Source of the DNA: Pseudomonas laurentiana
GTDB taxonomy: Bacteria; Pseudomonadota; Gammaproteobacteria; Pseudomonadales; Pseudomonadaceae
DNA: 64,000 bases
Reading direction: 5' to 3'
Assembly (NCBI RefSeq): GCF_014648275.1
Contig: NZ_BMQU01000013.1
Coordinates: forward strand, 1 to 64,000
This document shows positions 1 through 64,000 of the stretch, in pieces; positions within the stretch are counted from its first letter, which is position 1, and each line of letters starts with the position of its first letter. The translations under genes and the position numbers were made by a program. A model generated the notes under the pieces. That model ran no database searches. It saw only the letters and a program-made list of their open reading frames with translations, and was not told where the DNA came from.

Positions 1-1146
1 AATTTCGGAATTAGCGCGCTCCGATTTTTTAACTAGCTGTTGCACTTGCTCCTTGAGGCCGCCCAGCAGTTCAAAACTTTCATTGTAGCGTTCAAGGGTG
101 AACAGCAGGATGCCTTTTAGGACATTGACTCCTGTGCGATGAGTTTCCGGTTCAATCCCAAACCCATCGCTTTCTGCAATCTGCTTTTCAATGAATAGGG
201 GTTGGTTCGTTGCCGAGAATGCAAGCGCGGCGTGAATCTTGTGAAAATAAGAGGTGGAAGCGCAGATACTTCCGGTCCAAAGCAAGGCAAGGCGCTCCCA
301 TACTGCATTGAATCCACTATCTGTAGATTTGAGTCGTAGCCGCCAAAGGAAACCTACGGCATCAAGATCCTGTTTTGCGAAGGGGCTGTCCTTGAGAGCG
401 TATAGTTCTTCAAATGCCTGAAATGCTAGGGTAATCTCGTTGCATCGTTCGTAGGCAATTGCGAGGTGCCAATATACGTGCATCCGCATGCCGGAATTTT
501 CTATCCAGTGAACCTTACAACTTGTCAGAAAAGACGACAATTCTTTCCAACGTCCCATTTCATGCAAGGCATGGGCAACGGCATGTATTCCATAGATATT
601 GTCTGGTAACAGTTTTATAGATTCAAATCCCACCTCAAGTGCGTCGTCGAAGCACTGATTTTCACATAGGACAAAGGATTTCATGGAGAGGTAGTAGGAG
701 TAGAGATAGTGTGTTTTTGATATGTGGTTGTCGCAGAAGGCAAGAACTGAATTTAGGTTGGTAGTCTTGCCTGTGCAGAAATCAAGCATGTGCAGGAAAA
801 AGAGGGCGATGATATCGGAAGGGTACGCTCTGATATGTTGTGTAAATAGCATTCTGGCCAGATCGTATTCGAAGTTCACCCACGCAGTAAATGCCTTATG
901 GATGAGAAATATCTCAGGGATTGATGTCGTTTGCTCGCTCATCTGATCCAAAGCAATTCTGAATCGATAGAGCTCCTTCATCTCGCAACCCGTAATTGCA
1001 TCAAACCCAGCTAGAAGTTGCTTGTACGTCTTTTGGATTTCGTCTTCGGGGTGGTATGCGTCAGCCATTCCTCGCAGAGATAGAAACGGTCCATTGATCT
1101 CTGGCCATAGCGCCGATACGCCTTCAGTTTTCCATTGAGCGCCCAT
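1..1146 (-). CDS. TPR protein of the TTC38-like family, cut by the left edge
   Basis: Reading the minus strand from the ATG at 1146-1144 gives 382 codons without a stop, up to base 1, so the C-terminus lies outside the window. A clear AAGGAG-type ribosome site sits a few bases before the ATG. The product is soluble, with helical-repeat character and no signal peptide. Residues 188-200 read HAVAHALHEMGRW, which resembles the repeated His-containing helix of tetratricopeptide repeat protein 38 family members. The N-terminal 60 residues hold several Trp and Tyr and no catalytic motif that I recognise. It is divergent from the LysR gene that follows. The family assignment rests on one motif plus the repeat-like pattern. 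The molecular function is unknown. Confidence 0.7.
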   Translation of the reverse strand, partial: MGAQWKTEGVSALWPEINGPFLSLRGMADAYHPEDEIQKTYKQLLAGFDAITGCEMKELYRFRIALDQMSEQTTSIPEIFLIHKAFTAWVNFEYDLARMLFTQHIRAYPSDIIALFFLHMLDFCTGKTTNLNSVLAFCDNHISKTHYLYSYYLSMKSFVLCENQCFDDALEVGFESIKLLPDNIYGIHAVAHALHEMGRWKELSSFLTSCKVHWIENSGMRMHVYWHLAIAYERCNEITLAFQAFEELYALKDSPFAKQDLDAVGFLWRLRLKSTDSGFNAVWERLALLWTGSICASTSYFHKIHAALAFSATNQPLFIEKQIAESDGFGIEPETHRTGVNVLKGILLFTLERYNESFELLGGLKEQVQQLVKKSERANSEI

Positions 1147-1268
1147 AAAAATCTCCTTGATTACTGCGATGTCAAAAGGCGCCTAGGCCTATCTCGTTAT
1201 GCTTCAGTGTTCTATCCTTATGCTGAATTGGGCTCATATGGAAATGAGTGATTACTCATGGTTGTGCG

Positions 1269-2150
1269 ATGACGCTGACTCAGCTCGAAATTTTTATCGT
1301 CGTCGCCGGGCGACGTGGTTTCACGCTGGCGGCCGCCCAACTGGGGATTTCCCAGTCAGCGGTTTCCCATGCCATCAGGGCGCTTGAACAGGAACTGGGC
1401 GTTGAGCTGCTTTTTCGGCACCAGGGCCAGGTCGAACTGACGGATATTGGGGCAAGGCTGCTCCAGCGCGCTCAATCGATGCTTGGGCTGGCTGATGCAA
1501 TTCGACAAGAAGCGTCGGATGCACAGAGCATGAAGCTGGGCACCCTGCGCATCGGTTCATTTGGCCCCACGTCATCCCAACGATTGCTGCCGCGAATCCT
1601 TGCTGACTACCGCAGGATCCATCCTGGTATCGAGGTACATGTGGACGAGGGGCCCGACCGTCAGGTCGTTCAGTGGCTATTGGATAGACGAGTGGACGTT
1701 GGCTTCGTTGCCCTGCCGGAGGCCCAGTTCGATACCTACCCGTTGATCGAGGACCAAATGGTTGCCTTGCTACCTTGTGGGCACCGTTTGGCGGCCAAGG
1801 AGGCGGTGACGTTGAATGACTTGTGTTCAGATCCGTTCGTACTGACAGAAGCCGGTTCGTCTGAGTTGGTTTCGCGACTCTTTGTGGCCGCGAGATTGAA
1901 CCCCAAAATCCGCTATAGAACCTCTCAGCTAATGAGCACCTTGGCTGCAGTGGCGCGGGGCGATGCTGTGACGGTAGTAGCCGAATCCGCCTTGCCTGAA
2001 CGTGATGCCTCGCAGTACCTCACGAAAGTGCTCGACCCGGCAGTCAGGCGACATGTTGGGATTGCCGTGTTGGACAAGAGCCAATCGTCGCCGGCAGCAC
2101 GGGCTTTCATTGCCTTGTCTGTGAAGATCTTTCGCAATCAAGTGGTTTGA
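1269..2150 (+). CDS. LysR-family transcriptional regulator
   Basis: The product is 293 residues, normal for LysR regulators. Residues 1-60 form the winged helix-turn-helix (MTLTQLEIF, then AAAQLGISQSAVSHAIRALE). The rest is the periplasmic-binding-protein-like effector domain, beginning near TLRIGSFG. I chose the ATG at 1269 because family members usually start with this motif. An in-frame ATG at 1248 would add seven residues. The regulator is divergent from the TPR gene and convergent with the permease/hydrolase pair at 2398-4448, which is a plausible target, although LysR targets are more often divergent. The effector cannot be read from sequence. Confidence 0.9.
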   Translation: MTLTQLEIFIVVAGRRGFTLAAAQLGISQSAVSHAIRALEQELGVELLFRHQGQVELTDIGARLLQRAQSMLGLADAIRQEASDAQSMKLGTLRIGSFGPTSSQRLLPRILADYRRIHPGIEVHVDEGPDRQVVQWLLDRRVDVGFVALPEAQFDTYPLIEDQMVALLPCGHRLAAKEAVTLNDLCSDPFVLTEAGSSELVSRLFVAARLNPKIRYRTSQLMSTLAAVARGDAVTVVAESALPERDASQYLTKVLDPAVRRHVGIAVLDKSQSSPAARAFIALSVKIFRNQVV

Positions 2151-2212
2151 CCTCATGGGCACGCAAGAACCATGGAATCTCCCACAGAACATGCAGTGTT
2201 TTGCATGGATCC

Positions 2213-2300
2213 CTGTGGGAGTTGGCTTGCCAACGATGCAGGCGCCGCCGACGGGTTGACACCCCGCTGACGCTATCGCAGGCAAGCCTGCTCCCACAGG
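2213..2300. repeat. Pseudomonas REP palindrome pair
   Basis: Two inverted arms, gtgggagttggcttgcc and ggcaagcctgctcccac, flank a short GC-rich centre. They lie between the converging LysR and permease genes. A decayed second unit follows at about 2320-2390. Such elements are typical of intergenic DNA in Pseudomonas and may act as transcription barriers. The 2151-2397 gap holds nothing else that I can support. Confidence 0.75.
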
Positions 2301-2397
2301 GAAAACTCACATACTCTGTGTGGCCCCCTCTGGTTGGCTTGTCCACGATGCGGGCGCGTTGACACCCGCAGGCCAGCTTGCATCCCACGCGTTGCGC

Positions 2398-3759
2398 TTA
2401 CACCTTCGCGGTCACGCCTTGCAGGGCTGTGCGCTTGTTCATCAGCCAGTAGTAACTGAGTGCCGGGAACACCAGGCCGACGGCCCATGCGAGGTCAACG
2501 CCCTGCAACCCGGTCGCAATCGGCCCGGCGTAAAGCGAGGTGTTCATGAAGGGTACTTCAAGCAGGATGGTGCTCAGAAACACGCCGATGGCGATCCAGT
2601 TCACCCGACCATAGATGCCCTTTGGCTCGAAGATGTCCGCAATCTGGTAAACGCCTTTGCGCAGCGCGTAGTAGTCCACCAGGTTGATGGCCGTCCAGGG
2701 GATGAGGAAGTAGCTCATGAAGAAGATGAAGTTCAGGAAGAACTGGATGAAGTCATCCTGAGCCAGTGTGCAAAGGCCGGTCGCGGCGGCGCAGATGATG
2801 AACATGAACCCGGCCCGTGCGCGGGGTGTGACTTTCAGCGCGGCGAACGGTTCGATCACTGTGACGGTCGACATGAATGCGCCGTAAAGGTTGAACACGT
2901 TGATGGCGACCTGGCCGTACAGAATGAACGCGAACATCAGCAGCGTTCCTCCGCCAAGCAGCCCCACCAGGTTCAAGCCCACGTTGTCCGCAAAGCCTGT
3001 CATGGCCTTGGCCAGTACGGCACCGAGCAGCATCATCCAGCTGCCGCCAATGACGGTGCCCAGGTAGCTGTACCAGAACACATGCCGGGTTGGGGTGCGG
3101 GTGGGCAGGTAGCGGGAGTAGTCCGCCACATACGGCGCATAGGACAGCTGCCAGGTGACCGCAATACTGACCGAGGCCAGGAAGCTCGCCAGGTGGAAGC
3201 CTTGCGGCGACCACTGTTCAGGCGCCACGGGAAGTGCAAGCGCCAGCAATGTAGCGGTACCAAACACGCCGATGGAGATGAACGAGAGGGCTTTCTGCAG
3301 GCGATGGATCAGTTGGTAGCCGAACAGGGCGACCAAAAAGCACAGTACGCCGAGCAGGACGATGTTGCCCTCGTTACTGAGTGGGCTCGCGCTGGCGACG
3401 GCCTGGGCGGCGAGCAAGGTGTTGCTGACGAAGAACCCCAGGTAGATGAGCATGACGAACAGCAGCGGCACTATTGCGCCGAATACGCCGAACTGGGCTC
3501 GGCTCTGGATCATCTGTGGAATGCCCAGCCTCGGGCCCTGGGCGGAATGCGAGGCCATGAAGATCGCGCCGATCATGGAGCCCAGCAGGATCGACAGTGC
3601 GCTCCAGAACAGGTTGAGCCCCAGGCTGATTGGCAGCACGCCCGCTGCAACGGTGGTGATGTTGGTGTTGGCGCCGAACCAGACAAAGAACAGCGAGCGG
3701 GGCTGGCCATAGCGCTCATGTTCTGGAATGAAATCAATGCTTCTGTTTTCTATTTGCAT
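2398..3759 (-). CDS. NCS1 nucleobase/allantoin-type permease
   Basis: This is a polytopic membrane protein of 453 residues with about 12 hydrophobic segments. The N-terminus (ERYGQPRSLFFVWFGANTNI) is characteristic of the nucleobase:cation symporter-1 family, which includes the cytosine and hydantoin carriers. It is expected to import a purine, pyrimidine or related heterocycle with H+ or Na+ across the inner membrane. The gene follows the isochorismatase-like hydrolase by 14 bp and is surely cotranscribed with it. A GGAG site precedes the ATG. The pair suggests uptake and breakdown of a nitrogen compound. The substrate cannot be named from sequence. Confidence 0.88.
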   Translation of the reverse strand: MQIENRSIDFIPEHERYGQPRSLFFVWFGANTNITTVAAGVLPISLGLNLFWSALSILLGSMIGAIFMASHSAQGPRLGIPQMIQSRAQFGVFGAIVPLLFVMLIYLGFFVSNTLLAAQAVASASPLSNEGNIVLLGVLCFLVALFGYQLIHRLQKALSFISIGVFGTATLLALALPVAPEQWSPQGFHLASFLASVSIAVTWQLSYAPYVADYSRYLPTRTPTRHVFWYSYLGTVIGGSWMMLLGAVLAKAMTGFADNVGLNLVGLLGGGTLLMFAFILYGQVAINVFNLYGAFMSTVTVIEPFAALKVTPRARAGFMFIICAAATGLCTLAQDDFIQFFLNFIFFMSYFLIPWTAINLVDYYALRKGVYQIADIFEPKGIYGRVNWIAIGVFLSTILLEVPFMNTSLYAGPIATGLQGVDLAWAVGLVFPALSYYWLMNKRTALQGVTAKV

Positions 3760-3773
3760 GGCAATCTCCGCGT

Positions 3774-4448
3774 TCAGCAGTCACGGGCAAGGCGGTTTTC
3801 GAAGCGGTGGATCGCTTCGATGAACGCTTCAGGTTGGAAGGCGAGGTGATCCGGTTCGAGTGTTCGCACTGAAGACGCCGGTTGGTTCCGCCAATGGCGA
3901 AGGAGCTGCGCGGTGGAATAGATTTCCAGCCCATAAATCCAGTTGGAGAGGATCAGCAGCGACGAGTAATGCGCTGCCAGCGTCGTCGCCGTGCAGGCAT
4001 CTGAAACGAGGCTGAGCTGGAAGTCATGTTGGTAGGCATCGAACAGGCTGGTCATCACGCACACGTCGGTCAGCACGCCAAACACCACCAGGTGGCGGAT
4101 CCCCCTGCTGTGTAGCATCTGGGCCAGCCGGGTACCGTGGAACGCGCTGTAGCGTTGCTTGTCGATCACCACATCGCCGGCCTGAGGTGCCAGCGCGTCG
4201 ATGATCTCAATAGCAGGCGTACCTGCCAGGTAACTGGTCGGCTTGCCGTGTTCGTCCACGGGTTCTCCGGGGGCCAGGTTCCGGCCTTGCGCATCGTTGA
4301 TGTGGCGGGTATAGAACAGCGGGATACCCAAGCCACGGGCGGTTTTGATCAGCGAGGCCGCGTTGGCAACCACGTGGTCAAATCGTTCTAGTGCAAAGCC
4401 ATCTTCTTTCTGCAAGTCGATAACAAGCACTGCGGTTGTGTTGGTCAT
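3774..4448 (-). CDS. Isochorismatase-family cysteine hydrolase
   Basis: The 224-residue product carries the family catalytic triad: Asp11 in VLVIDLQ, Lys97 in VIDKQRYSAF and Cys130 in GVLTDVCV. The family includes isochorismatase, nicotinamidase, N-carbamoylsarcosine amidase and ureidoacrylate or biuret amidohydrolases. Because an NCS1 permease follows directly in the same operon, an amide or carbamoyl hydrolase for an imported N-heterocycle or its product is the likeliest role. Lead gene of the pair; its promoter must lie in the 4449-5037 gap. Confidence 0.88.
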   Translation of the reverse strand: MTNTTAVLVIDLQKEDGFALERFDHVVANAASLIKTARGLGIPLFYTRHINDAQGRNLAPGEPVDEHGKPTSYLAGTPAIEIIDALAPQAGDVVIDKQRYSAFHGTRLAQMLHSRGIRHLVVFGVLTDVCVMTSLFDAYQHDFQLSLVSDACTATTLAAHYSSLLILSNWIYGLEIYSTAQLLRHWRNQPASSVRTLEPDHLAFQPEAFIEAIHRFENRLARDC

Positions 4449-5037
4449 CTAGGTCTTCCGGGTACAGGTCTCCAGAAAAGGGCAATGAAGCCGTTTCCAG
4501 GGCGCTATCGGATAAGGGGCCGCAGCACACCGACGGGGCGGGCGCTACGGTAATGATCGAGAAGAACTCTCGTCGGGAAGACCTATCGGACTATTTGCCA
4601 GAAGCCGTTCTGTTTGGCCGCGACGCAGGCAGGGAGGCGTTTGAGCATGACCTGCAATGGCGCTGGCGCGCGCCGGAGGAAACCTTTCATGGCGCCGCTT
4701 GGCAACTCACGCCCACAGGCCTTCTGCCAGTGACAGGCATGGGGGTTGCCAGTGGGTAATGAGCGGTTGGCCATTTGAGGTGAGTCTCGGATGGATTGCC
4801 TGAAGGTTGAGCAATATCCGGGCCAGGGATGATTCGGTACTGTAATGCGCGTTCTTGAGCGGGTACGTTTTCAGGTGTTACGTTTGGTATGTGGGATACC
4901 ATAATACTGTGCTACCAAGCGTAGCATCGGGACGGTATCCCGCTTCTTTCTGAAGCAGTTGCTTAGCCCTCTTTAAACTGCCCCATAGGCACCTCGCACG
5001 GCCTGATAGCCGCGCGAGTTCAACGAGCCGCGTGAAC
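4449..5037. other. Intergenic stretch with two palindromes, no firm gene
   Basis: The gap lies between the hydrolase start and the fdsD stop. No convincing complete gene is present. Two adjacent 6-5-6 inverted repeats stand at 4885-4901 and 4910-4926. A short plus-strand frame at about 4555-4660 contains YLPEAVLFGRDAGREAF, which faintly recalls SMI1/KNR4 (SUKH) proteins and may be a gene remnant. The hydrolase promoter probably lies here. Confidence 0.4.
4885..4926. promoter_or_regulatory. Candidate double operator
   Basis: TGGTAT-N5-ATACCA occupies 4885-4901 and TGCTAC-N5-GTAGCA occupies 4910-4926, with centres 25 bp apart. Both have six-base arms and a five-base spacer. The first resembles sites bound by GntR-type dimers. 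They lie about 440 bp upstream of the leftward hydrolase gene. That they are regulatory is inference. Confidence 0.35.
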
Positions 5038-5259
5038 CTAAGCCTCCCAGCCCGCGCCACTGAGCGCCGCCTGCACCAGAGGGTGCAGGTCAGCGCCTTT
5101 GTGCGACGTCTGCCAGGCCAGCAACTCCTTGCGCATGCTGGGTGTCCAGAACATCTGCAGGTGATTACGCACGCCGAGCACAGCCTGCTGCTGGTCCGGC
5201 TCGCTGGCGAAGTACTGGGCGATCTGGTTGGCCATCTTGATCAGGTTGGCAGTGCTCAT
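5038..5259 (-). CDS. fdsD: NAD-dependent formate dehydrogenase, delta subunit
   Basis: This small 73-residue protein (starting MSTANLIKMANQIAQYF) matches the FdsD type found last in fds operons. In other bacteria it is needed for an active, correctly assembled cytoplasmic enzyme. Its ATG at 5259 overlaps the fdsA stop in an ATGA arrangement, implying translational coupling. I set the start there because upstream in-frame codons belong to the shadow of fdsA. It is the last gene of the leftward operon. Confidence 0.85.
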   Translation of the reverse strand: MSTANLIKMANQIAQYFASEPDQQQAVLGVRNHLQMFWTPSMRKELLAWQTSHKGADLHPLVQAALSGAGWEA

Positions 5260-8144
5260 CGACGTACCTCGGCGTGTTTTCCGGCGGTGCGTGCCTGGCG
5301 ACGTTCTTCGAGCAGGCGCTGTTGTTCGTCGCTGAACGCCTGATAACGTTTTTGCCACTCGGAAGGGTGGTAGACGCGGCTGACTTCCACCGCGGTGACC
5401 TTGTACTCCGGACAGTTGGTGGCCCAGTCGGAGTTGTCGGTAGTGATGACGTTGGCCCCCGACTCTGGGAAGTGGAAGGTGGTGTACACCACGCCTGGGG
5501 CTACTCGTTCGCTGACCCGTGCGCGCAGTACGGTCTGGCCTGCGCGGCTGCCGATGCCGACCCAGTCGCCTTCGTTGATGCCACGGCTTTCGGCATCAGT
5601 CGGGTGGATTTCCAGACGGTCTTCTTCGTGCCAGGCGACGTTCTCGGTACGCCGGGTCTGGGCGCCGACGTTGTATTGGCTGAGGATACGCCCGGTGGTC
5701 AGCAGAAGTGGGTAGCGGCTGTTGACCTTTTCCTCGGTGGGCACGTAGCCGGTGAGCATGAAGCGGCCCTTGCCGCGCACGAATTCCGTGATGTGCATGG
5801 TGGGCGTGCCGTCCGGCGCCTCGGCGTTGCACGGCCATTGCAGGCTGCCGTGGCGCTCCAGCGCGGTGTAGCTGACGTTGGCGAAGGTTGGCGTCAGGCT
5901 GGCGATTTCATCCATGATTTCTGACGGGTGCTGGTAGTGCATGGGGTAGCCCAGGGCGTTGGCCAGGGCCATTGTGCCTTCCCAGTCAGCCTTGCCACCC
6001 AAAGGCTCCATGACTTTACGTACCCGGGAGATGCGCCGCTCGGCGTTGGTGAAGGTGCCGTCCTTTTCCAGGAATGAGCTGCCCGGCAGGAACACGTGGG
6101 CGAACTTGGCGGTTTCGTTGAGGAAAATGTCCTGTACCACCACGCATTCCATGGCCGACAGCGCTGCGGTGACATGCTGGGTATTGGGGTCGCTCTGGGC
6201 GATGTCTTCGCCTTGGCAGTACAGGCCCTTGAAGCTACCGCCCAAGGCGGCCTCGAACATGTTGGGGATGCGCAGGCCGGGGTCCGGTTGCAGGGTGACG
6301 TTCCAGGCCTGCTCGAACTGTGCCCGTATCACCTCGTTGGAGATGTGCCGATAGCCGGGTAGCTCGTGAGGGAAGGAGCCCATGTCGCAGGAGCCCTGAA
6401 CGTTGTTCTGCCCGCGCAGCGGGTTCACGCCTACGCCTTCGCGACCGATGTTGCCGGTGGCCATGGCCAGGTTGGCGATGCCCATGACTGCGGTGCTGCC
6501 CTGGCTGTGCTCGGTGACGCCCAGGCCGTAGTAGATCGCCGCATTGCCGCCGGTGGCGTACAGGCGGGCAGCGGCGCGGATGTCCGCAGCCGCTACACCG
6601 CAGACGGCGCCAAGGACTTCCGGCGAGTGTTCGGGGCGGCTGACGAACTCGCGCCAGCGGGCGAAGTCGCTGCCTTCGCAACGCGCGTCGATAAAGGCTT
6701 GGTTGAGCAACCCTTCGGTGACGATGACATGGGCCAGGGCGTTGAGCATGGCCACGTTGGTGCCGGGGCGCAGGGCCAGGTGCAGTTCGGCACGGGCATG
6801 GACCGAGTCCACCAGGTCAATGCGCCGTGGGTCGATGACGATCAGGCGTGCGCCTTCACGCAGGCGGCGCTTGAGCAGGGAGGCGAATACCGGGTGGGCG
6901 TCGCTGGGGTTGGCGCCGATCACCAGGATCACGTCGGCGTGCATCACCGAGTCGAAACTCTGGGTGCCGGCAGACTCGCCAAGGGTTTGTTTCAGGCCGT
7001 AGCCGGTCGGCGAGTGGCAGACCCGCGCACAGGTGTCGACGTTGTTGTTGCCGAAGGCGGCGCGCACCAGTTTCTGCACCAGATAGGTTTCTTCATTGGT
7101 GCAGCGGCTGGAGGTGATGCCACCAATGGCGTCGCGGCCGTAGGTTTGCTGCAGTCGGCGGAACTCGCTGGCGGCGTAGGTCACGGCTTCATCCCAGCTG
7201 ACTTCCTGCCACGGGTCGTTGATGTGCTTGCGGATCATTGGCGTGGTGATGCGATCCGGGTGGGTGGCGTAGCCCCAGGCAAAGCGCCCTTTGACGCAGG
7301 AGTGGCCGTGGTTGGCCTGGCCGTTCTTGTCTGGAACCATGCGCACCAGCTCGTCGCCTTTCATCTCGGCGCGGAACGAGCAGCCCACGCCGCAATAGGC
7401 GCAGGTGGTGATCACGCTGTGTTCGGGTTGCCCCTGTTCGATCACGCTTTTTTCCATCAGGGTTGCGGTGGGGCAGGCCTGCACGCAGGCACCGCAGGAC
7501 ACGCATTCCGAGTCGAGGAAGTTTTCGCCACCGGCCGCCGCAACCCGGGACTCGAAACCGCGCCCGGTAATGGTCAGGGCAAAGGTGCCCTGGGTTTCTT
7601 CGCAGGCGCGTACGCAACGGTTGCAGACGATGCACTTGCTCGGGTCGTAGTCGAAGTAGGGGTTGGAGGTGTCCTTCTGGTCGGTCAGATGGTTAGCGCC
7701 CTCATAGCCGTAGCGCACTTCCCGCAGGCCGACCTGGCCGGCTACGGTTTGCAGCTCGCAGTTGCCGTTGGCCGAGCAGGTCAGGCAGTCCAGCGGGTGA
7801 TCGGAGATGTACAACTCCATGACGTTGCGGCGCAGGGTGGCGAGTTTCGGCGTCTGGGTGTGCACGCTCATGCCTTCACTGACCGGCGTGGTGCAGGAGG
7901 CCGGGTAGCCGCGCATGCCGTCGATCTCCACCAGGCACATGCGGCAGGAGCCGAAGGCTTCCAGGCTGTCGGTGGCACACAGTTTGGGAATGGTGGTGCC
8001 CATCAGCGCAGCGGCGCGCATCACCGAGGTGCCTTCGGGCACGCTGATGCTGCGGCCGTCGATTTTCAGGGTGACCTGCACGTGGCTGTCGCGAGCCGGG
8101 GTGCCAAGGTCGATATCGGTATTTGGGTCGAAGAGCGTGATCAT
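5256..8144 (-). CDS. fdsA: NAD-dependent formate dehydrogenase, molybdenum alpha subunit
   Basis: This large catalytic subunit of 962 residues oxidises formate to CO2. The N-terminus resembles NuoG: a [2Fe-2S] ferredoxin domain (Cys56, Cys67, Cys70, Cys84), a His-Cys cluster segment (HPLDC, residues 116-120), then two [4Fe-4S] motifs (CIVCNRC near 171 and CVSCGAC near 214). A further cluster motif, CAYCGVGC near 248, opens the molybdopterin oxidoreductase domain. Cys376 in ARVCHSPT occupies the position of the Mo ligand, so this is the cysteine form rather than a selenocysteine enzyme. It begins within the end of fdsB and overlaps fdsD by four bases. Confidence 0.95.
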   Translation of the reverse strand: MITLFDPNTDIDLGTPARDSHVQVTLKIDGRSISVPEGTSVMRAAALMGTTIPKLCATDSLEAFGSCRMCLVEIDGMRGYPASCTTPVSEGMSVHTQTPKLATLRRNVMELYISDHPLDCLTCSANGNCELQTVAGQVGLREVRYGYEGANHLTDQKDTSNPYFDYDPSKCIVCNRCVRACEETQGTFALTITGRGFESRVAAAGGENFLDSECVSCGACVQACPTATLMEKSVIEQGQPEHSVITTCAYCGVGCSFRAEMKGDELVRMVPDKNGQANHGHSCVKGRFAWGYATHPDRITTPMIRKHINDPWQEVSWDEAVTYAASEFRRLQQTYGRDAIGGITSSRCTNEETYLVQKLVRAAFGNNNVDTCARVCHSPTGYGLKQTLGESAGTQSFDSVMHADVILVIGANPSDAHPVFASLLKRRLREGARLIVIDPRRIDLVDSVHARAELHLALRPGTNVAMLNALAHVIVTEGLLNQAFIDARCEGSDFARWREFVSRPEHSPEVLGAVCGVAAADIRAAARLYATGGNAAIYYGLGVTEHSQGSTAVMGIANLAMATGNIGREGVGVNPLRGQNNVQGSCDMGSFPHELPGYRHISNEVIRAQFEQAWNVTLQPDPGLRIPNMFEAALGGSFKGLYCQGEDIAQSDPNTQHVTAALSAMECVVVQDIFLNETAKFAHVFLPGSSFLEKDGTFTNAERRISRVRKVMEPLGGKADWEGTMALANALGYPMHYQHPSEIMDEIASLTPTFANVSYTALERHGSLQWPCNAEAPDGTPTMHITEFVRGKGRFMLTGYVPTEEKVNSRYPLLLTTGRILSQYNVGAQTRRTENVAWHEEDRLEIHPTDAESRGINEGDWVGIGSRAGQTVLRARVSERVAPGVVYTTFHFPESGANVITTDNSDWATNCPEYKVTAVEVSRVYHPSEWQKRYQAFSDEQQRLLEERRQARTAGKHAEVRR

Positions 8145-9703
8145 TGGTCGGCCTCCGAAGGCTGCAGACCGAAGTCGGCGGGGAAGTACTTGAGGGCGCT
8201 GGCCACGGGATAGGACGTCATACCACCCAGTGCGCACAGGGATCCGTACTGCAGGGTGTCGCACAGGTCCTTGAGGATGATCACCTGCGCTTCACGACCG
8301 CGCTGCTCTGGTGCGGCCAGCAGACGATCGATCACCTCCACGCCCCGGGTCGAACCGATACGGCATGGGGTGCATTTGCCACAGGATTCCTCGGCGCAGA
8401 ATTGCAGGGCGAAGCGCGCCATGCGGGCCATGTCCAGGCTGTCGTCAGCCACTACCACACCCCCGTGACCGAGCATGGCGCCGATGGCGGCGAAGGCCTC
8501 GTAATCCAGCGGCGTGTCGAACTGCTCGGGTGGCACCCAGGCGCCGAGTGGGCCGCCGACCTGAGCGGCCTTCAGCGGCCGGCCACTGGCGGTACCACCA
8601 CCGTAGTCTTCCACCAGCTCCTTGAGGGTCAGGCCAAAGGCCCGTTCCACCAGGCCACCGTGACGAACATTGCCTGCCAGTTGGAAAGGCATGGTGCCCA
8701 GGGAACGGCCCATGCCGTAATCGCGATAGAACTGCGCCCCCTTGGCCAGAATCAGTGGCACCGAGGCCAGGGTCAGCACGTTGTGTACCAGGGTCGGCAG
8801 GCCGAACAGGCCCTGCAAGGCGGGAATGGGGGGCTTGGCGCGGACGATCCCGCGCTTGCCTTCGAGGGAGTCCAGCAGCGCGGTTTCCTCACCGCAAATG
8901 TAAGCGCCGGCACCGACTCGCACTTCCATATCGAAAGCCAGGCCGCTGCCGCCGACATTGGCGCCCAGGTAACCGGCGGCTCGGGCGATATCCAGCGCCT
9001 CGCGCAGTGTGGCCACGGCCTGCGGATACTCCGAGCGCACATAAATGTAGCCGTAGCTGGCCCCGACGGTGAGACCGGCAATGGCCATGCCTTCGATCAG
9101 CAGGAACGGGTCGCCTTCCATCAACATGCGATCGGCGAAGGTGCCGGAGTCGCCTTCGTCGGCGTTGCACACAATGTACTTCTGGCTCGCCTGTGTGCCG
9201 CGTACCGTGCGCCATTTGATTCCGGCCGGGAAGGCCGCGCCGCCACGGCCGCGCAGCCCCGAATCGAACACCACGGTCGCGGTCTGCTCGCCACCCAGGG
9301 CGATGGCCTGGGTCAGGCCATCGAAGCCACCGTGAGCCCGGTAGTCCTCCAGGGACAGCGGTCGGGTAATGCCGGCGCGGGCGAACAGTAGGCGTTGTTG
9401 GGTTTTTAGATAGGGCAACTGCTCCACCGGACCCAAGGCCAGCGGGTGGGTGGACGGATCGCCTTGCAGGGCATCGAGCAGGGAGGGCACGTCGGCAGCC
9501 GTCAGCGGGCCGAAGCCTATACGGCCTTGCGGGCTGTCCATCTCCAGCAGTGGTTCCAGCCAGTACAGGCCGCGAGCGCTGGTGCGTTGCAGGTCCAGCG
9601 GCAGATTGCGTTCCTGGGCCTGAGAAAGCAGGGCCGTGGCGACTTCATCGGCACCCACGGCACGGGCAAGCGAATCACAGGGCAGATAGAAGCGCGGCAT
9701 CAT
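8141..9703 (-). CDS. fdsB: NAD-dependent formate dehydrogenase, FMN/NAD beta subunit
   Basis: The product resembles NuoF, the complex I subunit that carries FMN, NADH and a [4Fe-4S] cluster. GLRGRGGAAFP is the FMN-binding glycine loop, CNADEGDSGTF belongs to the nucleotide site, and ESCGKCTPCRIG holds three of the four cluster cysteines. It passes electrons from the fdsA clusters to NAD+ in the cytoplasm. Two consecutive ATG codons, 9703 and 9700, are possible starts. AGGAGG at 9712-9707 serves either, with spacing slightly better for the second. The start overlaps the fdsG stop and the end overlaps fdsA. Confidence 0.94.
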   Translation of the reverse strand: MMPRFYLPCDSLARAVGADEVATALLSQAQERNLPLDLQRTSARGLYWLEPLLEMDSPQGRIGFGPLTAADVPSLLDALQGDPSTHPLALGPVEQLPYLKTQQRLLFARAGITRPLSLEDYRAHGGFDGLTQAIALGGEQTATVVFDSGLRGRGGAAFPAGIKWRTVRGTQASQKYIVCNADEGDSGTFADRMLMEGDPFLLIEGMAIAGLTVGASYGYIYVRSEYPQAVATLREALDIARAAGYLGANVGGSGLAFDMEVRVGAGAYICGEETALLDSLEGKRGIVRAKPPIPALQGLFGLPTLVHNVLTLASVPLILAKGAQFYRDYGMGRSLGTMPFQLAGNVRHGGLVERAFGLTLKELVEDYGGGTASGRPLKAAQVGGPLGAWVPPEQFDTPLDYEAFAAIGAMLGHGGVVVADDSLDMARMARFALQFCAEESCGKCTPCRIGSTRGVEVIDRLLAAPEQRGREAQVIILKDLCDTLQYGSLCALGGMTSYPVASALKYFPADFGLQPSEADQ

Positions 9704-10176
9704 GCGTCCTCCTGGCAAGCATCGAGCAGGGCATCCAGGCGCTCGGCACTGAGCCGTGCATGCACTTGGCCATCCAGCTCCAGGGCTGGCGAGCAGGCGC
9801 AGGCACCAAGGCAATACACCGGGCGCAGGCTGATGTTGCCGTCGGCGCTGCTGCCGTGGTCGTCCAGTTGCAGGCGTTCGCGCAATTGCGCGGCGAGTTG
9901 CTCGGCGCCACGACTCTGGCAGGACTCGGCCCGGCACAGGCGCAGGATATGCCGCGCTGGCGGTGCGGTGCGAAAGTCATGATAGAAGCTGATAACCCCG
10001 CGCACCTCGGCCTGGCTCTGGTTGAGGGCATGGGCAATCTCGGGGACAGCGGCATCGGGGATGTAACCGATGCGTTCCTGAATCTCATGAAGAATGGGCA
10101 GCAGTGCACCGGGGGAGCCCTTGTGGCGTTCCAGCAGACTGATGACCATAGGCAGGTGCAACATCTCATCAGGCAT
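9700..10176 (-). CDS. fdsG: NAD-dependent formate dehydrogenase, [2Fe-2S] gamma subunit
   Basis: The 158-residue product resembles NuoE and the 24-kDa subunit of complex I. The thioredoxin-like [2Fe-2S] site is visible as CRAESC followed by CLGACAC. The N-terminal helical part contains LLPILHEIQERIGYIP, standard for the family. I placed the start at 10176 (MPDEMLHL) because GAGGAA lies six bases ahead and family members begin nearby; an upstream ATG at 10248 has no such support. It is the first gene of the four-gene fds operon. No fdsC (FdhD-like sulfurtransferase) gene lies between fdsA and fdsD. Confidence 0.93.
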   Translation of the reverse strand: MPDEMLHLPMVISLLERHKGSPGALLPILHEIQERIGYIPDAAVPEIAHALNQSQAEVRGVISFYHDFRTAPPARHILRLCRAESCQSRGAEQLAAQLRERLQLDDHGSSADGNISLRPVYCLGACACSPALELDGQVHARLSAERLDALLDACQEDA

Positions 10177-10498
10177 ACAGCATTCCTCACGGTCACGAGC
10201 AAACCAGGCGGTCGTCGATTGTCCGAGAGTGTCGGCTGCGGCACTCACACCACGTCACGGTAGCGTGGCATGTTCGGGCCGTTGGCCAAGCACCCTGAGC
10301 GGGCATCTTGTTGGGCCCCGTGCGGTCTTTGCCGCACCTCTTCAGGGCATAACAGGCAGCTTGCCACGCCGCTCTTGATTCATCTGCACCAAAGCGACGT
10401 GCTCTGTTCTTTCTGCGACTGCCTATTGAGTCTAGAAGAGCATGGCCTAGTGTGTCGTTGCTGGAGGGCGGTGGGTGGAAGGTGAGCCAGCGGCCATC
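10177..10498. other. Upstream region of the formate dehydrogenase operon
   Basis: This 322-bp gap should contain the fdsG promoter. I see no strong sigma-70 or sigma-54 box and no credible small gene. The right end borders degraded insertion-sequence DNA. Confidence 0.4.
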
Positions 10499-10566
10499 TC
10501 ACGGTCTTTCTGAAGCATTACGGGTATGACAGGTTAGATTCGATAGCGATAGCGCGGCAGGATCTG

Positions 10567-10724
10567 GCTTCGATAAAGAGCTCTGTAACCAGTTTTCAGG
10601 CTGTGTCAGGGCGATTTTTTCACCTTGCCATCGGGCGCTCTCGTCTTTGATGCCCACAGACTCTGCTGGATTGAGGTATTCATTCGGCTTGAATGAGTTT
10701 CTAAGGATTTCGTACAGAGTTTGG
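10567..10724 (-). mobile_element. Degenerate 5' end of an IS5-family element (second copy)
   Basis: This 158-bp segment aligns without net gaps, but with many substitutions, to 11055-11212, the start of the better-preserved IS copy and its leader. The offset is exactly 488 bp at both ends of the match. The initiation region of the transposase is still recognisable on the minus strand near 10627. Beyond about 10540 nothing IS-like is visible. Confidence 0.6.
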
Positions 10725-10734
10725 TTCTCCGCAG

Positions 10735-11119
10735 TTGCGGTCGAGCGCTCGATCTTGAGGCTCTTCAGGCCAGTTTTTTCTGCGCTTGATGAAGTTCTTC
10801 TTCCACGTACTGTGATGGAGTCGATTACCCAAGTGTTCAGGTCAATCAGGCCATGTTCGTTGAGTCTAATGTGAAGGCGTTTGAGGAACTGGTCAAAGAT
10901 CCCTCGTTTTCGCCAGTCACGAAAGCGTTGATAGATAGTTGACCAAGGCCCGAAGCGTTTCGGCATGTCACGCCAGGCTGCACCTGAGCAAAGCACCCAG
11001 AGCACGCCGTTCAGCATCAGGCGATCATCCGCCCTAGGGCGGCCACCGCGTCGTGCTTCGATAAAGAGGTCTGCAACCAGTTCCCAGGCTGCATCGGGTA
11101 GTTCATATCGTTTTGCCAT
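10735..11119 (-). pseudogene. Truncated IS5-family transposase
   Basis: Reading leftwards from MAKRYELPDAAWELV at 11119, the product matches the N-terminal half of IS5-family (IS427-like) transposases. It has the RRGGRPRADDR segment, GVLWVLCSGAAWRDMP, and the first catalytic Asp in WVIDSITVRG. Shortly after RRTSSSAEKTG the homology ends, and the frame runs on into the leader of a second degenerate IS copy before stopping at 10499. The remaining DDE residues are therefore missing and the gene is dead. The left breakpoint near 10735 is approximate. Confidence 0.75.
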
Positions 11120-11344
11120 CTTTGGCTCCTGCCTTTGATGGCGGCAGACTTTACTAGAATGGGGCTCTTGTTCGGATTGAATAAGTTTCGAGGGATTTCG
11201 TACAGAACTTGGCAGTGTCACTCTGTTTTTCGACGTTATTACACGGGATTTGTCGTCTAAGAGTCTGAAGTCACTGGTCTTTGTTCTTGTTGTTTTATGT
11301 GGTTTTGAGTAAGTATGGGTTATTTATTCAAAGGAGAAAGGCGG

Positions 11345-11854
11345 GTGCCTAAGCTTTGTATTTATATCCCGTTCCTGCGTATTCCGAGTAGTGTTGGAGA
11401 TTTGCGCAGAAATGCAGCCGAACTGGTTGAAGGTATTCGTGTTCCTTGTGTGGTTGATGGGGTTGTTGTTACAGAAGTAGTTGCCATATATCTTAATGAA
11501 GAGGCGGCTAATGCAATGGCGGGTGGGGATATATTGATTGTGCATGCACATGGGGCGGCTTGTGATGGGGGGCTCGCAGATAATTTAGGGAGAAGTATCA
11601 CGATACCTAAGTTGTTGGTTCGGCTGAAGGCATTGAAGGCCGACAGGGCCTCGCTCGTTTGCTTTGCCGTGTGTTTTTCTGCGCTAGCGGGTTGTATCGG
11701 TCCAGCTTTCGTCGCTGCCAATCCTGGTCCACGGCCATCTGTTAAGGCTGCCATGGGAATGATTGAAGGATCAATTGCCTCCATTACCCGACAGGGTACA
11801 ATCCGAAATGGCATGTTCTTCGCTCACGATCCCCGGATGGTCATTCTGCGATGA
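11345..11854 (+). CDS. Orphan protein with possible His/Cys dyad
   Basis: I do not recognise this gene. I chose the GTG at 11345 because AAGGAG lies eight bases ahead (11331-11336), giving 169 residues starting VPKLCIYIPF. An in-frame ATG at 11315 has no ribosome site. Two features stand out: a hydrophobic strand ending in a His-Gly (ILIVHAHGAA, His67 and His69) and a later hydrophobic strand with cysteines (SLVCFAVCFSA, Cys106 and Cys110). That order is seen in caspase-like and CHAT peptidase folds, but the resemblance is by eye only. It lies alone in accessory DNA between IS remnants and a grpB-like gene. Confidence 0.6.
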   Translation: MPKLCIYIPFLRIPSSVGDLRRNAAELVEGIRVPCVVDGVVVTEVVAIYLNEEAANAMAGGDILIVHAHGAACDGGLADNLGRSITIPKLLVRLKALKADRASLVCFAVCFSALAGCIGPAFVAANPGPRPSVKAAMGMIEGSIASITRQGTIRNGMFFAHDPRMVILR

Positions 11855-11864
11855 TTGGGGTTCC

Positions 11865-11904
<40 letters not shown>

Positions 11905-11948
11905 CGGCTGACTGTTTGGCACTTCTGAGTTGTATTGCGCAATCTCAC

Positions 11949-12446
11949 CTAGTCCGCCCCCATTACTCCGTCGATAAAAGGCGCCTTCTTTGCCAGGTAC
12001 TCACCGATGCCACCGGTGTTGCTGGCTTCGAGCTCACGTTTCAAGTCTTGATACTGCTGGCGAAGGACTGGGTCGTGCCTGAGGCGATCCCGGAAGCGAA
12101 GCATTCGTTCGATTTGGCGATGGCCGGTGAGGCAAACGTGGGCTTTATGGGTGCGCACGCCATCGACATCGCGGCGATAAAAATGGTGGCCTGCGGACAG
12201 ATCACTTCCTCGTGCGTAGCCGAGTTCGCGCATGACGGTGTCTCGGTGGGCCTCGTTCAGGTGCGCCGAAACCTCAATGAGAAGGTCAATTTCAGGCTTG
12301 GCTGCGAGCCCCGGAACAGCAGTGCTCCCGACATGGTGGATGGCCACAAGCTCAGCCCCGAACGCCGCCGCGATCTGCTCGCGGGCGCAGAGAAAGAGGG
12401 CAGGCCATCGGCTGTCATAGAGGGATATCGTGCTGGTGAGCCCCAT
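11949..12446 (-). CDS. GrpB-like nucleotidyltransferase-fold protein
   Basis: The 165-residue product matches the GrpB/UPF0157 family, which has a predicted nucleotidyltransferase fold. The core motif is HHVGSTAVPGLAAKPEIDLLI, residues about 41-61, with conserved Gly-Ser and Asp residues. The start at 12446 (MGLTSTISLY) follows AAGGAAG; an upstream ATG at 12497 would overlap the tRNA terminator. Biochemical function is not established for the family. The gene borders the integrated element and reads away from it. Confidence 0.85.
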   Translation of the reverse strand: MGLTSTISLYDSRWPALFLCAREQIAAAFGAELVAIHHVGSTAVPGLAAKPEIDLLIEVSAHLNEAHRDTVMRELGYARGSDLSAGHHFYRRDVDGVRTHKAHVCLTGHRQIERMLRFRDRLRHDPVLRQQYQDLKRELEASNTGGIGEYLAKKAPFIDGVMGAD

Positions 12447-12493
12447 GGCGCTTCTTCCTTGAATTCGCAAGCAGGCTTTGGTGTAGCGCAGGC

Positions 12494-12522
12494 ACAAAAA
12501 AACCGGCTCAATTGGCCGGTTT
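12494..12522 (-). terminator. Native tRNA-Leu terminator, displaced by the element
   Basis: On the minus strand, AAACCGGC and GCCGGTTT pair around a seven-base loop, followed by a T run. It stands about 43 bp beyond the distal att copy, where the transcript of the uninterrupted tRNA gene would have ended. The element now separates it from the tRNA by 8.7 kb. Confidence 0.75.
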
Positions 12523-12564
12523 CTCTGGATCTGAAGGTTGGTAGAACCGTTCAGTTACTGCTGT

Positions 12565-12593
12565 TTGGTGCCCCGAGGGAGACTCGAACTCCC
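12565..12593 (-). repeat. Distal attachment site (29-bp tRNA-Leu 3' copy)
   Basis: These 29 bases are identical to 21303-21331, which cover the CCA end, acceptor strand and part of the T arm of tRNA-Leu. Bases flanking the match differ on both sides. A perfect copy of a tRNA 3' end facing an intact tRNA is the standard footprint of tyrosine-recombinase integration. Confidence 0.93.
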
Positions 12594-12649
12594 TCAAAAA
12601 CATCATAAGACCCAGCAATGCCGCGAGTTTAAAGGCTTTCAGTGGCTTT

Positions 12650-12682
12650 GGGTAGAAATTTTGGGTAGAATTTTGGGTAGAA
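12650..12682 (+). promoter_or_regulatory. Left-end GGGTAGAA array (putative recombinase arm sites)
   Basis: GGGTAGAA occurs at 12650-12657, 12663-12670 and 12675-12682, all in the same orientation, with 13- and 12-bp steps and T runs between. It lies between the att site and the integrase gene. The same motif recurs at the other end of the element. A role as integrase or excisionase arm sites is inferred. Confidence 0.65.
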
Positions 12683-12704
12683 ATGACTAGCGAAGGCTTT
12701 TGCT

Positions 12705-14024
12705 ATGACCGATTTTTTAGTCCTGAAATCCGGCACCTACTACGTCCGTCTGGACGTTCCAGAAGACGCACGGGAAGCCTTTTCCGGGCGTAAGGTTTTG
12801 ACTAAAAGCCTCAAAACTGGCAATCGTTCGGAAGCCCATATTTTCAAACTACGATGGTTGCAGCAGTGGAAAACCGAAATCGAAAAAGCCCGTAGGGGTG
12901 AAATCGGCAATTTCCGTGATGATGTTCTTCAAATAGTTGAAAAGCATCAAAGGGCCATAAACCAAGATAAAATTAAGGGGAAACCCGCAAACAATGAAAC
13001 AAAAATGGGTTTTGAAGTAATCCAATATACACAAGATAAGAAGTTAAGCATCGACCTTGTTAATGAAGCAATTGATATTGCAGCAGGTCGTTCGGACTAC
13101 TCACCAAAAACCCCATTTTTCAAAAGTCGCCTTGATGGTTTCTATAACTATGAATTAAATCAACGAAAAGTAGACTTGAATACAGTTGATAGACATATAA
13201 AGAGAATTAAAGCACTTGATGCCTTTTTGAAAGCTGAGGACTTATTGCTGGATTATGAGGCAGTTGCTTCATTCTTGATTTCAAAAAATCTGGAATCGAA
13301 GACAAAGAAACAATATTTGTTTTCGTTTAATGCCTTCTATAATTTCTTGATTAAAAAAGAACCACCATTCAAAGAACGTTATCCAATCAATCCTTTCAAA
13401 AGTCATGAATTGAGCCAAGTTAGACGTGGAACACTCAAAAAAGATGAAAGACGTGCTTTTACGGCGGAAGAGGTTGAAACCTTGCATAGTAAAGCAGTTG
13501 AAAAAGGAAAGCGTCAATTAGCCGATTTGATTAAGATAGCGGCCTATACGGGAGCACGCATTGAAGAAATATGCCGTTTAAAAACATCGTCAGTTGTTAA
13601 AGAGGATGGTGTGGATTGTTTTCATATTACAGAAGGTAAAACACAAGCATCCGTTCGTTTTGTGCCAATTCATCCGGTTCTCATGGAAACGGTCAAACGG
13701 CTTGTTAGTTCATCGGACGATGGGTATTTGTTGAAGACAAGCAAAGGTGGGAAGTATGAAACCAAATCGAAAGGTTTAGGTAATCAATTTTCAATCTTCA
13801 AGACAGATTTAGGTTTTGATAAAAAATGTGTTTTCCATAGCATTCGCAAAACTGTAATCACTACATTAGAGCGTGCTGATGTTAAGAACCTTGTCATCAT
13901 TTCGTTGGTTGGCCACAAAGCTGATGGACTGCTAAGAATGACTTTCGATAGATATTCGGAAGGCCCAACCCCAGCATCTAAAATGGATGCTGTTAAACAC
14001 CTACAATATAAATTCTCAGTATAA
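12705..14024 (+). CDS. int: Tyrosine recombinase (integrase)
   Basis: The product is 439 residues and has the catalytic set of phage-type integrases: Arg285 in YTGARIEEI, Lys312 in the beta-hairpin, His378 and Arg381 in HSIRKT, His404 in VGHKA and nucleophile Tyr417 in FDRYSEG. The N-terminal part (TYYVRLDVPEDARE, then KTGNRSEA) is the short arm-binding domain seen in island integrases. The gene stands just inside the distal att site, not beside the tRNA as in most islands. It starts 112 bp from the att copy and reads into the element. A terminator follows. It should catalyse integration and excision at tRNA-Leu. Confidence 0.94.
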   Translation: MTDFLVLKSGTYYVRLDVPEDAREAFSGRKVLTKSLKTGNRSEAHIFKLRWLQQWKTEIEKARRGEIGNFRDDVLQIVEKHQRAINQDKIKGKPANNETKMGFEVIQYTQDKKLSIDLVNEAIDIAAGRSDYSPKTPFFKSRLDGFYNYELNQRKVDLNTVDRHIKRIKALDAFLKAEDLLLDYEAVASFLISKNLESKTKKQYLFSFNAFYNFLIKKEPPFKERYPINPFKSHELSQVRRGTLKKDERRAFTAEEVETLHSKAVEKGKRQLADLIKIAAYTGARIEEICRLKTSSVVKEDGVDCFHITEGKTQASVRFVPIHPVLMETVKRLVSSSDDGYLLKTSKGGKYETKSKGLGNQFSIFKTDLGFDKKCVFHSIRKTVITTLERADVKNLVIISLVGHKADGLLRMTFDRYSEGPTPASKMDAVKHLQYKFSV

Positions 14025-14049
14025 TTTTTTATTGTTGTCATCATTCATG

Positions 14050-14075
14050 AGGCTACCTAATTAGGTGGCCTTTTT
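14050..14075 (+). terminator. Terminator after the integrase gene
   Basis: AGGCTACCT and AGGTGGCCT form a nine-pair stem with one G-U pair and the loop AATT, followed by five T. It lies 26 bp after the integrase stop. Confidence 0.8.
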
Positions 14076-14080
14076 AATGC

Positions 14081-14120
14081 CTGCTATACATTGCTATACG
14101 TTGCTATACATTGCTATACA
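14081..14120 (+). repeat. Four tandem 10-bp iterons
   Basis: The unit TTGCTATAC(A/G) is repeated four times head to tail, the first copy lacking one base match. Single copies of GCTATACA recur at 14152-14159 and, inverted, at 14231-14238. Such iterons upstream of mobilization genes often bind accessory or replication proteins. Confidence 0.75.
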
Positions 14121-14322
14121 CTTTCATTCTTTGTTATCTGGCTTATTGAAAGCTATACAACTTGAAAACATTTTAATATATGTTAACTTGATATTAGTAG
14201 TTCGAAAACATTACAGGCGAGCAATGTAAATGTATAGCACCTCACTTCGTTCGTTGCTTACATTTACGCTCGATTTTTCGCACTACGTTTGAAAAATTAA
14301 AATCAACAACCATGAGGAATGT
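14081..14322. promoter_or_regulatory. Candidate origin of transfer (oriT) and mob promoter region
   Basis: The 298-bp gap between the integrase and mobC contains the iterons, then an interrupted inverted repeat: CGAGC-AAT-GTAAATG at 14218-14232 pairs with CATTTAC-GCTCG at 14261-14272. A second inverted repeat, ATTTTTC/GAAAAAT, lies at 14273-14297. Position just ahead of mobC-relaxase genes is where oriT sits in most mobilizable plasmids. The nick site cannot be assigned from sequence. Confidence 0.5.
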
Positions 14323-14694
14323 ATGAGTGATAATAAAAAACCAAGACAGATGAATGTAAGAATATCCGAAAGTGATTACGAAAAGATTGAGCACGAAAGG
14401 GGAATTATACACAAAAGCCAGTCCGGCTATATTTCCCACATCATTAATAATGGCATCAGTGAAATTATTGAAATCACCAATCCTGAGCTTAGACAAGACA
14501 TTGATAAAATTGAAAGGTTTCTGGGCGGATATGGAAACAACCTAAATCAAATAGCTAAAAGTCTAAATGCGAATGAGACACCACCTTTTGATATTCTAAA
14601 AACGCTAACTGCACTCGACCAAAACATAACTATACTTACTAAAAAGTTGGGCAAATTAAAAAATGAGACATTAAGAAACGTAGGTAAGTCATGA
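14323..14694 (+). CDS. mobC: MobC-like mobilization accessory protein
   Basis: The product is 123 residues. The N-terminal part (RQMNVRISESDYEKI) looks like a ribbon-helix-helix DNA-binding strand and helix. Residues 68-82, GGYGNNLNQIAKSLN, match the GN-N-NQIA signature of the bacterial MobC family, which helps the relaxase open oriT. GAGGAA precedes the ATG. Its stop overlaps the relaxase start in ATGA form, so the two are coupled. Confidence 0.88.
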   Translation: MSDNKKPRQMNVRISESDYEKIEHERGIIHKSQSGYISHIINNGISEIIEITNPELRQDIDKIERFLGGYGNNLNQIAKSLNANETPPFDILKTLTALDQNITILTKKLGKLKNETLRNVGKS

Positions 14695-16652
14695 TACGTG
14701 AAAAGCTAAGCACTCAAAAATCTAAATCAAAGATTTACAAAACAGCCAAATACTTCAATAAAGAAGAAGGCTGCGTTTTATTCGAGTCAAATATTTACAC
14801 GCCTTTGAATGCTTCAAAGAAAGATATTGCGAAAGCAATATCACAATCAATTGAAAGCGATATTACTGACAACAAGAAAGGTAGAAAGCAATCCGTTAGA
14901 ACCCAGCACGATGTTGTTAGCTTTCATACGAATGACAATATTACACCAGAGCAAGCCCGTGATATTGCAAAAGAACTTTATGAGGCCACGCATAAACTTT
15001 CAAATAGAAAGTATTCGTTAGGCGTTCACATTGATACAGATGAGGTTCATGTTCATATTGTGTGGGCTTTAAAAGATTTTAATGGCAAGTGTTACAACGT
15101 CAGCAATGACTACCGTGTTATTGAAAGAGAATGTGAAAAGCTTGAACAAAAATACAATCTAATAGTTCCCGAAAATCGAATTTCAAGAGACATGGATGAA
15201 CTCGACAAAATAAAAGAGCTAACACTGCAAGATAAGAAAGACATTATCAACAAGAAATACAAAGACAAGCATCCATCAACAAAAGAAAGAATGCTTGACG
15301 TTCGTGGCGTTATTTCTAACAAGAAACAAATGAAAGACGCTTTGAGTGATTTCCTTAACAATGCTTCCAGCCCATCCGACTTCATCAACCAGATAACCGA
15401 GAATGGTTTCAATGTCATTCACAATGGCAAATCATCTTTCTCCATTCAACATGAAGACCAGATATTCAAAGCATCCGAGCTTGGCCTATCTTACAAAACA
15501 CTTAAAGCGAAACTAGGTGATGACACTGGCTTTGAGCAGACTTTAAAAAATAAGCACAACGTAAAGGAATACGAAAATTGTTCAATCGCTTCAACCGAAG
15601 CAGAACCCGACTACATGAAAAAGATTAAACCAAACTCAGTGCTTGCTACTAAGTTCAAGTTTATTCAGCATAGTGACAAGGTTGAATATTTCTATAATTC
15701 AGCCAGTAGCAAGAAATCATTCGAGTATTACAAAGACCCATCAAAAGTTTCATTCCATGATTTATCAAGACAGTCAGCAAAGGCTGGCATTCAAAGACTT
15801 GTTGCCGACGCCAAACCACCACAATCATTTACAGTGAATGGCCCTGATTACTTCAAGAAGAATGTATGGCTCGAATTTCAGCTAATGGGATTGGAAGCCA
15901 AAGGCTTCAAGCTTGAAGGCTACAAACCTACCCCAGCAGATTTAGACGAATTGAAGAAAATTCAGGAGCAATATGCTTCGATGAATAAGAAGGCCGATCC
16001 TAAACCGCAACCAGCACCAGAAGCCCCTACGGTGGCCGTAGAAGCACCTAAACCAGTTGAGCCTGTCATGCCTATACCTCTTCAAAAAGCTCCTGAGAAG
16101 CCACCAGAGCCTACAAAGAAGGTTGAACAAGAAAAGGTTACGCCAACCAATGATGGCTTAATTGATGACTTGCACGATATGTTCCGGCCAGCCATAGCTA
16201 CCCCTGTCGCACAAGCTCCCACAGAAGCCGTAGAACCACCTAAACCAGTAGAGCCTGCCATAGATGAGTTTTACATACCGATGGCACCAGAACCGCTTGC
16301 AGAGCCTGAAAATCACAAGATTGATGGAGACTATTCAACATATTCGAATGATGAACTTGTTGAAGAATTTGAATGGTTACAACCGAGACTAAAGAAAAGT
16401 TCATTTCCGGGTAATAGCAAGAGAGATATTGCCGGACATAGAGAGATGGACAACATCCCAGAAAATCGTAATGGAATAAAAACTGGAGATGTTAAACGTC
16501 AATATGAATTCAGAGAGAAGCTCTATAATCTATTTGATGAAATTAAAGAAAGAGACCCAGCGGCAGCAAAACAGCTTGAACAAGCTTTTAAAGCACAGAT
16601 GGCAAACAAAAGAGCGGTTACGTTTGACTTAAAACCACAGTTAACAAAATAG
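14691..16652 (+). CDS. mobA: Relaxase (MobA/VirD2-like)
   Basis: The product is 653 residues. The relaxase domain covers roughly residues 1-200. HIDTDEVHVH at 113-122 is the metal-binding three-His motif (His113, His120, His122), followed by W125. VVSFHTND at 75-82 is the strand before it. The catalytic tyrosine should be near the N-terminus, with Tyr16 and Tyr21 as candidates. Residues about 430-530 form a Pro/Ala/Glu-rich linker with two similar blocks ending PKPVEP. The C-terminal 120 residues are charged and unassigned. It should nick oriT, bind the 5' end and pilot the strand through a helper conjugation system. Confidence 0.92.
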   Translation: MIREKLSTQKSKSKIYKTAKYFNKEEGCVLFESNIYTPLNASKKDIAKAISQSIESDITDNKKGRKQSVRTQHDVVSFHTNDNITPEQARDIAKELYEATHKLSNRKYSLGVHIDTDEVHVHIVWALKDFNGKCYNVSNDYRVIERECEKLEQKYNLIVPENRISRDMDELDKIKELTLQDKKDIINKKYKDKHPSTKERMLDVRGVISNKKQMKDALSDFLNNASSPSDFINQITENGFNVIHNGKSSFSIQHEDQIFKASELGLSYKTLKAKLGDDTGFEQTLKNKHNVKEYENCSIASTEAEPDYMKKIKPNSVLATKFKFIQHSDKVEYFYNSASSKKSFEYYKDPSKVSFHDLSRQSAKAGIQRLVADAKPPQSFTVNGPDYFKKNVWLEFQLMGLEAKGFKLEGYKPTPADLDELKKIQEQYASMNKKADPKPQPAPEAPTVAVEAPKPVEPVMPIPLQKAPEKPPEPTKKVEQEKVTPTNDGLIDDLHDMFRPAIATPVAQAPTEAVEPPKPVEPAIDEFYIPMAPEPLAEPENHKIDGDYSTYSNDELVEEFEWLQPRLKKSSFPGNSKRDIAGHREMDNIPENRNGIKTGDVKRQYEFREKLYNLFDEIKERDPAAAKQLEQAFKAQMANKRAVTFDLKPQLTK

Positions 16653-16670
16653 CCCTATCAGGGCTTTTTA
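16651..16670. terminator. Terminator between converging relaxase and RHH genes
   Basis: AGCCCT-ATC-AGGGCT forms a perfect six-pair hairpin that begins inside the relaxase stop codon and is followed by TTTTTA. On the other strand it is followed by ATTTTG, so it may serve both directions. Confidence 0.75.
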
Positions 16671-16892
16671 TTTGTCTTGGATTTGAAAGTTTCTAATTCC
16701 AACTTGTAGCGTTACATCTTTGTTGAACCCGTTAACTTTGCTTACATTTAAGTATTCTTTCATACAATCATTTATAAAGCGTGACAACGGAAATTTGTGA
16801 GTATTGGCAATTTCTCTAAATTGATTATGTGTTTCAGCATCGAGTGTGATGGTGCAAACTTTAAGATTTGCTTTTGCTTTTGGTTTTTTCAT
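16668..16892 (-). CDS. Small ribbon-helix-helix-type regulator
   Basis: This is a 74-residue protein. The segment LKVCTITLDAETHNQFREIA followed by PLSRFINDCMKEYL has the strand-helix-helix layout of Arc/CopG-type DNA-binding proteins. It is the third gene of a leftward set with the replication gene, a position that suits copy-number or transcription control. Target unknown. Strongly AT-rich. Confidence 0.6.
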   Translation of the reverse strand: MKKPKAKANLKVCTITLDAETHNQFREIANTHKFPLSRFINDCMKEYLNVSKVNGFNKDVTLQVGIRNFQIQDK

Positions 16893-16983
16893 TAGTGTCC
16901 CTTTCTTATTTATATATATTTATTAGAGCACAAATAAAAGCAAAGTCAAATAAATACATATTTTTCTTGACAAAATTCAGGCA

Positions 16984-17007
16984 CAAAAAAACCAGCATTA
17001 GCTGGCT
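16984..17007 (-). terminator. Terminator after the small gene at 17011
   Basis: On the minus strand CCAGC-TAAT-GCTGG is followed by seven T. It would end transcripts from the replication-gene side before the regulator at 16892. Confidence 0.75.
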
Positions 17008-17010
17008 TTG

Positions 17011-17229
17011 TTATAAGTCCCTTATACATTCGTCTTGATATTCGTAAGGAACTCTACTTTGGTCTACCAGCACCTTGAATGTGTAATCTAATGGGTCAAA
17101 AATCAAATGACAAACACTTTTGTCATGTGCATTCTTAACATCTTTATATAAACCATAAAGACCTAGTTTTTTTGTATATTTTAAGATTTCTTTTCTTTTG
17201 CTAGTTACCCTTATTAGTTGCATGCTCAT
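17011..17229 (-). CDS. Unknown small protein downstream of rep
   Basis: I do not recognise this gene. AGGAG at 17237-17233 serves either ATG at 17229 (MSMQLIRV) or ATG at 17223 (MQLIRV); spacing is better for the second. The product is about 70 residues, basic in its first half (TSKRKEILKYTKKLG) and mixed after. It has no membrane segment or metal motif. It is flanked by the rep stop and a clear terminator, which argues for a real gene. Confidence 0.5.
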   Translation of the reverse strand: MSMQLIRVTSKRKEILKYTKKLGLYGLYKDVKNAHDKSVCHLIFDPLDYTFKVLVDQSRVPYEYQDECIRDL

Positions 17230-17292
17230 AATCTCCTGTTCTTGATAACAATATAACATGCGATTATAAATAATCAATAGATAAGTATTTAT

Positions 17293-18876
17293 TTATTGCA
17301 ACTCGGCAGCATCAAGCAATGCAGTATCAACAATTTTGTAATTTGCTTTTATATCAATCATTTCTTTTGTGCTCAAATCAATTATGTATTTACCTATTAG
17401 TCTTTTTCCGAAAACATCACCGAGCAGGTCATTCTTAAATACTTGTATTTTGCTGTATAGCCTCATTATTTTTAGGTTTCCATTTACAAATATAGAGAAC
17501 CCAATGAAATCGTTCTTGTCCACAAATGCGAACGCCTTATCAATAACGTCATTCTTGCCTTTCAAGAATGATTTTCTTTTCAGCTCTCTCCACAATGAAA
17601 GCGTATTCTTAACGCCGAACATTGCATATCTACGCACAGACCACAGTGCTTGAACTGCTCTAACTTTTTTGTGATTTGAGATTTCCAACTTATCTACATT
17701 TAGGACGCCGCCTTTTAACTCGAATTCCAAATTGAATGACTTAGTTAGATACTTCATCACGTATGATGTTGCCTTGCTTTTCTTTGCGTCAATTTCTTCA
17801 ATTCTTACGGCGTTTTCCGAGTGTCTAAAATGCTTGTTAATCAAGATTACTAATTCGTCATAATGTTTCTTATTAACATACATTAAAGCGTGCTTATGAA
17901 AGCACTGGTCTTTGTGAGGTTCGACTGCCCAGAAACCATTCATCTCAATCTTATGTCTATGGATGTCTTTTCTAAAAGCATTCCATAAGCCTTTCAAGTA
18001 ATCATTGCTATCCTTTGGGGTTGAACCGTCCCAAGAACTAACGCCTTTCGACGGCTTTGGATGAAATCTTGCCGGAGCGGTAAAAGTTATGAAAAGAGGC
18101 TTATAGTCAAGTTGTTTGGCATAGGCGTCCAACGATGAGACTTGGATAAATATCTCAGCAAATCTTTGCTTTTCAGTGCTTGCTACTTTCCATAGTGGGA
18201 TTTTCTTGTTGTTTTCATTAACAAGAGATTTCTTCATTATGTAATCAAGCTGGCTGGCTTCGTCAGCTTCTCTATTGCGAACAACTTCATCACTACAAAT
18301 CTCAAATGCTCGACCGGAACCAATCAAACCTGAGTGCAGCTTTAAAAGTTCGCTTCTTTGTTTTTGTATTCTTTTTATTTGTGATTTAAGTCTTTTCTCA
18401 TCAGCAATGTTGATGAGCTTGTCTTTTATAGTTGACCCTTTAATGTCCTTTATTTTGATACCATAACCGATATCCCAATCATTCTTTATGCGTGAAAAAA
18501 TACTCTCGCCGGAGTCATCGTTGTCGAGGTTTCTCTGCTTTATTATTAGTTGCTCTTGAGTTCTCTCGAAAACAAACGTGATATTTTTGACGATTTCGTC
18601 CAAATCGCCAGCTAGAATGTATTTATGTCGTATCTTCCAGCATCTATATTCACTGCAAGTGGCAACCCAAGTGAATTTATTTTTGAGGTTTCTTATTTCT
18701 TTGGCTATGTTTTCACGCTTTCTTTTTGATGAGTTATTTAACTTATTTTCAAGACATTCCTTTGCAATCATCTTTTTTTCGATGGCTCGCTCAAAAAAAT
18801 ACTGCCTTTCACATTCTGCAAAGAAAAATTCAGGAGTAAGATTTTTAAGGATTATGCGTTGTGGAATAAATATCAT
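17293..18876 (-). CDS. rep: HUH replication initiator, phage gpA-like
   Basis: The product is 527 residues, starting MIFIPQRIIL. FITFTAPARFHP (about 262-273) is the first strand motif of rolling-circle initiators. EPHKDQCFHKHALMYV holds the His-x-His metal site (His327, His329). SYVMKYLTKS has two tyrosines, Tyr372 and Tyr376, four residues apart, as in the two-tyrosine class of phiX174 and P2 gene A proteins. AVQALWSVRRYAMFG further on is also typical of that class. It should nick a double-strand origin and start rolling-circle replication. No good ribosome site is visible before the ATG. Confidence 0.88.
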   Translation of the reverse strand: MIFIPQRIILKNLTPEFFFAECERQYFFERAIEKKMIAKECLENKLNNSSKRKRENIAKEIRNLKNKFTWVATCSEYRCWKIRHKYILAGDLDEIVKNITFVFERTQEQLIIKQRNLDNDDSGESIFSRIKNDWDIGYGIKIKDIKGSTIKDKLINIADEKRLKSQIKRIQKQRSELLKLHSGLIGSGRAFEICSDEVVRNREADEASQLDYIMKKSLVNENNKKIPLWKVASTEKQRFAEIFIQVSSLDAYAKQLDYKPLFITFTAPARFHPKPSKGVSSWDGSTPKDSNDYLKGLWNAFRKDIHRHKIEMNGFWAVEPHKDQCFHKHALMYVNKKHYDELVILINKHFRHSENAVRIEEIDAKKSKATSYVMKYLTKSFNLEFELKGGVLNVDKLEISNHKKVRAVQALWSVRRYAMFGVKNTLSLWRELKRKSFLKGKNDVIDKAFAFVDKNDFIGFSIFVNGNLKIMRLYSKIQVFKNDLLGDVFGKRLIGKYIIDLSTKEMIDIKANYKIVDTALLDAAELQ

Positions 18877-18909
18877 GAAAGTTATTATTGTTCGTTACTA
18901 ATACAAATA

Positions 18910-18924
18910 CCATGCCGTGCATGG
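18910..18924. promoter_or_regulatory. Palindrome upstream of rep
   Basis: CCATGC-CGT-GCATGG is a perfect six-base inverted repeat about 35 bp upstream of the leftward rep start. It could be an operator or a hairpin of the origin. Confidence 0.35.
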
Positions 18925-19120
18925 TTGTCAAATAAATAAATATTTTTACTTTCTAACCTGTAAAAAAGCTGATTTTTTTAAAAATCAAAAACGGTCAAAA
19001 AAACCTATAAAATCAACTTGCGACACTTATTTAAGAGTTATCCAAGAAGAGCGTAAAAAGCATAAAGCCGCCCTAGCAGGCGAAAAGCTTCTGGGTATTG
19101 CGAACAAAGTTCGCATATGA
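18917..19120 (+). CDS. Possible small basic protein
   Basis: A 67-codon frame opens inside the palindrome and lacks a ribosome site. The C-terminal half (YLRVIQEERKKHKAALAGEK) is lysine-rich and helical in character. A weak hairpin (AAAACACG/CGTGTTTT at 19253-19278, then TTG) lies downstream. It may be a real gene starting at another codon, or chance in AT-rich DNA. Confidence 0.25.
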   Translation: MHGCQINKYFYFLTCKKADFFKNQKRSKKPIKSTCDTYLRVIQEERKKHKAALAGEKLLGIANKVRI

Positions 19121-19661
19121 AAATCAAAAGCGTAAAGCTCAAAATTTAATTCCAAATACATTTGGAGCAGCAAAACTTTTAAATATCAAAACTTATGAAA
19201 CGGCTGTTTTTAGACGATTTACCATCTTATTCGTATGGTAATACCTAGAATTAAAACACGCCGTTTTTAACGTGTTTTTGTTAGTGCCCTAAAAAAGAGC
19301 GTTGATTTTTTTGCACGTTTTCATGTCAGTTTTTTGAGTTTTCATTTTCTTGGGTAGCCGTTTTTTGGCTTAAAAACAATGAAATTCGTTGTCAATAGAA
19401 AATTGAAAATATATTTATGGTGCAACCTTAATCATCAAATAGAGTTCAACCTTATTCTTTAAATTTCTCAAAATTGAAAATGACCCTCTGAAAATCTGTA
19501 TGAAGAAACGTCGCGTTCATCTGGTCATTTATCACGCTTGAACAAGTTCAGCCGCTAAAAACGACCTTGACGGGTGTGTGAACCATTCACAGAGCATAGC
19601 CATATCTGATACTATTTAACAAAATTATGACGCGATGACCTTAACTCTGGATGATTAATCA
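19121..19661. other. AT-rich spacer of the element
   Basis: No gene can be supported in these 541 bp. Visible structures are the inverted repeat TTACCAT/ATGGTAA at 19219-19241, the hairpin at 19253-19278, a small AGCC/GGCT hairpin near 19354, and two near-identical CAACCTTAATC and CAACCTTATTC boxes between 19420 and 19465. It may contain a replication origin or promoters for the flanking genes. Confidence 0.4.
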
Positions 19662-20162
19662 ATGGCTTTATTTGATTTTTTCAAAAAAAAGAAAACCCAA
19701 GAAAAAGAACCCAAAAGATACCCCATAACACCTGAAATGACTGATGGAGTTTCTTTTGTATACTCTTTAATTAAGGACCAATTTTTTTTAATTGAGAAGT
19801 CTGGTGTGAAAACGCCGCCGCTTCTTTACAAAGGAGATAATGGGGATTACGAAATTAACCAATGGCTTGCTGGATATATTTCTGGATTTTATGACGCTTT
19901 TCTTCAGTCTAAAAATCAGAAATATGACCCCAACGCTCTTGAATTGATTTTCAGCGTATTATACGGCGAGGAAGTCGCGGAAGAAGGTATAAAACAATGC
20001 ATCGTAGCCATGATGACACTAGGGGACAAAAGCGATAATCTTTTCAAAGTCGCGTTTGAAGAATTTGACGATGGTCTATATGCAGGAGGGAATAACTTTT
20101 TTGATTGGAAAGATAAAAAGATATTTGCTCCATTAGGTATCTATAACAAATATGCTATGTGA
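19662..20162 (+). CDS. Unknown cargo protein
   Basis: I do not recognise this 166-residue acidic, soluble protein. It starts with a basic, Phe-rich tip (MALFDFFKKKK) and then has a regular helical body with several aromatic residues (INQWLAGYISGFYDAF). There is no signal peptide, transmembrane segment or nuclease motif. Composition is AT-rich like the mobility genes. It stands alone, with a similar 16-base sequence on either side (19593-19608 and 20205-20220, 14 of 16 identical). Confidence 0.6.
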   Translation: MALFDFFKKKKTQEKEPKRYPITPEMTDGVSFVYSLIKDQFFLIEKSGVKTPPLLYKGDNGDYEINQWLAGYISGFYDAFLQSKNQKYDPNALELIFSVLYGEEVAEEGIKQCIVAMMTLGDKSDNLFKVAFEEFDDGLYAGGNNFFDWKDKKIFAPLGIYNKYAM

Positions 20163-20229
20163 TTTTCCCTGACGAGTCTATGAAGGATTTTTCACCTGTT
20201 ATATAGCATGGCCATATGTGTTAGCGGCC

Positions 20230-20697
20230 CTAGTCCTGCTTACAAAAAAAGGTGTTCAGTCCTTCACCGATAGTATCGGGTATGGTCCTTGTCCACTCTG
20301 CACGTTTGTTGGACGTGTGATTTAACGTTTTTCCTGAAAAATCATAATCAATGCTTTCAGTAACCCTAGATGTTCCATTATTACAATTGATCTCGTAAAG
20401 GTTCATCGAAATTTCAATTTCACCATCTTTTTCGTTGTCGCAGATGACCCTGTCCATAGGGCTTTTCATAAATAGGTTTCCGCCACAGCTTTTGGGTTGT
20501 GGGTATTCGACTTTAAACCAAAGCTCATAGCGACCTTTATCGTGTCTTAGAACACCTTTCGTGAATACCTTCTGGCCGTTAACGCCATCACTAAATTGGT
20601 GCCAAGGGTCGTTTGCTACGAACTCTTGGACGTTAGAAGGAGCAGCAGCCGCTACCCCTAGTGGGAGAACGGCAGCCAAGACGAGTGCTAACCTCAT
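20230..20697 (-). CDS. Secreted protein, surface-adhesin-E-like
   Basis: The 155-residue product has a clear signal peptide (MRLALVLAAVLPLGVAAAAPS). The mature part has paired cysteines and the pattern KGRYELWFKVEYPQP followed by a NLYEINC strand. It resembles the small periplasmic or surface-adhesin-E-type domain, but only loosely. Its ATG overlaps the stop of the gene at 20694-21002, so the two are coupled. Composition is closer to the Pseudomonas backbone than the mobility genes. Confidence 0.6.
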   Translation of the reverse strand: MRLALVLAAVLPLGVAAAAPSNVQEFVANDPWHQFSDGVNGQKVFTKGVLRHDKGRYELWFKVEYPQPKSCGGNLFMKSPMDRVICDNEKDGEIEISMNLYEINCNNGTSRVTESIDYDFSGKTLNHTSNKRAEWTRTIPDTIGEGLNTFFCKQD

Positions 20698-21002
20698 TTG
20701 GCTAACAGCCCTCCGACTTCTTTCCGCAATTGTTCAACGACCACGTCAAGCATTTGAGGGAAAGTCTCTCCGAAAAATTTCGCCTCAGTCTTAAAGGGGT
20801 GGCCCATTGACGCCTTGTTGACGCCGAAGGCTTCACCTTGATCGGTCAATTTCCTGAATGACTTCATCACACCGTTGCCGGTGGTGCTCGCATACTCAAA
20901 GCTTTCCGCGTAACCAGCTTTCAGCAGAGCATTCATGATGGTGCTCGCGTCGAATGAGACGCCGTGGTCAGCAATCAAGGCTTTGAGGGATTTTGCTTGC
21001 AT
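20694..21002 (-). CDS. Unknown protein, coupled to secreted partner
   Basis: The product is 102 residues starting MQAKSLKALIADHGV at 21002, where AAGGAAAG gives a good ribosome site; an ATG at 21116 has none. It is helical and soluble, with a short Gly/Thr-rich turn (STTGNGVMKSF). I do not recognise the family. The stop overlaps the start of the secreted protein gene by the ATGA rule, so they form a two-gene operon. The length, lack of membrane segment and coupling would suit a regulator or a partner of the secreted protein, but neither can be shown. Confidence 0.6.
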   Translation of the reverse strand: MQAKSLKALIADHGVSFDASTIMNALLKAGYAESFEYASTTGNGVMKSFRKLTDQGEAFGVNKASMGHPFKTEAKFFGETFPQMLDVVVEQLRKEVGGLLAK

Positions 21003-21212
21003 GTGGCTTTCCTTGCGTGGTGGCGTTTTGCCTAGGCTAATCCTCGCCTGAGCCACACATCTATGCAACCCATGGTTGACCCTTTTACGCACTGCTGCAG
21101 AGCCGCAGCACTTCAAGCGGTCTGGATCAGAAAGGATGGCTTAAACGCACAGTCTCTCGCGTGAATGCAAAGCAAGAAGACTACTGCCGGGAGGCAGTTT
21201 TTCCCAAGAAAA

Positions 21213-21270
21213 GGGTATGAGAAGGGTAGATTTTTTGGATAGAAAAAGGGGTAGAAATTTCTTTCTACCC
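21213..21270 (+). promoter_or_regulatory. Right-end GGGTAGAA array (putative arm sites)
   Basis: Motif copies begin at 21213 (GGGTATGA), 21224 (GGGTAGA), 21237 (GGATAGAA) and 21249 (GGGTAGAA), with 11-, 13- and 12-bp steps; an inverted copy TTCTACCC is at 21263-21270. Orientation is the same as in the left-end array. Confidence 0.65.
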
Positions 21271-21302
21271 CTTCTCTAAGTCCTTGATTTACAAGGAGAA
21301 TG

Positions 21303-21331
21303 TTGGTGCCCCGAGGGAGACTCGAACTCCC
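21303..21331 (-). repeat. tRNA-side attachment site
   Basis: This is the second copy of the 29-bp att sequence, lying inside the 3' end of tRNA-Leu and matching 12565-12593 exactly. Confidence 0.93.
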
Positions 21332-21388
21332 ACTCCTTTCGAAAACGGATTTTGAATCCGCCGCGTCTACCAATTCCGCCATCAGGGC
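21304..21388 (-). tRNA. tRNA-Leu, anticodon CAA
   Basis: The gene is 85 bases and encodes its own CCA end. The acceptor arms GCCCTGA and TCGGGGC pair with one G-U. The anticodon arm has stem GCGGA/TCCGT and loop TTCAAAA, giving anticodon CAA (codon UUG). A long variable arm and the GTTCGAGTC T loop are present. It is the integration site of the mobile element, and its 3' end is restored by the element's att sequence. Confidence 0.96.
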
Positions 21389-21400
21389 TTGTGGACGCGG

Positions 21401-21429
21401 AGTATAAAGAGGTGCCTACCGTTGGTCAA
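21401..21429 (-). promoter_or_regulatory. Sigma-70 promoter of tRNA-Leu
   Basis: On the minus strand TTGACC and TATACT are separated by exactly 17 bases, and the -10 box lies 12 bases from the tRNA 5' end. This is a near-consensus strong promoter. Confidence 0.85.
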
Positions 21430-21496
21430 TCAGCTTTCATGGTGAATTTTTGTCGATTCCGCTAAACTTTCCGGCCCTGTCAAACCGAACACCATC

Positions 21497-23676
<2,180 letters not shown>

Positions 23677-23722
23677 TGTTTTGCCGACCCTTACAAGTAC
23701 TATTTCGCAACTGGAGTGCTAA

Positions 23723-24058
23723 ATGAGCTTTCTGATTCCTGCCGCATACGCGGACGCCGCTGCCCCTGCTGCCGGCCCTGCCGGTACCGGTTTTGAGTGG
23801 ATTTTCCTGGTAGGTTTCCTGGTCATCTTCTACCTGATGATCTGGCGCCCACAGGCCAAGCGTGCCAAAGAGCAGAAGAACCTGCTGAGCAATCTGCAGA
23901 AGGGTGACGAAGTTGTTACCAACGGCGGTATTGCCGGCAAGATCGTCAAAGTTGCCGATGACTTCGTAGTGCTCGAAGTGTCCGACTCGGTTGAGCTGAA
24001 GTTCCAGAAGGGCGCCGTTGCTGCGACCCTGCCAAAAGGCACGCTCAAGGCGATCTAA
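23723..24058 (+). CDS. yajC: Sec translocon accessory protein YajC
   Basis: The 111-residue inner-membrane protein has one membrane segment (WIFLVGFLVIFYLMIW) followed by the PQAKRAKEQKNLL motif and a small cytoplasmic domain (KGDEVVTNGGIAGKI). It associates with SecD and SecF. It lies between tgt and secD, as in other gammaproteobacteria. Confidence 0.96.
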   Translation: MSFLIPAAYADAAAPAAGPAGTGFEWIFLVGFLVIFYLMIWRPQAKRAKEQKNLLSNLQKGDEVVTNGGIAGKIVKVADDFVVLEVSDSVELKFQKGAVAATLPKGTLKAI

Positions 24059-24078
24059 GTTTAAGTCTTTTACCAATC

Positions 24079-24103
24079 GACGGGGCGCGCAAGGCGCCCC
24101 GTC
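24079..24103 (+). terminator. Hairpin between yajC and secD
   Basis: GACGGGGCGC and GCGCCCCGTC form a perfect ten-pair stem with a five-base loop. There is no real T run, so it may stabilise or attenuate the transcript rather than end it. Confidence 0.55.
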
Positions 24104-24121
24104 TCTTGAACGGGCGGCGTG

Positions 24122-25990
24122 ATGCTGAACAAATACCCTTTATGGAAATACGCGCTGATCGTGCTGGTGCTGGCGGTCGGTTTCATTTATTCCGCTCCCA
24201 ACCTCTACCCTGACGATCCGGCTGTTCAAATCAGCGGTGCAAGTACTGCACTGCAGGTTGGCCAGGCCGATCTGGATCGTGCCAGCAAAGCGTTGAGCGA
24301 TGCCGGTATTCAGGTCAAGGGCGCGAGCCTGGGTGAGAAGGGCAAGGGTGGCCTGCTGCGTTTGACCAAGCAGGAAGACCAATTGCCTGCCAAGGACGTA
24401 GTGCGCAAGGCGCTGGGTGACGATTACGTCGTGGCGCTGAACCTGGCTCAAACCACTCCGCAATGGCTGCGCAAGTTGGGTGCAAGCCCAATGAAGCTGG
24501 GTCTGGACTTGTCCGGTGGTGTGCACTTCCTGCTGGAAGTGGACATGGACAAAGCCATTACCGCACGCCTGAAAGTGTATGAAGGTGAAGTCAAAACCCT
24601 GCTGCGTAAAGAGCGTGTGCGCTACCGCAGCCTGCCGCAACAAGACGGCACCATTCAGTTGGGCTTCGCTGACGATGCAACCCGCGAGCAGGCACGTGCC
24701 CTGATCCGCAAGAATTTCAACGATTTCGAGCTTACGCCAAGCGAGCGTAACGACATGGCCGTGTTGGGCCTGTCGATTTCGCCGGCCAAGCTGATCGAGA
24801 TTCGTGAGTACTCCATCAAGCAGAACTTGACCACGGTACGTAACCGCGTCAACGAGCTGGGTGTTGCCGAGCCACTGGTTCAGCGCCAGGGTGCCAACCG
24901 CATCGTGGTGGAGCTGCCGGGCGTGCAGGACACTGCCGAAGCCAAGCGTATTCTCGGCAAGACTGCCAACCTCGAGTTCCGCCTGGGTGCAGAGCCGGGT
25001 GCTTCGAAAGCCACGACCGAATCCTTCGAGTTCCGTGAAGGTGGCCGTCCGCCGGCTGCGGTTGAGCGTGGCCTGATCATCACGGGTGACCAGGTAACCG
25101 ATGCTCAGGCGAGCTTCGACGAGCATGGTCGTCCGCAGGTGAACATCCGTCTGGATGGTCATGGCGGTGAGCTGATGAGTCGTGCTACCCGCAGCAACGT
25201 CGGTCGCAGCATGGCGGTGATCTTCATCGAGCAGAAGCCGATGACCCGCTATGAGAAGCAGATGGTCGATGGTGTCGAGAAAGACGTTGCCATCCAGAGC
25301 TTCAAGGAAGAGAAGCGCATCATCAGCCTGGCGACCATTCAGTCGCCGCTGGGCAGTCAGTTCCGTATCACGGGCCTGAACGGCCAGGGCGAATCGTCGG
25401 AACTGGCCCTGTTGCTGCGTGCCGGTGGTCTGGCTGCGCCGATGTACTTTGCTGAAGAACGTACCATTGGCCCAAGCCTGGGTGCGGACAACATCACCAA
25501 GGGTATCGATGCGTCGCTGTGGGGCATGCTGTTTGTCTCGCTGTTCATCATTGCCATCTACCGCTTCTTCGGTGTGATCGCTACCGTGGCACTGGCAGGC
25601 AACATGGTGCTGCTGCTGGCCCTGATGTCCATGCTGGGTGCTACCCTGACCCTGCCGGGTATCGCCGGTATCGTACTGACCATGGGTATGGCGGTAGACG
25701 CCAACGTGCTGATCTTCTCGCGGATTCGTGAAGAACTCGCCAATGGCATGTCGGTGCAGCGCGCCATCCATGAAGGTTTCGACCGTGCCTACACTGCGAT
25801 TCTCGACGCCAACCTGACCACCCTGTTGGTCGGCGGCATCCTGTTCGCCATGGGTACCGGGCCGGTCAAAGGCTTTGCGGTGACCATGTCCCTCGGGATT
25901 TTTACCTCGATGTTCACGGCCATCATGGTGACCCGCGCGATGGTCAACCTGATCTTCGGTGGGCGTGACTTCAAGAAGTTGTGGGTTTAA
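24122..25990 (+). CDS. secD: Protein translocase subunit SecD
   Basis: The 622-residue inner-membrane protein uses the proton gradient to help release proteins on the periplasmic side. It has an N-terminal membrane segment, a large periplasmic domain (LGLDLSGGVHFLLEVD) and five C-terminal membrane segments, with AVDANVLIFSRIREE in the conserved fourth. GTG at 24119 directly precedes the ATG chosen. Ribosome site weak. Confidence 0.97.
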   Translation: MLNKYPLWKYALIVLVLAVGFIYSAPNLYPDDPAVQISGASTALQVGQADLDRASKALSDAGIQVKGASLGEKGKGGLLRLTKQEDQLPAKDVVRKALGDDYVVALNLAQTTPQWLRKLGASPMKLGLDLSGGVHFLLEVDMDKAITARLKVYEGEVKTLLRKERVRYRSLPQQDGTIQLGFADDATREQARALIRKNFNDFELTPSERNDMAVLGLSISPAKLIEIREYSIKQNLTTVRNRVNELGVAEPLVQRQGANRIVVELPGVQDTAEAKRILGKTANLEFRLGAEPGASKATTESFEFREGGRPPAAVERGLIITGDQVTDAQASFDEHGRPQVNIRLDGHGGELMSRATRSNVGRSMAVIFIEQKPMTRYEKQMVDGVEKDVAIQSFKEEKRIISLATIQSPLGSQFRITGLNGQGESSELALLLRAGGLAAPMYFAEERTIGPSLGADNITKGIDASLWGMLFVSLFIIAIYRFFGVIATVALAGNMVLLLALMSMLGATLTLPGIAGIVLTMGMAVDANVLIFSRIREELANGMSVQRAIHEGFDRAYTAILDANLTTLLVGGILFAMGTGPVKGFAVTMSLGIFTSMFTAIMVTRAMVNLIFGGRDFKKLWV

Positions 25991-25999
25991 GGGGCTGCC

Positions 26000-26911
26000 A
26001 TGTTACGTACCATTAACTTCATGGGCGTGCGCAACGTTGCGTTCGCCGTCACCATGCTCCTTACCGCACTGGCCTTGTTCAGCTGGTTCCACAAGGGCTT
26101 GAACTTCGGTCTGGACTTCACCGGCGGTACGCTCATCGAGCTGACCTACGAGAAGCCGGCCGACCTGGGCAAGGTGCGCGAGGAGCTGGTTCAGGCTGGC
26201 TTTGGCGACGCCGTGGTGCAGAGTTTTGGCGCTACCACTGATCTGCTGGTGCGGATGCCGGGCGATGATCCGCAACTGGGTAACCGTGTTGCCGAAGCGC
26301 TGCGCAAGGTCAGTGGCGACAACCCGGCCGTGGTCAAGCGCGTCGAGTTCGTCGGCCCGCAGGTGGGTGAAGAGCTGCGTGACCAGGGCGGCCTCGGCAT
26401 GCTGCTGGCGCTGGGCGGCATCCTGATCTACCTGGCCTTCCGCTTCCAGTGGAAATTCGCGGTCGGGGCCATCGTGTCGTTGATCCACGACGTGGTCGTG
26501 ACCATGGGTATCCTGTCGTTCTTCCAGATCACCTTCGACCTGACGGTGCTGGCGGCGGTCCTGGCGATCATTGGTTACTCGCTCAACGACACCATCGTGG
26601 TTTTTGACCGGGTGCGTGAGAACTTCCGCGTACTGCGCAAGGCCTCGCTGATCGAGAACATCAACATCTCCACCACCCAGACCCTGCTGCGTACCGTGGC
26701 CACCTCGGTTTCGACCCTGCTGGCGATTGCTGCGCTGCTGTTCTTCGGTGGCGACAACCTGTTCGGCTTCTCCATTGCACTGTTCATCGGTGTTCTGGCG
26801 GGTACCTACTCCTCGATCTACATCGCCAACGTGGTGTTGATCTGGCTGAACCTGAGCAGCGAAGACCTGATTCCACCGGTGAAAACCGAGGAAGTGGACG
26901 AGCGTCCGTAA
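26000..26911 (+). CDS. secF: Protein translocase subunit SecF
   Basis: The 303-residue partner of SecD has six membrane segments, with LDFTGGTLIEL after the first and GYSLNDTIVVFDRVREN in the conserved core. It starts nine bases after secD. A strong terminator follows. Confidence 0.97.
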   Translation: MLRTINFMGVRNVAFAVTMLLTALALFSWFHKGLNFGLDFTGGTLIELTYEKPADLGKVREELVQAGFGDAVVQSFGATTDLLVRMPGDDPQLGNRVAEALRKVSGDNPAVVKRVEFVGPQVGEELRDQGGLGMLLALGGILIYLAFRFQWKFAVGAIVSLIHDVVVTMGILSFFQITFDLTVLAAVLAIIGYSLNDTIVVFDRVRENFRVLRKASLIENINISTTQTLLRTVATSVSTLLAIAALLFFGGDNLFGFSIALFIGVLAGTYSSIYIANVVLIWLNLSSEDLIPPVKTEEVDERP

Positions 26912-26943
26912 GTACGCCGTTTACCCGGTCAGCAGTACCTCAA

Positions 26944-26973
26944 AGGCGCGAGTGTTGAACTCGCGCCTTTTTT
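26944..26973 (+). terminator. Terminator of the queA-secF cluster
   Basis: AGGCGCGAG and CTCGCGCCT form a nine-pair stem with loop TGTTGAA, followed by seven T. Confidence 0.9.
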
Positions 26974-27034
26974 TATGCTCCAAGGCTTGGAGAAGCACGG
27001 GCAATCACCCGTCTGTACGGTCTGGAGGTTTCAC

Positions 27035-27583
27035 GTGAACAAGTCGATGCTAGTGGGTGCGGTACTGGGTGCCGTCGGTGTAACGGCCGGGGGCGCTGTG
27101 GCGACCTACAAACTGGTGAATCACGGTCCTGAATATGCACAGGTGCTGGGTGTTCAGCCGATCAAACAAACCATCAAGACGCCACGGGAAGTCTGTAAGG
27201 ATGTCGCGATAACCCGTCAGGCGCCGGTCAAGGACCAGCATCAGATTGCCGGTACCGTGCTGGGTGCGGTGGCAGGTGGTCTGTTGGGCAATCAGATAGG
27301 CGGTGGTACCGGCAAGAAAATTGCCACCGTGGCTGGCGCGGTAGGGGGTGGCTATGCGGGTAACAAGGTGCAGGAAAACATGCAGAACAAGGACACCTAC
27401 ACCACCACCGAGACGCGCTGCAATACGGTCCATGACTTGAGTGAAAAGGTCGTTGGCTACGATGTGAAGTATTCGATTGGCGACAAGGTTGGCAAGGTGC
27501 GCATGGACCGAGACCCAGGTTCTCAGATCCCGCTGGACAAGAATGGTCAACTGATCCTGGGGCAGGCGCCGGCAGGGCAGTGA
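27035..27583 (+). CDS. Glycine-zipper 2TM-domain envelope protein
   Basis: The 182-residue product starts at GTG 27035, preceded by GGAGG. It has an N-terminal signal or anchor (MLVGAVLGAVGVTAGGAV) and a glycine-zipper region (LGAVAGGLLGNQIGGG, then AGAVGGGYAGNKV) typical of SlyB/UmoD-like proteins. The C-terminal part is a small beta domain. Exact function is unknown; related proteins affect envelope integrity. Conserved position next to suhB. Confidence 0.8.
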   Translation: MNKSMLVGAVLGAVGVTAGGAVATYKLVNHGPEYAQVLGVQPIKQTIKTPREVCKDVAITRQAPVKDQHQIAGTVLGAVAGGLLGNQIGGGTGKKIATVAGAVGGGYAGNKVQENMQNKDTYTTTETRCNTVHDLSEKVVGYDVKYSIGDKVGKVRMDRDPGSQIPLDKNGQLILGQAPAGQ

Positions 27584-27629
27584 GTCTGTGATGTGGGAAC
27601 TGGCTTGCCAGTGATGTAGCGCTTAAACA

Positions 27630-27663
27630 AAAGCCCCTGGCCTTTCGGTCAGGGGCTTTGTCT
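27630..27663. terminator. Bidirectional terminator between converging genes
   Basis: AAAGCCCCTG and CAGGGGCTTT pair around a ten-base loop, with A and T runs on either side. It ends both the 27035 gene and suhB. A REP-like half palindrome precedes it. Confidence 0.85.
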
Positions 27664-27687
27664 TTAGCCTTGCAGCCTGGTCGAAAC

Positions 27688-28503
27688 TTAGCGTTTCAGC
27701 GAGGCCGGCAGGTGCGGCTGGATCGCCGTCAGTACTGCCTTGAAGCACTTGATGTTGCCAGCAACGATGTGGCCTTTTTCCAGGAAGTCGTGACCACCGG
27801 TGAAGTCGCTCACCAGGCCGCCAGCTTCTTGAATCAGCAGGGTGCCTGCAGCCATGTCCCACTCGGACAGGCCCGACTCCCAGAACGCATCGAAACGACC
27901 GGCGGCCACGTAGGCCAGGTCGAGGCTGGCGGCGCCAGCACGGCGGATGCCTGCGGTCTGGCCAACCAGGGAGCGGAACATGCCCAGGTAGTTGTCCAGG
28001 TTGTCCATCTGGTTGTCACGGAACGGGAAGCCGGTACCCAGCAGTGCGCCTTCCAGGCTGGTGCGGGAGCTGACGCGCAGGCGACGACCGTTCAGTTGGG
28101 CGCCACGGCCACGGCTGGCGGTGAATTCTTCCTGGCGGACAGGGTCCAGGACAACGGCGTGCTCCAGGCGACCACGGTACTTGCAGGCGATGCTGACAGC
28201 GAAGTGCGGTACGCCGCGCAGGAAGTTGGTGGTGCCGTCCAGTGGGTCGATGATCCACAGGTAGTCTTCACCTTCGCCGCTGCCGGCGTGCAGGCCGGTC
28301 TCTTCGCCGTAGATGGCGTGGGTAGGGTAAGCCTTGCGCAGGGCCGCAATGATGGTTTGCTCAGCGGCGCGGTCGACCTCGGACACGTAGTCCTTGGCGT
28401 CCTTTTCATCAACCTTGATGGTATCCAGGCGCTCGATGGAGCGGAAAATCAATTCACTGGCGCTGCGGGCGGCGCGCAGCGCGATATTCAGCATGGGCTG
28501 CAT
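27688..28503 (-). CDS. suhB: Inositol-1-monophosphatase
   Basis: The 271-residue product has the Mg-phosphatase motifs GEETG, DPLDGTTNFLRG and WDMAAGTLLIQEAGG. It hydrolyses inositol phosphate in vitro; in enteric bacteria SuhB also takes part in rRNA antitermination. I set the start at 28503 (MQPMLN), where AGGTGAAA precedes. It is divergent from trmJ. Confidence 0.96.
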   Translation of the reverse strand: MQPMLNIALRAARSASELIFRSIERLDTIKVDEKDAKDYVSEVDRAAEQTIIAALRKAYPTHAIYGEETGLHAGSGEGEDYLWIIDPLDGTTNFLRGVPHFAVSIACKYRGRLEHAVVLDPVRQEEFTASRGRGAQLNGRRLRVSSRTSLEGALLGTGFPFRDNQMDNLDNYLGMFRSLVGQTAGIRRAGAASLDLAYVAAGRFDAFWESGLSEWDMAAGTLLIQEAGGLVSDFTGGHDFLEKGHIVAGNIKCFKAVLTAIQPHLPASLKR

Positions 28504-28648
28504 GGACGTTTCACCTGGGTCGTTAAAGAAAGCCGCACATTCTATCAGAAAACTTTCCGCTAAGAAGGGCGACATTTGCTTTCGTAGCGTAACGTCGGTC
28601 GGTTCTGTAAGATTTGCTCCCCCTTTACCATGTCTGTGAGCCCTTGCC

Positions 28649-29422
28649 GTGCTGCAAAATATTCGTGTTGTCCTGGTCAATACCAGTCACCCCGGCAATA
28701 TCGGTGGGGCTGCGCGTGCCATGAAAAACATGGGCTTGTCGCGTCTGGTACTGGTTGATCCGCAACATTTCCCCTCTCACGAAGCCAGTGCCCGTGCGTC
28801 GGGTGCCGATGATGTGCTGGCGGGTGCCAAGGTGGTGGCCACGCTTGAAGAGGCGTTGGTCGGTTGTACGTTGGTGGTGGGTACCAGTGCCCGTGATCGG
28901 CGCATTCCCTGGCCAATGCTCGACCCACGCGAGTGCGGTGCCAAGGTGGTCGAGGATGCCGGGCAGGGCGCTGAGATCGCCCTGGTGTTCGGGCGTGAGC
29001 ACTCCGGCCTGACCAATGACGAGCTGCAGCGATGTCATTATCACGTGCATATCCCGTCCAACCCCGACTTCAGCTCGCTGAACCTTGGGGCTGCCGTGCA
29101 GGTGCTCGCCTATGAGGTGCGCATGGCGTGGCTGGCCATCGAGGGGCAGCCGTCGAAGGTCGAGAAAGTCGAAGTGGCGTCGGTGCGCAGTGGCGAGCTG
29201 GCGACCATGGATGAGATGGAGCTGTTCTACGAGCACTTGGAGAAAACCCTGGTCGAGATCGGATTTCTCGATCCGGAGAAACCCAAGCACCTGATGTCGC
29301 GCTTGCGTCGACTGTATGGGCGTAGTTCGGTGAATCGTTCGGAAATGAGTATTTTGCGCGGCATTCTCACGGAAACCCAGAAAGTGGCCCGTGGCGAGCC
29401 GCATAAGCGGAAGGATCAATAG
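28649..29422 (+). CDS. trmJ: tRNA Cm32/Um32 methyltransferase
   Basis: The 257-residue SPOUT-class enzyme 2'-O-methylates position 32 of tRNA. Motifs: NTSHPGNIGGAARAMKNMG, LVFGREHSGLTNDEL and the knot strand IPSNPDFSSLNLGAAVQV. Start is GTG (gtgctgcaaaat). It is followed without gap by cysE. Confidence 0.95.
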   Translation: MLQNIRVVLVNTSHPGNIGGAARAMKNMGLSRLVLVDPQHFPSHEASARASGADDVLAGAKVVATLEEALVGCTLVVGTSARDRRIPWPMLDPRECGAKVVEDAGQGAEIALVFGREHSGLTNDELQRCHYHVHIPSNPDFSSLNLGAAVQVLAYEVRMAWLAIEGQPSKVEKVEVASVRSGELATMDEMELFYEHLEKTLVEIGFLDPEKPKHLMSRLRRLYGRSSVNRSEMSILRGILTETQKVARGEPHKRKDQ

Positions 29423-30190
29423 ATGTTCGAGCGTCTGCGTGAAGATATCCAAAGCGTTTTCCATCGCGACCCGGCTGCGCGCAATGCCTTCGAGGTGCTG
29501 ACCTGCTACCCGGGTATGCACGCGATCTGGCTGCATCGCGCGGCGCATGCCTTGTGGGTGCGGGAGTGGAAGTGGCTGGCGCGGCTGGTGTCGAACTTCG
29601 GCCGTTGGCTGACCGGTATCGAAATTCACCCGGGTGCCAAGGTTGGGCGGCGTTTCTTCATCGACCACGGTATGGGTATCGTGATCGGCGAGACGGCCGA
29701 GATCGGCAATGACGTCACCCTGTATCAGGGCGTGACCCTTGGTGGTACCAGCTGGAACAAGGGTAAGCGTCACCCCACCCTGGAGGATGGCGTGGTCGTC
29801 GGTGCCGGTGCCAAGGTGCTGGGCCCGTTCACGGTGGGCGCCGGTGCCAAGATCGGCTCCAATGCCGTGGTGACCAAGGCCGTGCCGGCCGGTGCGACGG
29901 CGGTGGGTATTCCGGGGCGGATCATCGTCAAGACCGATGCCGAGCAGGAAGCCAAGCGCAAGGCCATGTTCGATGCCTATGGCGTCAGTGAAGACATGCC
30001 GGACCCGGTTGCGCGCGCCATCGGTCAGTTGCTCGACCATCTGCATGCGGTGGACGGGCGCCTGGAGGACATGTGTGGTGCGCTGAAGAACCTGGGCAGT
30101 GACTACTGCGCCAAGGAGCTGCCAGCCCTGCGTGACGAGGACTTTGCCGAGGTCAAGGCCGAGCCGCGTAGCGACGCCGCGACGCATTGA
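29423..30190 (+). CDS. cysE: Serine O-acetyltransferase
   Basis: The 255-residue enzyme acetylates serine in the first step of cysteine synthesis. It has a helical N-terminus and a left-handed beta-helix of hexapeptide repeats ([18 protein letters not shown], then [20 protein letters not shown]). It is just upstream of the isc operon, which consumes cysteine sulfur. Confidence 0.95.
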
Positions 30191-30195
30191 CAGAA

Positions 30196-30220
30196 GGGGC
30201 GTGTGCTCACGCCCCGACTT
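30196..30220 (+). terminator. Hairpin after cysE
   Basis: GGGGCGTG-TGCT-CACGCCCC is a perfect eight-pair stem; only a short T stretch follows. Confidence 0.6.
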
Positions 30221-30274
30221 TGCTATTATTCCGCGGCCGTCCAGGCGCAATCCCGACTAAAGCACTAGGTCTTA

Positions 30275-30306
30275 TAGTTGACTTAAATGCTCGGGAATAG
30301 CATACT
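30275..30306 (+). promoter_or_regulatory. isc promoter with IscR type 1 site
   Basis: TTGACT at 30278-30283 and CATACT at 30301-30306 are 17 bases apart. Overlapping them, ATAGTTGACTTAAATGCTCG and the following GGAATAG match the IscR type 1 box of enterobacterial isc promoters. IscR with a [2Fe-2S] cluster should repress here. Confidence 0.8.
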
Positions 30307-30342
30307 CGCTCACATCCCGTAACTCCGTGGTACCTACTAGCC

Positions 30343-30834
30343 ATGCGACTGACTACAAAAGGCCGATACGCCGTGACCGCCATGCTCGACCTGGCATTGC
30401 ACGCGCAGCATGGGCCGGTGTCCCTGGCCGACATCTCCGAGCGCCAAGGCATTTCCCTTTCTTATCTGGAGCAGCTGTTTGCCAAGCTGCGTCGTAGCAG
30501 TCTGGTTTCCAGTGTGCGCGGTCCAGGTGGCGGCTATCAGCTGTCGCGAGACATGGGGAGCATTCAAGTCGCGCAAGTTATCGATGCGGTCAATGAATCG
30601 GTCGATGCTACGCGCTGCCAGGGCCTGGGTGATTGCCACGCCGGCGATACCTGCCTGACTCACCACCTGTGGTGCGATCTCAGCCAGCAGATTCACGAAT
30701 TCCTCAGCGGTATCAGCCTGGCTGACCTTGTCACTCGCAGTGATGTGCAAGAAGTCGCCCAGCGTCAGGACTTGCGTCGAATCGCAGGCCGGGCACCGCA
30801 GCTGGACAAGATTGAGACGTCCGCCGTCGAATGA
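30343..30834 (+). CDS. iscR: Fe-S cluster regulator IscR
   Basis: The 163-residue Rrf2-family regulator has an N-terminal winged helix ([18 protein letters not shown]). The cluster cysteines lie in [20 protein letters not shown] (Cys spacing 6 and 6, plus the following His). It represses the operon when cluster-loaded. Confidence 0.97.
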
Positions 30835-30876
30835 CCGTTTCGACGCGCGACGCGACCGCCTGATAGGAGATATTCA

Positions 30877-32091
30877 ATGAAGTTGCCGATCTACCTCGAT
30901 TACTCCGCGACCACCCCGGTCGACCCACGTGTCGCGCAGAAAATGAGCGAGTGCCTGCTGGTCGACGGGAACTTCGGTAACCCGGCCTCGCGCTCCCATG
31001 TCTTCGGCTGGAAAGCCGAAGAGTCGGTCGAGAACGCTCGTCGCCAGGTTGCTGACCTGGTCAATGCCGACCCGCGGGAAATTGTCTGGACCAGCGGTGC
31101 TACCGAGTCCGACAACCTGGCAATCAAGGGCGTCGCGCACTTCTATGCGTCCAAGGGCAAGCACATCATCACCTCCAAGATCGAGCACAAGGCGGTCCTG
31201 GACACCACGCGCCAGCTGGAGCGTGAAGGTTTTGAAGTCACCTACATCGAGCCCGGTGAAGACGGCCTGATTACCCCGGCCATGGTCGAGGCGGCACTGC
31301 GTGACGACACCATCCTGGTTTCGGTCATGCACGTGAACAACGAAATCGGCACCATCAACGACATCGCTGCCATCGGTGAGCTGACCCGCTCCCGCGGCGT
31401 GCTGTTCCATGTCGACGCGGCTCAGTCTACTGGCAAGGTCGAAATCGACCTGCAGAAGCTGAAGGTCGACCTGATGTCCTTCTCGGCGCACAAGACCTAC
31501 GGCCCTAAAGGCATCGGCGCGCTGTACGTCAGCCGCAAGCCTCGCGTACGCCTGGAAGCGATGATGCACGGTGGTGGTCACGAGCGCGGCATGCGTTCCG
31601 GCACCCTGGCTACCCACCAGATCGTCGGCATGGGTGAAGCCTTCGCAATCGCCAAGCAGGAAATGGCCAGCGAAAACCAGCGCATCAAGGCTTTGAGCGA
31701 GCGCTTCTTCAAGCAGGTCGAAGGCCTGGAAGAGCTGTACGTCAACGGCAGCATGACTGCCCGCGTCCCGCACAACCTGAACCTGAGCTTCAACTACGTC
31801 GAAGGCGAGTCGCTGATCATGGCACTCAAGGACCTGGCCGTTTCGTCTGGTTCTGCCTGCACCTCGGCATCGCTGGAGCCGTCCTACGTGCTGCGCGCCC
31901 TGGGCCGCAACGACGAGCTGGCACACAGTTCTATCCGTTTCACCTTCGGGCGTTTCAGCACTGAAGAAGAAATCGACTATGCCGCGCAGAAAGTGTGCGA
32001 GGCAGTGACCAAGCTGCGCGAATTGTCGCCGCTGTGGGACATGTACAAAGACGGCGTCGACATCTCCAAGATCGAGTGGGCTGCGCACTAA
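30877..32091 (+). CDS. iscS: Cysteine desulfurase
   Basis: The 404-residue PLP enzyme takes sulfur from cysteine. [12 protein letters not shown] has the PLP lysine. [14 protein letters not shown] has the active-site cysteine that carries the persulfide. IscS hands sulfur to IscU and to tRNA thiolation. Confidence 0.98.
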
Positions 32092-32137
32092 GTAGTCGCC
32101 AGCAAGAGCGGCTCTCTGATGAGGAAGGAATTGCACC

Positions 32138-32524
32138 ATGGCATACAGTGAAAAGGTCATCGACCATTACGAAAACCCGCGTAACGTCGGCAAGATGAAT
32201 GCCGAGGACCCGGATGTTGGTACCGGCATGGTGGGCGCGCCTGCATGTGGCGACGTCATGCGCCTGCAGATCAAGGTCAACGAGCAGGGCGTTATCGAAG
32301 ACGCCAAGTTCAAGACCTACGGCTGCGGTTCGGCTATCGCTTCCAGCTCCCTGGCCACCGAGTGGATGAAGGGCAAGACGCTGGACGAAGCTGAAACCAT
32401 CAAGAACACTCAGCTGGCTGAAGAACTGGCGTTGCCGCCGGTTAAAATCCACTGCTCGGTACTCGCCGAAGACGCTATCAAGGCGGCTGTTCGCGATTAC
32501 AAGCAGAAGAAAGGCTTGCTCTAA
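32138..32524 (+). CDS. iscU: Fe-S scaffold protein
   Basis: The 128-residue scaffold has all three ligand cysteines: GAPACGDVM, YGCGSAIASS and IHCSVLAED. The chaperone recognition segment LPPVK is present. Confidence 0.98.
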   Translation: MAYSEKVIDHYENPRNVGKMNAEDPDVGTGMVGAPACGDVMRLQIKVNEQGVIEDAKFKTYGCGSAIASSSLATEWMKGKTLDEAETIKNTQLAEELALPPVKIHCSVLAEDAIKAAVRDYKQKKGLL

Positions 32525-32552
32525 GTCGCTTGTTGCAGGTTAAGGAGTTCCG

Positions 32553-32876
32553 ATGGCTATCAGCATGACAGAAGCCGCCGCCAACCATGTGCGGCGCTCC
32601 CTCGAAGGACGTGGCAAGGGTGAGGGTATTCGCCTGGGTGTCCGTACTACTGGCTGCTCCGGTCTGGCCTATGTGCTGGAATTCGTCGACGAGCCAGGCA
32701 GCGAGGACGAGGTCTTCGAGAGCCATGGCGTGAAGGTGATCATCGACCCGAAAAGCCTGGTTTACCTTGACGGTACCGAGCTCGATTTCGTCAAGGAAGG
32801 GTTGAACGAAGGCTTCAAGTTCAACAACCCCAACGTGCGCGGTGAGTGTGGCTGCGGCGAAAGCTTCAACGTTTGA
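32553..32876 (+). CDS. iscA: A-type Fe-S carrier
   Basis: The 107-residue protein has the three conserved cysteines in TTGCSGLAY and GECGCGESF. It lies 28 bp after iscU. Confidence 0.97.
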
Positions 32877-32884
32877 GGCTTCTT

Positions 32885-33406
32885 GTGGGTACTCCTTGTC
32901 ATTTCGCCCTGTTTGACCTGCAACCCGGCTTCCGCCTGGACCTCGACCAGTTGGCCGCGCGCTATCGCGAGCTGGCCCGCGAGGTCCATCCGGACCGATT
33001 CGCCGATGCTTCCGAGCGTGAACAACGCTTGGCGCTGGAGCGTTCGGCAGGCCTCAACGAAGCCTACCAGACGCTCAAGAGCGCGCCGCGCCGTGCCCGT
33101 TACCTGTTGGCAATCGGCGGCCATGAAGTGCCGCAGGAAGTCACCGTCCACGACCCTCAGTTCCTGCTGCAGCAGATGCAGTGGCGCGAGGAGCTCGAAG
33201 ACCTGCAGGACAGTGCCGACCTCGATGGCGTGGCGGCCTTCAAACGCCGCTTGAAAGCTGCGCAGGAGGCCCTTAATGAGGACTTCGCTGCTTGCTGGGA
33301 TGTGGCTGCGCAGCGTGAACAGGCCGAGCGCCTGATGCGCCGCATGCAGTTCCTCGACAAGCTCGCCTATGAAGTGCGCCAGTTGGAAGAGCGCCTCGAC
33401 GATTAA
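32885..33406 (+). CDS. hscB: J-domain co-chaperone HscB
   Basis: The 173-residue protein brings IscU to HscA. The J domain has the HPD motif in [10 protein letters not shown]; a helical IscU-binding domain follows. I set the start at GTG 32885 ([12 protein letters not shown]), just after the iscA stop, because upstream codons overlap iscA. Confidence 0.95.
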
Positions 33407-33447
33407 CCCGGTGCCGCCCTGGCGGCCCCTCTGGTACCCGAATAAGC

Positions 33448-35310
33448 ATGGCCCTACTGCAGATCGCTGAACCCGGTCAGAGCCCTCAGCCCCACCAGCG
33501 TCGTCTGGCGGTGGGCATCGACCTTGGCACCACCAATTCGCTGGTTGCTGCACTGCGCAGCGGCCTTTCCGAGCCACTGGCCGACGCCGAAGGGCGGGTT
33601 ATCCTGCCGTCTGCGGTGCGTTACCACGCTGACCATGTCGAGGTCGGGCATTCGGCCAAGGCGGCTGCGTCCAGCGATCCGCTCAATACCGTATTGTCGG
33701 TCAAGCGCCTGATGGGGCGTGGCCTGGCGGATGTCAAGCAATTGGGTGATCAGTTGCCTTACCGCTTTGTTGGCGGTGAGTCGCACATGCCATTCATCGA
33801 CACCGTGCAGGGTGCGAAAAGCCCGGTGGAGGTTTCGGCCGAGATCTTGCGCGTGCTGCGCCAGCGGGCTGAAGACACCCTCGGCGGTGAGCTGGTGGGT
33901 GCAGTGATCACCGTACCGGCGTATTTCGACGACGCTCAGCGCCAGGCCACCAAGGATGCCGCCAAGTTGGCGGGCCTCAACGTATTGCGCCTGCTGAACG
34001 AGCCGACGGCGGCTGCGGTCGCCTATGGCCTGGACCAGAATGCCGAAGGCCTGGTGGCCATCTATGACCTGGGTGGCGGAACCTTCGATATTTCCATCCT
34101 GCGACTGACCGGCGGTGTGTTCGAAGTGCTGGCCACCGGCGGCGACAGTGCGCTGGGTGGTGACGATTTCGATCACGCCATCGCCAGCTGGATCGTCGAG
34201 CAGGCGGGCCTGTCGGCTGATCTCGATCCGGGTGCGCAACGCCAGCTGCTGCAGGCGGCGTGTGTGGCGAAGGAAGCCCTGACGACTGCCGATAGCGTGC
34301 CGGTGGTGTACGGCCAATGGCAGGCAGTGCTGACCCGCGCAGCGTTCGATGCACTGATTGAACCCATGGTTGCCCGCAGCCTCAAGGCCTGCCGTCGCGC
34401 CGTGCGCGACAGTGGTATCGAGCTGGAAGAAGTGGGTGCGGTGGTGATGGTCGGTGGCTCCACCCGCGTACCGCGCGTGCGTGAAGCAGTGGGCGCGTTG
34501 TTTGGGCGTACGCCATTGACCGAAATCGACCCGGATCAGGTCGTGGCCATTGGTGCTGCCATTCAGGCGGATACCTTGGCGGGCAACCGTCGCGAAGGTG
34601 GCGAATTGCTGCTGCTTGACGTGATCCCGCTGTCCCTTGGTCTTGAGACCATGGGTGGCCTGATGGAGAAGGTGATCCCGCGTAACACCACGATTCCTGT
34701 GGCTCGCGCTCAGGAGTTCACCACCTATAAAGATGGCCAGACGGCCATGATGATTCACGTGCTGCAGGGTGAGCGAGAGCTGATCAGTGATTGCCGTTCC
34801 CTGGCGCGTTTTGAACTGCGAGGCATTCCGGCCATGGTCGCCGGTGCTGCGAAAATCCGTGTCACCTTCCAGGTTGATGCCGATGGCCTGCTCAGCGTAG
34901 CGGCCCGTGAACTGGGTTCGGGTGTCGAAGCCAGCATTCAGGTCAAGCCGTCCTACGGTCTGACCGACGGTGAAATCGCCCGCATGCTCAAGGATTCCTT
35001 CGAACACGCCGGTTTCGACAAGACCGCACGCCAGCTGCGCGAGCATCAGGTCGATGCCCAGCGCTTGATCGAAGCGGTGCAGGGCGCCCTGGATGTCGAT
35101 GGTGACCGTTTGCTCGATGCTGAAGAGCGTCTGGCGATCGAGCAGCAGATGCAAGACTTGCGTGAATTGATGACCGGTACCGATGGCGCGGCCATCGAGC
35201 AGCAGACCAAGCGTCTGTCGCAGGTGACCGATGCTTTTGCTGCCCGCCGCCTTGATTCGACGGTCAAAGCCGCGTTGGCCGGGCGCAACCTGAATGAGAT
35301 CGAGGAATAA
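33448..35310 (+). CDS. hscA: Hsp70-type chaperone HscA
   Basis: The 620-residue specialised Hsp70 releases clusters from IscU. ATPase motifs: [25 protein letters not shown] and [17 protein letters not shown]. The substrate-binding domain begins near [14 protein letters not shown]. Confidence 0.97.
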
Positions 35311-35313
35311 CTG

Positions 35314-35655
35314 ATGCCGCAGGTGATTTTTCTGCCCCACGAGAAGTTCTGTCCGGACGGTCTGGTGGTTGAGGTGGAACCGGGTACGAATATCCTGGAG
35401 CTGGCCCACGAGCACCATATCGAAATGGAAAGCGCATGTGGCGGCGTGTGTGCCTGCACCACCTGCCATTGCATCGTGCGGGAAGGTTTCGATTCGCTCG
35501 AGGAAGCTGACGAGCTCGAAGAAGACATGCTCGATAAGGCCTGGGGGCTTGAGAGTCAGTCGCGTCTGGCCTGTCAGGTGTTCGTCGGTGAGGAAGACCT
35601 GACTATCGAGATTCCGAAGTACACGATCAACCTGGCCGCCGAAGCGCCGCACTGA
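35314..35655 (+). CDS. fdx: ISC-type [2Fe-2S] ferredoxin
   Basis: The 113-residue ferredoxin donates electrons for cluster assembly. Cluster cysteines: ESACGGVCACTTC and later RLACQVFVG. It follows hscA by 3 bp. Confidence 0.97.
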   Translation: MPQVIFLPHEKFCPDGLVVEVEPGTNILELAHEHHIEMESACGGVCACTTCHCIVREGFDSLEEADELEEDMLDKAWGLESQSRLACQVFVGEEDLTIEIPKYTINLAAEAPH

Positions 35656-35669
35656 TTCAAGGAGCCATC

Positions 35670-35870
35670 ATGAGTCTGAAATGGGTTGATGTACTTGAAA
35701 TTGCAATCCAGCTTGCGGAAAGCAAGCCGGAAGTCGATCCTCGTTATGTGAACTTCGTCGATCTGCACCAGTGGGTGCTGGCATTGCCGGAATTCAGTGA
35801 CGATCCTCAGCGTGGCGGCGAGAAGGTTCTCGAAGCCATCCAGGCGGCCTGGATCGAAGAAGCCGACTGA
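35670..35870 (+). CDS. iscX: Fe-S assembly protein IscX
   Basis: The 66-residue acidic protein (KWVDVLEIAIQLAE, then DPRYVNFVDLHQWV) binds IscS and modulates its activity. Last gene of the isc operon. Confidence 0.96.
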   Translation: MSLKWVDVLEIAIQLAESKPEVDPRYVNFVDLHQWVLALPEFSDDPQRGGEKVLEAIQAAWIEEAD

Positions 35871-35900
35871 GTACGCTCGGCAGGTTAGGCAATCCCTCAG

Positions 35901-35931
35901 AACCCGCGTATAATTCGCGGGTTTAATTTTT
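35901..35931 (+). terminator. Terminator of the isc operon
   Basis: AACCCGCG and CGCGGGTT pair around loop TATAATT, followed by TAATTTTT. The loop contains TATAAT, so the element might also carry the -10 of an ndk promoter. Confidence 0.8.
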
Positions 35932-35960
35932 CGCTTCACTTACTGTTTCTGGAGTTTTCC

Positions 35961-36386
35961 ATGGCTGTTCAACGTACTTTCTCGATCATCAAGCCTGACG
36001 CAGTTGCCAAGAACGTTATCGGCGAGATCACCACTCGTTTCGAAAAAGCCGGCCTGCGCGTCGTCGCTTCGAAAATGAAACAACTGTCCAAAGCCGAAGC
36101 TGAAGGCTTCTACGCTGAGCACAGCGCCCGTGGTTTCTTCGGCGACCTGGTTGCTTTCATGACTTCCGGCCCAGTTGTTGTTCAGGTTCTGGAAGGCGAA
36201 AACGCCATCGCTCTGAACCGTGAGCTGATGGGCGCTACCAACCCTAAAGAAGCCGCTGCTGGCACCATCCGTGCTGACTTCGCTGAGTCCATCGACGCCA
36301 ACGCCGTACACGGTTCGGACTCCGAAGCCGCTGCTGCTCGCGAAATCGCTTACTTCTTCGCAGCTACTGAAGTAACCACTCGCTAA
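35961..36386 (+). CDS. ndk: Nucleoside diphosphate kinase
   Basis: The 141-residue enzyme balances NTP and dNTP pools. The phosphorylated histidine lies in [20 protein letters not shown] is the standard N-terminus. Codon use looks biased as in a highly expressed gene. Confidence 0.98.
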
Positions 36387-36414
36387 GCGAAGGCTGACGA
36401 GTGAGGGTGAATCC

Positions 36415-37560
36415 ATGACGACATCGACTGGCAAAATCAACCTGTTGGGTCTAACCCAGCCGGAAATGGAAAAATTCTTCGACTCAATCGGGGAGAAGCG
36501 CTTCCGTGCCGGTCAGGTCATGAAGTGGATTCACCACTTTGGCGTTGATGATTTCGACGCCATGACCAACGTCAGCAAGGCCTTGCGCGAAAAGCTCAAG
36601 GCCTGTGCCGAGGTTCGCGGTCCGGAAGTGGTCAGCGAGGACATCTCCAGCGACGGTACCCGTAAATGGGTGGTGCGCGTGGCGTCCGGCAGCTGCGTCG
36701 AGACCGTCTATATCCCCCAGGGCAAGCGTGGCACGCTGTGTGTCTCGTCCCAGGCCGGTTGCGCCCTGGACTGCAGCTTCTGCTCCACCGGCAAGCAAGG
36801 TTTCAACAGCAACCTCACCGCCGCCGAAGTGATCGGCCAGGTGTGGATTGCCAACAAGTCGTTCGGCACTGTACCGGCCAAGATCGACCGTGCCATCACC
36901 AACGTGGTGATGATGGGCATGGGCGAGCCGCTGCTGAACTTCGATAACGTCGTCGCCGCCATGCATTTGATGATGGACGACCTCGGCTACGGTATTTCCA
37001 AGCGCCGGGTGACCCTGTCCACCTCCGGCGTGGTACCGATGATCGATGAGCTGGCCAAGCACATCGACGTCTCCCTGGCCCTGTCGCTGCACGCGCCGAA
37101 TGATGCGCTGCGCAACGAACTGGTGCCGATCAACAAGAAGTACCCGCTCAGCGTGGTGCTCGACTCGTGCATGCGCTACATGTCCGAATTGGGCGAAAAG
37201 CGCGTACTGACCATCGAATACACCCTGCTCAAGGACGTTAACGACAAACTCGAACATGCTGTGGAAATGGCCGAGTTGTTGAAAGACGTTCCATGCAAGA
37301 TCAACCTGATCCCGTTCAACCCGTTCCCGCATTCCGGGTACGAGCGGCCGAGCAACAACGCTATCCGCCGTTTCCAGGATCACCTGCATCATGCCGGCTA
37401 CAACGTGACGGTGCGCACCACCCGTGGTGAAGACATCGACGCGGCCTGTGGTCAGTTGGTCGGCCAGGTCATGGACCGTACCCGCCGTAGCGAGCGTTAC
37501 ATCGCCGTTCGTCAGTTGAATGCCGACGGTGATGCGCCGAGCACGACCGCGCAGAACTGA
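36415..37560 (+). CDS. rlmN: 23S rRNA A2503 / tRNA A37 methyltransferase
   Basis: The 381-residue radical SAM enzyme makes 2-methyladenosine. The cluster motif is CALDCSFC, and the methyl-carrying cysteine is in IDAACGQL near the C-terminus. It lies between ndk and pilF. Confidence 0.97.
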
Positions 37561-37573
37561 AGAGAGGATCTCT

Positions 37574-38332
37574 ATGACCCCACGCGCTGCACTGCCGATC
37601 CTGCTGGTCGCTCTGTTGGCAGGCTGCGCGTCGACCGTTGAGCCTGACGCGGCGGTCAGCAGCAAGGCGCGGGTCGAAGCGGTTCAGGCCTATGTGCAGT
37701 TGGGCCTGGGGTATTTGAAACAAGGTTTGACCGAGCGCGCCAAGTGGCCACTTAAAAAAGCCCTTGAACTCAATGCCGACGATGCCGACGCTCATGCGGC
37801 CCTGGCCCTGGTATTCCAGGCCGAAGGCGAGGCAGCGCTGGCGGAACAGCATTTTCGCAAGGCGCTGGCCCAGGCCCCGGACAACACCCGAATCAGTAAC
37901 AATTTCGGCAGCTTCCTTTATGCTCAAGGCCGCTACACCGATGCCGAGCAGATGTTTCGTCGCGCGGCGACCGATACCCTGTATCCTGAGCGCTCACGGG
38001 TGTTCGAAAGCCTGGGGCTGACCGCCCTGAAACTCGATCAGCGCGAGCAGGCGCGGGAATACCTGGAAAAAGCTTTACGGCTCAACCGTCACCAACCCCA
38101 TGCGTTGTTGGAAATGGCTGAGTTGTCTTACGAAGACAGGCATTATGTGCCGGCCCGAGACTTCTACGATCGTTTCAGCCAACTGAGCGACCCCACTGCC
38201 CGCAGCCTGCTGCTGGGCAGTCGTCTGGCAACGGTGTTTGAAGAATCGAACAAGGCCGCCGAGTTGGGCCTGCAATTACAACGACTTTATCCCGGTACGC
38301 CGGAATATCAGCAATACCTGTCGGAGCAATGA
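37574..38332 (+). CDS. pilF: Type IV pilus outer-membrane lipoprotein PilF
   Basis: The 252-residue protein has a lipoprotein signal (PILLVALLAGCAS) and then several TPR units (AYVQLGLGYLKQG, ADAHAALALVFQAEG). It is the pilotin for the PilQ secretin. I set the start at 37574 after AGAGGA; upstream ATG codons lie in rlmN. It overlaps rodZ. Confidence 0.93.
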   Translation: MTPRAALPILLVALLAGCASTVEPDAAVSSKARVEAVQAYVQLGLGYLKQGLTERAKWPLKKALELNADDADAHAALALVFQAEGEAALAEQHFRKALAQAPDNTRISNNFGSFLYAQGRYTDAEQMFRRAATDTLYPERSRVFESLGLTALKLDQREQAREYLEKALRLNRHQPHALLEMAELSYEDRHYVPARDFYDRFSQLSDPTARSLLLGSRLATVFEESNKAAELGLQLQRLYPGTPEYQQYLSEQ

Positions 38333-39387
38333 TGAAAGCGGCGCATCCCGAAGCAGTAGCAGCGACTCGCGAGAATCCCGGTGAGATTTTGCGTCAGGCC
38401 CGTGAAAACAGGGGCTGGTCGCAGGCCGAAGTGGCCCACAAGCTCAACCTGACCGTGAGCTCTCTGAACAATCTTGAAGCTGGCGCCTTCGACAAGCTGC
38501 CAGGGCATACCTTTGCCCGTGGTTACATCCGTGCTTATGCCAAGTTGCTGGACATGGATCAGGCGGCGCTGGTTCAGGCCTTTGACCAGTGCACCGGCAC
38601 CCACGCCCAGGGCAGTGATGTCCATGCGCTGGGGCGTATCGAAGAGCCTGTGCGGCTGTCACACAACATTTTGCGCGGCGTGAGCCTCGTATTGCTGCTG
38701 GCAGTGGTCGGCGGTGGTTATTTCTGGTGGCAGGATCAAAGCCGTCAGCGTGGCAAGGACCTGACCACGATTGCCATGGAGCATGTCGAGGTCGAGAGTG
38801 CCGATGGCACCACGCAAATTCACCCGCTGGACGAGCCGGAAGATCAAGCCGTCGACGCTTCGCAGCAACCGCAAAGCACCGACTTGAGCCTTGATCAGGC
38901 CCAGCCTGCCGAGGAAGCCCCGGCACCGGCGAGCGAGCCCGCACCTGCTGTGGCGCCCGCGGCTCCGGTGGCTGTGACGCCTGCCAAACCCGCCGTTGCG
39001 GCGGTCGTGCCGGCAACACCTGCGCCAGCAGCGCCGGTGGTACCCGTTGCGCCGAGCAAGCCAGCCGCACCGGTTGCGCCAGTTATCCAGGCCCCGGTCG
39101 CAGCACCCGCTGCTGTCGTCGCGGCTGCAGAGCCTGCGGTGGCCGGCAGTGGCAAGGTTCATATTCAGTTCAATGCGGATTGCTGGACGTCGGTCATCGA
39201 CGGCAACGGCAAAGTGTTGTTCAGTGCCATCAAGCGCAAGGGCGATAGCCTTGACGTCAGCGGCAAGCCACCGTTCGCGGTACGCTTCGGTTACGCCAAG
39301 GGCGTACAGCTGAGCTACAACGGTCAGCCCGTCGACCTTGCGCCGTTCACCAGTGGCGAGACCGCTCGCCTGAAGTTGGGGCAATAA
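38329..39387 (+). CDS. rodZ: Cell-shape protein RodZ
   Basis: The 352-residue protein has an N-terminal helix-turn-helix (ILRQARENRGWSQAEVAHKL) that binds MreB, one membrane segment (GVSLVLLLAVVGGGYFWW), a long Ala/Pro/Val-rich periplasmic linker (about residues 180-270) and a C-terminal beta domain (VHIQFNADCWTSVID). It overlaps the pilF stop. Confidence 0.94.
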   Translation: MMKAAHPEAVAATRENPGEILRQARENRGWSQAEVAHKLNLTVSSLNNLEAGAFDKLPGHTFARGYIRAYAKLLDMDQAALVQAFDQCTGTHAQGSDVHALGRIEEPVRLSHNILRGVSLVLLLAVVGGGYFWWQDQSRQRGKDLTTIAMEHVEVESADGTTQIHPLDEPEDQAVDASQQPQSTDLSLDQAQPAEEAPAPASEPAPAVAPAAPVAVTPAKPAVAAVVPATPAPAAPVVPVAPSKPAAPVAPVIQAPVAAPAAVVAAAEPAVAGSGKVHIQFNADCWTSVIDGNGKVLFSAIKRKGDSLDVSGKPPFAVRFGYAKGVQLSYNGQPVDLAPFTSGETARLKLGQ

Positions 39388-39390
39388 GTC

Positions 39391-40500
39391 ATGCACGGCG
39401 AATCTCCGATCAAACGGCGCGAATCCCGGAAAATCTGGGTAGGTAATGTTCCTGTCGGCGGCGATGCACCCATTGCCGTCCAGAGCATGACCAACACCGA
39501 TACCAACGATGTCGCGGCTACCGTGGCGCAGATCAACCGGCTGGTCGATGCCGGTGTCGACATCGTGCGTGTCTCGGTGCCGGACATGGACGCTGCCGAA
39601 GCGTTTGGCAAGATCAAGCAACAGGTCAGCGTGCCCTTGGTGGCTGACATCCACTTCGACTACCGCATTGCCTTGCGCGTGGCCGAGCTGGGTGTCGACT
39701 GCCTGCGTATCAACCCGGGCAACATTGGTCGTGAAGACCGTGTGCGCGCGGTGGTCGATGCAGCCCGCGACCGTGGTATTCCGATCCGTATTGGCGTCAA
39801 CGCCGGTTCGCTGGAAAAAGACCTGCAGAAAAAATACGGTGAACCGACCCCGGCTGCGCTGGTTGAGTCGGCCCTGCGCCATGTCGAACACCTTGACCGC
39901 CTGGACTTCCAGGACTTCAAGGTCAGCGTGAAGGCATCCGATGTGTTCATGGCCGTCGAAGCCTACCGTTTGCTCGCCAAGCAAATCATCCAGCCGTTGC
40001 ACCTGGGTATTACCGAAGCGGGTGGCCTGCGCTCGGGTACGGTTAAGTCGGCGGTTGGCCTGGGCATGCTGCTTGCCGAGGGGATTGGCGATACTATCCG
40101 CATCTCGCTGGCGGCCGATCCGGTCGAAGAAGTGAAGGTCGGCTACGACATCCTCAAGTCGCTGCACCTGCGTTCGCGTGGCATCAACTTCATCGCCTGC
40201 CCGAGTTGTTCACGGCAGAATTTCGACGTGGTCAAGACCATGAACGAGCTGGAAGGGCGCCTGGAAGACTTGCTGGTGCCGCTGGATGTCGCGGTCATCG
40301 GTTGTGTGGTCAACGGCCCTGGCGAAGCCAAGGAAGCCCATGTCGGGCTGACCGGTGGTACGCCGAACCTGATCTACATCGATGGCAAGCCGGCGCAGAA
40401 ACTGACCAATGACAACCTGGTGGATGAGCTGGAAAAGCTGATCCGCCAGAAAGCGGCCGAGAAGGCCGAGGCCGACGCGGCGCTGATCGCCCGCGGCTGA
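39391..40500 (+). CDS. ispG: 4-hydroxy-3-methylbut-2-enyl diphosphate synthase
   Basis: The 369-residue [4Fe-4S] enzyme acts in the MEP isoprenoid pathway. Cluster cysteines are in [10 protein letters not shown] and [10 protein letters not shown]. The N-terminus ([20 protein letters not shown]) is standard. Three bases separate it from rodZ. Confidence 0.97.
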
Positions 40501-40523
40501 CACCGTATCGCTAAGGATTTCCC

Positions 40524-41813
40524 GTGAGTAAATCGCTGCAAGCCATCCGTGGCATGAACGACATCCTGCCTGAGCAGACCCCGCTTTGGCGCTATTTTGA
40601 AAACACCGTGGCCGGTCTGCTGGACACCTACGGCTATCGCCAGATCCGTACGCCGATTGTCGAGTTCACCGAGCTGTTCAAACGCTCGATCGGTGAAGTG
40701 ACCGACATCGTCGAGAAGGAGATGTATACCTTTGCCGACCGTAACGGCGACTCGCTGACCCTGCGCCCAGAAGGCACGGCGGCCTGTGTTCGCGCGGTGC
40801 TGGAGCACGGCATCAGTGGCGGTGGTCAGGTACAGAAACTGTGGTACATCGGTCAGATGTTCCGTCACGAGCGTCCGCAGAAGGGTCGCTACCGTCAGTT
40901 CCATCAGATCGGTGTCGAGGTCTTCAACCTCGACGGTCCGGACATTGACGCCGAACTGATCGTCCTGACCTGGCGCCTGTGGGGCCTGCTGGGCATTCGC
41001 GACGCCGTGAAGCTTGAGCTGAACAGCCTGGGTACCAGCGAAGCCCGTGCCCGCTACCGCGATGCCCTGGTCGAGTTCCTCTCTGCACGTCTGAGCGAAC
41101 TGGACGAAGACAGCCAGCGCCGCCTGAAAAGCAACCCGCTGCGTATCCTCGACAGCAAGGACCCGAACACCCAGGCCGTACTGGTCGGTGCGCCGAAGCT
41201 CGAGGAATACCTGGACGAAGAGTCCCGCGTGCATTTCGAAGGCCTGAAGGCGCGTCTGGATGCTGCTGGCATCCCTTATGTCATCAACACCAAGCTGGTC
41301 CGTGGCCTGGACTACTACAGCAAGACCGTATTCGAGTGGGTCACTGACAAACTCGGTTCCCAGGGGACGGTGTGCGCAGGTGGCCGTTACGACGGCCTGG
41401 TCGAGCAGATGGGCGGCAAGCCGACCCCGGGCGTTGGTTTCGCCATGGGTATCGAGCGTCTGATTCTGCTGCTGGAAACCCTGGAGCAGATCCCCGAGTC
41501 GATCAACCGTCAGGTGGATGTCTACCTGTGCGCATTCGGCGAGCAGGCCGAGTTGGCGGGCCTGACCCTGAGCGAGAAGTTGCGTGACCGCCTGCCGGGC
41601 CTGCGTCTGCAGGTGAACGCCGGTGGTGGCAGCTTCAAGAGCCAGTTCAAGAAAGCCGACAAGAGCGCAGCGCTGTTCGCCTTGATCCTGGGGGACGACG
41701 AACTGGCGCAACAAGTGGTAGGTTTCAAACCCCTGCGTGGTCAGGGCGAACAACAAAACATTGCCTGGGATGCTCTGGCCGAGCACCTGGAAGCTTCCCT
41801 CGCGCAGGCGTGA
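40524..41813 (+). CDS. hisS: Histidyl-tRNA synthetase
   Basis: The 429-residue class II synthetase has motif 1 around [15 protein letters not shown], motif 2 in [17 protein letters not shown] and motif 3 in [27 protein letters not shown] is the histidine-specific loop. Confidence 0.98.
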
Positions 41814-41852
41814 AGCGGGTCAACAGCCGATTTGGTGAAAAGGAGTATTGGG

Positions 41853-42494
41853 GTGTCGAGTACCGATGATGAACAGCTGGCGGCATTCAAGGACTGGTGG
41901 CAGCGTAACGGCAAGCCACTGGTAACCGGTGGCCTGCTGGCGCTGGTGGTGGTATTCGGCTGGCAGGCCTGGCAAAAGTACCAGGGCAATCAGTCGCAAG
42001 GCGCCTCCAACCTCTACCAGGCGTTGCTGGAAACGACCCTCACGCCGAGTGGTCAGCCTGACACTGCCAAGGTTGCCGAGCTGTCCGGCAAGCTCAAGAG
42101 CGAGTTCGCTGGTTCTGCCTATGCGCAGTACGCCAGCCTGTTCGTGGCCAAGGTTGCGGTTGAAAGCGGCAAGCTTGATGACGCGGCGGCCGAGCTCAAG
42201 AGCGTGATGGACAAGCCGGCCGACGCGACCCTGGGCGAGATCGCCCGTCAGCGTCTGGCCCGTGTTCTGGCTGCACAGAACAAGGCTGAAGAAGCCTTGA
42301 AGCTGCTTGATGGCGATGCCGACAAAGCATTCCTGGCCAGCCGCGAAGAGCTCAAGGGCGATCTGCTGGTGCAACTGGGCCGCAGTGCTGATGCCCACAG
42401 TGCCTATGAGAAAGCCAAGGCCGCGCTGTCTGACGATGCCGCCATTGGCGGCCTGCAACTCAAGCTCGACGACCTGGCCAAAGGGGATGCCTGA
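41853..42494 (+). CDS. yfgM: YfgM-type periplasmic TPR chaperone / Sec ancillary protein
   Basis: The 213-residue protein starts at GTG 41853, nine bases after AAGGAG. It has a cytoplasmic tip (STDDEQLAAFKDWWQRNGK), one membrane segment (LVTGGLLALVVVFGWQAW) and a TPR-like periplasmic domain. In other bacteria it links SecYEG with periplasmic chaperones. Its end overlaps the bamB start. Confidence 0.92.
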   Translation: MSSTDDEQLAAFKDWWQRNGKPLVTGGLLALVVVFGWQAWQKYQGNQSQGASNLYQALLETTLTPSGQPDTAKVAELSGKLKSEFAGSAYAQYASLFVAKVAVESGKLDDAAAELKSVMDKPADATLGEIARQRLARVLAAQNKAEEALKLLDGDADKAFLASREELKGDLLVQLGRSADAHSAYEKAKAALSDDAAIGGLQLKLDDLAKGDA

Positions 42495-43638
42495 CGTGAT
42501 CGCATGGAAACCTGCCGCAGTGCTGGCCCTGGCTCTTCTGGCCGTGGGTTGCAGCAGCAACAGTAAAAAGGAACTGCCGCCGGCCGAACTGACTTCGTTT
42601 ACCGAAGAAGTGGTGCTGAAAAAGCAATGGAGTCGTTCGATCGGTGACGGTCAGGGCGAGACCTTCAATATGCTCGTTCCGGCTATCGAGAACGACCGTA
42701 TCTACGCCGCTGATGTCAACGGCCTGGTGATGGGCCTCGACCGCCTGAACGGCGACGTGATCTGGAAGAAGAAACTGGAGCTGCCGGTTTCCGGCGCCGT
42801 GGGTGTTGGCTATGGCCTGGTCATGCTCGGTACCCTCAAGGGTGATGTCATTGCCCTGGATGCCAGCACCGGCGAAGAAAAGTGGCGCTCGCGCGTTACC
42901 AGTGAAGTACTGGCACCGCCAGCGACCAACGGTGACGTGGTTGTCGTTCAGACTCAGGACGACCGTGTGATCGGTCTGGATGCCAGCACGGGTGACCGCC
43001 GCTGGATCTACGAAAGCACTCCGGCCGTACTGACCCTGCGTGGTACAGGTGCGCCGATTGTAACCAACCGTCTGGCCGTTGCCGGGCTGTCGACCGGCAA
43101 GGTCATCGCGCTTGATACCCAGAACGGCGTGCCGGTCTGGGAACAGCGCGTAGCCATCCCGCAAGGCCGTTCCGAGCTGGACCGTGTTGTGGACATCGAC
43201 GGCGGCTTGCTGCTGTCGGGTGGTGTGATCTACGTTGCTAGCTACCAGGGACGTGTTGCCGGCCTGGAACTGGAAAGTGGCCGTGTGCTCTGGCAGCGTG
43301 ATGCTTCCAGTTCCGCGGGTGTCGCCCAAGGTTTTGGTAACGTCTACGTGAGCGAAGCAACAGGCACGGTCGAAGGTATCGACGAGCGTTCGTCCACGGC
43401 GTTGTGGAGCAACGATTCGCTGGCACGTCGTCAGCTGTCGGCACCTGAGGTGTTCTCCAGCTATGTGGCAGTCGGTGATCTGGAAGGCTACCTGCACCTG
43501 CTGAGCCAGGTCGATGGTCGTTTCGTTGGCCGTGAGCGCATCGACAGTGACGGCCTGCGCGCGCGTCCGCTGGTCGTGGGTGACACGATTTATGTGTATG
43601 GCAACAGCGGCAAGCTGGAAGCGCTGACCATTCGCTAA
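42487..43638 (+). CDS. bamB: Outer-membrane assembly lipoprotein BamB
   Basis: The 383-residue product has a lipoprotein signal (ALALLAVGCSSNSK) and an eight-bladed beta-propeller of PQQ-like repeats (ALDASTGEEKWRSRV, GLDASTGDRRWIYES). It is part of the BAM complex. I set the start at ATG 42487 inside yfgM; GTG 42496 is an alternative. Confidence 0.94.
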   Translation: MPDVIAWKPAAVLALALLAVGCSSNSKKELPPAELTSFTEEVVLKKQWSRSIGDGQGETFNMLVPAIENDRIYAADVNGLVMGLDRLNGDVIWKKKLELPVSGAVGVGYGLVMLGTLKGDVIALDASTGEEKWRSRVTSEVLAPPATNGDVVVVQTQDDRVIGLDASTGDRRWIYESTPAVLTLRGTGAPIVTNRLAVAGLSTGKVIALDTQNGVPVWEQRVAIPQGRSELDRVVDIDGGLLLSGGVIYVASYQGRVAGLELESGRVLWQRDASSSAGVAQGFGNVYVSEATGTVEGIDERSSTALWSNDSLARRQLSAPEVFSSYVAVGDLEGYLHLLSQVDGRFVGRERIDSDGLRARPLVVGDTIYVYGNSGKLEALTIR

Positions 43639-43698
43639 GTCTATGCTTGAGGCCTGCAAGGGCCTCGGGTTGCGGCACGTTGGTGCCGTCCGAACTCC

Positions 43699-43731
43699 GG
43701 CCGCTGCTGTGCAGCGGCCTTTGTATTTTTT
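43699..43731 (+). terminator. Terminator after bamB
   Basis: GGCCGCTGC-TGT-GCAGCGGCC is a perfect nine-pair stem followed by TTTGTATTTTTT. Confidence 0.88.
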
Positions 43732-43754
43732 GAATTTACGCAGTGGAGAGCCGC

Positions 43755-45221
43755 ATGGTTCCCGTAATCGCCTTGGTGGGCCGGCCGAACGTCGGTAAAT
43801 CCACCATGTTCAACCGCCTGACCAAGACCCGCGACGCCATCGTCGGCGACCTGTCCGGTCTGACCCGCGACCGCCAGTATGGTGAGGCGCGCTGGCAAGG
43901 GCGTTCTTACATTCTGGTCGACACCGGTGGTATTTCCGGTGATGAGCATGGCATGGACGAAAAAATGGCCGAGCAGTCGTTGCTGGCCATTGAAGAAGCC
44001 GATGTCGTCCTGTTCCTGGTCGACGCCCGTGCGGGCCTGACCGCCGCCGACCAGATGATTTCCGAGCACCTGCGCAAGCGCAACAAGCGCTCGTATCTGG
44101 TCGCCAACAAGATCGACAACATCGATCCGCAGATGGCCATCGCCGAGTTTTCGCCGCTGGGTATGGGCAATGCCTTGCCGGTGGCCGGTTCCCAGGGCCG
44201 CGGTATCAATGGCCTGCTGGAAACCGTGCTGAGCGAGTTCCCTCGCGACAAGGACGAGGAAGAAGTCGACCTTAACGTCGCCGAAGGCGAGGAGGCCGTG
44301 CGCATTCCTGGTCCAAGCGAGAAGGACGGGATCAAGATCGCCATCATCGGTCGTCCAAACGTCGGCAAGTCGACGCTGGTCAACCGTATGCTCGGCGAAG
44401 AGCGGGTCATCGTCTATGACCAGCCCGGTACCACCCGCGACAGTATCTACATTCCCTTCGAGCGCAATGAAGAGAAGTACACCCTGATCGACACGGCCGG
44501 GGTGCGCAAGCGCGGCAAGATCCACGAGGAAGTTGAAAAGTTCTCGGTGGTGAAGACCCTGCAGGCGATCAAGGACGCCAACGTGGTGATCTTCGTCATG
44601 GACGCCCGCGAAGGCGTGGTTGACCATGACCTGAACCTGCTGGGCTTCGCCCTGGAAGCGGGCCGTGCGCTGGTGATCGCCCTGAACAAATGGGACGGCA
44701 TGCAGCCGAGCGAGCGCGACTATGTGAAGACCGAGCTGGAACGTCGGTTGTTCTTTGTCGATTTCGCCGATATTCACTTCATTTCGGCGCTGCACGGCAC
44801 CGGCGTGGGCAACCTGTATCAATCGGTGCAGGCGTCGTTCAAGTCTGCGGTTACCCGTTGGCCGACCAGCCGCCTGACCCAGATCCTCGAAGACGCGGTC
44901 AGCGAGCACCAGCCGCCGATGGTCAACGGTCGTCGGATCAAGCTGCGTTACGCCCACCTCGGTGGCGCCAACCCGCCGCTGATCGTTATCCACGGCAACC
45001 AGGTTGAAAAGGTACCGAAGTCGTATTCGCGTTACCTTGAAAACACCTATCGCCGGGTACTGAAGCTGGTCGGTACGCCGATCCGTATCGAGTACAAGGG
45101 CAGTGATAACCCGTATGAAGGCAACAAGAACACGCTGACCGACCGCCAGGTCAACAAGAAGCGTCGCCTGATGTCGCACCACAAGAAAGCCGAGAAGAAG
45201 CGCAAAGACAAGCGCAAGTAA
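43755..45221 (+). CDS. der: Ribosome-assembly GTPase Der
   Basis: The 488-residue protein has two tandem GTPase domains, each with GRPNVGKST, plus NKID and NKWD guanine motifs, and a C-terminal KH-like domain with a basic tail. It acts in 50S maturation. Start chosen at ATG 43755 (MVPVIALVG), with a GGAG site in front. Confidence 0.97.
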
Positions 45222-45231
45222 GCTTTCAGGC

Positions 45232-45258
45232 CTAATCGCCGGCCTTGCCGGCGATTAG
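45232..45258. terminator. Hairpin after der
   Basis: CTAATCGCCGGC and GCCGGCGATTAG form a twelve-pair stem with loop CTT. No T run follows; it is related to the other cgccggc palindromes in the window. Confidence 0.6.
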
Positions 45259-45357
45259 GTTCACCTAACCTTTTTCCTGACCGTTCAATCCGCTATGCTC
45301 GGGGGCTTACCTCCCGTGCCGCCTCGAGCCGGATGTTCTGTGTAGAAAGAGGGTTAC

Positions 45358-46506
45358 ATGATCAGCAGCAAGTTGCCGAACGTCGGCACGACCATCTTTA
45401 CCACCATGTCCCAGCTCGCCGCGCAAACCGGCGCTCTGAACCTGTCCCAGGGGTTTCCCGACTTCAACGGCCCGCAGGAGCTGCTCGATGCGGTGGGCCG
45501 GCACATTGCTGCCGGGCACAATCAGTATTCGCCGATGACCGGCTTGCCTGCCTTGCGTGAGCAGGTTGCAGCCAAGATCGCCCGCAGTTATGGCGTAACG
45601 GTCGATGCCGATGCTGAAGTGACCATTACGCCCGGTGCAACCGAAGCCATTTTCTGTGCCATCCATGCGGTGATTCGCGCTGGCGACGAAGTGATCGTTT
45701 TCGACCCGTGCTACGACAGCTATGAGCCCTCGGTAGTATTGGCGGGTGGCCGTTGTGTGCATGTGCAATTGAACCCCGGCGATTTCTCCATCGACTGGCA
45801 GAAACTCAGTGATGCGCTCAGCCCGCGTACGCGGATGATCATTCTGAACTCGCCGCACAACCCGAGTGGGGCGCTGATCAGCCGTGCCGAGCTGGACCAG
45901 TTGGCCGCGTTGATTGCCGAGCGTGATATCTACCTGATCAGCGATGAAGTCTACGAACATCTGGTATTCGACGGCGTAAGCCACGCCAGTGTTCTGGCCC
46001 ATGAGGCCCTGTATCAGCGCGCTTTTGTGGTCAGCTCGTTTGGCAAGACCTATCACGTCACGGGTTGGAAAACCGGTTATGTGGTTGCGCCAGCGGCCTT
46101 GAGCGCGGAGTTGCGCAAGGTTCACCAGTACGTGAACTTCTGCGGTGTGACCCCACTGCAATGGGCGCTGGCCGACTTCATGGCCGCTCACCCGGAGCAT
46201 GTCGAAGAACTTCCAGCCTTCTACCAGGCCAAGCGCGACCTGTTCTGCGACTTGCTGACGCCTTCGCGCTTCACCTTCAGTCGTGCTGCAGGTACCTATT
46301 TCCAGTTGGTGGACTATTCGCAGATCCGCCCCGATCTGAATGATCTCGAGATGTCGGTGTGGTTGACCCGTGAACACGGTGTGGCGACTATTCCGGTGTC
46401 CGTGTTCTACCAGCAACCTATCCCCGAACAGCGCCTGGTGCGTCTGTGTTTCGCCAAACGCGAGGAGACGCTGCGTCAGGCAGCGGAGAAACTATGCGCG
46501 ATCTGA
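45358..46506 (+). CDS. PLP aminotransferase, methionine/glutamine type (YbdL-like)
   Basis: The 382-residue class I aminotransferase starts ISSKLPNVGTTIFTTMS, characteristic of the YbdL/methionine aminotransferase group. NSPHNPSGA and SSFGKTYHVTGWK (PLP lysine) are conserved. The next gene, an omega-amidase, overlaps it by 13 bases. The pair fits methionine salvage or 2-oxoacid amide recycling. Confidence 0.92.
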   Translation: MISSKLPNVGTTIFTTMSQLAAQTGALNLSQGFPDFNGPQELLDAVGRHIAAGHNQYSPMTGLPALREQVAAKIARSYGVTVDADAEVTITPGATEAIFCAIHAVIRAGDEVIVFDPCYDSYEPSVVLAGGRCVHVQLNPGDFSIDWQKLSDALSPRTRMIILNSPHNPSGALISRAELDQLAALIAERDIYLISDEVYEHLVFDGVSHASVLAHEALYQRAFVVSSFGKTYHVTGWKTGYVVAPAALSAELRKVHQYVNFCGVTPLQWALADFMAAHPEHVEELPAFYQAKRDLFCDLLTPSRFTFSRAAGTYFQLVDYSQIRPDLNDLEMSVWLTREHGVATIPVSVFYQQPIPEQRLVRLCFAKREETLRQAAEKLCAI

Positions 46507-47285
46507 GCTCACTGCCTAACCTGAGCGTTGCCCTGGTCCAGACCACATTGGCGTGGCAGGACCGGTTGGCCAACTATGAACACTTTGAAACCCTGATGGA
46601 GCAGGCCCGTGGCAGCGATTTGATTGTGCTGCCGGAGATGTTCACGACCGGGTTCTCCATGGACTCCGAAAGCCTTGCTGAGCCAGAAAATGGCCCGACC
46701 TACAAATGGCTCAAGAGCCAGGCGAAGAAGCTCAATGCGGTGATCACCGGCAGTGTGATCATCCAGGCGGCAGACGGCAGCCATCGCAACCGGCTGCTCT
46801 GGGCGCGCCCGGATGGTGAGATTCTGCACTACGACAAGCGTCACCTGTTCCGTATGGCCGGTGAGCACAAGCACTACACGCCCGGCGAGCGCCAGGTGCA
46901 GTTCGAGATCAATGGCTGGCGGGTTCGCCCATTGATCTGTTACGACCTGCGCTTCCCGGTCTGGAGCCGCGACGCCCAGGATACTGATCTGCTGCTGTAC
47001 ACCGCCAACTGGCCGGCAGCTCGGCGCCAGCACTGGAACCGCTTGTTGCCGGCACGGGGTATCGAGAACCTCTGTTACGTGGCGGCGGTGAACCGGGTGG
47101 GTACAGACGGCAAGGGCTTTGCCTATACCGGCGACAGCCAGGTGCTCGATTTCCAGGGGGAGAGCCTGCTTAGCGCAGGGGAGGCCGATGGTGTGTTTAC
47201 CGCCGTGCTGAGTGCTGCCGACCTCGCCGCTTATCGCACGCGTTTCCCGGCGAACCTGGACGCTGACGTCTTCGAGTTGCAGTAA
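46494..47285 (+). CDS. Nitrilase-family omega-amidase (YafV-like)
   Basis: The 263-residue product has the Glu-Lys-Cys triad of nitrilases: LPEMFTTGF, YDKRHLF and LICYDLRFP. YafV/Nit2-type enzymes hydrolyse alpha-ketoglutaramate or the methionine analogue made by glutamine transaminases, which fits the upstream gene. Start set at ATG 46494, overlapping the aminotransferase end. Confidence 0.92.
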   Translation: MRDLSSLPNLSVALVQTTLAWQDRLANYEHFETLMEQARGSDLIVLPEMFTTGFSMDSESLAEPENGPTYKWLKSQAKKLNAVITGSVIIQAADGSHRNRLLWARPDGEILHYDKRHLFRMAGEHKHYTPGERQVQFEINGWRVRPLICYDLRFPVWSRDAQDTDLLLYTANWPAARRQHWNRLLPARGIENLCYVAAVNRVGTDGKGFAYTGDSQVLDFQGESLLSAGEADGVFTAVLSAADLAAYRTRFPANLDADVFELQ

Positions 47286-47289
47286 GCGC

Positions 47290-47545
47290 ATCGCAGGCAA
47301 GCCTGCTCCCACAGAAAAAGCAGTGCTCTGCACGGACCCTTGTGGGAGTTGGCTCGCCAACGATGCAGGCACCGCGTAGTTACTGACACCGCGCCGACGG
47401 CATCGCAGGCAAGCCTGCTCCCACAGGAAAATGCAGCGTTCTGCCCAGACCCTTGTGGGAGTTGGCTCGCCAACGATGCAGGCACCGCGTAGTTACTGAC
47501 GCCGCGCCGACGGCATCGCAGGCAAGCCTGCCACAGAAAATCCCT
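47290..47545. repeat. REP cluster with 113-bp tandem duplication
   Basis: Arms gtgggagttggctcgcc and ggcaagcctgctcccac alternate through the gap between the converging amidase and piuB-like genes. The block from about 47338 recurs 113 bp later with few changes (one unit ends in a shortened arm). A single half-unit precedes them. Confidence 0.85.
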
Positions 47546-47578
47546 GTGTGGGCTTGCCGAGGATAGCGCCATCAGGCG

Positions 47579-49969
47579 TCAGTAAACATCCCGCCGATAG
47601 CGCCCTTGCTCTACCAGGCGCTCAACCTCTGCAGTGCCCAGTACTTCCTTCAACACCGCATCGACACCTCCGGCCATGCCTTGCAGGCTGCCGCAGACAT
47701 ACAGCGATGCACCCTCGGCCAGCCACTGGCGCAACGCAGCCGCCTGCTCGCGCAAGCGATCCTGTACGTAGACCTTGTCTACCTGATCGCGGGAGAAGGC
47801 GAGGTCCAGGCGTGTCAGTTCACCCGTTCGCAACCAGCCTTGCAGCTCGTCCCGGCAGAGGAAGTCGTGTGCTTCATTACGCTCGCCGAAGAGTAGCCAG
47901 TTGCGCCGCTCTCCTGCTTCGATGCGTGCTTTGAGCAGGCTGCGCAAGCCCGCCAGGCCTGTGCCGTTACCGATCAGAATCAGCGGTGCCGGGGTTGTCG
48001 GCAAGTGGAAACCGCTGTTACGCCGCAAGCGCAGGTCGATGGGGCCGGCCAGAGGTGCTTGTTCGGTCAGCCAGCCTGAGCCCAGGCCCAGCGTGCCATC
48101 AGGGTGTTGCTCCTGGCGCACGATCAGCTCCAGCATGCCATCGCTGGCAATCGAGGCTATCGAGTAGTCCCGGGGGCTGATTGCCGGGTTGTTCTGCGGC
48201 AGGATTTCGACCAGATCACCTGCTTCCCAACGTTCCGGTTGTGCTGGCATCAGCCCTAGCAGGTACACGGCTGAGCCTTGGCTACCAGGGTTGAGCCGTT
48301 CTCGCCGGGTGAGTGTCCAGGTCTCGAAGGTCGGTGCCTGCCAAGCGCTGACGACCGGGCTGCCGGTCAGCTGTGCCAGTTGTTCCTGCCACTGCTGCAG
48401 GGCTCGCGGGTCGGCATTATCGACTTCTACCGGGGCGAAGCGGGCCTTGGCCCCGCGCGTACCCAGCCAGTCATGCAGGCGTTTGGCGAAGCCGCAGAAC
48501 TGCGTGTACTGACGGTCGCCGAGGGCGAGCAGGGCATAGTCCAGTGAGTCCAGCGCCCAGGGCTGACCCAGCACCTTGCGCTCGAATGTGCGGGCGCTGT
48601 CCGGTGCTTCGCCGTCGCCAAAGGTGCTCACCACGAACAATGCTTTGTTCGCTTGACGCAGGTCGGCTTCGTTCAGATCGGCCAATGCCCGTACGTGCAC
48701 CGGATAGCCTGCTGCCTGCAACTGACCGGCGCTTTGCCAGGCCAGTTGCTCGGCAAAACCGCTCTGGCTGGCAAAGCCCACCAACCAGCTGTTCTCACCT
48801 GCCGAAGGCGGCGCCATGCCGTTGCGGGCCTCGCGGATCTGGCGTTTCTTGCGCCGACGGTCGAGGTACAGCAACCAGCCGGTGATGAAGAACAGCGGCA
48901 TGCTCAGGCTGGCCAACATCATCAGGATGCGTCCGGTCAGGCCGAAGTAGCTACCGACATGCAGGGCATAGACGCTGGCCAGTAGTTGGGCCTTGAATGA
49001 TTTGTCGGTGAAGCGTTCATGTTTGCGCACCTGGCCCGAGGCAGGGTCGAGGGTCAGGATGTTGAAGGCCCGTTCGTGATCGGCATTTTCAAGCAGGTAG
49101 AACAGCGTAGCCGGTTGCCCTGCCGCAGGCGGCAGACGCAGGTTGTAGGTGCTCAGGCCGGGCCCGGCAGCCTGCTGCAGGCTGGACCAGATGGCATCGT
49201 AGTCAACCACCAGCGGCGGTGCGTTCTTGTCTGGCGCGGGTGGTCGGCCTCGGCCTTCGCCGCGTTTGTGTTGCTCACCCGCCACCGGCCCGTCGGCCAG
49301 CAGTTTGTTCAGGCCTTCGCGGTACCACTCGTAAGACCAGAACAGGCCGGTCAGTGCTGCGAGCAGGTAAAACGCCAGGCACCAGGTACCGGCAACAGCG
49401 TGCAGGTCCCAGTTGAAGGCGCGGCCTTTTTTGGCCCAGTCGAGGGTCAGCCAGTTGCGCCAGTTCAGTGCTTGGCGCGGCCAGCGCAGGTAGAGGCCTG
49501 ATAGGCAGAAGAACACCAGCATCAGGGTACAGGCGCCGGTGATCTGTCGACCGGTGTCGCCGATGGCCAGAAACCGGTGCAGTTGCAGCATCAAGCCGAA
49601 AAAGCCCTGGCCACTGACATCGCCCTGCAGTGCGCCGGTGTATGGGTCGGCATAGCGCATTTCGCCCCGACGTTCGCCTGGAGGAGGGGTAAAGAATACC
49701 CGTGCAGCGTTATCGCTGCGGGTATCGACCCAGAGCATGGCGACCTTGTCGCCGTGTTCGGTTTCTACCCGACGCACCAGCTCAGCCGGTGGCAACACAC
49801 CGCCTTCACGCACCTGAACCTTGAGGGCTTCGGGGTTGAACAGGCGCAGCAGTTCATCCTGAAAGGAAACAGCAGCGCCCGTCACGCCCATCAGGGCAAG
49901 CACCAGGCCGGCGGTGATGCCGAAGAACCAGTGCAGTTGAAACAGGGTTTTTTTCACCACATCGACCAC
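47579..49969 (-). CDS. piuB: PepSY-membrane / flavodoxin / FAD reductase fusion (PiuB-like)
   Basis: The 796-residue product has three parts. Residues 1-390 are a PepSY-associated membrane region ([19 protein letters not shown], with further membrane segments). Residues about 395-540 are a flavodoxin domain ([29 protein letters not shown]). The C-terminal 250 residues are an FAD/NADPH reductase module ([33 protein letters not shown]). It should carry electrons to the inner membrane, probably for ferric siderophore reduction. It lies downstream of the TonB receptor, as in the P. aeruginosa piu locus. Confidence 0.88.
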
Positions 49970-50019
49970 CTTGTCTTGCTGGATACTGACGTGCGATGCG
50001 CACGCTGTCGGGATACATA

Positions 50020-50053
50020 AAAGCCCCGCTCACTGAGAGGTGGGCGGGGCTTT
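50020..50053 (-). terminator. Terminator after the piuA-like gene
   Basis: AAAGCCCCGC pairs with GCGGGGCTTT across a 14-base loop, followed on the minus strand by TTTTATG. It separates the receptor from the reductase. Confidence 0.8.
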
Positions 50054-50067
50054 GCCTGTCAGCTGCC

Positions 50068-52365
50068 TCAGAAGTGGAAGCTGGTGGTCAGCAGTGCGGT
50101 ACGGCCGGCGGCCTGGTTAGCGTAGTGATTGCCGTAGGCCTTGTCGTAATACAGCTCGTCGGTCAGGTTCTGCACGTTGAGCTGCAGGTCGACGTTCTTG
50201 GTCAGCTTGTAGCTGGCCATTGCGTCGTAACGCACGTAGGAGTCAACCATGACGCTGTTGGTGGTGTTGCCGAACACGTCATCGACGTAGAAAGCACCGC
50301 CCCCGATGGTCAGCTTCGGCGTGACGTTGTAGGTGGTCCACAGCGTCATGCTGTTGTTTGGCGTGTTAGGCAATTGGTTGCCGTCATCGTAGCCTTCGAT
50401 GTACACGTTACCCACCTTCGGCGCGCCACCGTCGACGAGCTTGGCATCCATGTAGGTATAGCCTGCGAACACTTGCCAGTTGTTGGTCAGCTTGCCGGTC
50501 GCGGTCAGTTCGAGGCCGTCAACTCGGGTTGTACCGACGTTCTGATAGGTATTGGCGTCAACCAGCACTCGGGCGTTTTCTTTCTCGGTGCGGAAGATTG
50601 CCGCAGTCAGTGCCAGACGCTCCTGAAGCAGGTTCCATTTGGTACCGATTTCGTAGTTGGTGGTTTCTTCCGCTTTCAGGTCGCTGGTGGTAGTGGCGGT
50701 CAGCAGCGCGTTACCGTCGGAACCTTCGCCCAGCGAAGCGCCGGCTGGTGTAGCAGACGTGGCATAGGAGACATAGATACTGCCGTTTTCGGCGGGTTTC
50801 CAGGTCAAGCCCAGTTGGCCGGTGACGAATTCGCTGGTGTCCTCAGTCTTGAAGTTGACGACTTTGTTGTTGCTCAGCGCACGAGTCTTGGCCTTGGTGT
50901 CGAAGTGGTCGTAGCGCAGGCCCATGGTCAGCAGCCATGCCGGGTCCAGTTCAAGTGTGTCAACCAGATAGATGGCACGGGTGCTACCGGTGGTGTCTGC
51001 ACCCAGGTCATTACGTGTAACGGTGCCATCCCATGCTTCGTGAGGGTCCGGGTTGGGGAACGAGGTGCAGACCCCAGAGATCTGTCCGGTAGCACTGGAG
51101 CACTTGCCAGCACTGAAGCCGGTGATGGTGTAGCCGGTCTTGACCGAGGCTTCGCGGCTCAGTTCGATACCGGTGGAGAAGTTGTTCTTGAAACCGGCGA
51201 TGTAGACTTCGCCGAACAGGTCGGTCTGGTTCGTGGTGGTACGGGTGTTGGCCACGCGGTTGTTCGGGCGACGCCAGACTTCACCGTTGAGGATGTTGCC
51301 CTTGCTGTCGTCCGGCTGGGTGATGATGTAATCCTGCAGGGTGTTGCCGTGGCGCAGGGTGTTCTTCACCGTCAGCGAGTCGCTCAGGTCGTGCTCGATG
51401 GCGATGGTGGAGATATCCGCGCGGCTTTTGTAGAAGTCGCGGCCGACCAGGCCATAGTAATTGTCGCTGTCACCACCATTGGTGGGCTTGTCCGGGTTGG
51501 CTGAGCTGCGAGAACCCGCGACGCCCGAGTTCAGGCTGTAGGGGATGCCGGAGTCTGGCAGGTCGTCACTTTCGACGTGGTAGTAGTCCAGGCTCACACG
51601 GGTATCGGTACCCAGGCCAAACACCAGCGACGGTGCTACACCCCAACGGTCATAGTTGACTTCGTCGCGACCGGCGACGTTGTTTTCGTGGGTCATCAGG
51701 TTCAGGCGGAACGCTGCCGTGTCGAGGAACTGGTAGTTGCCGTCGAGGGTGTAGCGTTGCGTCTGGTCTGAACCCCAGGTGTAGGCGCCATCCAGCGAGT
51801 TGCCCAGGTGGGCCTTCTTGGTGATCAGGTTGATGCTGCCACCGGCCGCACCACGACCTGCGATGGACGAGTTAGGGCCTTTGCTGACTTCAATCGATTC
51901 AACGGCGAAGATTTCCCGGGTTTGTGAGCCCGTGTCGCGCACACCGTCCAGGTACATCGAGCTCTGCGTATCAAAGCCACGAATGAACGGACGGTCGCCA
52001 GAAGGGTTACCCCCTTCGCCCGCGCCCATGGTGATGCCGGGGACGGTTCGCAGGGCATCCTGCAGGTTCTGGGCGTTGGTGTCCTTGATGACCTGTTGCG
52101 GGACCACGGTGACGGTACGCGGGATGTCCACCAGCGGCGCTGTGTACTTTTGCGAAGCCGATTTTTCAACCTTGTAGTCGGTGCTGCTCTGGCTTGCTTC
52201 ACCCGTAACACTGGTGGCATCCAGAGCAATCGCCCCATCGTTGGCCGGTGCAGGTTCGGCAGCGTACGCGATGTGCGCAGTGGAGGTGGCGGTAATGGCC
52301 ACACCGATGGCAGAAGCGAGCAAGCGTGGTGAACTGACTGCGGTTGGCACGTAGTGGCGCGACAT
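50068..52365 (-). CDS. piuA: TonB-dependent catecholate siderophore receptor (PiuA/Fiu-like)
   Basis: The 765-residue outer-membrane receptor has a signal peptide ending near AYAAEPAPA, a plug domain (DIPRTVTVVPQQVI, FIRGFDTQSSMYLDGVRD) and a 22-strand barrel that ends in the expected Phe (TTSFHF). Start set at 52365 with GGGAGGGG upstream. Likely takes up catechol-iron. A Fur-like site lies upstream. Neighbours piuB- and piuC-like match the piu locus order. Confidence 0.92.
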   Translation of the reverse strand: MSRHYVPTAVSSPRLLASAIGVAITATSTAHIAYAAEPAPANDGAIALDATSVTGEASQSSTDYKVEKSASQKYTAPLVDIPRTVTVVPQQVIKDTNAQNLQDALRTVPGITMGAGEGGNPSGDRPFIRGFDTQSSMYLDGVRDTGSQTREIFAVESIEVSKGPNSSIAGRGAAGGSINLITKKAHLGNSLDGAYTWGSDQTQRYTLDGNYQFLDTAAFRLNLMTHENNVAGRDEVNYDRWGVAPSLVFGLGTDTRVSLDYYHVESDDLPDSGIPYSLNSGVAGSRSSANPDKPTNGGDSDNYYGLVGRDFYKSRADISTIAIEHDLSDSLTVKNTLRHGNTLQDYIITQPDDSKGNILNGEVWRRPNNRVANTRTTTNQTDLFGEVYIAGFKNNFSTGIELSREASVKTGYTITGFSAGKCSSATGQISGVCTSFPNPDPHEAWDGTVTRNDLGADTTGSTRAIYLVDTLELDPAWLLTMGLRYDHFDTKAKTRALSNNKVVNFKTEDTSEFVTGQLGLTWKPAENGSIYVSYATSATPAGASLGEGSDGNALLTATTTSDLKAEETTNYEIGTKWNLLQERLALTAAIFRTEKENARVLVDANTYQNVGTTRVDGLELTATGKLTNNWQVFAGYTYMDAKLVDGGAPKVGNVYIEGYDDGNQLPNTPNNSMTLWTTYNVTPKLTIGGGAFYVDDVFGNTTNSVMVDSYVRYDAMASYKLTKNVDLQLNVQNLTDELYYDKAYGNHYANQAAGRTALLTTSFHF

Positions 52366-52425
52366 TGTTATGACCCCTCCCAAGGTGTTAAGGCCGCGAA
52401 ATGTAATGTAAATACATACGACTAG

Positions 52426-52448
52426 CAATTGAGAAAGATTGTTATTTG
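52426..52448 (-). promoter_or_regulatory. Fur-box-like site upstream of piuA
   Basis: On the minus strand AATAACAATCTTTCTCAATT matches the A/T pattern of Fur boxes (AATnATnATTnTCATT form). It lies about 60-80 bp upstream of the receptor start. Confidence 0.65.
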
Positions 52449-52534
52449 TATTGAATTTACAATCTTTACATTTTTAGCCTGTGTTTTTTGCCGGCTCAAA
52501 CGTCTTCGCAAGCGCGGAGGGCTTGTGGCAAGGC

Positions 52535-52553
52535 AATAAGAATCAATATCATT
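52535..52553 (+). promoter_or_regulatory. Fur-box-like site upstream of piuC
   Basis: AATAAGAATCAATATCATT fits the Fur consensus in most positions and stands about 30 bp before the piuC-like ATG. Confidence 0.65.
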
Positions 52554-52584
52554 GCTGTCTTTCCCGGCCTCAGGTATCCGCGCC

Positions 52585-53265
52585 ATGCTTTTACACATTC
52601 CCGGTCTGTTTACGCATGAGGAAGTGCTGCGTATTCGTGAGGCGCTGGAGCAGGCCGATTGGGCTGACGGCAAGGTCACGGCGGGTTACCAGTCGGCCAA
52701 GGCCAAGCACAACCTCCAGTTGGCCGAGGGCCATCCATTGGCCAAGGAGATTGGTGCGGCCCTGCTTGAGCGCTTGTGGGCCAACCCGCGCTTCATGTCG
52801 GCGGCGTTACCGTTCAAGGTCTTCCCGCCACTGGTCAACTGCTACCGCGAAGGCGGCAACTTTGGCTTTCATATCGACAATGCTGTTCGTCAGCCCCGTG
52901 GCAGCCATGAGCGGGTGCGTACTGATCTGTCGTCGACGCTGTTCTTCAGCGATCCTGAGGATTACGACGGCGGTGAACTTGAAATTCAAGACACTTACGG
53001 GGTGCAGCGGGTCAAGCTGGCGGCTGGCGATATGGTGTTGTACCCAGGCACGAGCCTGCACAAGGTCAACCCGGTCACCCGTGGTGCACGTTATGCGGCG
53101 TTTTTCTGGACCCAGAGCATGATCCGCGAAGACAGCCAGCGCACCTTGCTGTTTGAGATGGACAACGCGATTCAGCAACTGACAGCCGACGTTCCTGATC
53201 ATCCATCACTGATTCAGTTGACGGGGACCTACCACAACCTGCTGCGCCGCTGGGCTGAGGTTTGA
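52585..53265 (+). CDS. piuC: Fe(II)/2-oxoglutarate dioxygenase (PiuC/YbiX-like)
   Basis: The 226-residue PKHD-type hydroxylase has the iron ligands His and Asp in FGFHIDNAV and the second His in TSLHKVNPV, followed by the oxoglutarate Arg in [10 protein letters not shown]. Start at 52585 ([10 protein letters not shown]). Its substrate is unknown, but it is usually co-regulated with the neighbouring siderophore receptor. Confidence 0.92.
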
Positions 53266-53268
53266 GTC

Positions 53269-54027
53269 ATGGCTTTCCACCTACGCCGTGAAGAAGTGCT
53301 CGACGGTGATCAACTGGGTCAGATGCTTGAAGAAAGCCCGGCCAAGGCTGCCCAAGCGCTGTTGATGGCGGCGGGGCAAGGTATCGTCGAAGCGCAGTTG
53401 TTGCTGGGCCAGATACTCCTGGACGGGCGCGGCATCGAGCGCGATCCTGCCTTGGCCCGACGGTGGTTCGCCATTGCCGCCAATCAGGGCAATGCGATGG
53501 CGCATAACATGCTCGGGCGTTGCCTGGAGCATGGTTGGGGAGGCGAGGTGGATGTTGCCGATGCGGCACGCCATTATCGCTTCGCTGCAGACGCAGGGCT
53601 TGACTGGGGGCTGTACAACTATGCCAACCTGCTGGCCACAGGGCGTGGTGTAGCAACAGACCCTGTCGCCGCATTGCAGTGTTATCGACTGGCTGCCGAG
53701 AAAGGCCATGCGAAATCCATGAACCTGCTGGGACGCTACCTTGAGGACGGTGTGCATTGCCCGGTCGATGTGCCCGCAGCACACGAGTGGTACCGGCGTT
53801 CAGCCGAAGGCGGAGACTTTCGTGGGCAGTTCAGCCATGCAGGGATTCTGGCGGCGCGTGGGCGGGTCGAGCAGGCTTTGGCATGGTTGCGCCAGGCGCT
53901 GGTTGGGGGGAATGCGAACTTCCTGAAGGTTGCCGCAGCAGCATTGGAAGAGGCGACGCAACCTGAAATCCGAGCCATGGCGGTGGATTACCGCTCGCGG
54001 CTGACCGAGCTGGGTGCAAGGCCATAA
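53269..54027 (+). CDS. Sel1-repeat protein
   Basis: The 252-residue soluble protein is built of Sel1-like TPR units (AQLLLGQILLDGRGIERDPA, AHNMLGRCLEHGWGG, LYNYANLLATGRGV, SMNLLGRYLEDGVH). It follows piuC by 3 bp and belongs to its operon, as in P. aeruginosa. Function unknown; probably a protein-interaction scaffold. Confidence 0.9.
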   Translation: MAFHLRREEVLDGDQLGQMLEESPAKAAQALLMAAGQGIVEAQLLLGQILLDGRGIERDPALARRWFAIAANQGNAMAHNMLGRCLEHGWGGEVDVADAARHYRFAADAGLDWGLYNYANLLATGRGVATDPVAALQCYRLAAEKGHAKSMNLLGRYLEDGVHCPVDVPAAHEWYRRSAEGGDFRGQFSHAGILAARGRVEQALAWLRQALVGGNANFLKVAAAALEEATQPEIRAMAVDYRSRLTELGARP

Positions 54028-54031
54028 AGCA

Positions 54032-54082
54032 ATCGCCGGCAAGGTGACCCCTGCAGGTGCAGGAGCCGACCTTGCCGGCGAT
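54032..54082. repeat. Long palindrome between converging genes
   Basis: ATCGCCGGCAAGGT and ACCTTGCCGGCGAT form a 14-pair stem; the loop contains CCTGCAGGTGCAGG. It is a REP-type palindrome and may end transcription from both sides. Confidence 0.7.
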
Positions 54083-54095
54083 CAGGTAGCGTTGC

Positions 54096-55259
54096 TTACA
54101 GGTAGTAGGCTTTCAGCGGCGGGAAGCCGTTGAACTCTACCGCGCTGTAGCTGGTGGTGTAGGCACCGGTCGACAGCCAGTACAGGCGGTCACCGATGGC
54201 CAGGTTCAGTGGCAGGCCGTATTTGTATTGTTCATACATGATGTCGGCGCTGTCGCAGGTTGGGCCGGCAATCACCACTTCTTCCATCTCGCCTTTTTTC
54301 TCGGTCCAGATCGGGAACTTGATGGACTCGTCCATGGTTTCGATCAGGCCGGAGAACTTGCCCACGTCGGTGTAGACCCAGCGCTCGACGGCCGTACGCG
54401 ACTTACGGGCAACCAGCACCACTTCACTGACCAGAATGCCGGCGTTGGCAATCAGCGAACGGCCTGGCTCAAGGATGATTTCCGGCAGGTCGTCACCGAA
54501 GTCTTCCTTCAGGAAGCGGATGATTTCCTCGGCATAGGTTTCCAGGCTGTTGGTACGGGTGATGTAGTTGGCCGGGAAGCCGCCACCCATGTTGATCAGC
54601 TTCAGCTCGATGCCGTCTTCGTCTTTCAGGCGTTCGAAGATCACTTTGACCTTGGCGATGGCCGCGTCCCAGACGCTGATGTCGCGCTGTTGCGAACCCA
54701 CATGGAAGGAGATGCCGTACGGCACCAGGCCCAGGTCGCGGGCGAGGATCAGCAGGTCCATGGCCATGTCGGTCTGGCAACCGAACTTGCGCGACAGCGG
54801 CCAGTCAGCGGTGGTCGAGCCTTCGGTCAGGATACGCACGTAGACTTTCGAGCCCGGTGCGGCCTTGGCAATGTTGCGCAGGTCGGCTTCGGAGTCGGAG
54901 GCATACAGACGCACGCCCTTCTCGTAGAAGTAGCGGATGTCCTTGGATTTCTTGATGGTGTTGCCATAGCTGATGCGGTCCGGGGTAACGCCGCGGCCCA
55001 GCACTTTGTCGAGCTCGTAGATCGAGGCGATGTCGAAGCTCGAACCCTTGTCGCGCAGCAGATCAATGATCTCGACCGCCGGGTTGGCCTTGACCGCGTA
55101 GTAGACCTTGGCGAATTCGAAACCCGCGCGCAGGTCGTCATAGGCCTGGCTGATCATCTGGGTGTCGATGAGTACGAAAGGGGTTTCTTGCTTGTCGGCG
55201 AACGCCTTCATTTTTTGAAAGGTTTCGCGCGCGAAGTAGTCTTCGACCTGAATCGACAT
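54096..55259 (-). CDS. speC: Ornithine decarboxylase, eukaryotic-type fold
   Basis: The 387-residue alanine-racemase-fold enzyme makes putrescine. The PLP lysine is in VYYAVKANPAV, the Gly loop in FHVGSQQ, the phosphate site in EPGRSL and the active-site cysteine in GPTCDSADI. Lysine decarboxylation by the same family is possible. Start set at 55259 (MSIQVEDYF). It stands alone with a long leader. Confidence 0.94.
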   Translation of the reverse strand: MSIQVEDYFARETFQKMKAFADKQETPFVLIDTQMISQAYDDLRAGFEFAKVYYAVKANPAVEIIDLLRDKGSSFDIASIYELDKVLGRGVTPDRISYGNTIKKSKDIRYFYEKGVRLYASDSEADLRNIAKAAPGSKVYVRILTEGSTTADWPLSRKFGCQTDMAMDLLILARDLGLVPYGISFHVGSQQRDISVWDAAIAKVKVIFERLKDEDGIELKLINMGGGFPANYITRTNSLETYAEEIIRFLKEDFGDDLPEIILEPGRSLIANAGILVSEVVLVARKSRTAVERWVYTDVGKFSGLIETMDESIKFPIWTEKKGEMEEVVIAGPTCDSADIMYEQYKYGLPLNLAIGDRLYWLSTGAYTTSYSAVEFNGFPPLKAYYL

Positions 55260-55787
55260 GCTTAGGGACTCCATGGGCAAACTAAAAAAATAAGTGGCTG
55301 CAGCTGAGCGCCCTCCGTATCCCCACTTTGGTTCGCCTACTTCCCAAGGCATGTCGCCGAAAGCAAAAAGGTCAACCGTGCCGTAAAAAAGGCATTACGG
55401 GTGACCTTGCTGTCTCGTCGTCAGTACTTGAGCCGGATGGATCGTTTCCAGCATGGACGCTCGGCGCGAACTTTAGGACTTGAGGGGTTCAAGATCAACA
55501 AAAAATGTCGCGTTTTTGCACACGTCTGTCGCCCGGCGTTGCGCAGCCTCTTTGTAACCGACTCATATGACAGGTAAATGTTCAATGAAAGGGCCGGCCA
55601 GGCCATGAGATCGCTGCCGCAACAGCGCCACTCACACAGGAGCATGGGTGAATTTCCAAGGCCTCAATGGCGTACCTCAAGACTTAGGGTAGTCGTCGTT
55701 GGCGGGCAGTCAGTCTATTGCTGCACCGCTGTCATATGGCTGGCTGGCAAGGGCTGGCGCAGTCGACTCAAACAGAGAGGTAAGGCC
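55260..55787. other. Intergenic region between speC and an unknown gene
   Basis: The 528-bp gap must hold the speC promoter and leader and the promoter of the gene at 55788. I see no firm gene, hairpin with T run or known box; several short frames are open but lack ribosome sites. Confidence 0.4.
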
Positions 55788-56387
55788 ATGTTGACGTTCA
55801 AATACGATAAATCATTTGTCGCTTTCGTTGAGTGCACCACACCAGGGTTCGAGGGCTATCTGGACTGTGGAGAGCTGAAGATGAAGCCGCTCGCGGATGA
55901 TCCGCACGGCCGCGAGGTACCCCATCGGCGCGCAGCCGACTGGCTGACAGTCACCTCATACAAGGGCCGTGAAGCGCATCGTTTCTGGTTTCGGTGTTTC
56001 GAGGACAGCAGCACCGGCAAGCGCTATTTCGATATTCAGTCCTGGAGCCGCAGGACTGGACGTGACCTGAAGACCAAGCAGCGTCATTGCGACTTGAGCA
56101 GTAACGGTTATGTCGGTTTGCACGAGGCTGAAACGCCGCACGAGTGCCTGTGGCAGGTTTCGGTGTTTGACCAGGACACGTATTGCGACGTTGGCGATGA
56201 CCTGGCGCTGGGCAAGATCGAATCGGTAGTGATCGCCAGCTATAAGGACACCCTGTTGTGTGCCTACGGTCGCGAGCAAGTCGGCAACGAGTGGTATTGC
56301 TATGCCGCTGACAGTAATGGTCCGGCGTTGATCCTGACGCTGGATATCCAGGATCTGGGTGAGGAACTGCTGGAGAATCAGGGCTAA
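55788..56387 (+). CDS. Unknown cytoplasmic protein
   Basis: The 199-residue product starts [10 protein letters not shown] at 55788 with AGAGAGG in front. It is beta-rich and hydrophilic, with several Cys (ECTTPG, LDCGELK, CLWQVSV) and no signal peptide. It does not match a family that I know. The end lies 122 bp before prfC. Confidence 0.65.
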
Positions 56388-56509
56388 CGCCGGTGATGGG
56401 CTTCCACGGTCGGGTGGCGTGCGCCGGCCGTTGGGAGTCTCGACTTTGGTCCATCGGCAAGTTCGGGTATAATTTTGGCCCTTTTGAATCCCCAGTCAGG
56501 CGATTTCCC

Positions 56510-58093
56510 ATGACCAACCAGGCCGCCGAAGTCGCGAAGCGTCGCACTTTCGCCATTATTTCCCACCCCGATGCGGGTAAAACCACCATCACCGAGAAGC
56601 TCCTGCTGATGGGCAAGGCGATTGCCGTCGCCGGTACGGTGAAATCGCGAAAGTCCGATCGCCATGCCACCTCCGACTGGATGGAAATGGAGAAGCAGCG
56701 CGGCATCTCCATCACCACCTCGGTGATGCAGTTCCCGTACCGCGATCACATGATCAACCTGCTCGACACCCCGGGCCACGAAGACTTCTCCGAAGATACC
56801 TACCGCACACTGACGGCTGTGGACTCGGCACTGATGGTCCTCGACGGCGGTAAAGGTGTCGAGCCACGTACCATTGCCCTGATGGATGTCTGCCGCCTGC
56901 GCGACACCCCTATCGTCAGCTTCATCAACAAACTCGACCGCGATATTCGTGACCCGATCGAGTTGCTCGACGAGATCGAGGCGGTCCTGAAGATCAAGGC
57001 CGCGCCGATTACCTGGCCAATCGGCTGCTACAAGGACTTCAAGGGTGTTTACCACCTGTCCGGTGACTACATCATCGTTTACACCCCGGGCCACGGCCAT
57101 GAGCGTACCGAGGTGAAGATCATCGAGAAACTCGACTCGGACGAAGCCCGCGCACATCTGGGCGATGAGTACGAGCGTTTCATCGAGCAACTGGAGCTGG
57201 TTCAGGGCGCTTGCCATGAGTTCGACCAGGACGAGTTCATGAACGGTGAGTTGACGCCGGTGTTCTTCGGTACCGCACTGGGTAACTTCGGTGTCGACCA
57301 TGTGCTTGATGCTGTGGTCGACTGGGCACCACGCCCACTGCCACGTGTTGCCAACGAGCGCACAGTGGAGCCGACCGAAGAGAAGTTCAGCGGCTTCGTC
57401 TTCAAGATCCAGGCGAACATGGACCCGAAACACCGCGACCGTATCGCTTTCATGCGTATCTGTTCGGGGCGTTACGAGAAGGGCATGAAGATGCGTCATG
57501 TGCGCACCGGCAAAGACCTGCGTATCGGCGATGCTCTGACCTTCTTCTCGTCCGAGCGTGAGCAACTGGAAGAGGCCTGGGCAGGTGACATCATCGGTTT
57601 GCATAACCACGGCACCATCCAGATTGGTGACACCTTCACCGAAGGCGAGAACCTGGGCTTCACTGGCATTCCTCACTTCGCCCCTGAATTGTTCCGCCGT
57701 GTACGCCTGAAAGACCCGCTCAAGTCCAAGCAACTGCGTCAGGGCCTGCAGCAATTGGCTGAAGAGGGCGCTACCCAGGTGTTCTTCCCGGAGCGTAGCA
57801 ACGACATCATCCTCGGCGCTGTAGGTGTGCTGCAGTTCGATGTGGTCGCCAGTCGCTTGAAGGAAGAGTACAAGGTTGAATGCGCCTACGAGCCGATCAC
57901 AGTGTGGTCGGCCCGCTGGATCCAGTGCGACGACAAGAAGAAGCTTGAGGAATTCAAGGTCAAGGCCATGGAAAACCTGGCCATCGACGGTGGTGGTCAC
58001 CTGACCTACCTGGCCCCGACCCGGGTCAACCTGGCCCTGATGGAAGAGCGCTGGCCGGATGTGAAATTCCGCGCCACGCGTGAGCACCACTAA
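56510..58093 (+). CDS. prfC: Peptide chain release factor 3
   Basis: The 527-residue GTPase recycles RF1 and RF2. GTP-binding motifs: [30 protein letters not shown] and FINKLDRD. Start set at ATG 56510 ([14 protein letters not shown]). Confidence 0.97.
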
Positions 58094-58111
58094 GCCCCGC
58101 CTGCCCTACGC

Positions 58112-58175
58112 CGTTGTGGGAACGGTTTGCCAGTGATGCAGGCGCCACGTACTAGGTTGTGCAGGCAAGCCTGCC
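58112..58175. repeat. Decayed REP unit
   Basis: gtgggaacggtttgcc and ggcaagcctgcc mark a degenerate REP palindrome between prfC and dppF, which converge here. Confidence 0.6.
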
Positions 58176-58212
58176 AACCTGAGCGGGTAGTGCCGGCGAC
58201 GCTCTTTCTCTG

Positions 58213-59181
58213 CTAGAGGAATTGCTCGGCGTAGTGACAGGCGACTTGCCGCGTTTCTACCTGGCGAAATGCCGGTACCTCCCGTGCGCAACGCTCGGTG
58301 GCATGTGGGCAGCGTTTGTGAAATGCGCATCCAGAGGGCGGGTTGAGCGGGTTGGGCAGTTCGCCGGCGATCTTGATCTTTGGTTTGAGTGGGTCTGGAT
58401 GCAAGGTTGGGGTCGCTGACAACAACGCCTGGGTGTAAGGGTGCAATGGCTTGTTGTAGATGTCCTCTTTCGGGCCCATTTCTGCCGGACGGCCGAGGTA
58501 CATCACCAGCACCTGATCAGCCACGTGCCGCACGACTGCCAGGTTGTGGGAGATGAACACGTATGCGGTGTTGAACTCTTGCTGCAGGTCCATGAACAGG
58601 TTTAACACTTGTGCCTGGATCGACACGTCCAGGGCCGAGGTTGGCTCATCGGCCACCAGCACCTTGGGTTGCAGCATCATGGCCCGGGCGAGGGCGATAC
58701 GCTGGCGCTGCCCACCGGAAAACATATGCGGGTAGCGCTGATAGTGTTCAGGGCGAAGGCCGACCTGCTGCATCATCGCCTGGACTTTCTCACGCCGTTC
58801 GGCCTTCGAGAGGTTGGTGTTGATCAGCAAGGGTTCGGCGAGCTGGTCACCGATTTTCTGTCGGGGGTTCAACGAGGCATAAGGGCTCTGGAAAACCATT
58901 TGCACATCTTTGCGCAGTTGCTTGCGCTGCGCCTTGTTGGCCCCTGTGACCTCTTGCCCGGCAATTTTCAGGGAGCCGGAAGAGGGCTCTTCAATGAGGG
59001 TCAGGGCGCGGGCCAGGGTTGACTTGCCGCACCCGGACTCACCCACTACTGCCAGGGTCTTGCCGGCTTCCAGTTCGAATGAGACCCCATTCAGTGCACG
59101 GACCAGCGCGTGGCCCTTGAACAGGCCCCGGGAGACTTCGTAATGGCGGGTAAGCTCACGGGCGGTAAGAACGACGCTCAT
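58213..59181 (-). CDS. dppF: Dipeptide ABC transporter ATPase DppF
   Basis: The 322-residue ATPase has Walker A GESGCGKST, signature FSGGQRQRIALARAM, Walker B VLVADEPTSALD and the C-terminal oligopeptide-type extension with cysteines (PPSGCAFHKRCPHATERC). Its ATG overlaps the dppD stop (TAATG). Confidence 0.94.
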   Translation of the reverse strand: MSVVLTARELTRHYEVSRGLFKGHALVRALNGVSFELEAGKTLAVVGESGCGKSTLARALTLIEEPSSGSLKIAGQEVTGANKAQRKQLRKDVQMVFQSPYASLNPRQKIGDQLAEPLLINTNLSKAERREKVQAMMQQVGLRPEHYQRYPHMFSGGQRQRIALARAMMLQPKVLVADEPTSALDVSIQAQVLNLFMDLQQEFNTAYVFISHNLAVVRHVADQVLVMYLGRPAEMGPKEDIYNKPLHPYTQALLSATPTLHPDPLKPKIKIAGELPNPLNPPSGCAFHKRCPHATERCAREVPAFRQVETRQVACHYAEQFL

Positions 59182-60149
59182 TACGCCACCTCCTGGTTCA
59201 GCGGGTAGAAACAACGGACCAGGCTGTGGGCCTGTCTGTCCAGGCTTGGGCGTTGCTGGCGGCAGTTGTCCTGAACGTAGGGGCAGCGCGGCGAAAGCAG
59301 GCAACCCTGTGGGCGGTCATAGCGCCCCGGAACGATACCCGGCAAGGTTGCCAGGCGTGCGGCGCCTTCGCTGTGCTCGGGAATCGCCGCCAGCAGTGCT
59401 TCGCTGTAAGGGTGCGCGGGCACCTCGAACAGTTCCGGTACCTGGCCAATTTCAACGGCCTGGCCTGCGTACATCACGCACACACGCCTGGCTGTTTCAG
59501 CCACCACGGCGAGGTCATGGGTAATCAGAATCAGGGCCATGTCCCGCTCTTGTTGCAGGTTGAGCAGCAGTTCCATGATCTGCGCCTGGATGGTCACGTC
59601 CAGTGCGGTGGTTGGCTCGTCTGCGATCAGCAATTTGGGCTCGCCCGCAATCGCCATGGCAATGGCTACGCGTTGGCTCATGCCGCCCGAAAGTTGGTGC
59701 GGGTAGGCGTCCAGTCGGCTTTCAGCCGCCGGGATTTCGACTTTCTTGAGCAGCTCCAGCGCCCGCAGGCGGGCCGCCTTGCCGCGCAGGCCGAGGTGCT
59801 GGCGCAGCACTTCCTCGATCTGAAAACCGACGGTGTAGCTAGGGTTGAGCGCGGTCATCGGGTCCTGGAAGACCATCGCCAGATCCTTGCCGACAACGTT
59901 GCGCCGCTGTCGGGCGCTGAGCTTCAGCATGTCGCTGCCATCGAAGGTCATGCTGTCGGCGGTGACGATGCCGGGGGCGTCAATCAGGCCCATCAGCGCC
60001 ATCATGGTCACGGATTTCCCCGAGCCAGACTCGCCGACGATGGCCAGTACCTCACCTTTTTCCACGCTAAGGTCGAGGCCGTCGACCACCGGTACTGCCT
60101 TGGCGTCGCCAAAGCGCACATTGAGATTGTTGATCTGCAACAGTGACAT
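59181..60149 (-). CDS. dppD: Dipeptide ABC transporter ATPase DppD
   Basis: The 322-residue ATPase has Walker A GESGSGKS, signature [15 protein letters not shown] and Walker [13 protein letters not shown]; the C-terminus has cluster-type cysteines ([15 protein letters not shown]). Start at 60149 (MSLLQINN). Confidence 0.94.
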
Positions 60150-60159
60150 GGGCGTCTCC

Positions 60160-61092
60160 TCAGGCGGCATTCTTGAGTTTCGGGTCTAGCGCATCACGCA
60201 GCCCGTCGCCCATCAGGTTGATTGCCAGCACGCTGAGCAAAATGGTCAGGCCGGGCAGGCTCACGACCCACCAGGCGCGTTCGATATAGTCACGGGCCGA
60301 AGCCAGCATCGTGCCCCACTCCGGGGTTGGCGGTTGGACGCCCAGGCCAAGGAAGCCCAGGGCTGCTGCATCGAGGATGGCCGAGGAGAAGCTCAGGGTT
60401 GCCTGGACGATCAGTGGTGCCATGCAGTTGGGCAGCACGGTGATGAACATCAAGCGTGGCAGGCTGGCGCCGGCCAGGCGTGCAGCCGTCACGTAGTCAC
60501 GGTTCAGCTCTCCCATTACCGCTGCGCGGGTCAGGCGTACGTAAGACGGTAACGAAACGATGGCGATGGCGATCACGGTGTTGATCAGGCCAGGGCCGAG
60601 GATCGCGACAATGGCCACCGCCAGCAGCAGCGAAGGCAGGGCCAGCATGACGTCCATCAGGCGCATGATCGACGGGCCGAGCAGGCGTGGGAAGAACCCG
60701 GCCAGCAGTCCCAGGAGGACCCCGGGGATCAGCGACATGACCACGGAAGACAGGCCAATCAGTAACGACAGGCGCGAGCCATGGATCAGTCGTGAGAGCA
60801 GGTCGCGGCCGAGTTCGTCGGTGCCGAGGATGAATTGCCAGGTGCCGCCCTCGAGCCAGACGGGTGGGGTCAACAGGAAGTCCCGGTACTGTTCACTCGG
60901 CGTATGGGGCGCGACCCAGGGTGCGAAGAGGGCACAGAAGACGATCAGGCACATGAACAGCAGGCCGGCGAAGGCACCTTTGTTGCGGGCGAATGCCTGC
61001 CAGAATTCGCTGTAAGGCGATGGGTAGAGCAGGCTCTGGTCAACAGCGCTGGGCGGCATGGCAGAAGCGGATTTTGTGATGGGGTCAGTCAT
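60160..61092 (-). CDS. dppC: Dipeptide ABC transporter permease DppC
   Basis: The 310-residue permease has six membrane segments and the EAA loop [21 protein letters not shown]. The N-terminal extension before the first membrane segment is usual. Confidence 0.94.
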
Positions 61093-61102
61093 TGTCGTGG
61101 CC

Positions 61103-62113
61103 TCAGCGCTGGTGGCGAATGCGTGGGTTGACCAGGCCGTAGAGGATGTCCACGACGAAGTTCACCAGGATCACCAGGCAGGCGATCAGCAGGATGCCAT
61201 TCTGTACAACGGGGTAGTCACGGGCGCCGATGGCTTCGATCAGCCATTTGCCGATGCCCGGCCAGGAAAAGATGGTTTCGGTCAGCACAGCGCCGCCTAG
61301 CAGGGTACCGACCTGCAGGCCGAACACGGTCAGAACCGGAATCAATGCGTTACGCAGACCATGCACGAAGACCACGCGGCCAGGTGACAGGCCTTTGGCG
61401 CGGGCGGTGCGAATGTAATCCTCGCGCAGTACTTCGAGCATCGAGGAGCGGGTCATGCGTGCAATCACTGCCAGTGGAATGGTGCCCAGGACGATGGCCG
61501 GCAGAATCAGGTGCATCAGGGCGTCCTTGAAGGCCCCTTCTTCTTCGCTGAACAGGGTGTCGATGAGCATGAAACCGGTGATGGGCTCAATGTCGTAGAG
61601 CGAGCTGATGCGCTCGGAAACCGGCGTCCAGCCAAGGCTCACCGAGAAGAACATGATCAGGATCAGGCCCCACCAGAAGATCGGCATGGAGTAACCGGTC
61701 AGCGAGATGCCCATGACGCCGTGGTCAAGCAGCGAGCCGCGCTTGAGGGCGGCAATCACCCCGGCCAACAGGCCGAATACACCGGCAAACAGCAGGGCGG
61801 CAAGCGCCAGTTCCAGGGTGGCCGGGAACAGGGTGAGAAACTCTTTCCAGACGCTTTCGCGGGTGCGCAATGATTCGCCCAGATCACCTTGGGCGAGCTT
61901 GGTAATGTAGTCCAGGTACTGCACCGGTAACGGTTTGTTCAGCCCCAGCCGTTCCATGGCTTGTGCGTGCATCTCAGGGTCGACCCGACGCTCGCCCATC
62001 ATCACTTCAACCGGATCACCGGGTATCAATCGTATGAGCGCGAACGTCAGTAAGGTGATGCCGAAGAAGGTCGGGATCAACAGTCCCAGTCGTCGGGCAA
62101 TAAAACTAAACAT
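61103..62113 (-). CDS. dppB: Dipeptide ABC transporter permease DppB
   Basis: The 336-residue permease starts MFSFIARRLGLLIPTFFGIT, standard for DppB/OppB, with the EAA loop YIRTARAKGLSPGRVVFVHGL. Ten bases separate it from dppC. Confidence 0.95.
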   Translation of the reverse strand: MFSFIARRLGLLIPTFFGITLLTFALIRLIPGDPVEVMMGERRVDPEMHAQAMERLGLNKPLPVQYLDYITKLAQGDLGESLRTRESVWKEFLTLFPATLELALAALLFAGVFGLLAGVIAALKRGSLLDHGVMGISLTGYSMPIFWWGLILIMFFSVSLGWTPVSERISSLYDIEPITGFMLIDTLFSEEEGAFKDALMHLILPAIVLGTIPLAVIARMTRSSMLEVLREDYIRTARAKGLSPGRVVFVHGLRNALIPVLTVFGLQVGTLLGGAVLTETIFSWPGIGKWLIEAIGARDYPVVQNGILLIACLVILVNFVVDILYGLVNPRIRHQR

Positions 62114-62152
62114 CTTCTGGTGTACCTCATCAGCCGGTTAGGCGTACCCGCC

Positions 62153-62181
62153 AACGCCCGGATAAGGCGCGGGCGGGCGTT
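62153..62181 (-). terminator. Hairpin between dppA and dppB
   Basis: AACGCCCG and CGGGCGTT pair around a 13-base loop just after the dppA stop. It could shield dppA mRNA and lower read-through into dppB, giving excess binding protein. Confidence 0.5.
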
Positions 62182-62187
62182 GTTGTT

Positions 62188-63783
62188 CTACTTCACCAGG
62201 GTGGTAGCGAAGTTGTTGGTGGTCAGCGGGCTGATGTGGAAGCCCTCGACGTTCTTGCGCATGGCGGTAAACATCTTCGGATGTGCGATGCTGATCCACG
62301 GTTGGTCTTCATCGTACACCGCCAGGGCTTTCTCATAGAGTGCTGCGCGCTCGCCAGTGTCGATGGTTTCGCGGGCTTTCGTGATCAGTGCCTGGAAGAC
62401 CGGGTTGCACCAGCGTGCGTAGTTCTCACCACTTTTTACGGCGTCGCAGCTCAACAGCGGGCTAAGGAAGTTGTCCGGGTCGCCATTGTCACCGGCCCAG
62501 CCGGTAGAGACCATGTCAGGTTCCCCTTTCTTCGCGCGCTTGAGCATTTCCGCCCATTCCATCACGCGGATATCGACCTTCAGGCCAATCCTGGCCAGGT
62601 CGGCCTGGAGCATTTCTGCGCTCAATCGCGGGTTGGGGTTGGTCGGGCCGCCACCATTGCGGGTGTACAGGGTCAACACTGTGCCTTCCGGTACACCGGC
62701 TTCCTTGAGCAGGGCGCGGGCTTTATCCAGGTCGCGGGGCGGGTTGTGGTTGGCGGTGTTGAAGCCAATCAGTGTCGGTGGGTAGGGGTTGATGCCGAGT
62801 AGCGCGTTGCCTTTGCCAAACAGTTGGTCTACATGGGCTTGTTTGTCGAACGCCAGGTTGATCGCTTTGCGCACTCGCACGTCATCAAGGTACTTGTGCT
62901 CGGTGTTCAGCGCGATGTAGCCGGTGGTCAGGGCCTCCAGTTCGTCGACTTTCAGGTTCGGGTCTTTGCGGATACTGGGAATGTCATCGGGCTTGGGATA
63001 CAGCGCGATCTGGCATTCGTTGGCTTTGAGTTTCTGCAGGCGCACATTGTTGTCAGTGGCAATGGTCAGCACCAGGGTGTCGCTGGGCGGCTTGCCGCGG
63101 AAATACTCGGGGTTGGCCTTGAAACGTATCTGGGCATCTTTTTTGTAGCGCTGGAAAATGAACGGGCCGGTGCCAATCGGTTGGCTGTTGAGGCTGCCAG
63201 TCTTGTTGGCTGCCAGCAGCTGGTTGGCATATTCGGCTGAATAGATCGAGGTGAAGGCCATGGCCAGGTCACGCAGAAACGGTGCTTCCGGGCGAGTCAG
63301 GGTGAAACTGACGGTGTGCTCGTCGACTTTCTCGACGCGTTTGAGCAAGTCCTTGAACCCCATGCTTTCAAAGTAGGGGAAGCCGACACTGGCCTTGTCA
63401 TGCCAGGGATGCGAGGGGTCGAGTTGGCGCTGAAAGCTCCAGAGCACATCGTCAGCATTCATCTCGCGGCTGGGGGTGAAGTACTCGGTGGTGTGGAACT
63501 TCACGCCTTGCCGCAAGTGGAACGTGTAGGTCAGCCCGTCCGGGCTGATTTCCCAGCGCTCGGCCAGGGCCGGTTCGATATCGGTGGTGCCCGGCTTGAA
63601 GTCTACCAGTCGGTTGAACACCGTTTCGGCGGCGGCATCGGCTGTCACTGCGGTGGTGTACTGAACGATGTCGAAGCCTTCCGGGCTGGCTTCGGTGCAC
63701 ACCACCAGCGGCTTGGCCGCCACACTGGTTGCAGTGCTCAACAATAGGGCTGCCAGGGCAGCCTGAAGGGGTCGCAGTTTCAT
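62188..63783 (-). CDS. dppA: Dipeptide-binding periplasmic protein DppA
   Basis: The 531-residue SBP_bac_5 protein has a signal peptide (LRPLQAALAALLLSTATSVA), then LVVCTEASPEGFDIVQY and the family signature PALAERWEISPDGLTYTFHL. It delivers di- or tripeptides to DppBCDF. First gene of the transporter part of the operon, downstream of the porin. Confidence 0.95.
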   Translation of the reverse strand: MKLRPLQAALAALLLSTATSVAAKPLVVCTEASPEGFDIVQYTTAVTADAAAETVFNRLVDFKPGTTDIEPALAERWEISPDGLTYTFHLRQGVKFHTTEYFTPSREMNADDVLWSFQRQLDPSHPWHDKASVGFPYFESMGFKDLLKRVEKVDEHTVSFTLTRPEAPFLRDLAMAFTSIYSAEYANQLLAANKTGSLNSQPIGTGPFIFQRYKKDAQIRFKANPEYFRGKPPSDTLVLTIATDNNVRLQKLKANECQIALYPKPDDIPSIRKDPNLKVDELEALTTGYIALNTEHKYLDDVRVRKAINLAFDKQAHVDQLFGKGNALLGINPYPPTLIGFNTANHNPPRDLDKARALLKEAGVPEGTVLTLYTRNGGGPTNPNPRLSAEMLQADLARIGLKVDIRVMEWAEMLKRAKKGEPDMVSTGWAGDNGDPDNFLSPLLSCDAVKSGENYARWCNPVFQALITKARETIDTGERAALYEKALAVYDEDQPWISIAHPKMFTAMRKNVEGFHISPLTTNNFATTLVK

Positions 63784-63818
63784 GAAAGCTCCCAGCGATC
63801 AATTAAAGCAGGTTAGTT

Positions 63819-63849
63819 GCCACGGGCGATTCGTCTAATCTCCCGTGGC
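63819..63849 (-). terminator. Hairpin after the porin gene
   Basis: GCCACGGG and CCCGTGGC form an eight-pair stem with a 15-base loop; no strong T run follows, so read-through into dppA is likely. Confidence 0.45.
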
Positions 63850-63857
63850 CATGTCCC

Positions 63858-64000
63858 CTAAAGGATGTTGAATGGAATGGTGGTGACGACCCGGAGCTCG
63901 TCCAGGCTGCCGTCGGCCTGGGCCTTGCTGGCACGGTGGGCGGTGTAGGTGGCGCGTACCGTGGCGTCTTTGAGCGAGCCGCTCTGCACGGTATAAGTGC
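63858..64000 (-). CDS. opdP: OprD-family porin, C-terminal end (OpdP-like)
   Basis: Reading leftwards from base 64000 there are 46 codons plus two bases, ending in TAG at 63860-63858. The sequence (SLKDATVRATYTAHRA, then DELRVVTTIPFNIL) is the last strand pair of an OprD-type outer-membrane channel. Its place directly before dppA matches opdP of P. aeruginosa, a dipeptide-preferring porin. The remainder is outside the window. Confidence 0.72.
   Translation of the reverse strand, partial: TYTVQSGSLKDATVRATYTAHRASKAQADGSLDELRVVTTIPFNIL

Follow-up and report, generated by a model that had tools for sequence, protein, structure and literature searches.

Among integrative mobilizable elements (IMEs) that carry replication initiators are SGI1 and BcenGI2 (Rep_3), GIsul2 (RepA/RepC) and streptococcal IMEs (Rep_Trans and replisome organizers), and phage-type RCR initiators (Viral_Rep, PHA00330) occur in streptococcal IMEs as putative relaxases, according to the consulted sections of a 2017 review, which also states that no study had yet addressed how excised IMEs replicate (PMC5704250). 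The same sections describe NBU1 and MTnPi4 of Bacteroidota, both with a tyrosine recombinase and the 3' end of a tRNA-Leu gene as target, and list them without an initiator; NBU1 has a MobP relaxase (PMC5704250). In Pseudomonas chromosomes, Tn6916/Tn6917 and Tn6918/Tn6919 have been called IMEs; in the consulted parts of that report the prototypes are 51.0 and 70.49 kb long and lie beside dinG or tRNA-Thr, and two of the four elements carry a blaVIM integron (PMC8905914).

The window analysed here, the first 64,000 nt of a Pseudomonas laurentiana contig (NZ_BMQU01000013.1), contains an element of 8,738 bp from att to att. It resembles the reviewed IMEs in being integrated by a recombinase, in needing a foreign mating pore and in having its own replication initiator, but this initiator is of the P2/HP1 gpA type (PF05840), a type not named in the consulted sections (PMC5704250). 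In contrast to the streptococcal phage-type RCR initiators, it is an enzyme separate from the MOBP relaxase with which it is paired. The tyrosine recombinase and tRNA-Leu 3' end are shared with NBU1 and MTnPi4, and the relaxase type with NBU1, although these elements, compared by description only, belong to another phylum. Like the four Tn elements it lies in a Pseudomonas chromosome; unlike them it is compact and sits in tRNA-Leu. With a probability of about 0.88 we regard it as an IME that belongs to a modular family known to date from Pseudomonas, and its excision, replication and transfer are predicted. The literature searched (open-licence PMC papers) held no identical named element, in agreement with the preliminary description of this DNA.

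Integration site and integrase

The element is bounded on each side by a perfect 29-bp copy of the 3' end of a tRNA-Leu(CAA) gene. The distal copy, attL, is at 12565..12593, while attR (21303..21331) is the 3' end of the intact gene itself (21304..21388, minus strand; ARAGORN, Rfam RF00005), which adjoins queA-tgt. The repeat is exact, with a chance expectation of 0.00 (100 shuffles), and a search with a 27-bp core allowing up to two mismatches found no further copy in the genome (5.21 Mb in 223 contigs). The preliminary description had reported this repeat and had proposed a check for an empty site in relatives; both points were borne out. A single core was present in 14 of 14 Pseudomonas loci without a known second copy, all from other species, and in six of these the left flank of the window aligned directly into the core and carried on into DNA downstream of the tRNA gene. 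The 14 loci were picked from 35 other genomes of the genus; the rest comprised G009 and G030, each with a second core, G035, whose match lies at a contig edge, and 18 genomes with lower scores. Four other strains, ANT_H4, Ant30-3, ANT_H12B and L18, carry this backbone in the same tRNA gene, which answers the further question of the preliminary description whether the set occurs elsewhere; the attL of the ANT_H12B copy has lost one base.

A tyrosine integrase of 439 aa with a DUF6538 N-terminus is encoded by an intact ORF (12705..14024, plus strand; PF00589, E 2.5e-12; PF20172, E 6.6e-13). It has R285, H378xxR381, H404 and Y417, which we take to be the tyrosine recombinase motif residues. A site-specific recombinase, flanking att repeats and a defined target site are thus all present. 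Three direct repeats of 12-13 bp, TTTGGGTAGAA(A/T)T, at 12647..12684 (plus strand) are likely integrase arm sites, as are GGGTAGA repeats and a 12-bp inverted repeat at the right end (21224..21273). At the left end GGGTAGA also occurs three times in ANT_H4, Ant30-3 and ANT_H12B and twice in L18, and the right-end repeats and inverted repeat are conserved in relatives. Through the att cores and the GGGTAGA arm repeats the integrase would excise the element as a circle; no excisionase was identified.

Mobilization module and candidate oriT

Two intact ORFs encode a MobC/NikA-like relaxosome protein (14323..14694, plus strand; PF21983 (NikA-like), E 1.1e-7; PF05713 (MobC), E 8.1e-6) and a MOBP-type relaxase of 653 aa (14691..16652, plus strand; PF03432, E 5e-21). 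The relaxase also matches NCBIfam TraI_MobP_relax at 2.3e-17, under the cut-off of that model. Its residues Y21, H113, D115, H120, H122 and W125 are invariant in 13 sequences and correspond to the N-terminal Tyr and the HxDxxxxHVHxxW-type motif of MOBP relaxases. A PDB sequence search gave nothing for the relaxase or the initiator.

Upstream of mobC, a candidate oriT (14153..14306, plus strand) was recognised from conserved non-coding blocks and a single-stranded DNA fold. The blocks are common to elements whose relaxases are only ~40% identical, and the fold of 14022-14322 has a z of -2.59, equalled by one of 100 shuffles. Nearby are four 10-bp iterons, TGCTATAC(A/G)T, at 14082..14121 (plus strand) with an inverted copy at 14229-14239; ANT_H4 has eight copies and Ant30-3 three. 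MobC and the relaxase would nick this candidate oriT, and the nicked strand would leave through the coupling protein and pore that a conjugative helper in the same cell provides.

The element has no mating-pore gene set and no complete conjugation machinery of the kind that defines an ICE among the ten ORFs scanned (Pfam, PHROGs, NCBIfam). The 223-contig draft host genome likewise gave no match to the T4CP and VirB4 families PF02534, PF03135 and PF12696, so the helper must come from elsewhere. A T4CP-type domain was found in four of the six other carriers (four of seven genomes searched, counting the present host, where none was detected). The missing helper markers would suit an island that has decayed, no longer moves and is inherited vertically, as would the existence of broken relatives, in which the integrase (L057) or the relaxase and initiator (L047/L101) are damaged. 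Against such decay, every backbone ORF is intact here, and a near-identical copy exists in ANT_H4, a host 16% diverged at queA-tgt. We consider an island of this kind very improbable.

The gpA-type initiator and neighbouring genes

The backbone also encodes a gpA-type HUH replication initiator of 527 aa (17293..18876, minus strand; PF05840, E 1.1e-35; phrog_91, 'nicking at origin of replication', E 3.3e-50). H327-x-H329, Y372, K375 and Y376 are invariant in ten sequences, so that the profile, the HUH motif and the tyrosines all agree with the gpA type. Going by its family only, the initiator would multiply the excised circle by rolling circle, and such replication would limit loss and raise transfer. 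An Arc-like (RHH) protein (16668..16892, minus strand; phrog_3180, E 1.2e-6) is a likely regulator of the initiator, which it perhaps restrains; a similar protein has the same place in nine other gpA elements. Adjoining rep is a conserved 72-aa protein (17011..17229, minus strand) whose relatives are 44-91% identical to the present copy in an alignment of seven sequences. In its 88-aa reading it has no Pfam, PHROGs or NCBIfam match at E 0.1, and one marginal PADLOC match to SduA (E 0.0074) is not believed. The preliminary description had mentioned neither of these small proteins, nor the two conserved non-coding blocks described below.

Since gpA is a replication protein of P2/HP1-type phages, the locus could also be a prophage remnant or a phage satellite that a helper phage packages. 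The initiator shares with P2/HP1-type gpA/Rep the HUH motif, the two tyrosines of YxxKY and the Phage_GPA profile, its best-ranked matches in a phage collection are mostly P2/HP1-like phages, and the 102-aa product encoded close to the right end is similar to a family of phage regulators. The phage matches with the best E-values are, however, only 28-30% identical over 55-61% of the initiator, and the ten ORFs scanned (Pfam, PHROGs) give no match to capsid, tail, terminase or packaging-type proteins. MobC and the relaxase are intact in all five tRNA-Leu/gpA copies, no relative of the relaxase or the initiator was confirmed in IMG/VR, and a blastn search of 50,697 phage records with the non-coding core gave no match. 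A phage origin of this sort is thus highly unlikely.

The locus might instead be an integrated small mobilizable plasmid, a rep-mob unit that is chiefly a plasmid and sometimes integrates, a reading that partly overlaps with that of an IME. The rep, RHH and mob genes do resemble a small plasmid, and related modules (548-aa and 292-aa proteins with the non-coding motifs A and B) lie on a separate 4.8-kb contig of ANT_H4 (L096). On the other hand, the element has no megablast match in 72,556 plasmids, the matches of relaxase, initiator and integrase in plasmid records are all below 60% identity, and the integrase adjoins the att core in all five tRNA-Leu/gpA copies. We regard a chiefly plasmid life as improbable, and an IME as the better description.

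Cargo

The preliminary description counted three cargo genes, and three cargo-side ORFs are indeed present, but the last is common to the ANT_H4 copy. A 166-aa protein (19662..20162, plus strand) has no match in Pfam, PHROGs, NCBIfam or PADLOC at the thresholds used and one weak relative (33%) among 299 genomes. It is followed by an Adhesin_E-like protein (20230..20697, minus strand; PF16747, E 7.5e-7) with an apparent signal peptide, as judged by eye. The 102-aa phage-regulator-like protein (20694..21002, minus strand; phrog_129, E 1.2e-7 for a longer ORF reading) is the last of the three and is 97% identical to its ANT_H4 counterpart. The compact IME with intact integrase, MobC, relaxase and HUH initiator that had been described looks complete, and it is plausible that the element is functional.

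Spread and recency of transfer

In bins of 400 nt the ANT_H4 copy is 100% identical (rounded) over 12565-18964 (~6.4 kb), the extra ANT_H4 iterons not being counted, whereas queA-tgt of the two hosts is 83.9% identical over 2,197 nt. This indicates that transfer was recent, as the preliminary description had proposed. The Ant30-3 copy is a mosaic, 97-100% identical in integrase and rep and 62-71% over 14165-14964 (oriT/mobC); the hosts are 86.3% identical.

The preliminary description had also deduced a distant source from the AT-richness of the element (GC 0.378 against 0.602 for 21389-64000). This is not supported, because GC is just as low in the four sister copies (0.37-0.41) and 12 of the 13 gpA loci confirmed in a scan of the genomes of 84,980 species are from Pseudomonas, the thirteenth being a MAG at 23% identity. 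As it relied on two short peptide patterns, that scan may have overlooked remote relatives; the other genome searches for element proteins covered the genus Pseudomonas.

Modularity of the family

Recombinase, initiator and cargo modules have been swapped around the mobilization module. Relatives of that module are paired with recombinases of the tyrosine or the serine class and with initiators that are gpA-type or Rep_3-like. A tree was built from the first 480 aa of each of 23 relaxases; the G078 copy, which is broken, was excluded, as were all other rows and fragments. Two rows of the tree have long branches and an unsure place. By parsimony the initiator type changes five times on 20 of the 23 rows (no shuffle control), two rows with an unassigned initiator and one without a detected initiator having been dropped. 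The tRNA-Leu integrase label also changes five times, at least four of these being forced by well-supported branches, and 227 of 500 shuffles are as low. For all five recombinase labels together there are 11 changes against a shuffled mean of 14.2, a value as low in 7 of 200 shuffles; the labels are thus more clustered than chance, and exchange is not free of descent. The 'comM-type' label denotes 65-100% identity to the serine recombinase of MF4836; a piece of a Mg_chelatase (comM-like) gene near the serine recombinase was found by Pfam in MF4836 only and by eye in L072 and L074. A PDB sequence search with the 292-aa family returned two weak matches, with E-values of 0.2 and 0.99.

Conserved non-coding motifs

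Two non-coding blocks are conserved among relatives: motif A (19362..19450, core 19390-19417, plus strand) and motif B (19519..19570, plus strand), which contains the dyad TTGAAC-AA-GTTCA. The motif A pattern occurs at ten places in 7 of 199 Pseudomonas genomes, eight near MOBP relaxase loci and two near 548-aa-type proteins. The motif B pattern occurs in 5 of the 199, each with motif A too; blastn found no motif B in the ANT_H12B or L18 copies or in elements with the 324-aa initiator. Both motifs recur across module swaps, A being more widespread than B.

The idea that motif A is a plain sigma-70 promoter was rejected. TTGTCA-17-TATTTA can be seen by eye, yet promoter prediction calls none there, with 19 found in the region against 24.3 expected; the conservation of the spacer suggests that motif A is more than a promoter. 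A structured RNA at motif B was likewise rejected on weak backing, RNAalifold on 14 sequences giving five pairs at -1.03 kcal/mol with one pair double-changed. The sole exact motif A match in IMG/VR (L113) was treated as chance, no gene of the element family being present in 4.5 kb (ORFs by eye).

A bolder and rather doubtful proposal is that these elements form a Pseudomonas superfamily of plug-and-play IMEs. Their recombinases (tyrosine or serine), relaxases (MOBP or MOBV-like), initiators (gpA-type or Rep_3-like) and cargo would all be interchangeable, and the constant part would be a short non-coding core, motif A foremost and often B. On this view the core is what defines the element, and it acts in cis, being recognised by a factor from the host or from a helper. 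It might be a common origin, a site for strand priming or a switch that senses a helper and sets off excision and copying.

The replication of SGI1 has reportedly been the subject of later work, after the 2017 review. The present locus adds a natural 8.7-kb Pseudomonas element in which a MOBP relaxase and a gpA-type HUH initiator are separate enzymes, and there are relatives that have another initiator type. Together they allow direct tests of the contribution of the initiator to maintenance and transfer, and the non-coding core, which persists despite many module exchanges, is a concrete target for what ties such an element together.

Insertion at tRNA-Leu(CAA)

The element is bounded by two perfect copies of a 29-bp core and is 8,738 bp long from att to att. 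A search of the host genome (5.21 Mb in 223 contigs, the window starting at the first base of contig 13) with a 27-bp core and up to 2 mismatches found just these two copies, and the perfect repeat of the tRNA 3' end claimed in the preliminary description is exact. An intact tRNA-Leu(CAA) on the minus strand (21304-21388) has the right copy as its 3' end, and beyond it come genes identified by eye as queA and tgt. The GC content of the segment 12565-21331 is 0.378 versus 0.602 for the host.

From the 35 other genomes of the genus, 14 were sampled at the tRNA-Leu/queA neighbourhood, genomes known to have a second core being excluded. All 14 relatives had a single core copy at tRNA-Leu, and in alignments the left flank of the window element (from 12484-12490 on) ran directly into the core in 6 of them, so this flank is DNA originally downstream of the tRNA. 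Among the matches listed for 36 same-genus genomes, a second core was present only in the window genome and in two others, G009 and G030. Relatives with an empty site, for which the preliminary description had suggested looking, therefore exist and the element was inserted site-specifically. Left of the element lies an apparent transposase fragment (10499-11221, by eye) where GC falls at 10-12 kb, and a GrpB-family gene (11952-12497) sits between this fragment and attL.

Genes and repeats of the element

From left to right the element comprises a tyrosine integrase, iterons with a candidate oriT, MobC and a MOBP relaxase, followed on the opposite strand by an RHH protein, a 72-aa protein and the gpA-type initiator; beyond the initiator are ∼0.8 kb of non-coding DNA, the cargo and the right end. 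The modules listed in the preliminary description were all found and are intact. The initiator matches Phage_GPA (1.1e-35), its H327-x-H329 and Y372/K375/Y376 being kept in 10/10 aligned sequences; Y21 and the HxDxxxxHVHxxW motif of the relaxase are kept across 13 sequences; and the integrase retains R285, H378, R381, H404 and Y417, which we take to be its motif residues. GGGTAGA repeats are present at both element ends and, from their usual position there, are probably integrase arm sites. The 10-bp iterons (14082-14121) number 8, 4 and 3 among closely related copies, a spread that suggests rapid gain and loss of repeat units in the array.

The element would form a circle, be mobilized via the pore of a helper and be maintained as a circle by rolling-circle replication by the gpA-type protein, with the RHH protein in control. 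No helper was found in the host genome using three T4SS families. Six other carriers were searched for T4CP-type domains and 4 had them, one of the four being barely above the cut-off and another being the genome with a decayed copy.

Copies in other genomes

When the genomes of 84,980 species were scanned with the initiator, 13 loci were confirmed. Twelve belong to Pseudomonas (including a record titled 'gamma proteobacterium L18', whose contig is part of the same-genus genome G408) and one, at 23% identity, to a MAG. The same set does occur elsewhere: four of the 13 loci (ANT_H4, Ant30-3, ANT_H12B and L18) carry the complete backbone at this tRNA, ANT_H12B having lost one base of the left core. 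Three of these four strains are Antarctic (ANT_H4 and ANT_H12B by the titles of papers on them, Ant30-3 by name only). Every 400-nt bin of 12565-18964 was 100% identical to ANT_H4 (rounded, and leaving four extra ANT_H4 iterons uncounted) while queA-tgt of the two hosts was 83.9% identical, which bears out the recent acquisition proposed in the preliminary description. Compared with Ant30-3, the integrase and rep were 97-100% identical, 14165-14964 (oriT/mobC) 62-71% and 16165-16564 84%. The near-identity to ANT_H4 against diverged queA-tgt, and the mosaic with Ant30-3, indicate recent interspecies transfer and genuine recombination within the element, and the sequence comparisons thus point to its recent spread.

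Among 399 Pseudomonas genomes the relaxase had matches in 29 (E up to 0.001, many remote), the initiator in 15 and the integrase in 89, nine of the latter at ≥84% with one of those broken. Decayed copies were seen in G113 (L057, integrase broken) and G078 (L047/L101, relaxase and initiator broken). The ANT_H4 genome, besides its near-identical copy, has at a second locus (L039/L076) a divergent element with gpA, a relaxase and a serine recombinase, a type seen again in P. viridiflava, P. fildesensis and P. petrae (L077-L079).

The cargo slot extends from the non-coding motif B to the right end and its content varies. The window copy encodes an orphan of 166 aa along with an Adhesin_E-like protein; the L18 copy a restriction enzyme of NgoMIV type paired with a cytosine methylase (L044:3761-5592); and that of ANT_H4 a Clp-protease-like protein (under the cut-off) and a small protein of no known kind. 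A 102-aa regulator-like protein is common to the window and ANT_H4 copies. A methylase at another locus (L098:16677-17645) has the same first 70 residues as that of L18.

Exchange of modules

The compared loci share a layout of recombinase, oriT, mobC, relaxase, convergent initiator, non-coding DNA and cargo. In P. entomophila 6C6 and PB120 the relaxases are 79-82% and the initiators 77-84% identical to those of the tRNA-Leu copies, and a serine recombinase replaces the tyrosine integrase; two of the family's serine recombinases carry Resolvase/Recombinase domains. G009 has a tRNA-Leu integrase at 91%, a different relaxase (32%) and no gpA. In several elements gpA is replaced by one of two mutually matching protein families (hhalign 98.8%), here named Rep_3-like. 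Three of the four members scanned matched phrog_775 ('replication helicase'), the fourth not matching it, and one member gave a weak Rep3_N match under the cut-off. Rep_3-like initiators of ∼292 aa without a Pfam match occupy the gpA position at L043:11281-12153 and L096:2596-3471.

Mapped on a 23-row tree of the relaxases, the tRNA-Leu integrase takes five changes, of which supported branches force four, and 227/500 shuffles of this label were equally low. However, the remoter group's serine label was clustered (2/500 shuffles as low) and all recombinase labels jointly were more clustered than chance (7/200). Initiator type needs five changes over 20 rows. Modules have been exchanged within the family.

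Some family elements bear instead a protein of 548-554 aa that contains an HGDE...HPH motif and, by eye, looks MOBV-like (L096:887-2530, on a separate 4.8-kb ANT_H4 contig; L098:11134-12795; L046:17143-18789). The L096 protein had no match in Pfam or PHROGs, and these proteins are possibly unrecognised MOBV-like relaxases. At L098 the protein adjoins a tRNA-Leu integrase of 90% identity.

Conserved non-coding motifs

Two conserved non-coding blocks, motif A (19362-19450, core 19390-19417; 16 aligned sequences) and motif B (19519-19570; 13, later 14), are shared by elements that differ in recombinase, relaxase and initiator, motif A having the wider distribution. Motif A accompanies gpA, 292-aa and 324-aa initiators, and motif B gpA and 292-aa initiators only. 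By blastn the copies of ANT_H12B and L18 gave no match to motif B, L043 and L051 had B without A, and neither motif was detected in the remoter gpA elements (L058, L059, L077-L079). Patterns allowing one mismatch matched 7/199 Pseudomonas genomes at 10 places for A and 5/199 at 5 places for B; a reversed control pattern gave zero matches over the 199. Eight of the 10 motif A places are near MOBP relaxase loci, the other two being at loci that encode either the 548-aa protein or one of 612 aa sharing 23% identity with it. No blastn-level match to the motifs was found among plasmids or phages. Motif B has a constant orientation relative to the relaxase in loci having both motifs; motif A is turned round in L048 and L049, and in L096 it runs opposite to B. 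The motifs would suit a role as promoter, as origin or strand-priming site, or as a site that senses a helper.

Relation to known elements

In the sections of PMC5704250 consulted, the IME initiators named are Rep_3, replisome organizers/DnaC, RepA/RepC and Rep_Trans, phage-type RCR initiators (Viral_Rep, PHA00330) are putative relaxases of streptococcal IMEs, and replication of excised IMEs is described as unstudied as of 2017. The gpA type is unnamed in those sections, whereas the window element has it. The named Pseudomonas IMEs in the consulted part of PMC8905914 are large and lie at other sites. The main texts of the ANT_H4 and ANT_H12B papers (PMC9756463, PMC10149013) make no mention of integrase, relaxase, integrative, genomic island or mobile genetic, and the parts seen of PMC6896180 and PMC5714925 do not name the element. 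On these excerpts, the element is rated as a variant within an already known kind of IME, with a gpA-type initiator that would be new to those named in PMC5704250.
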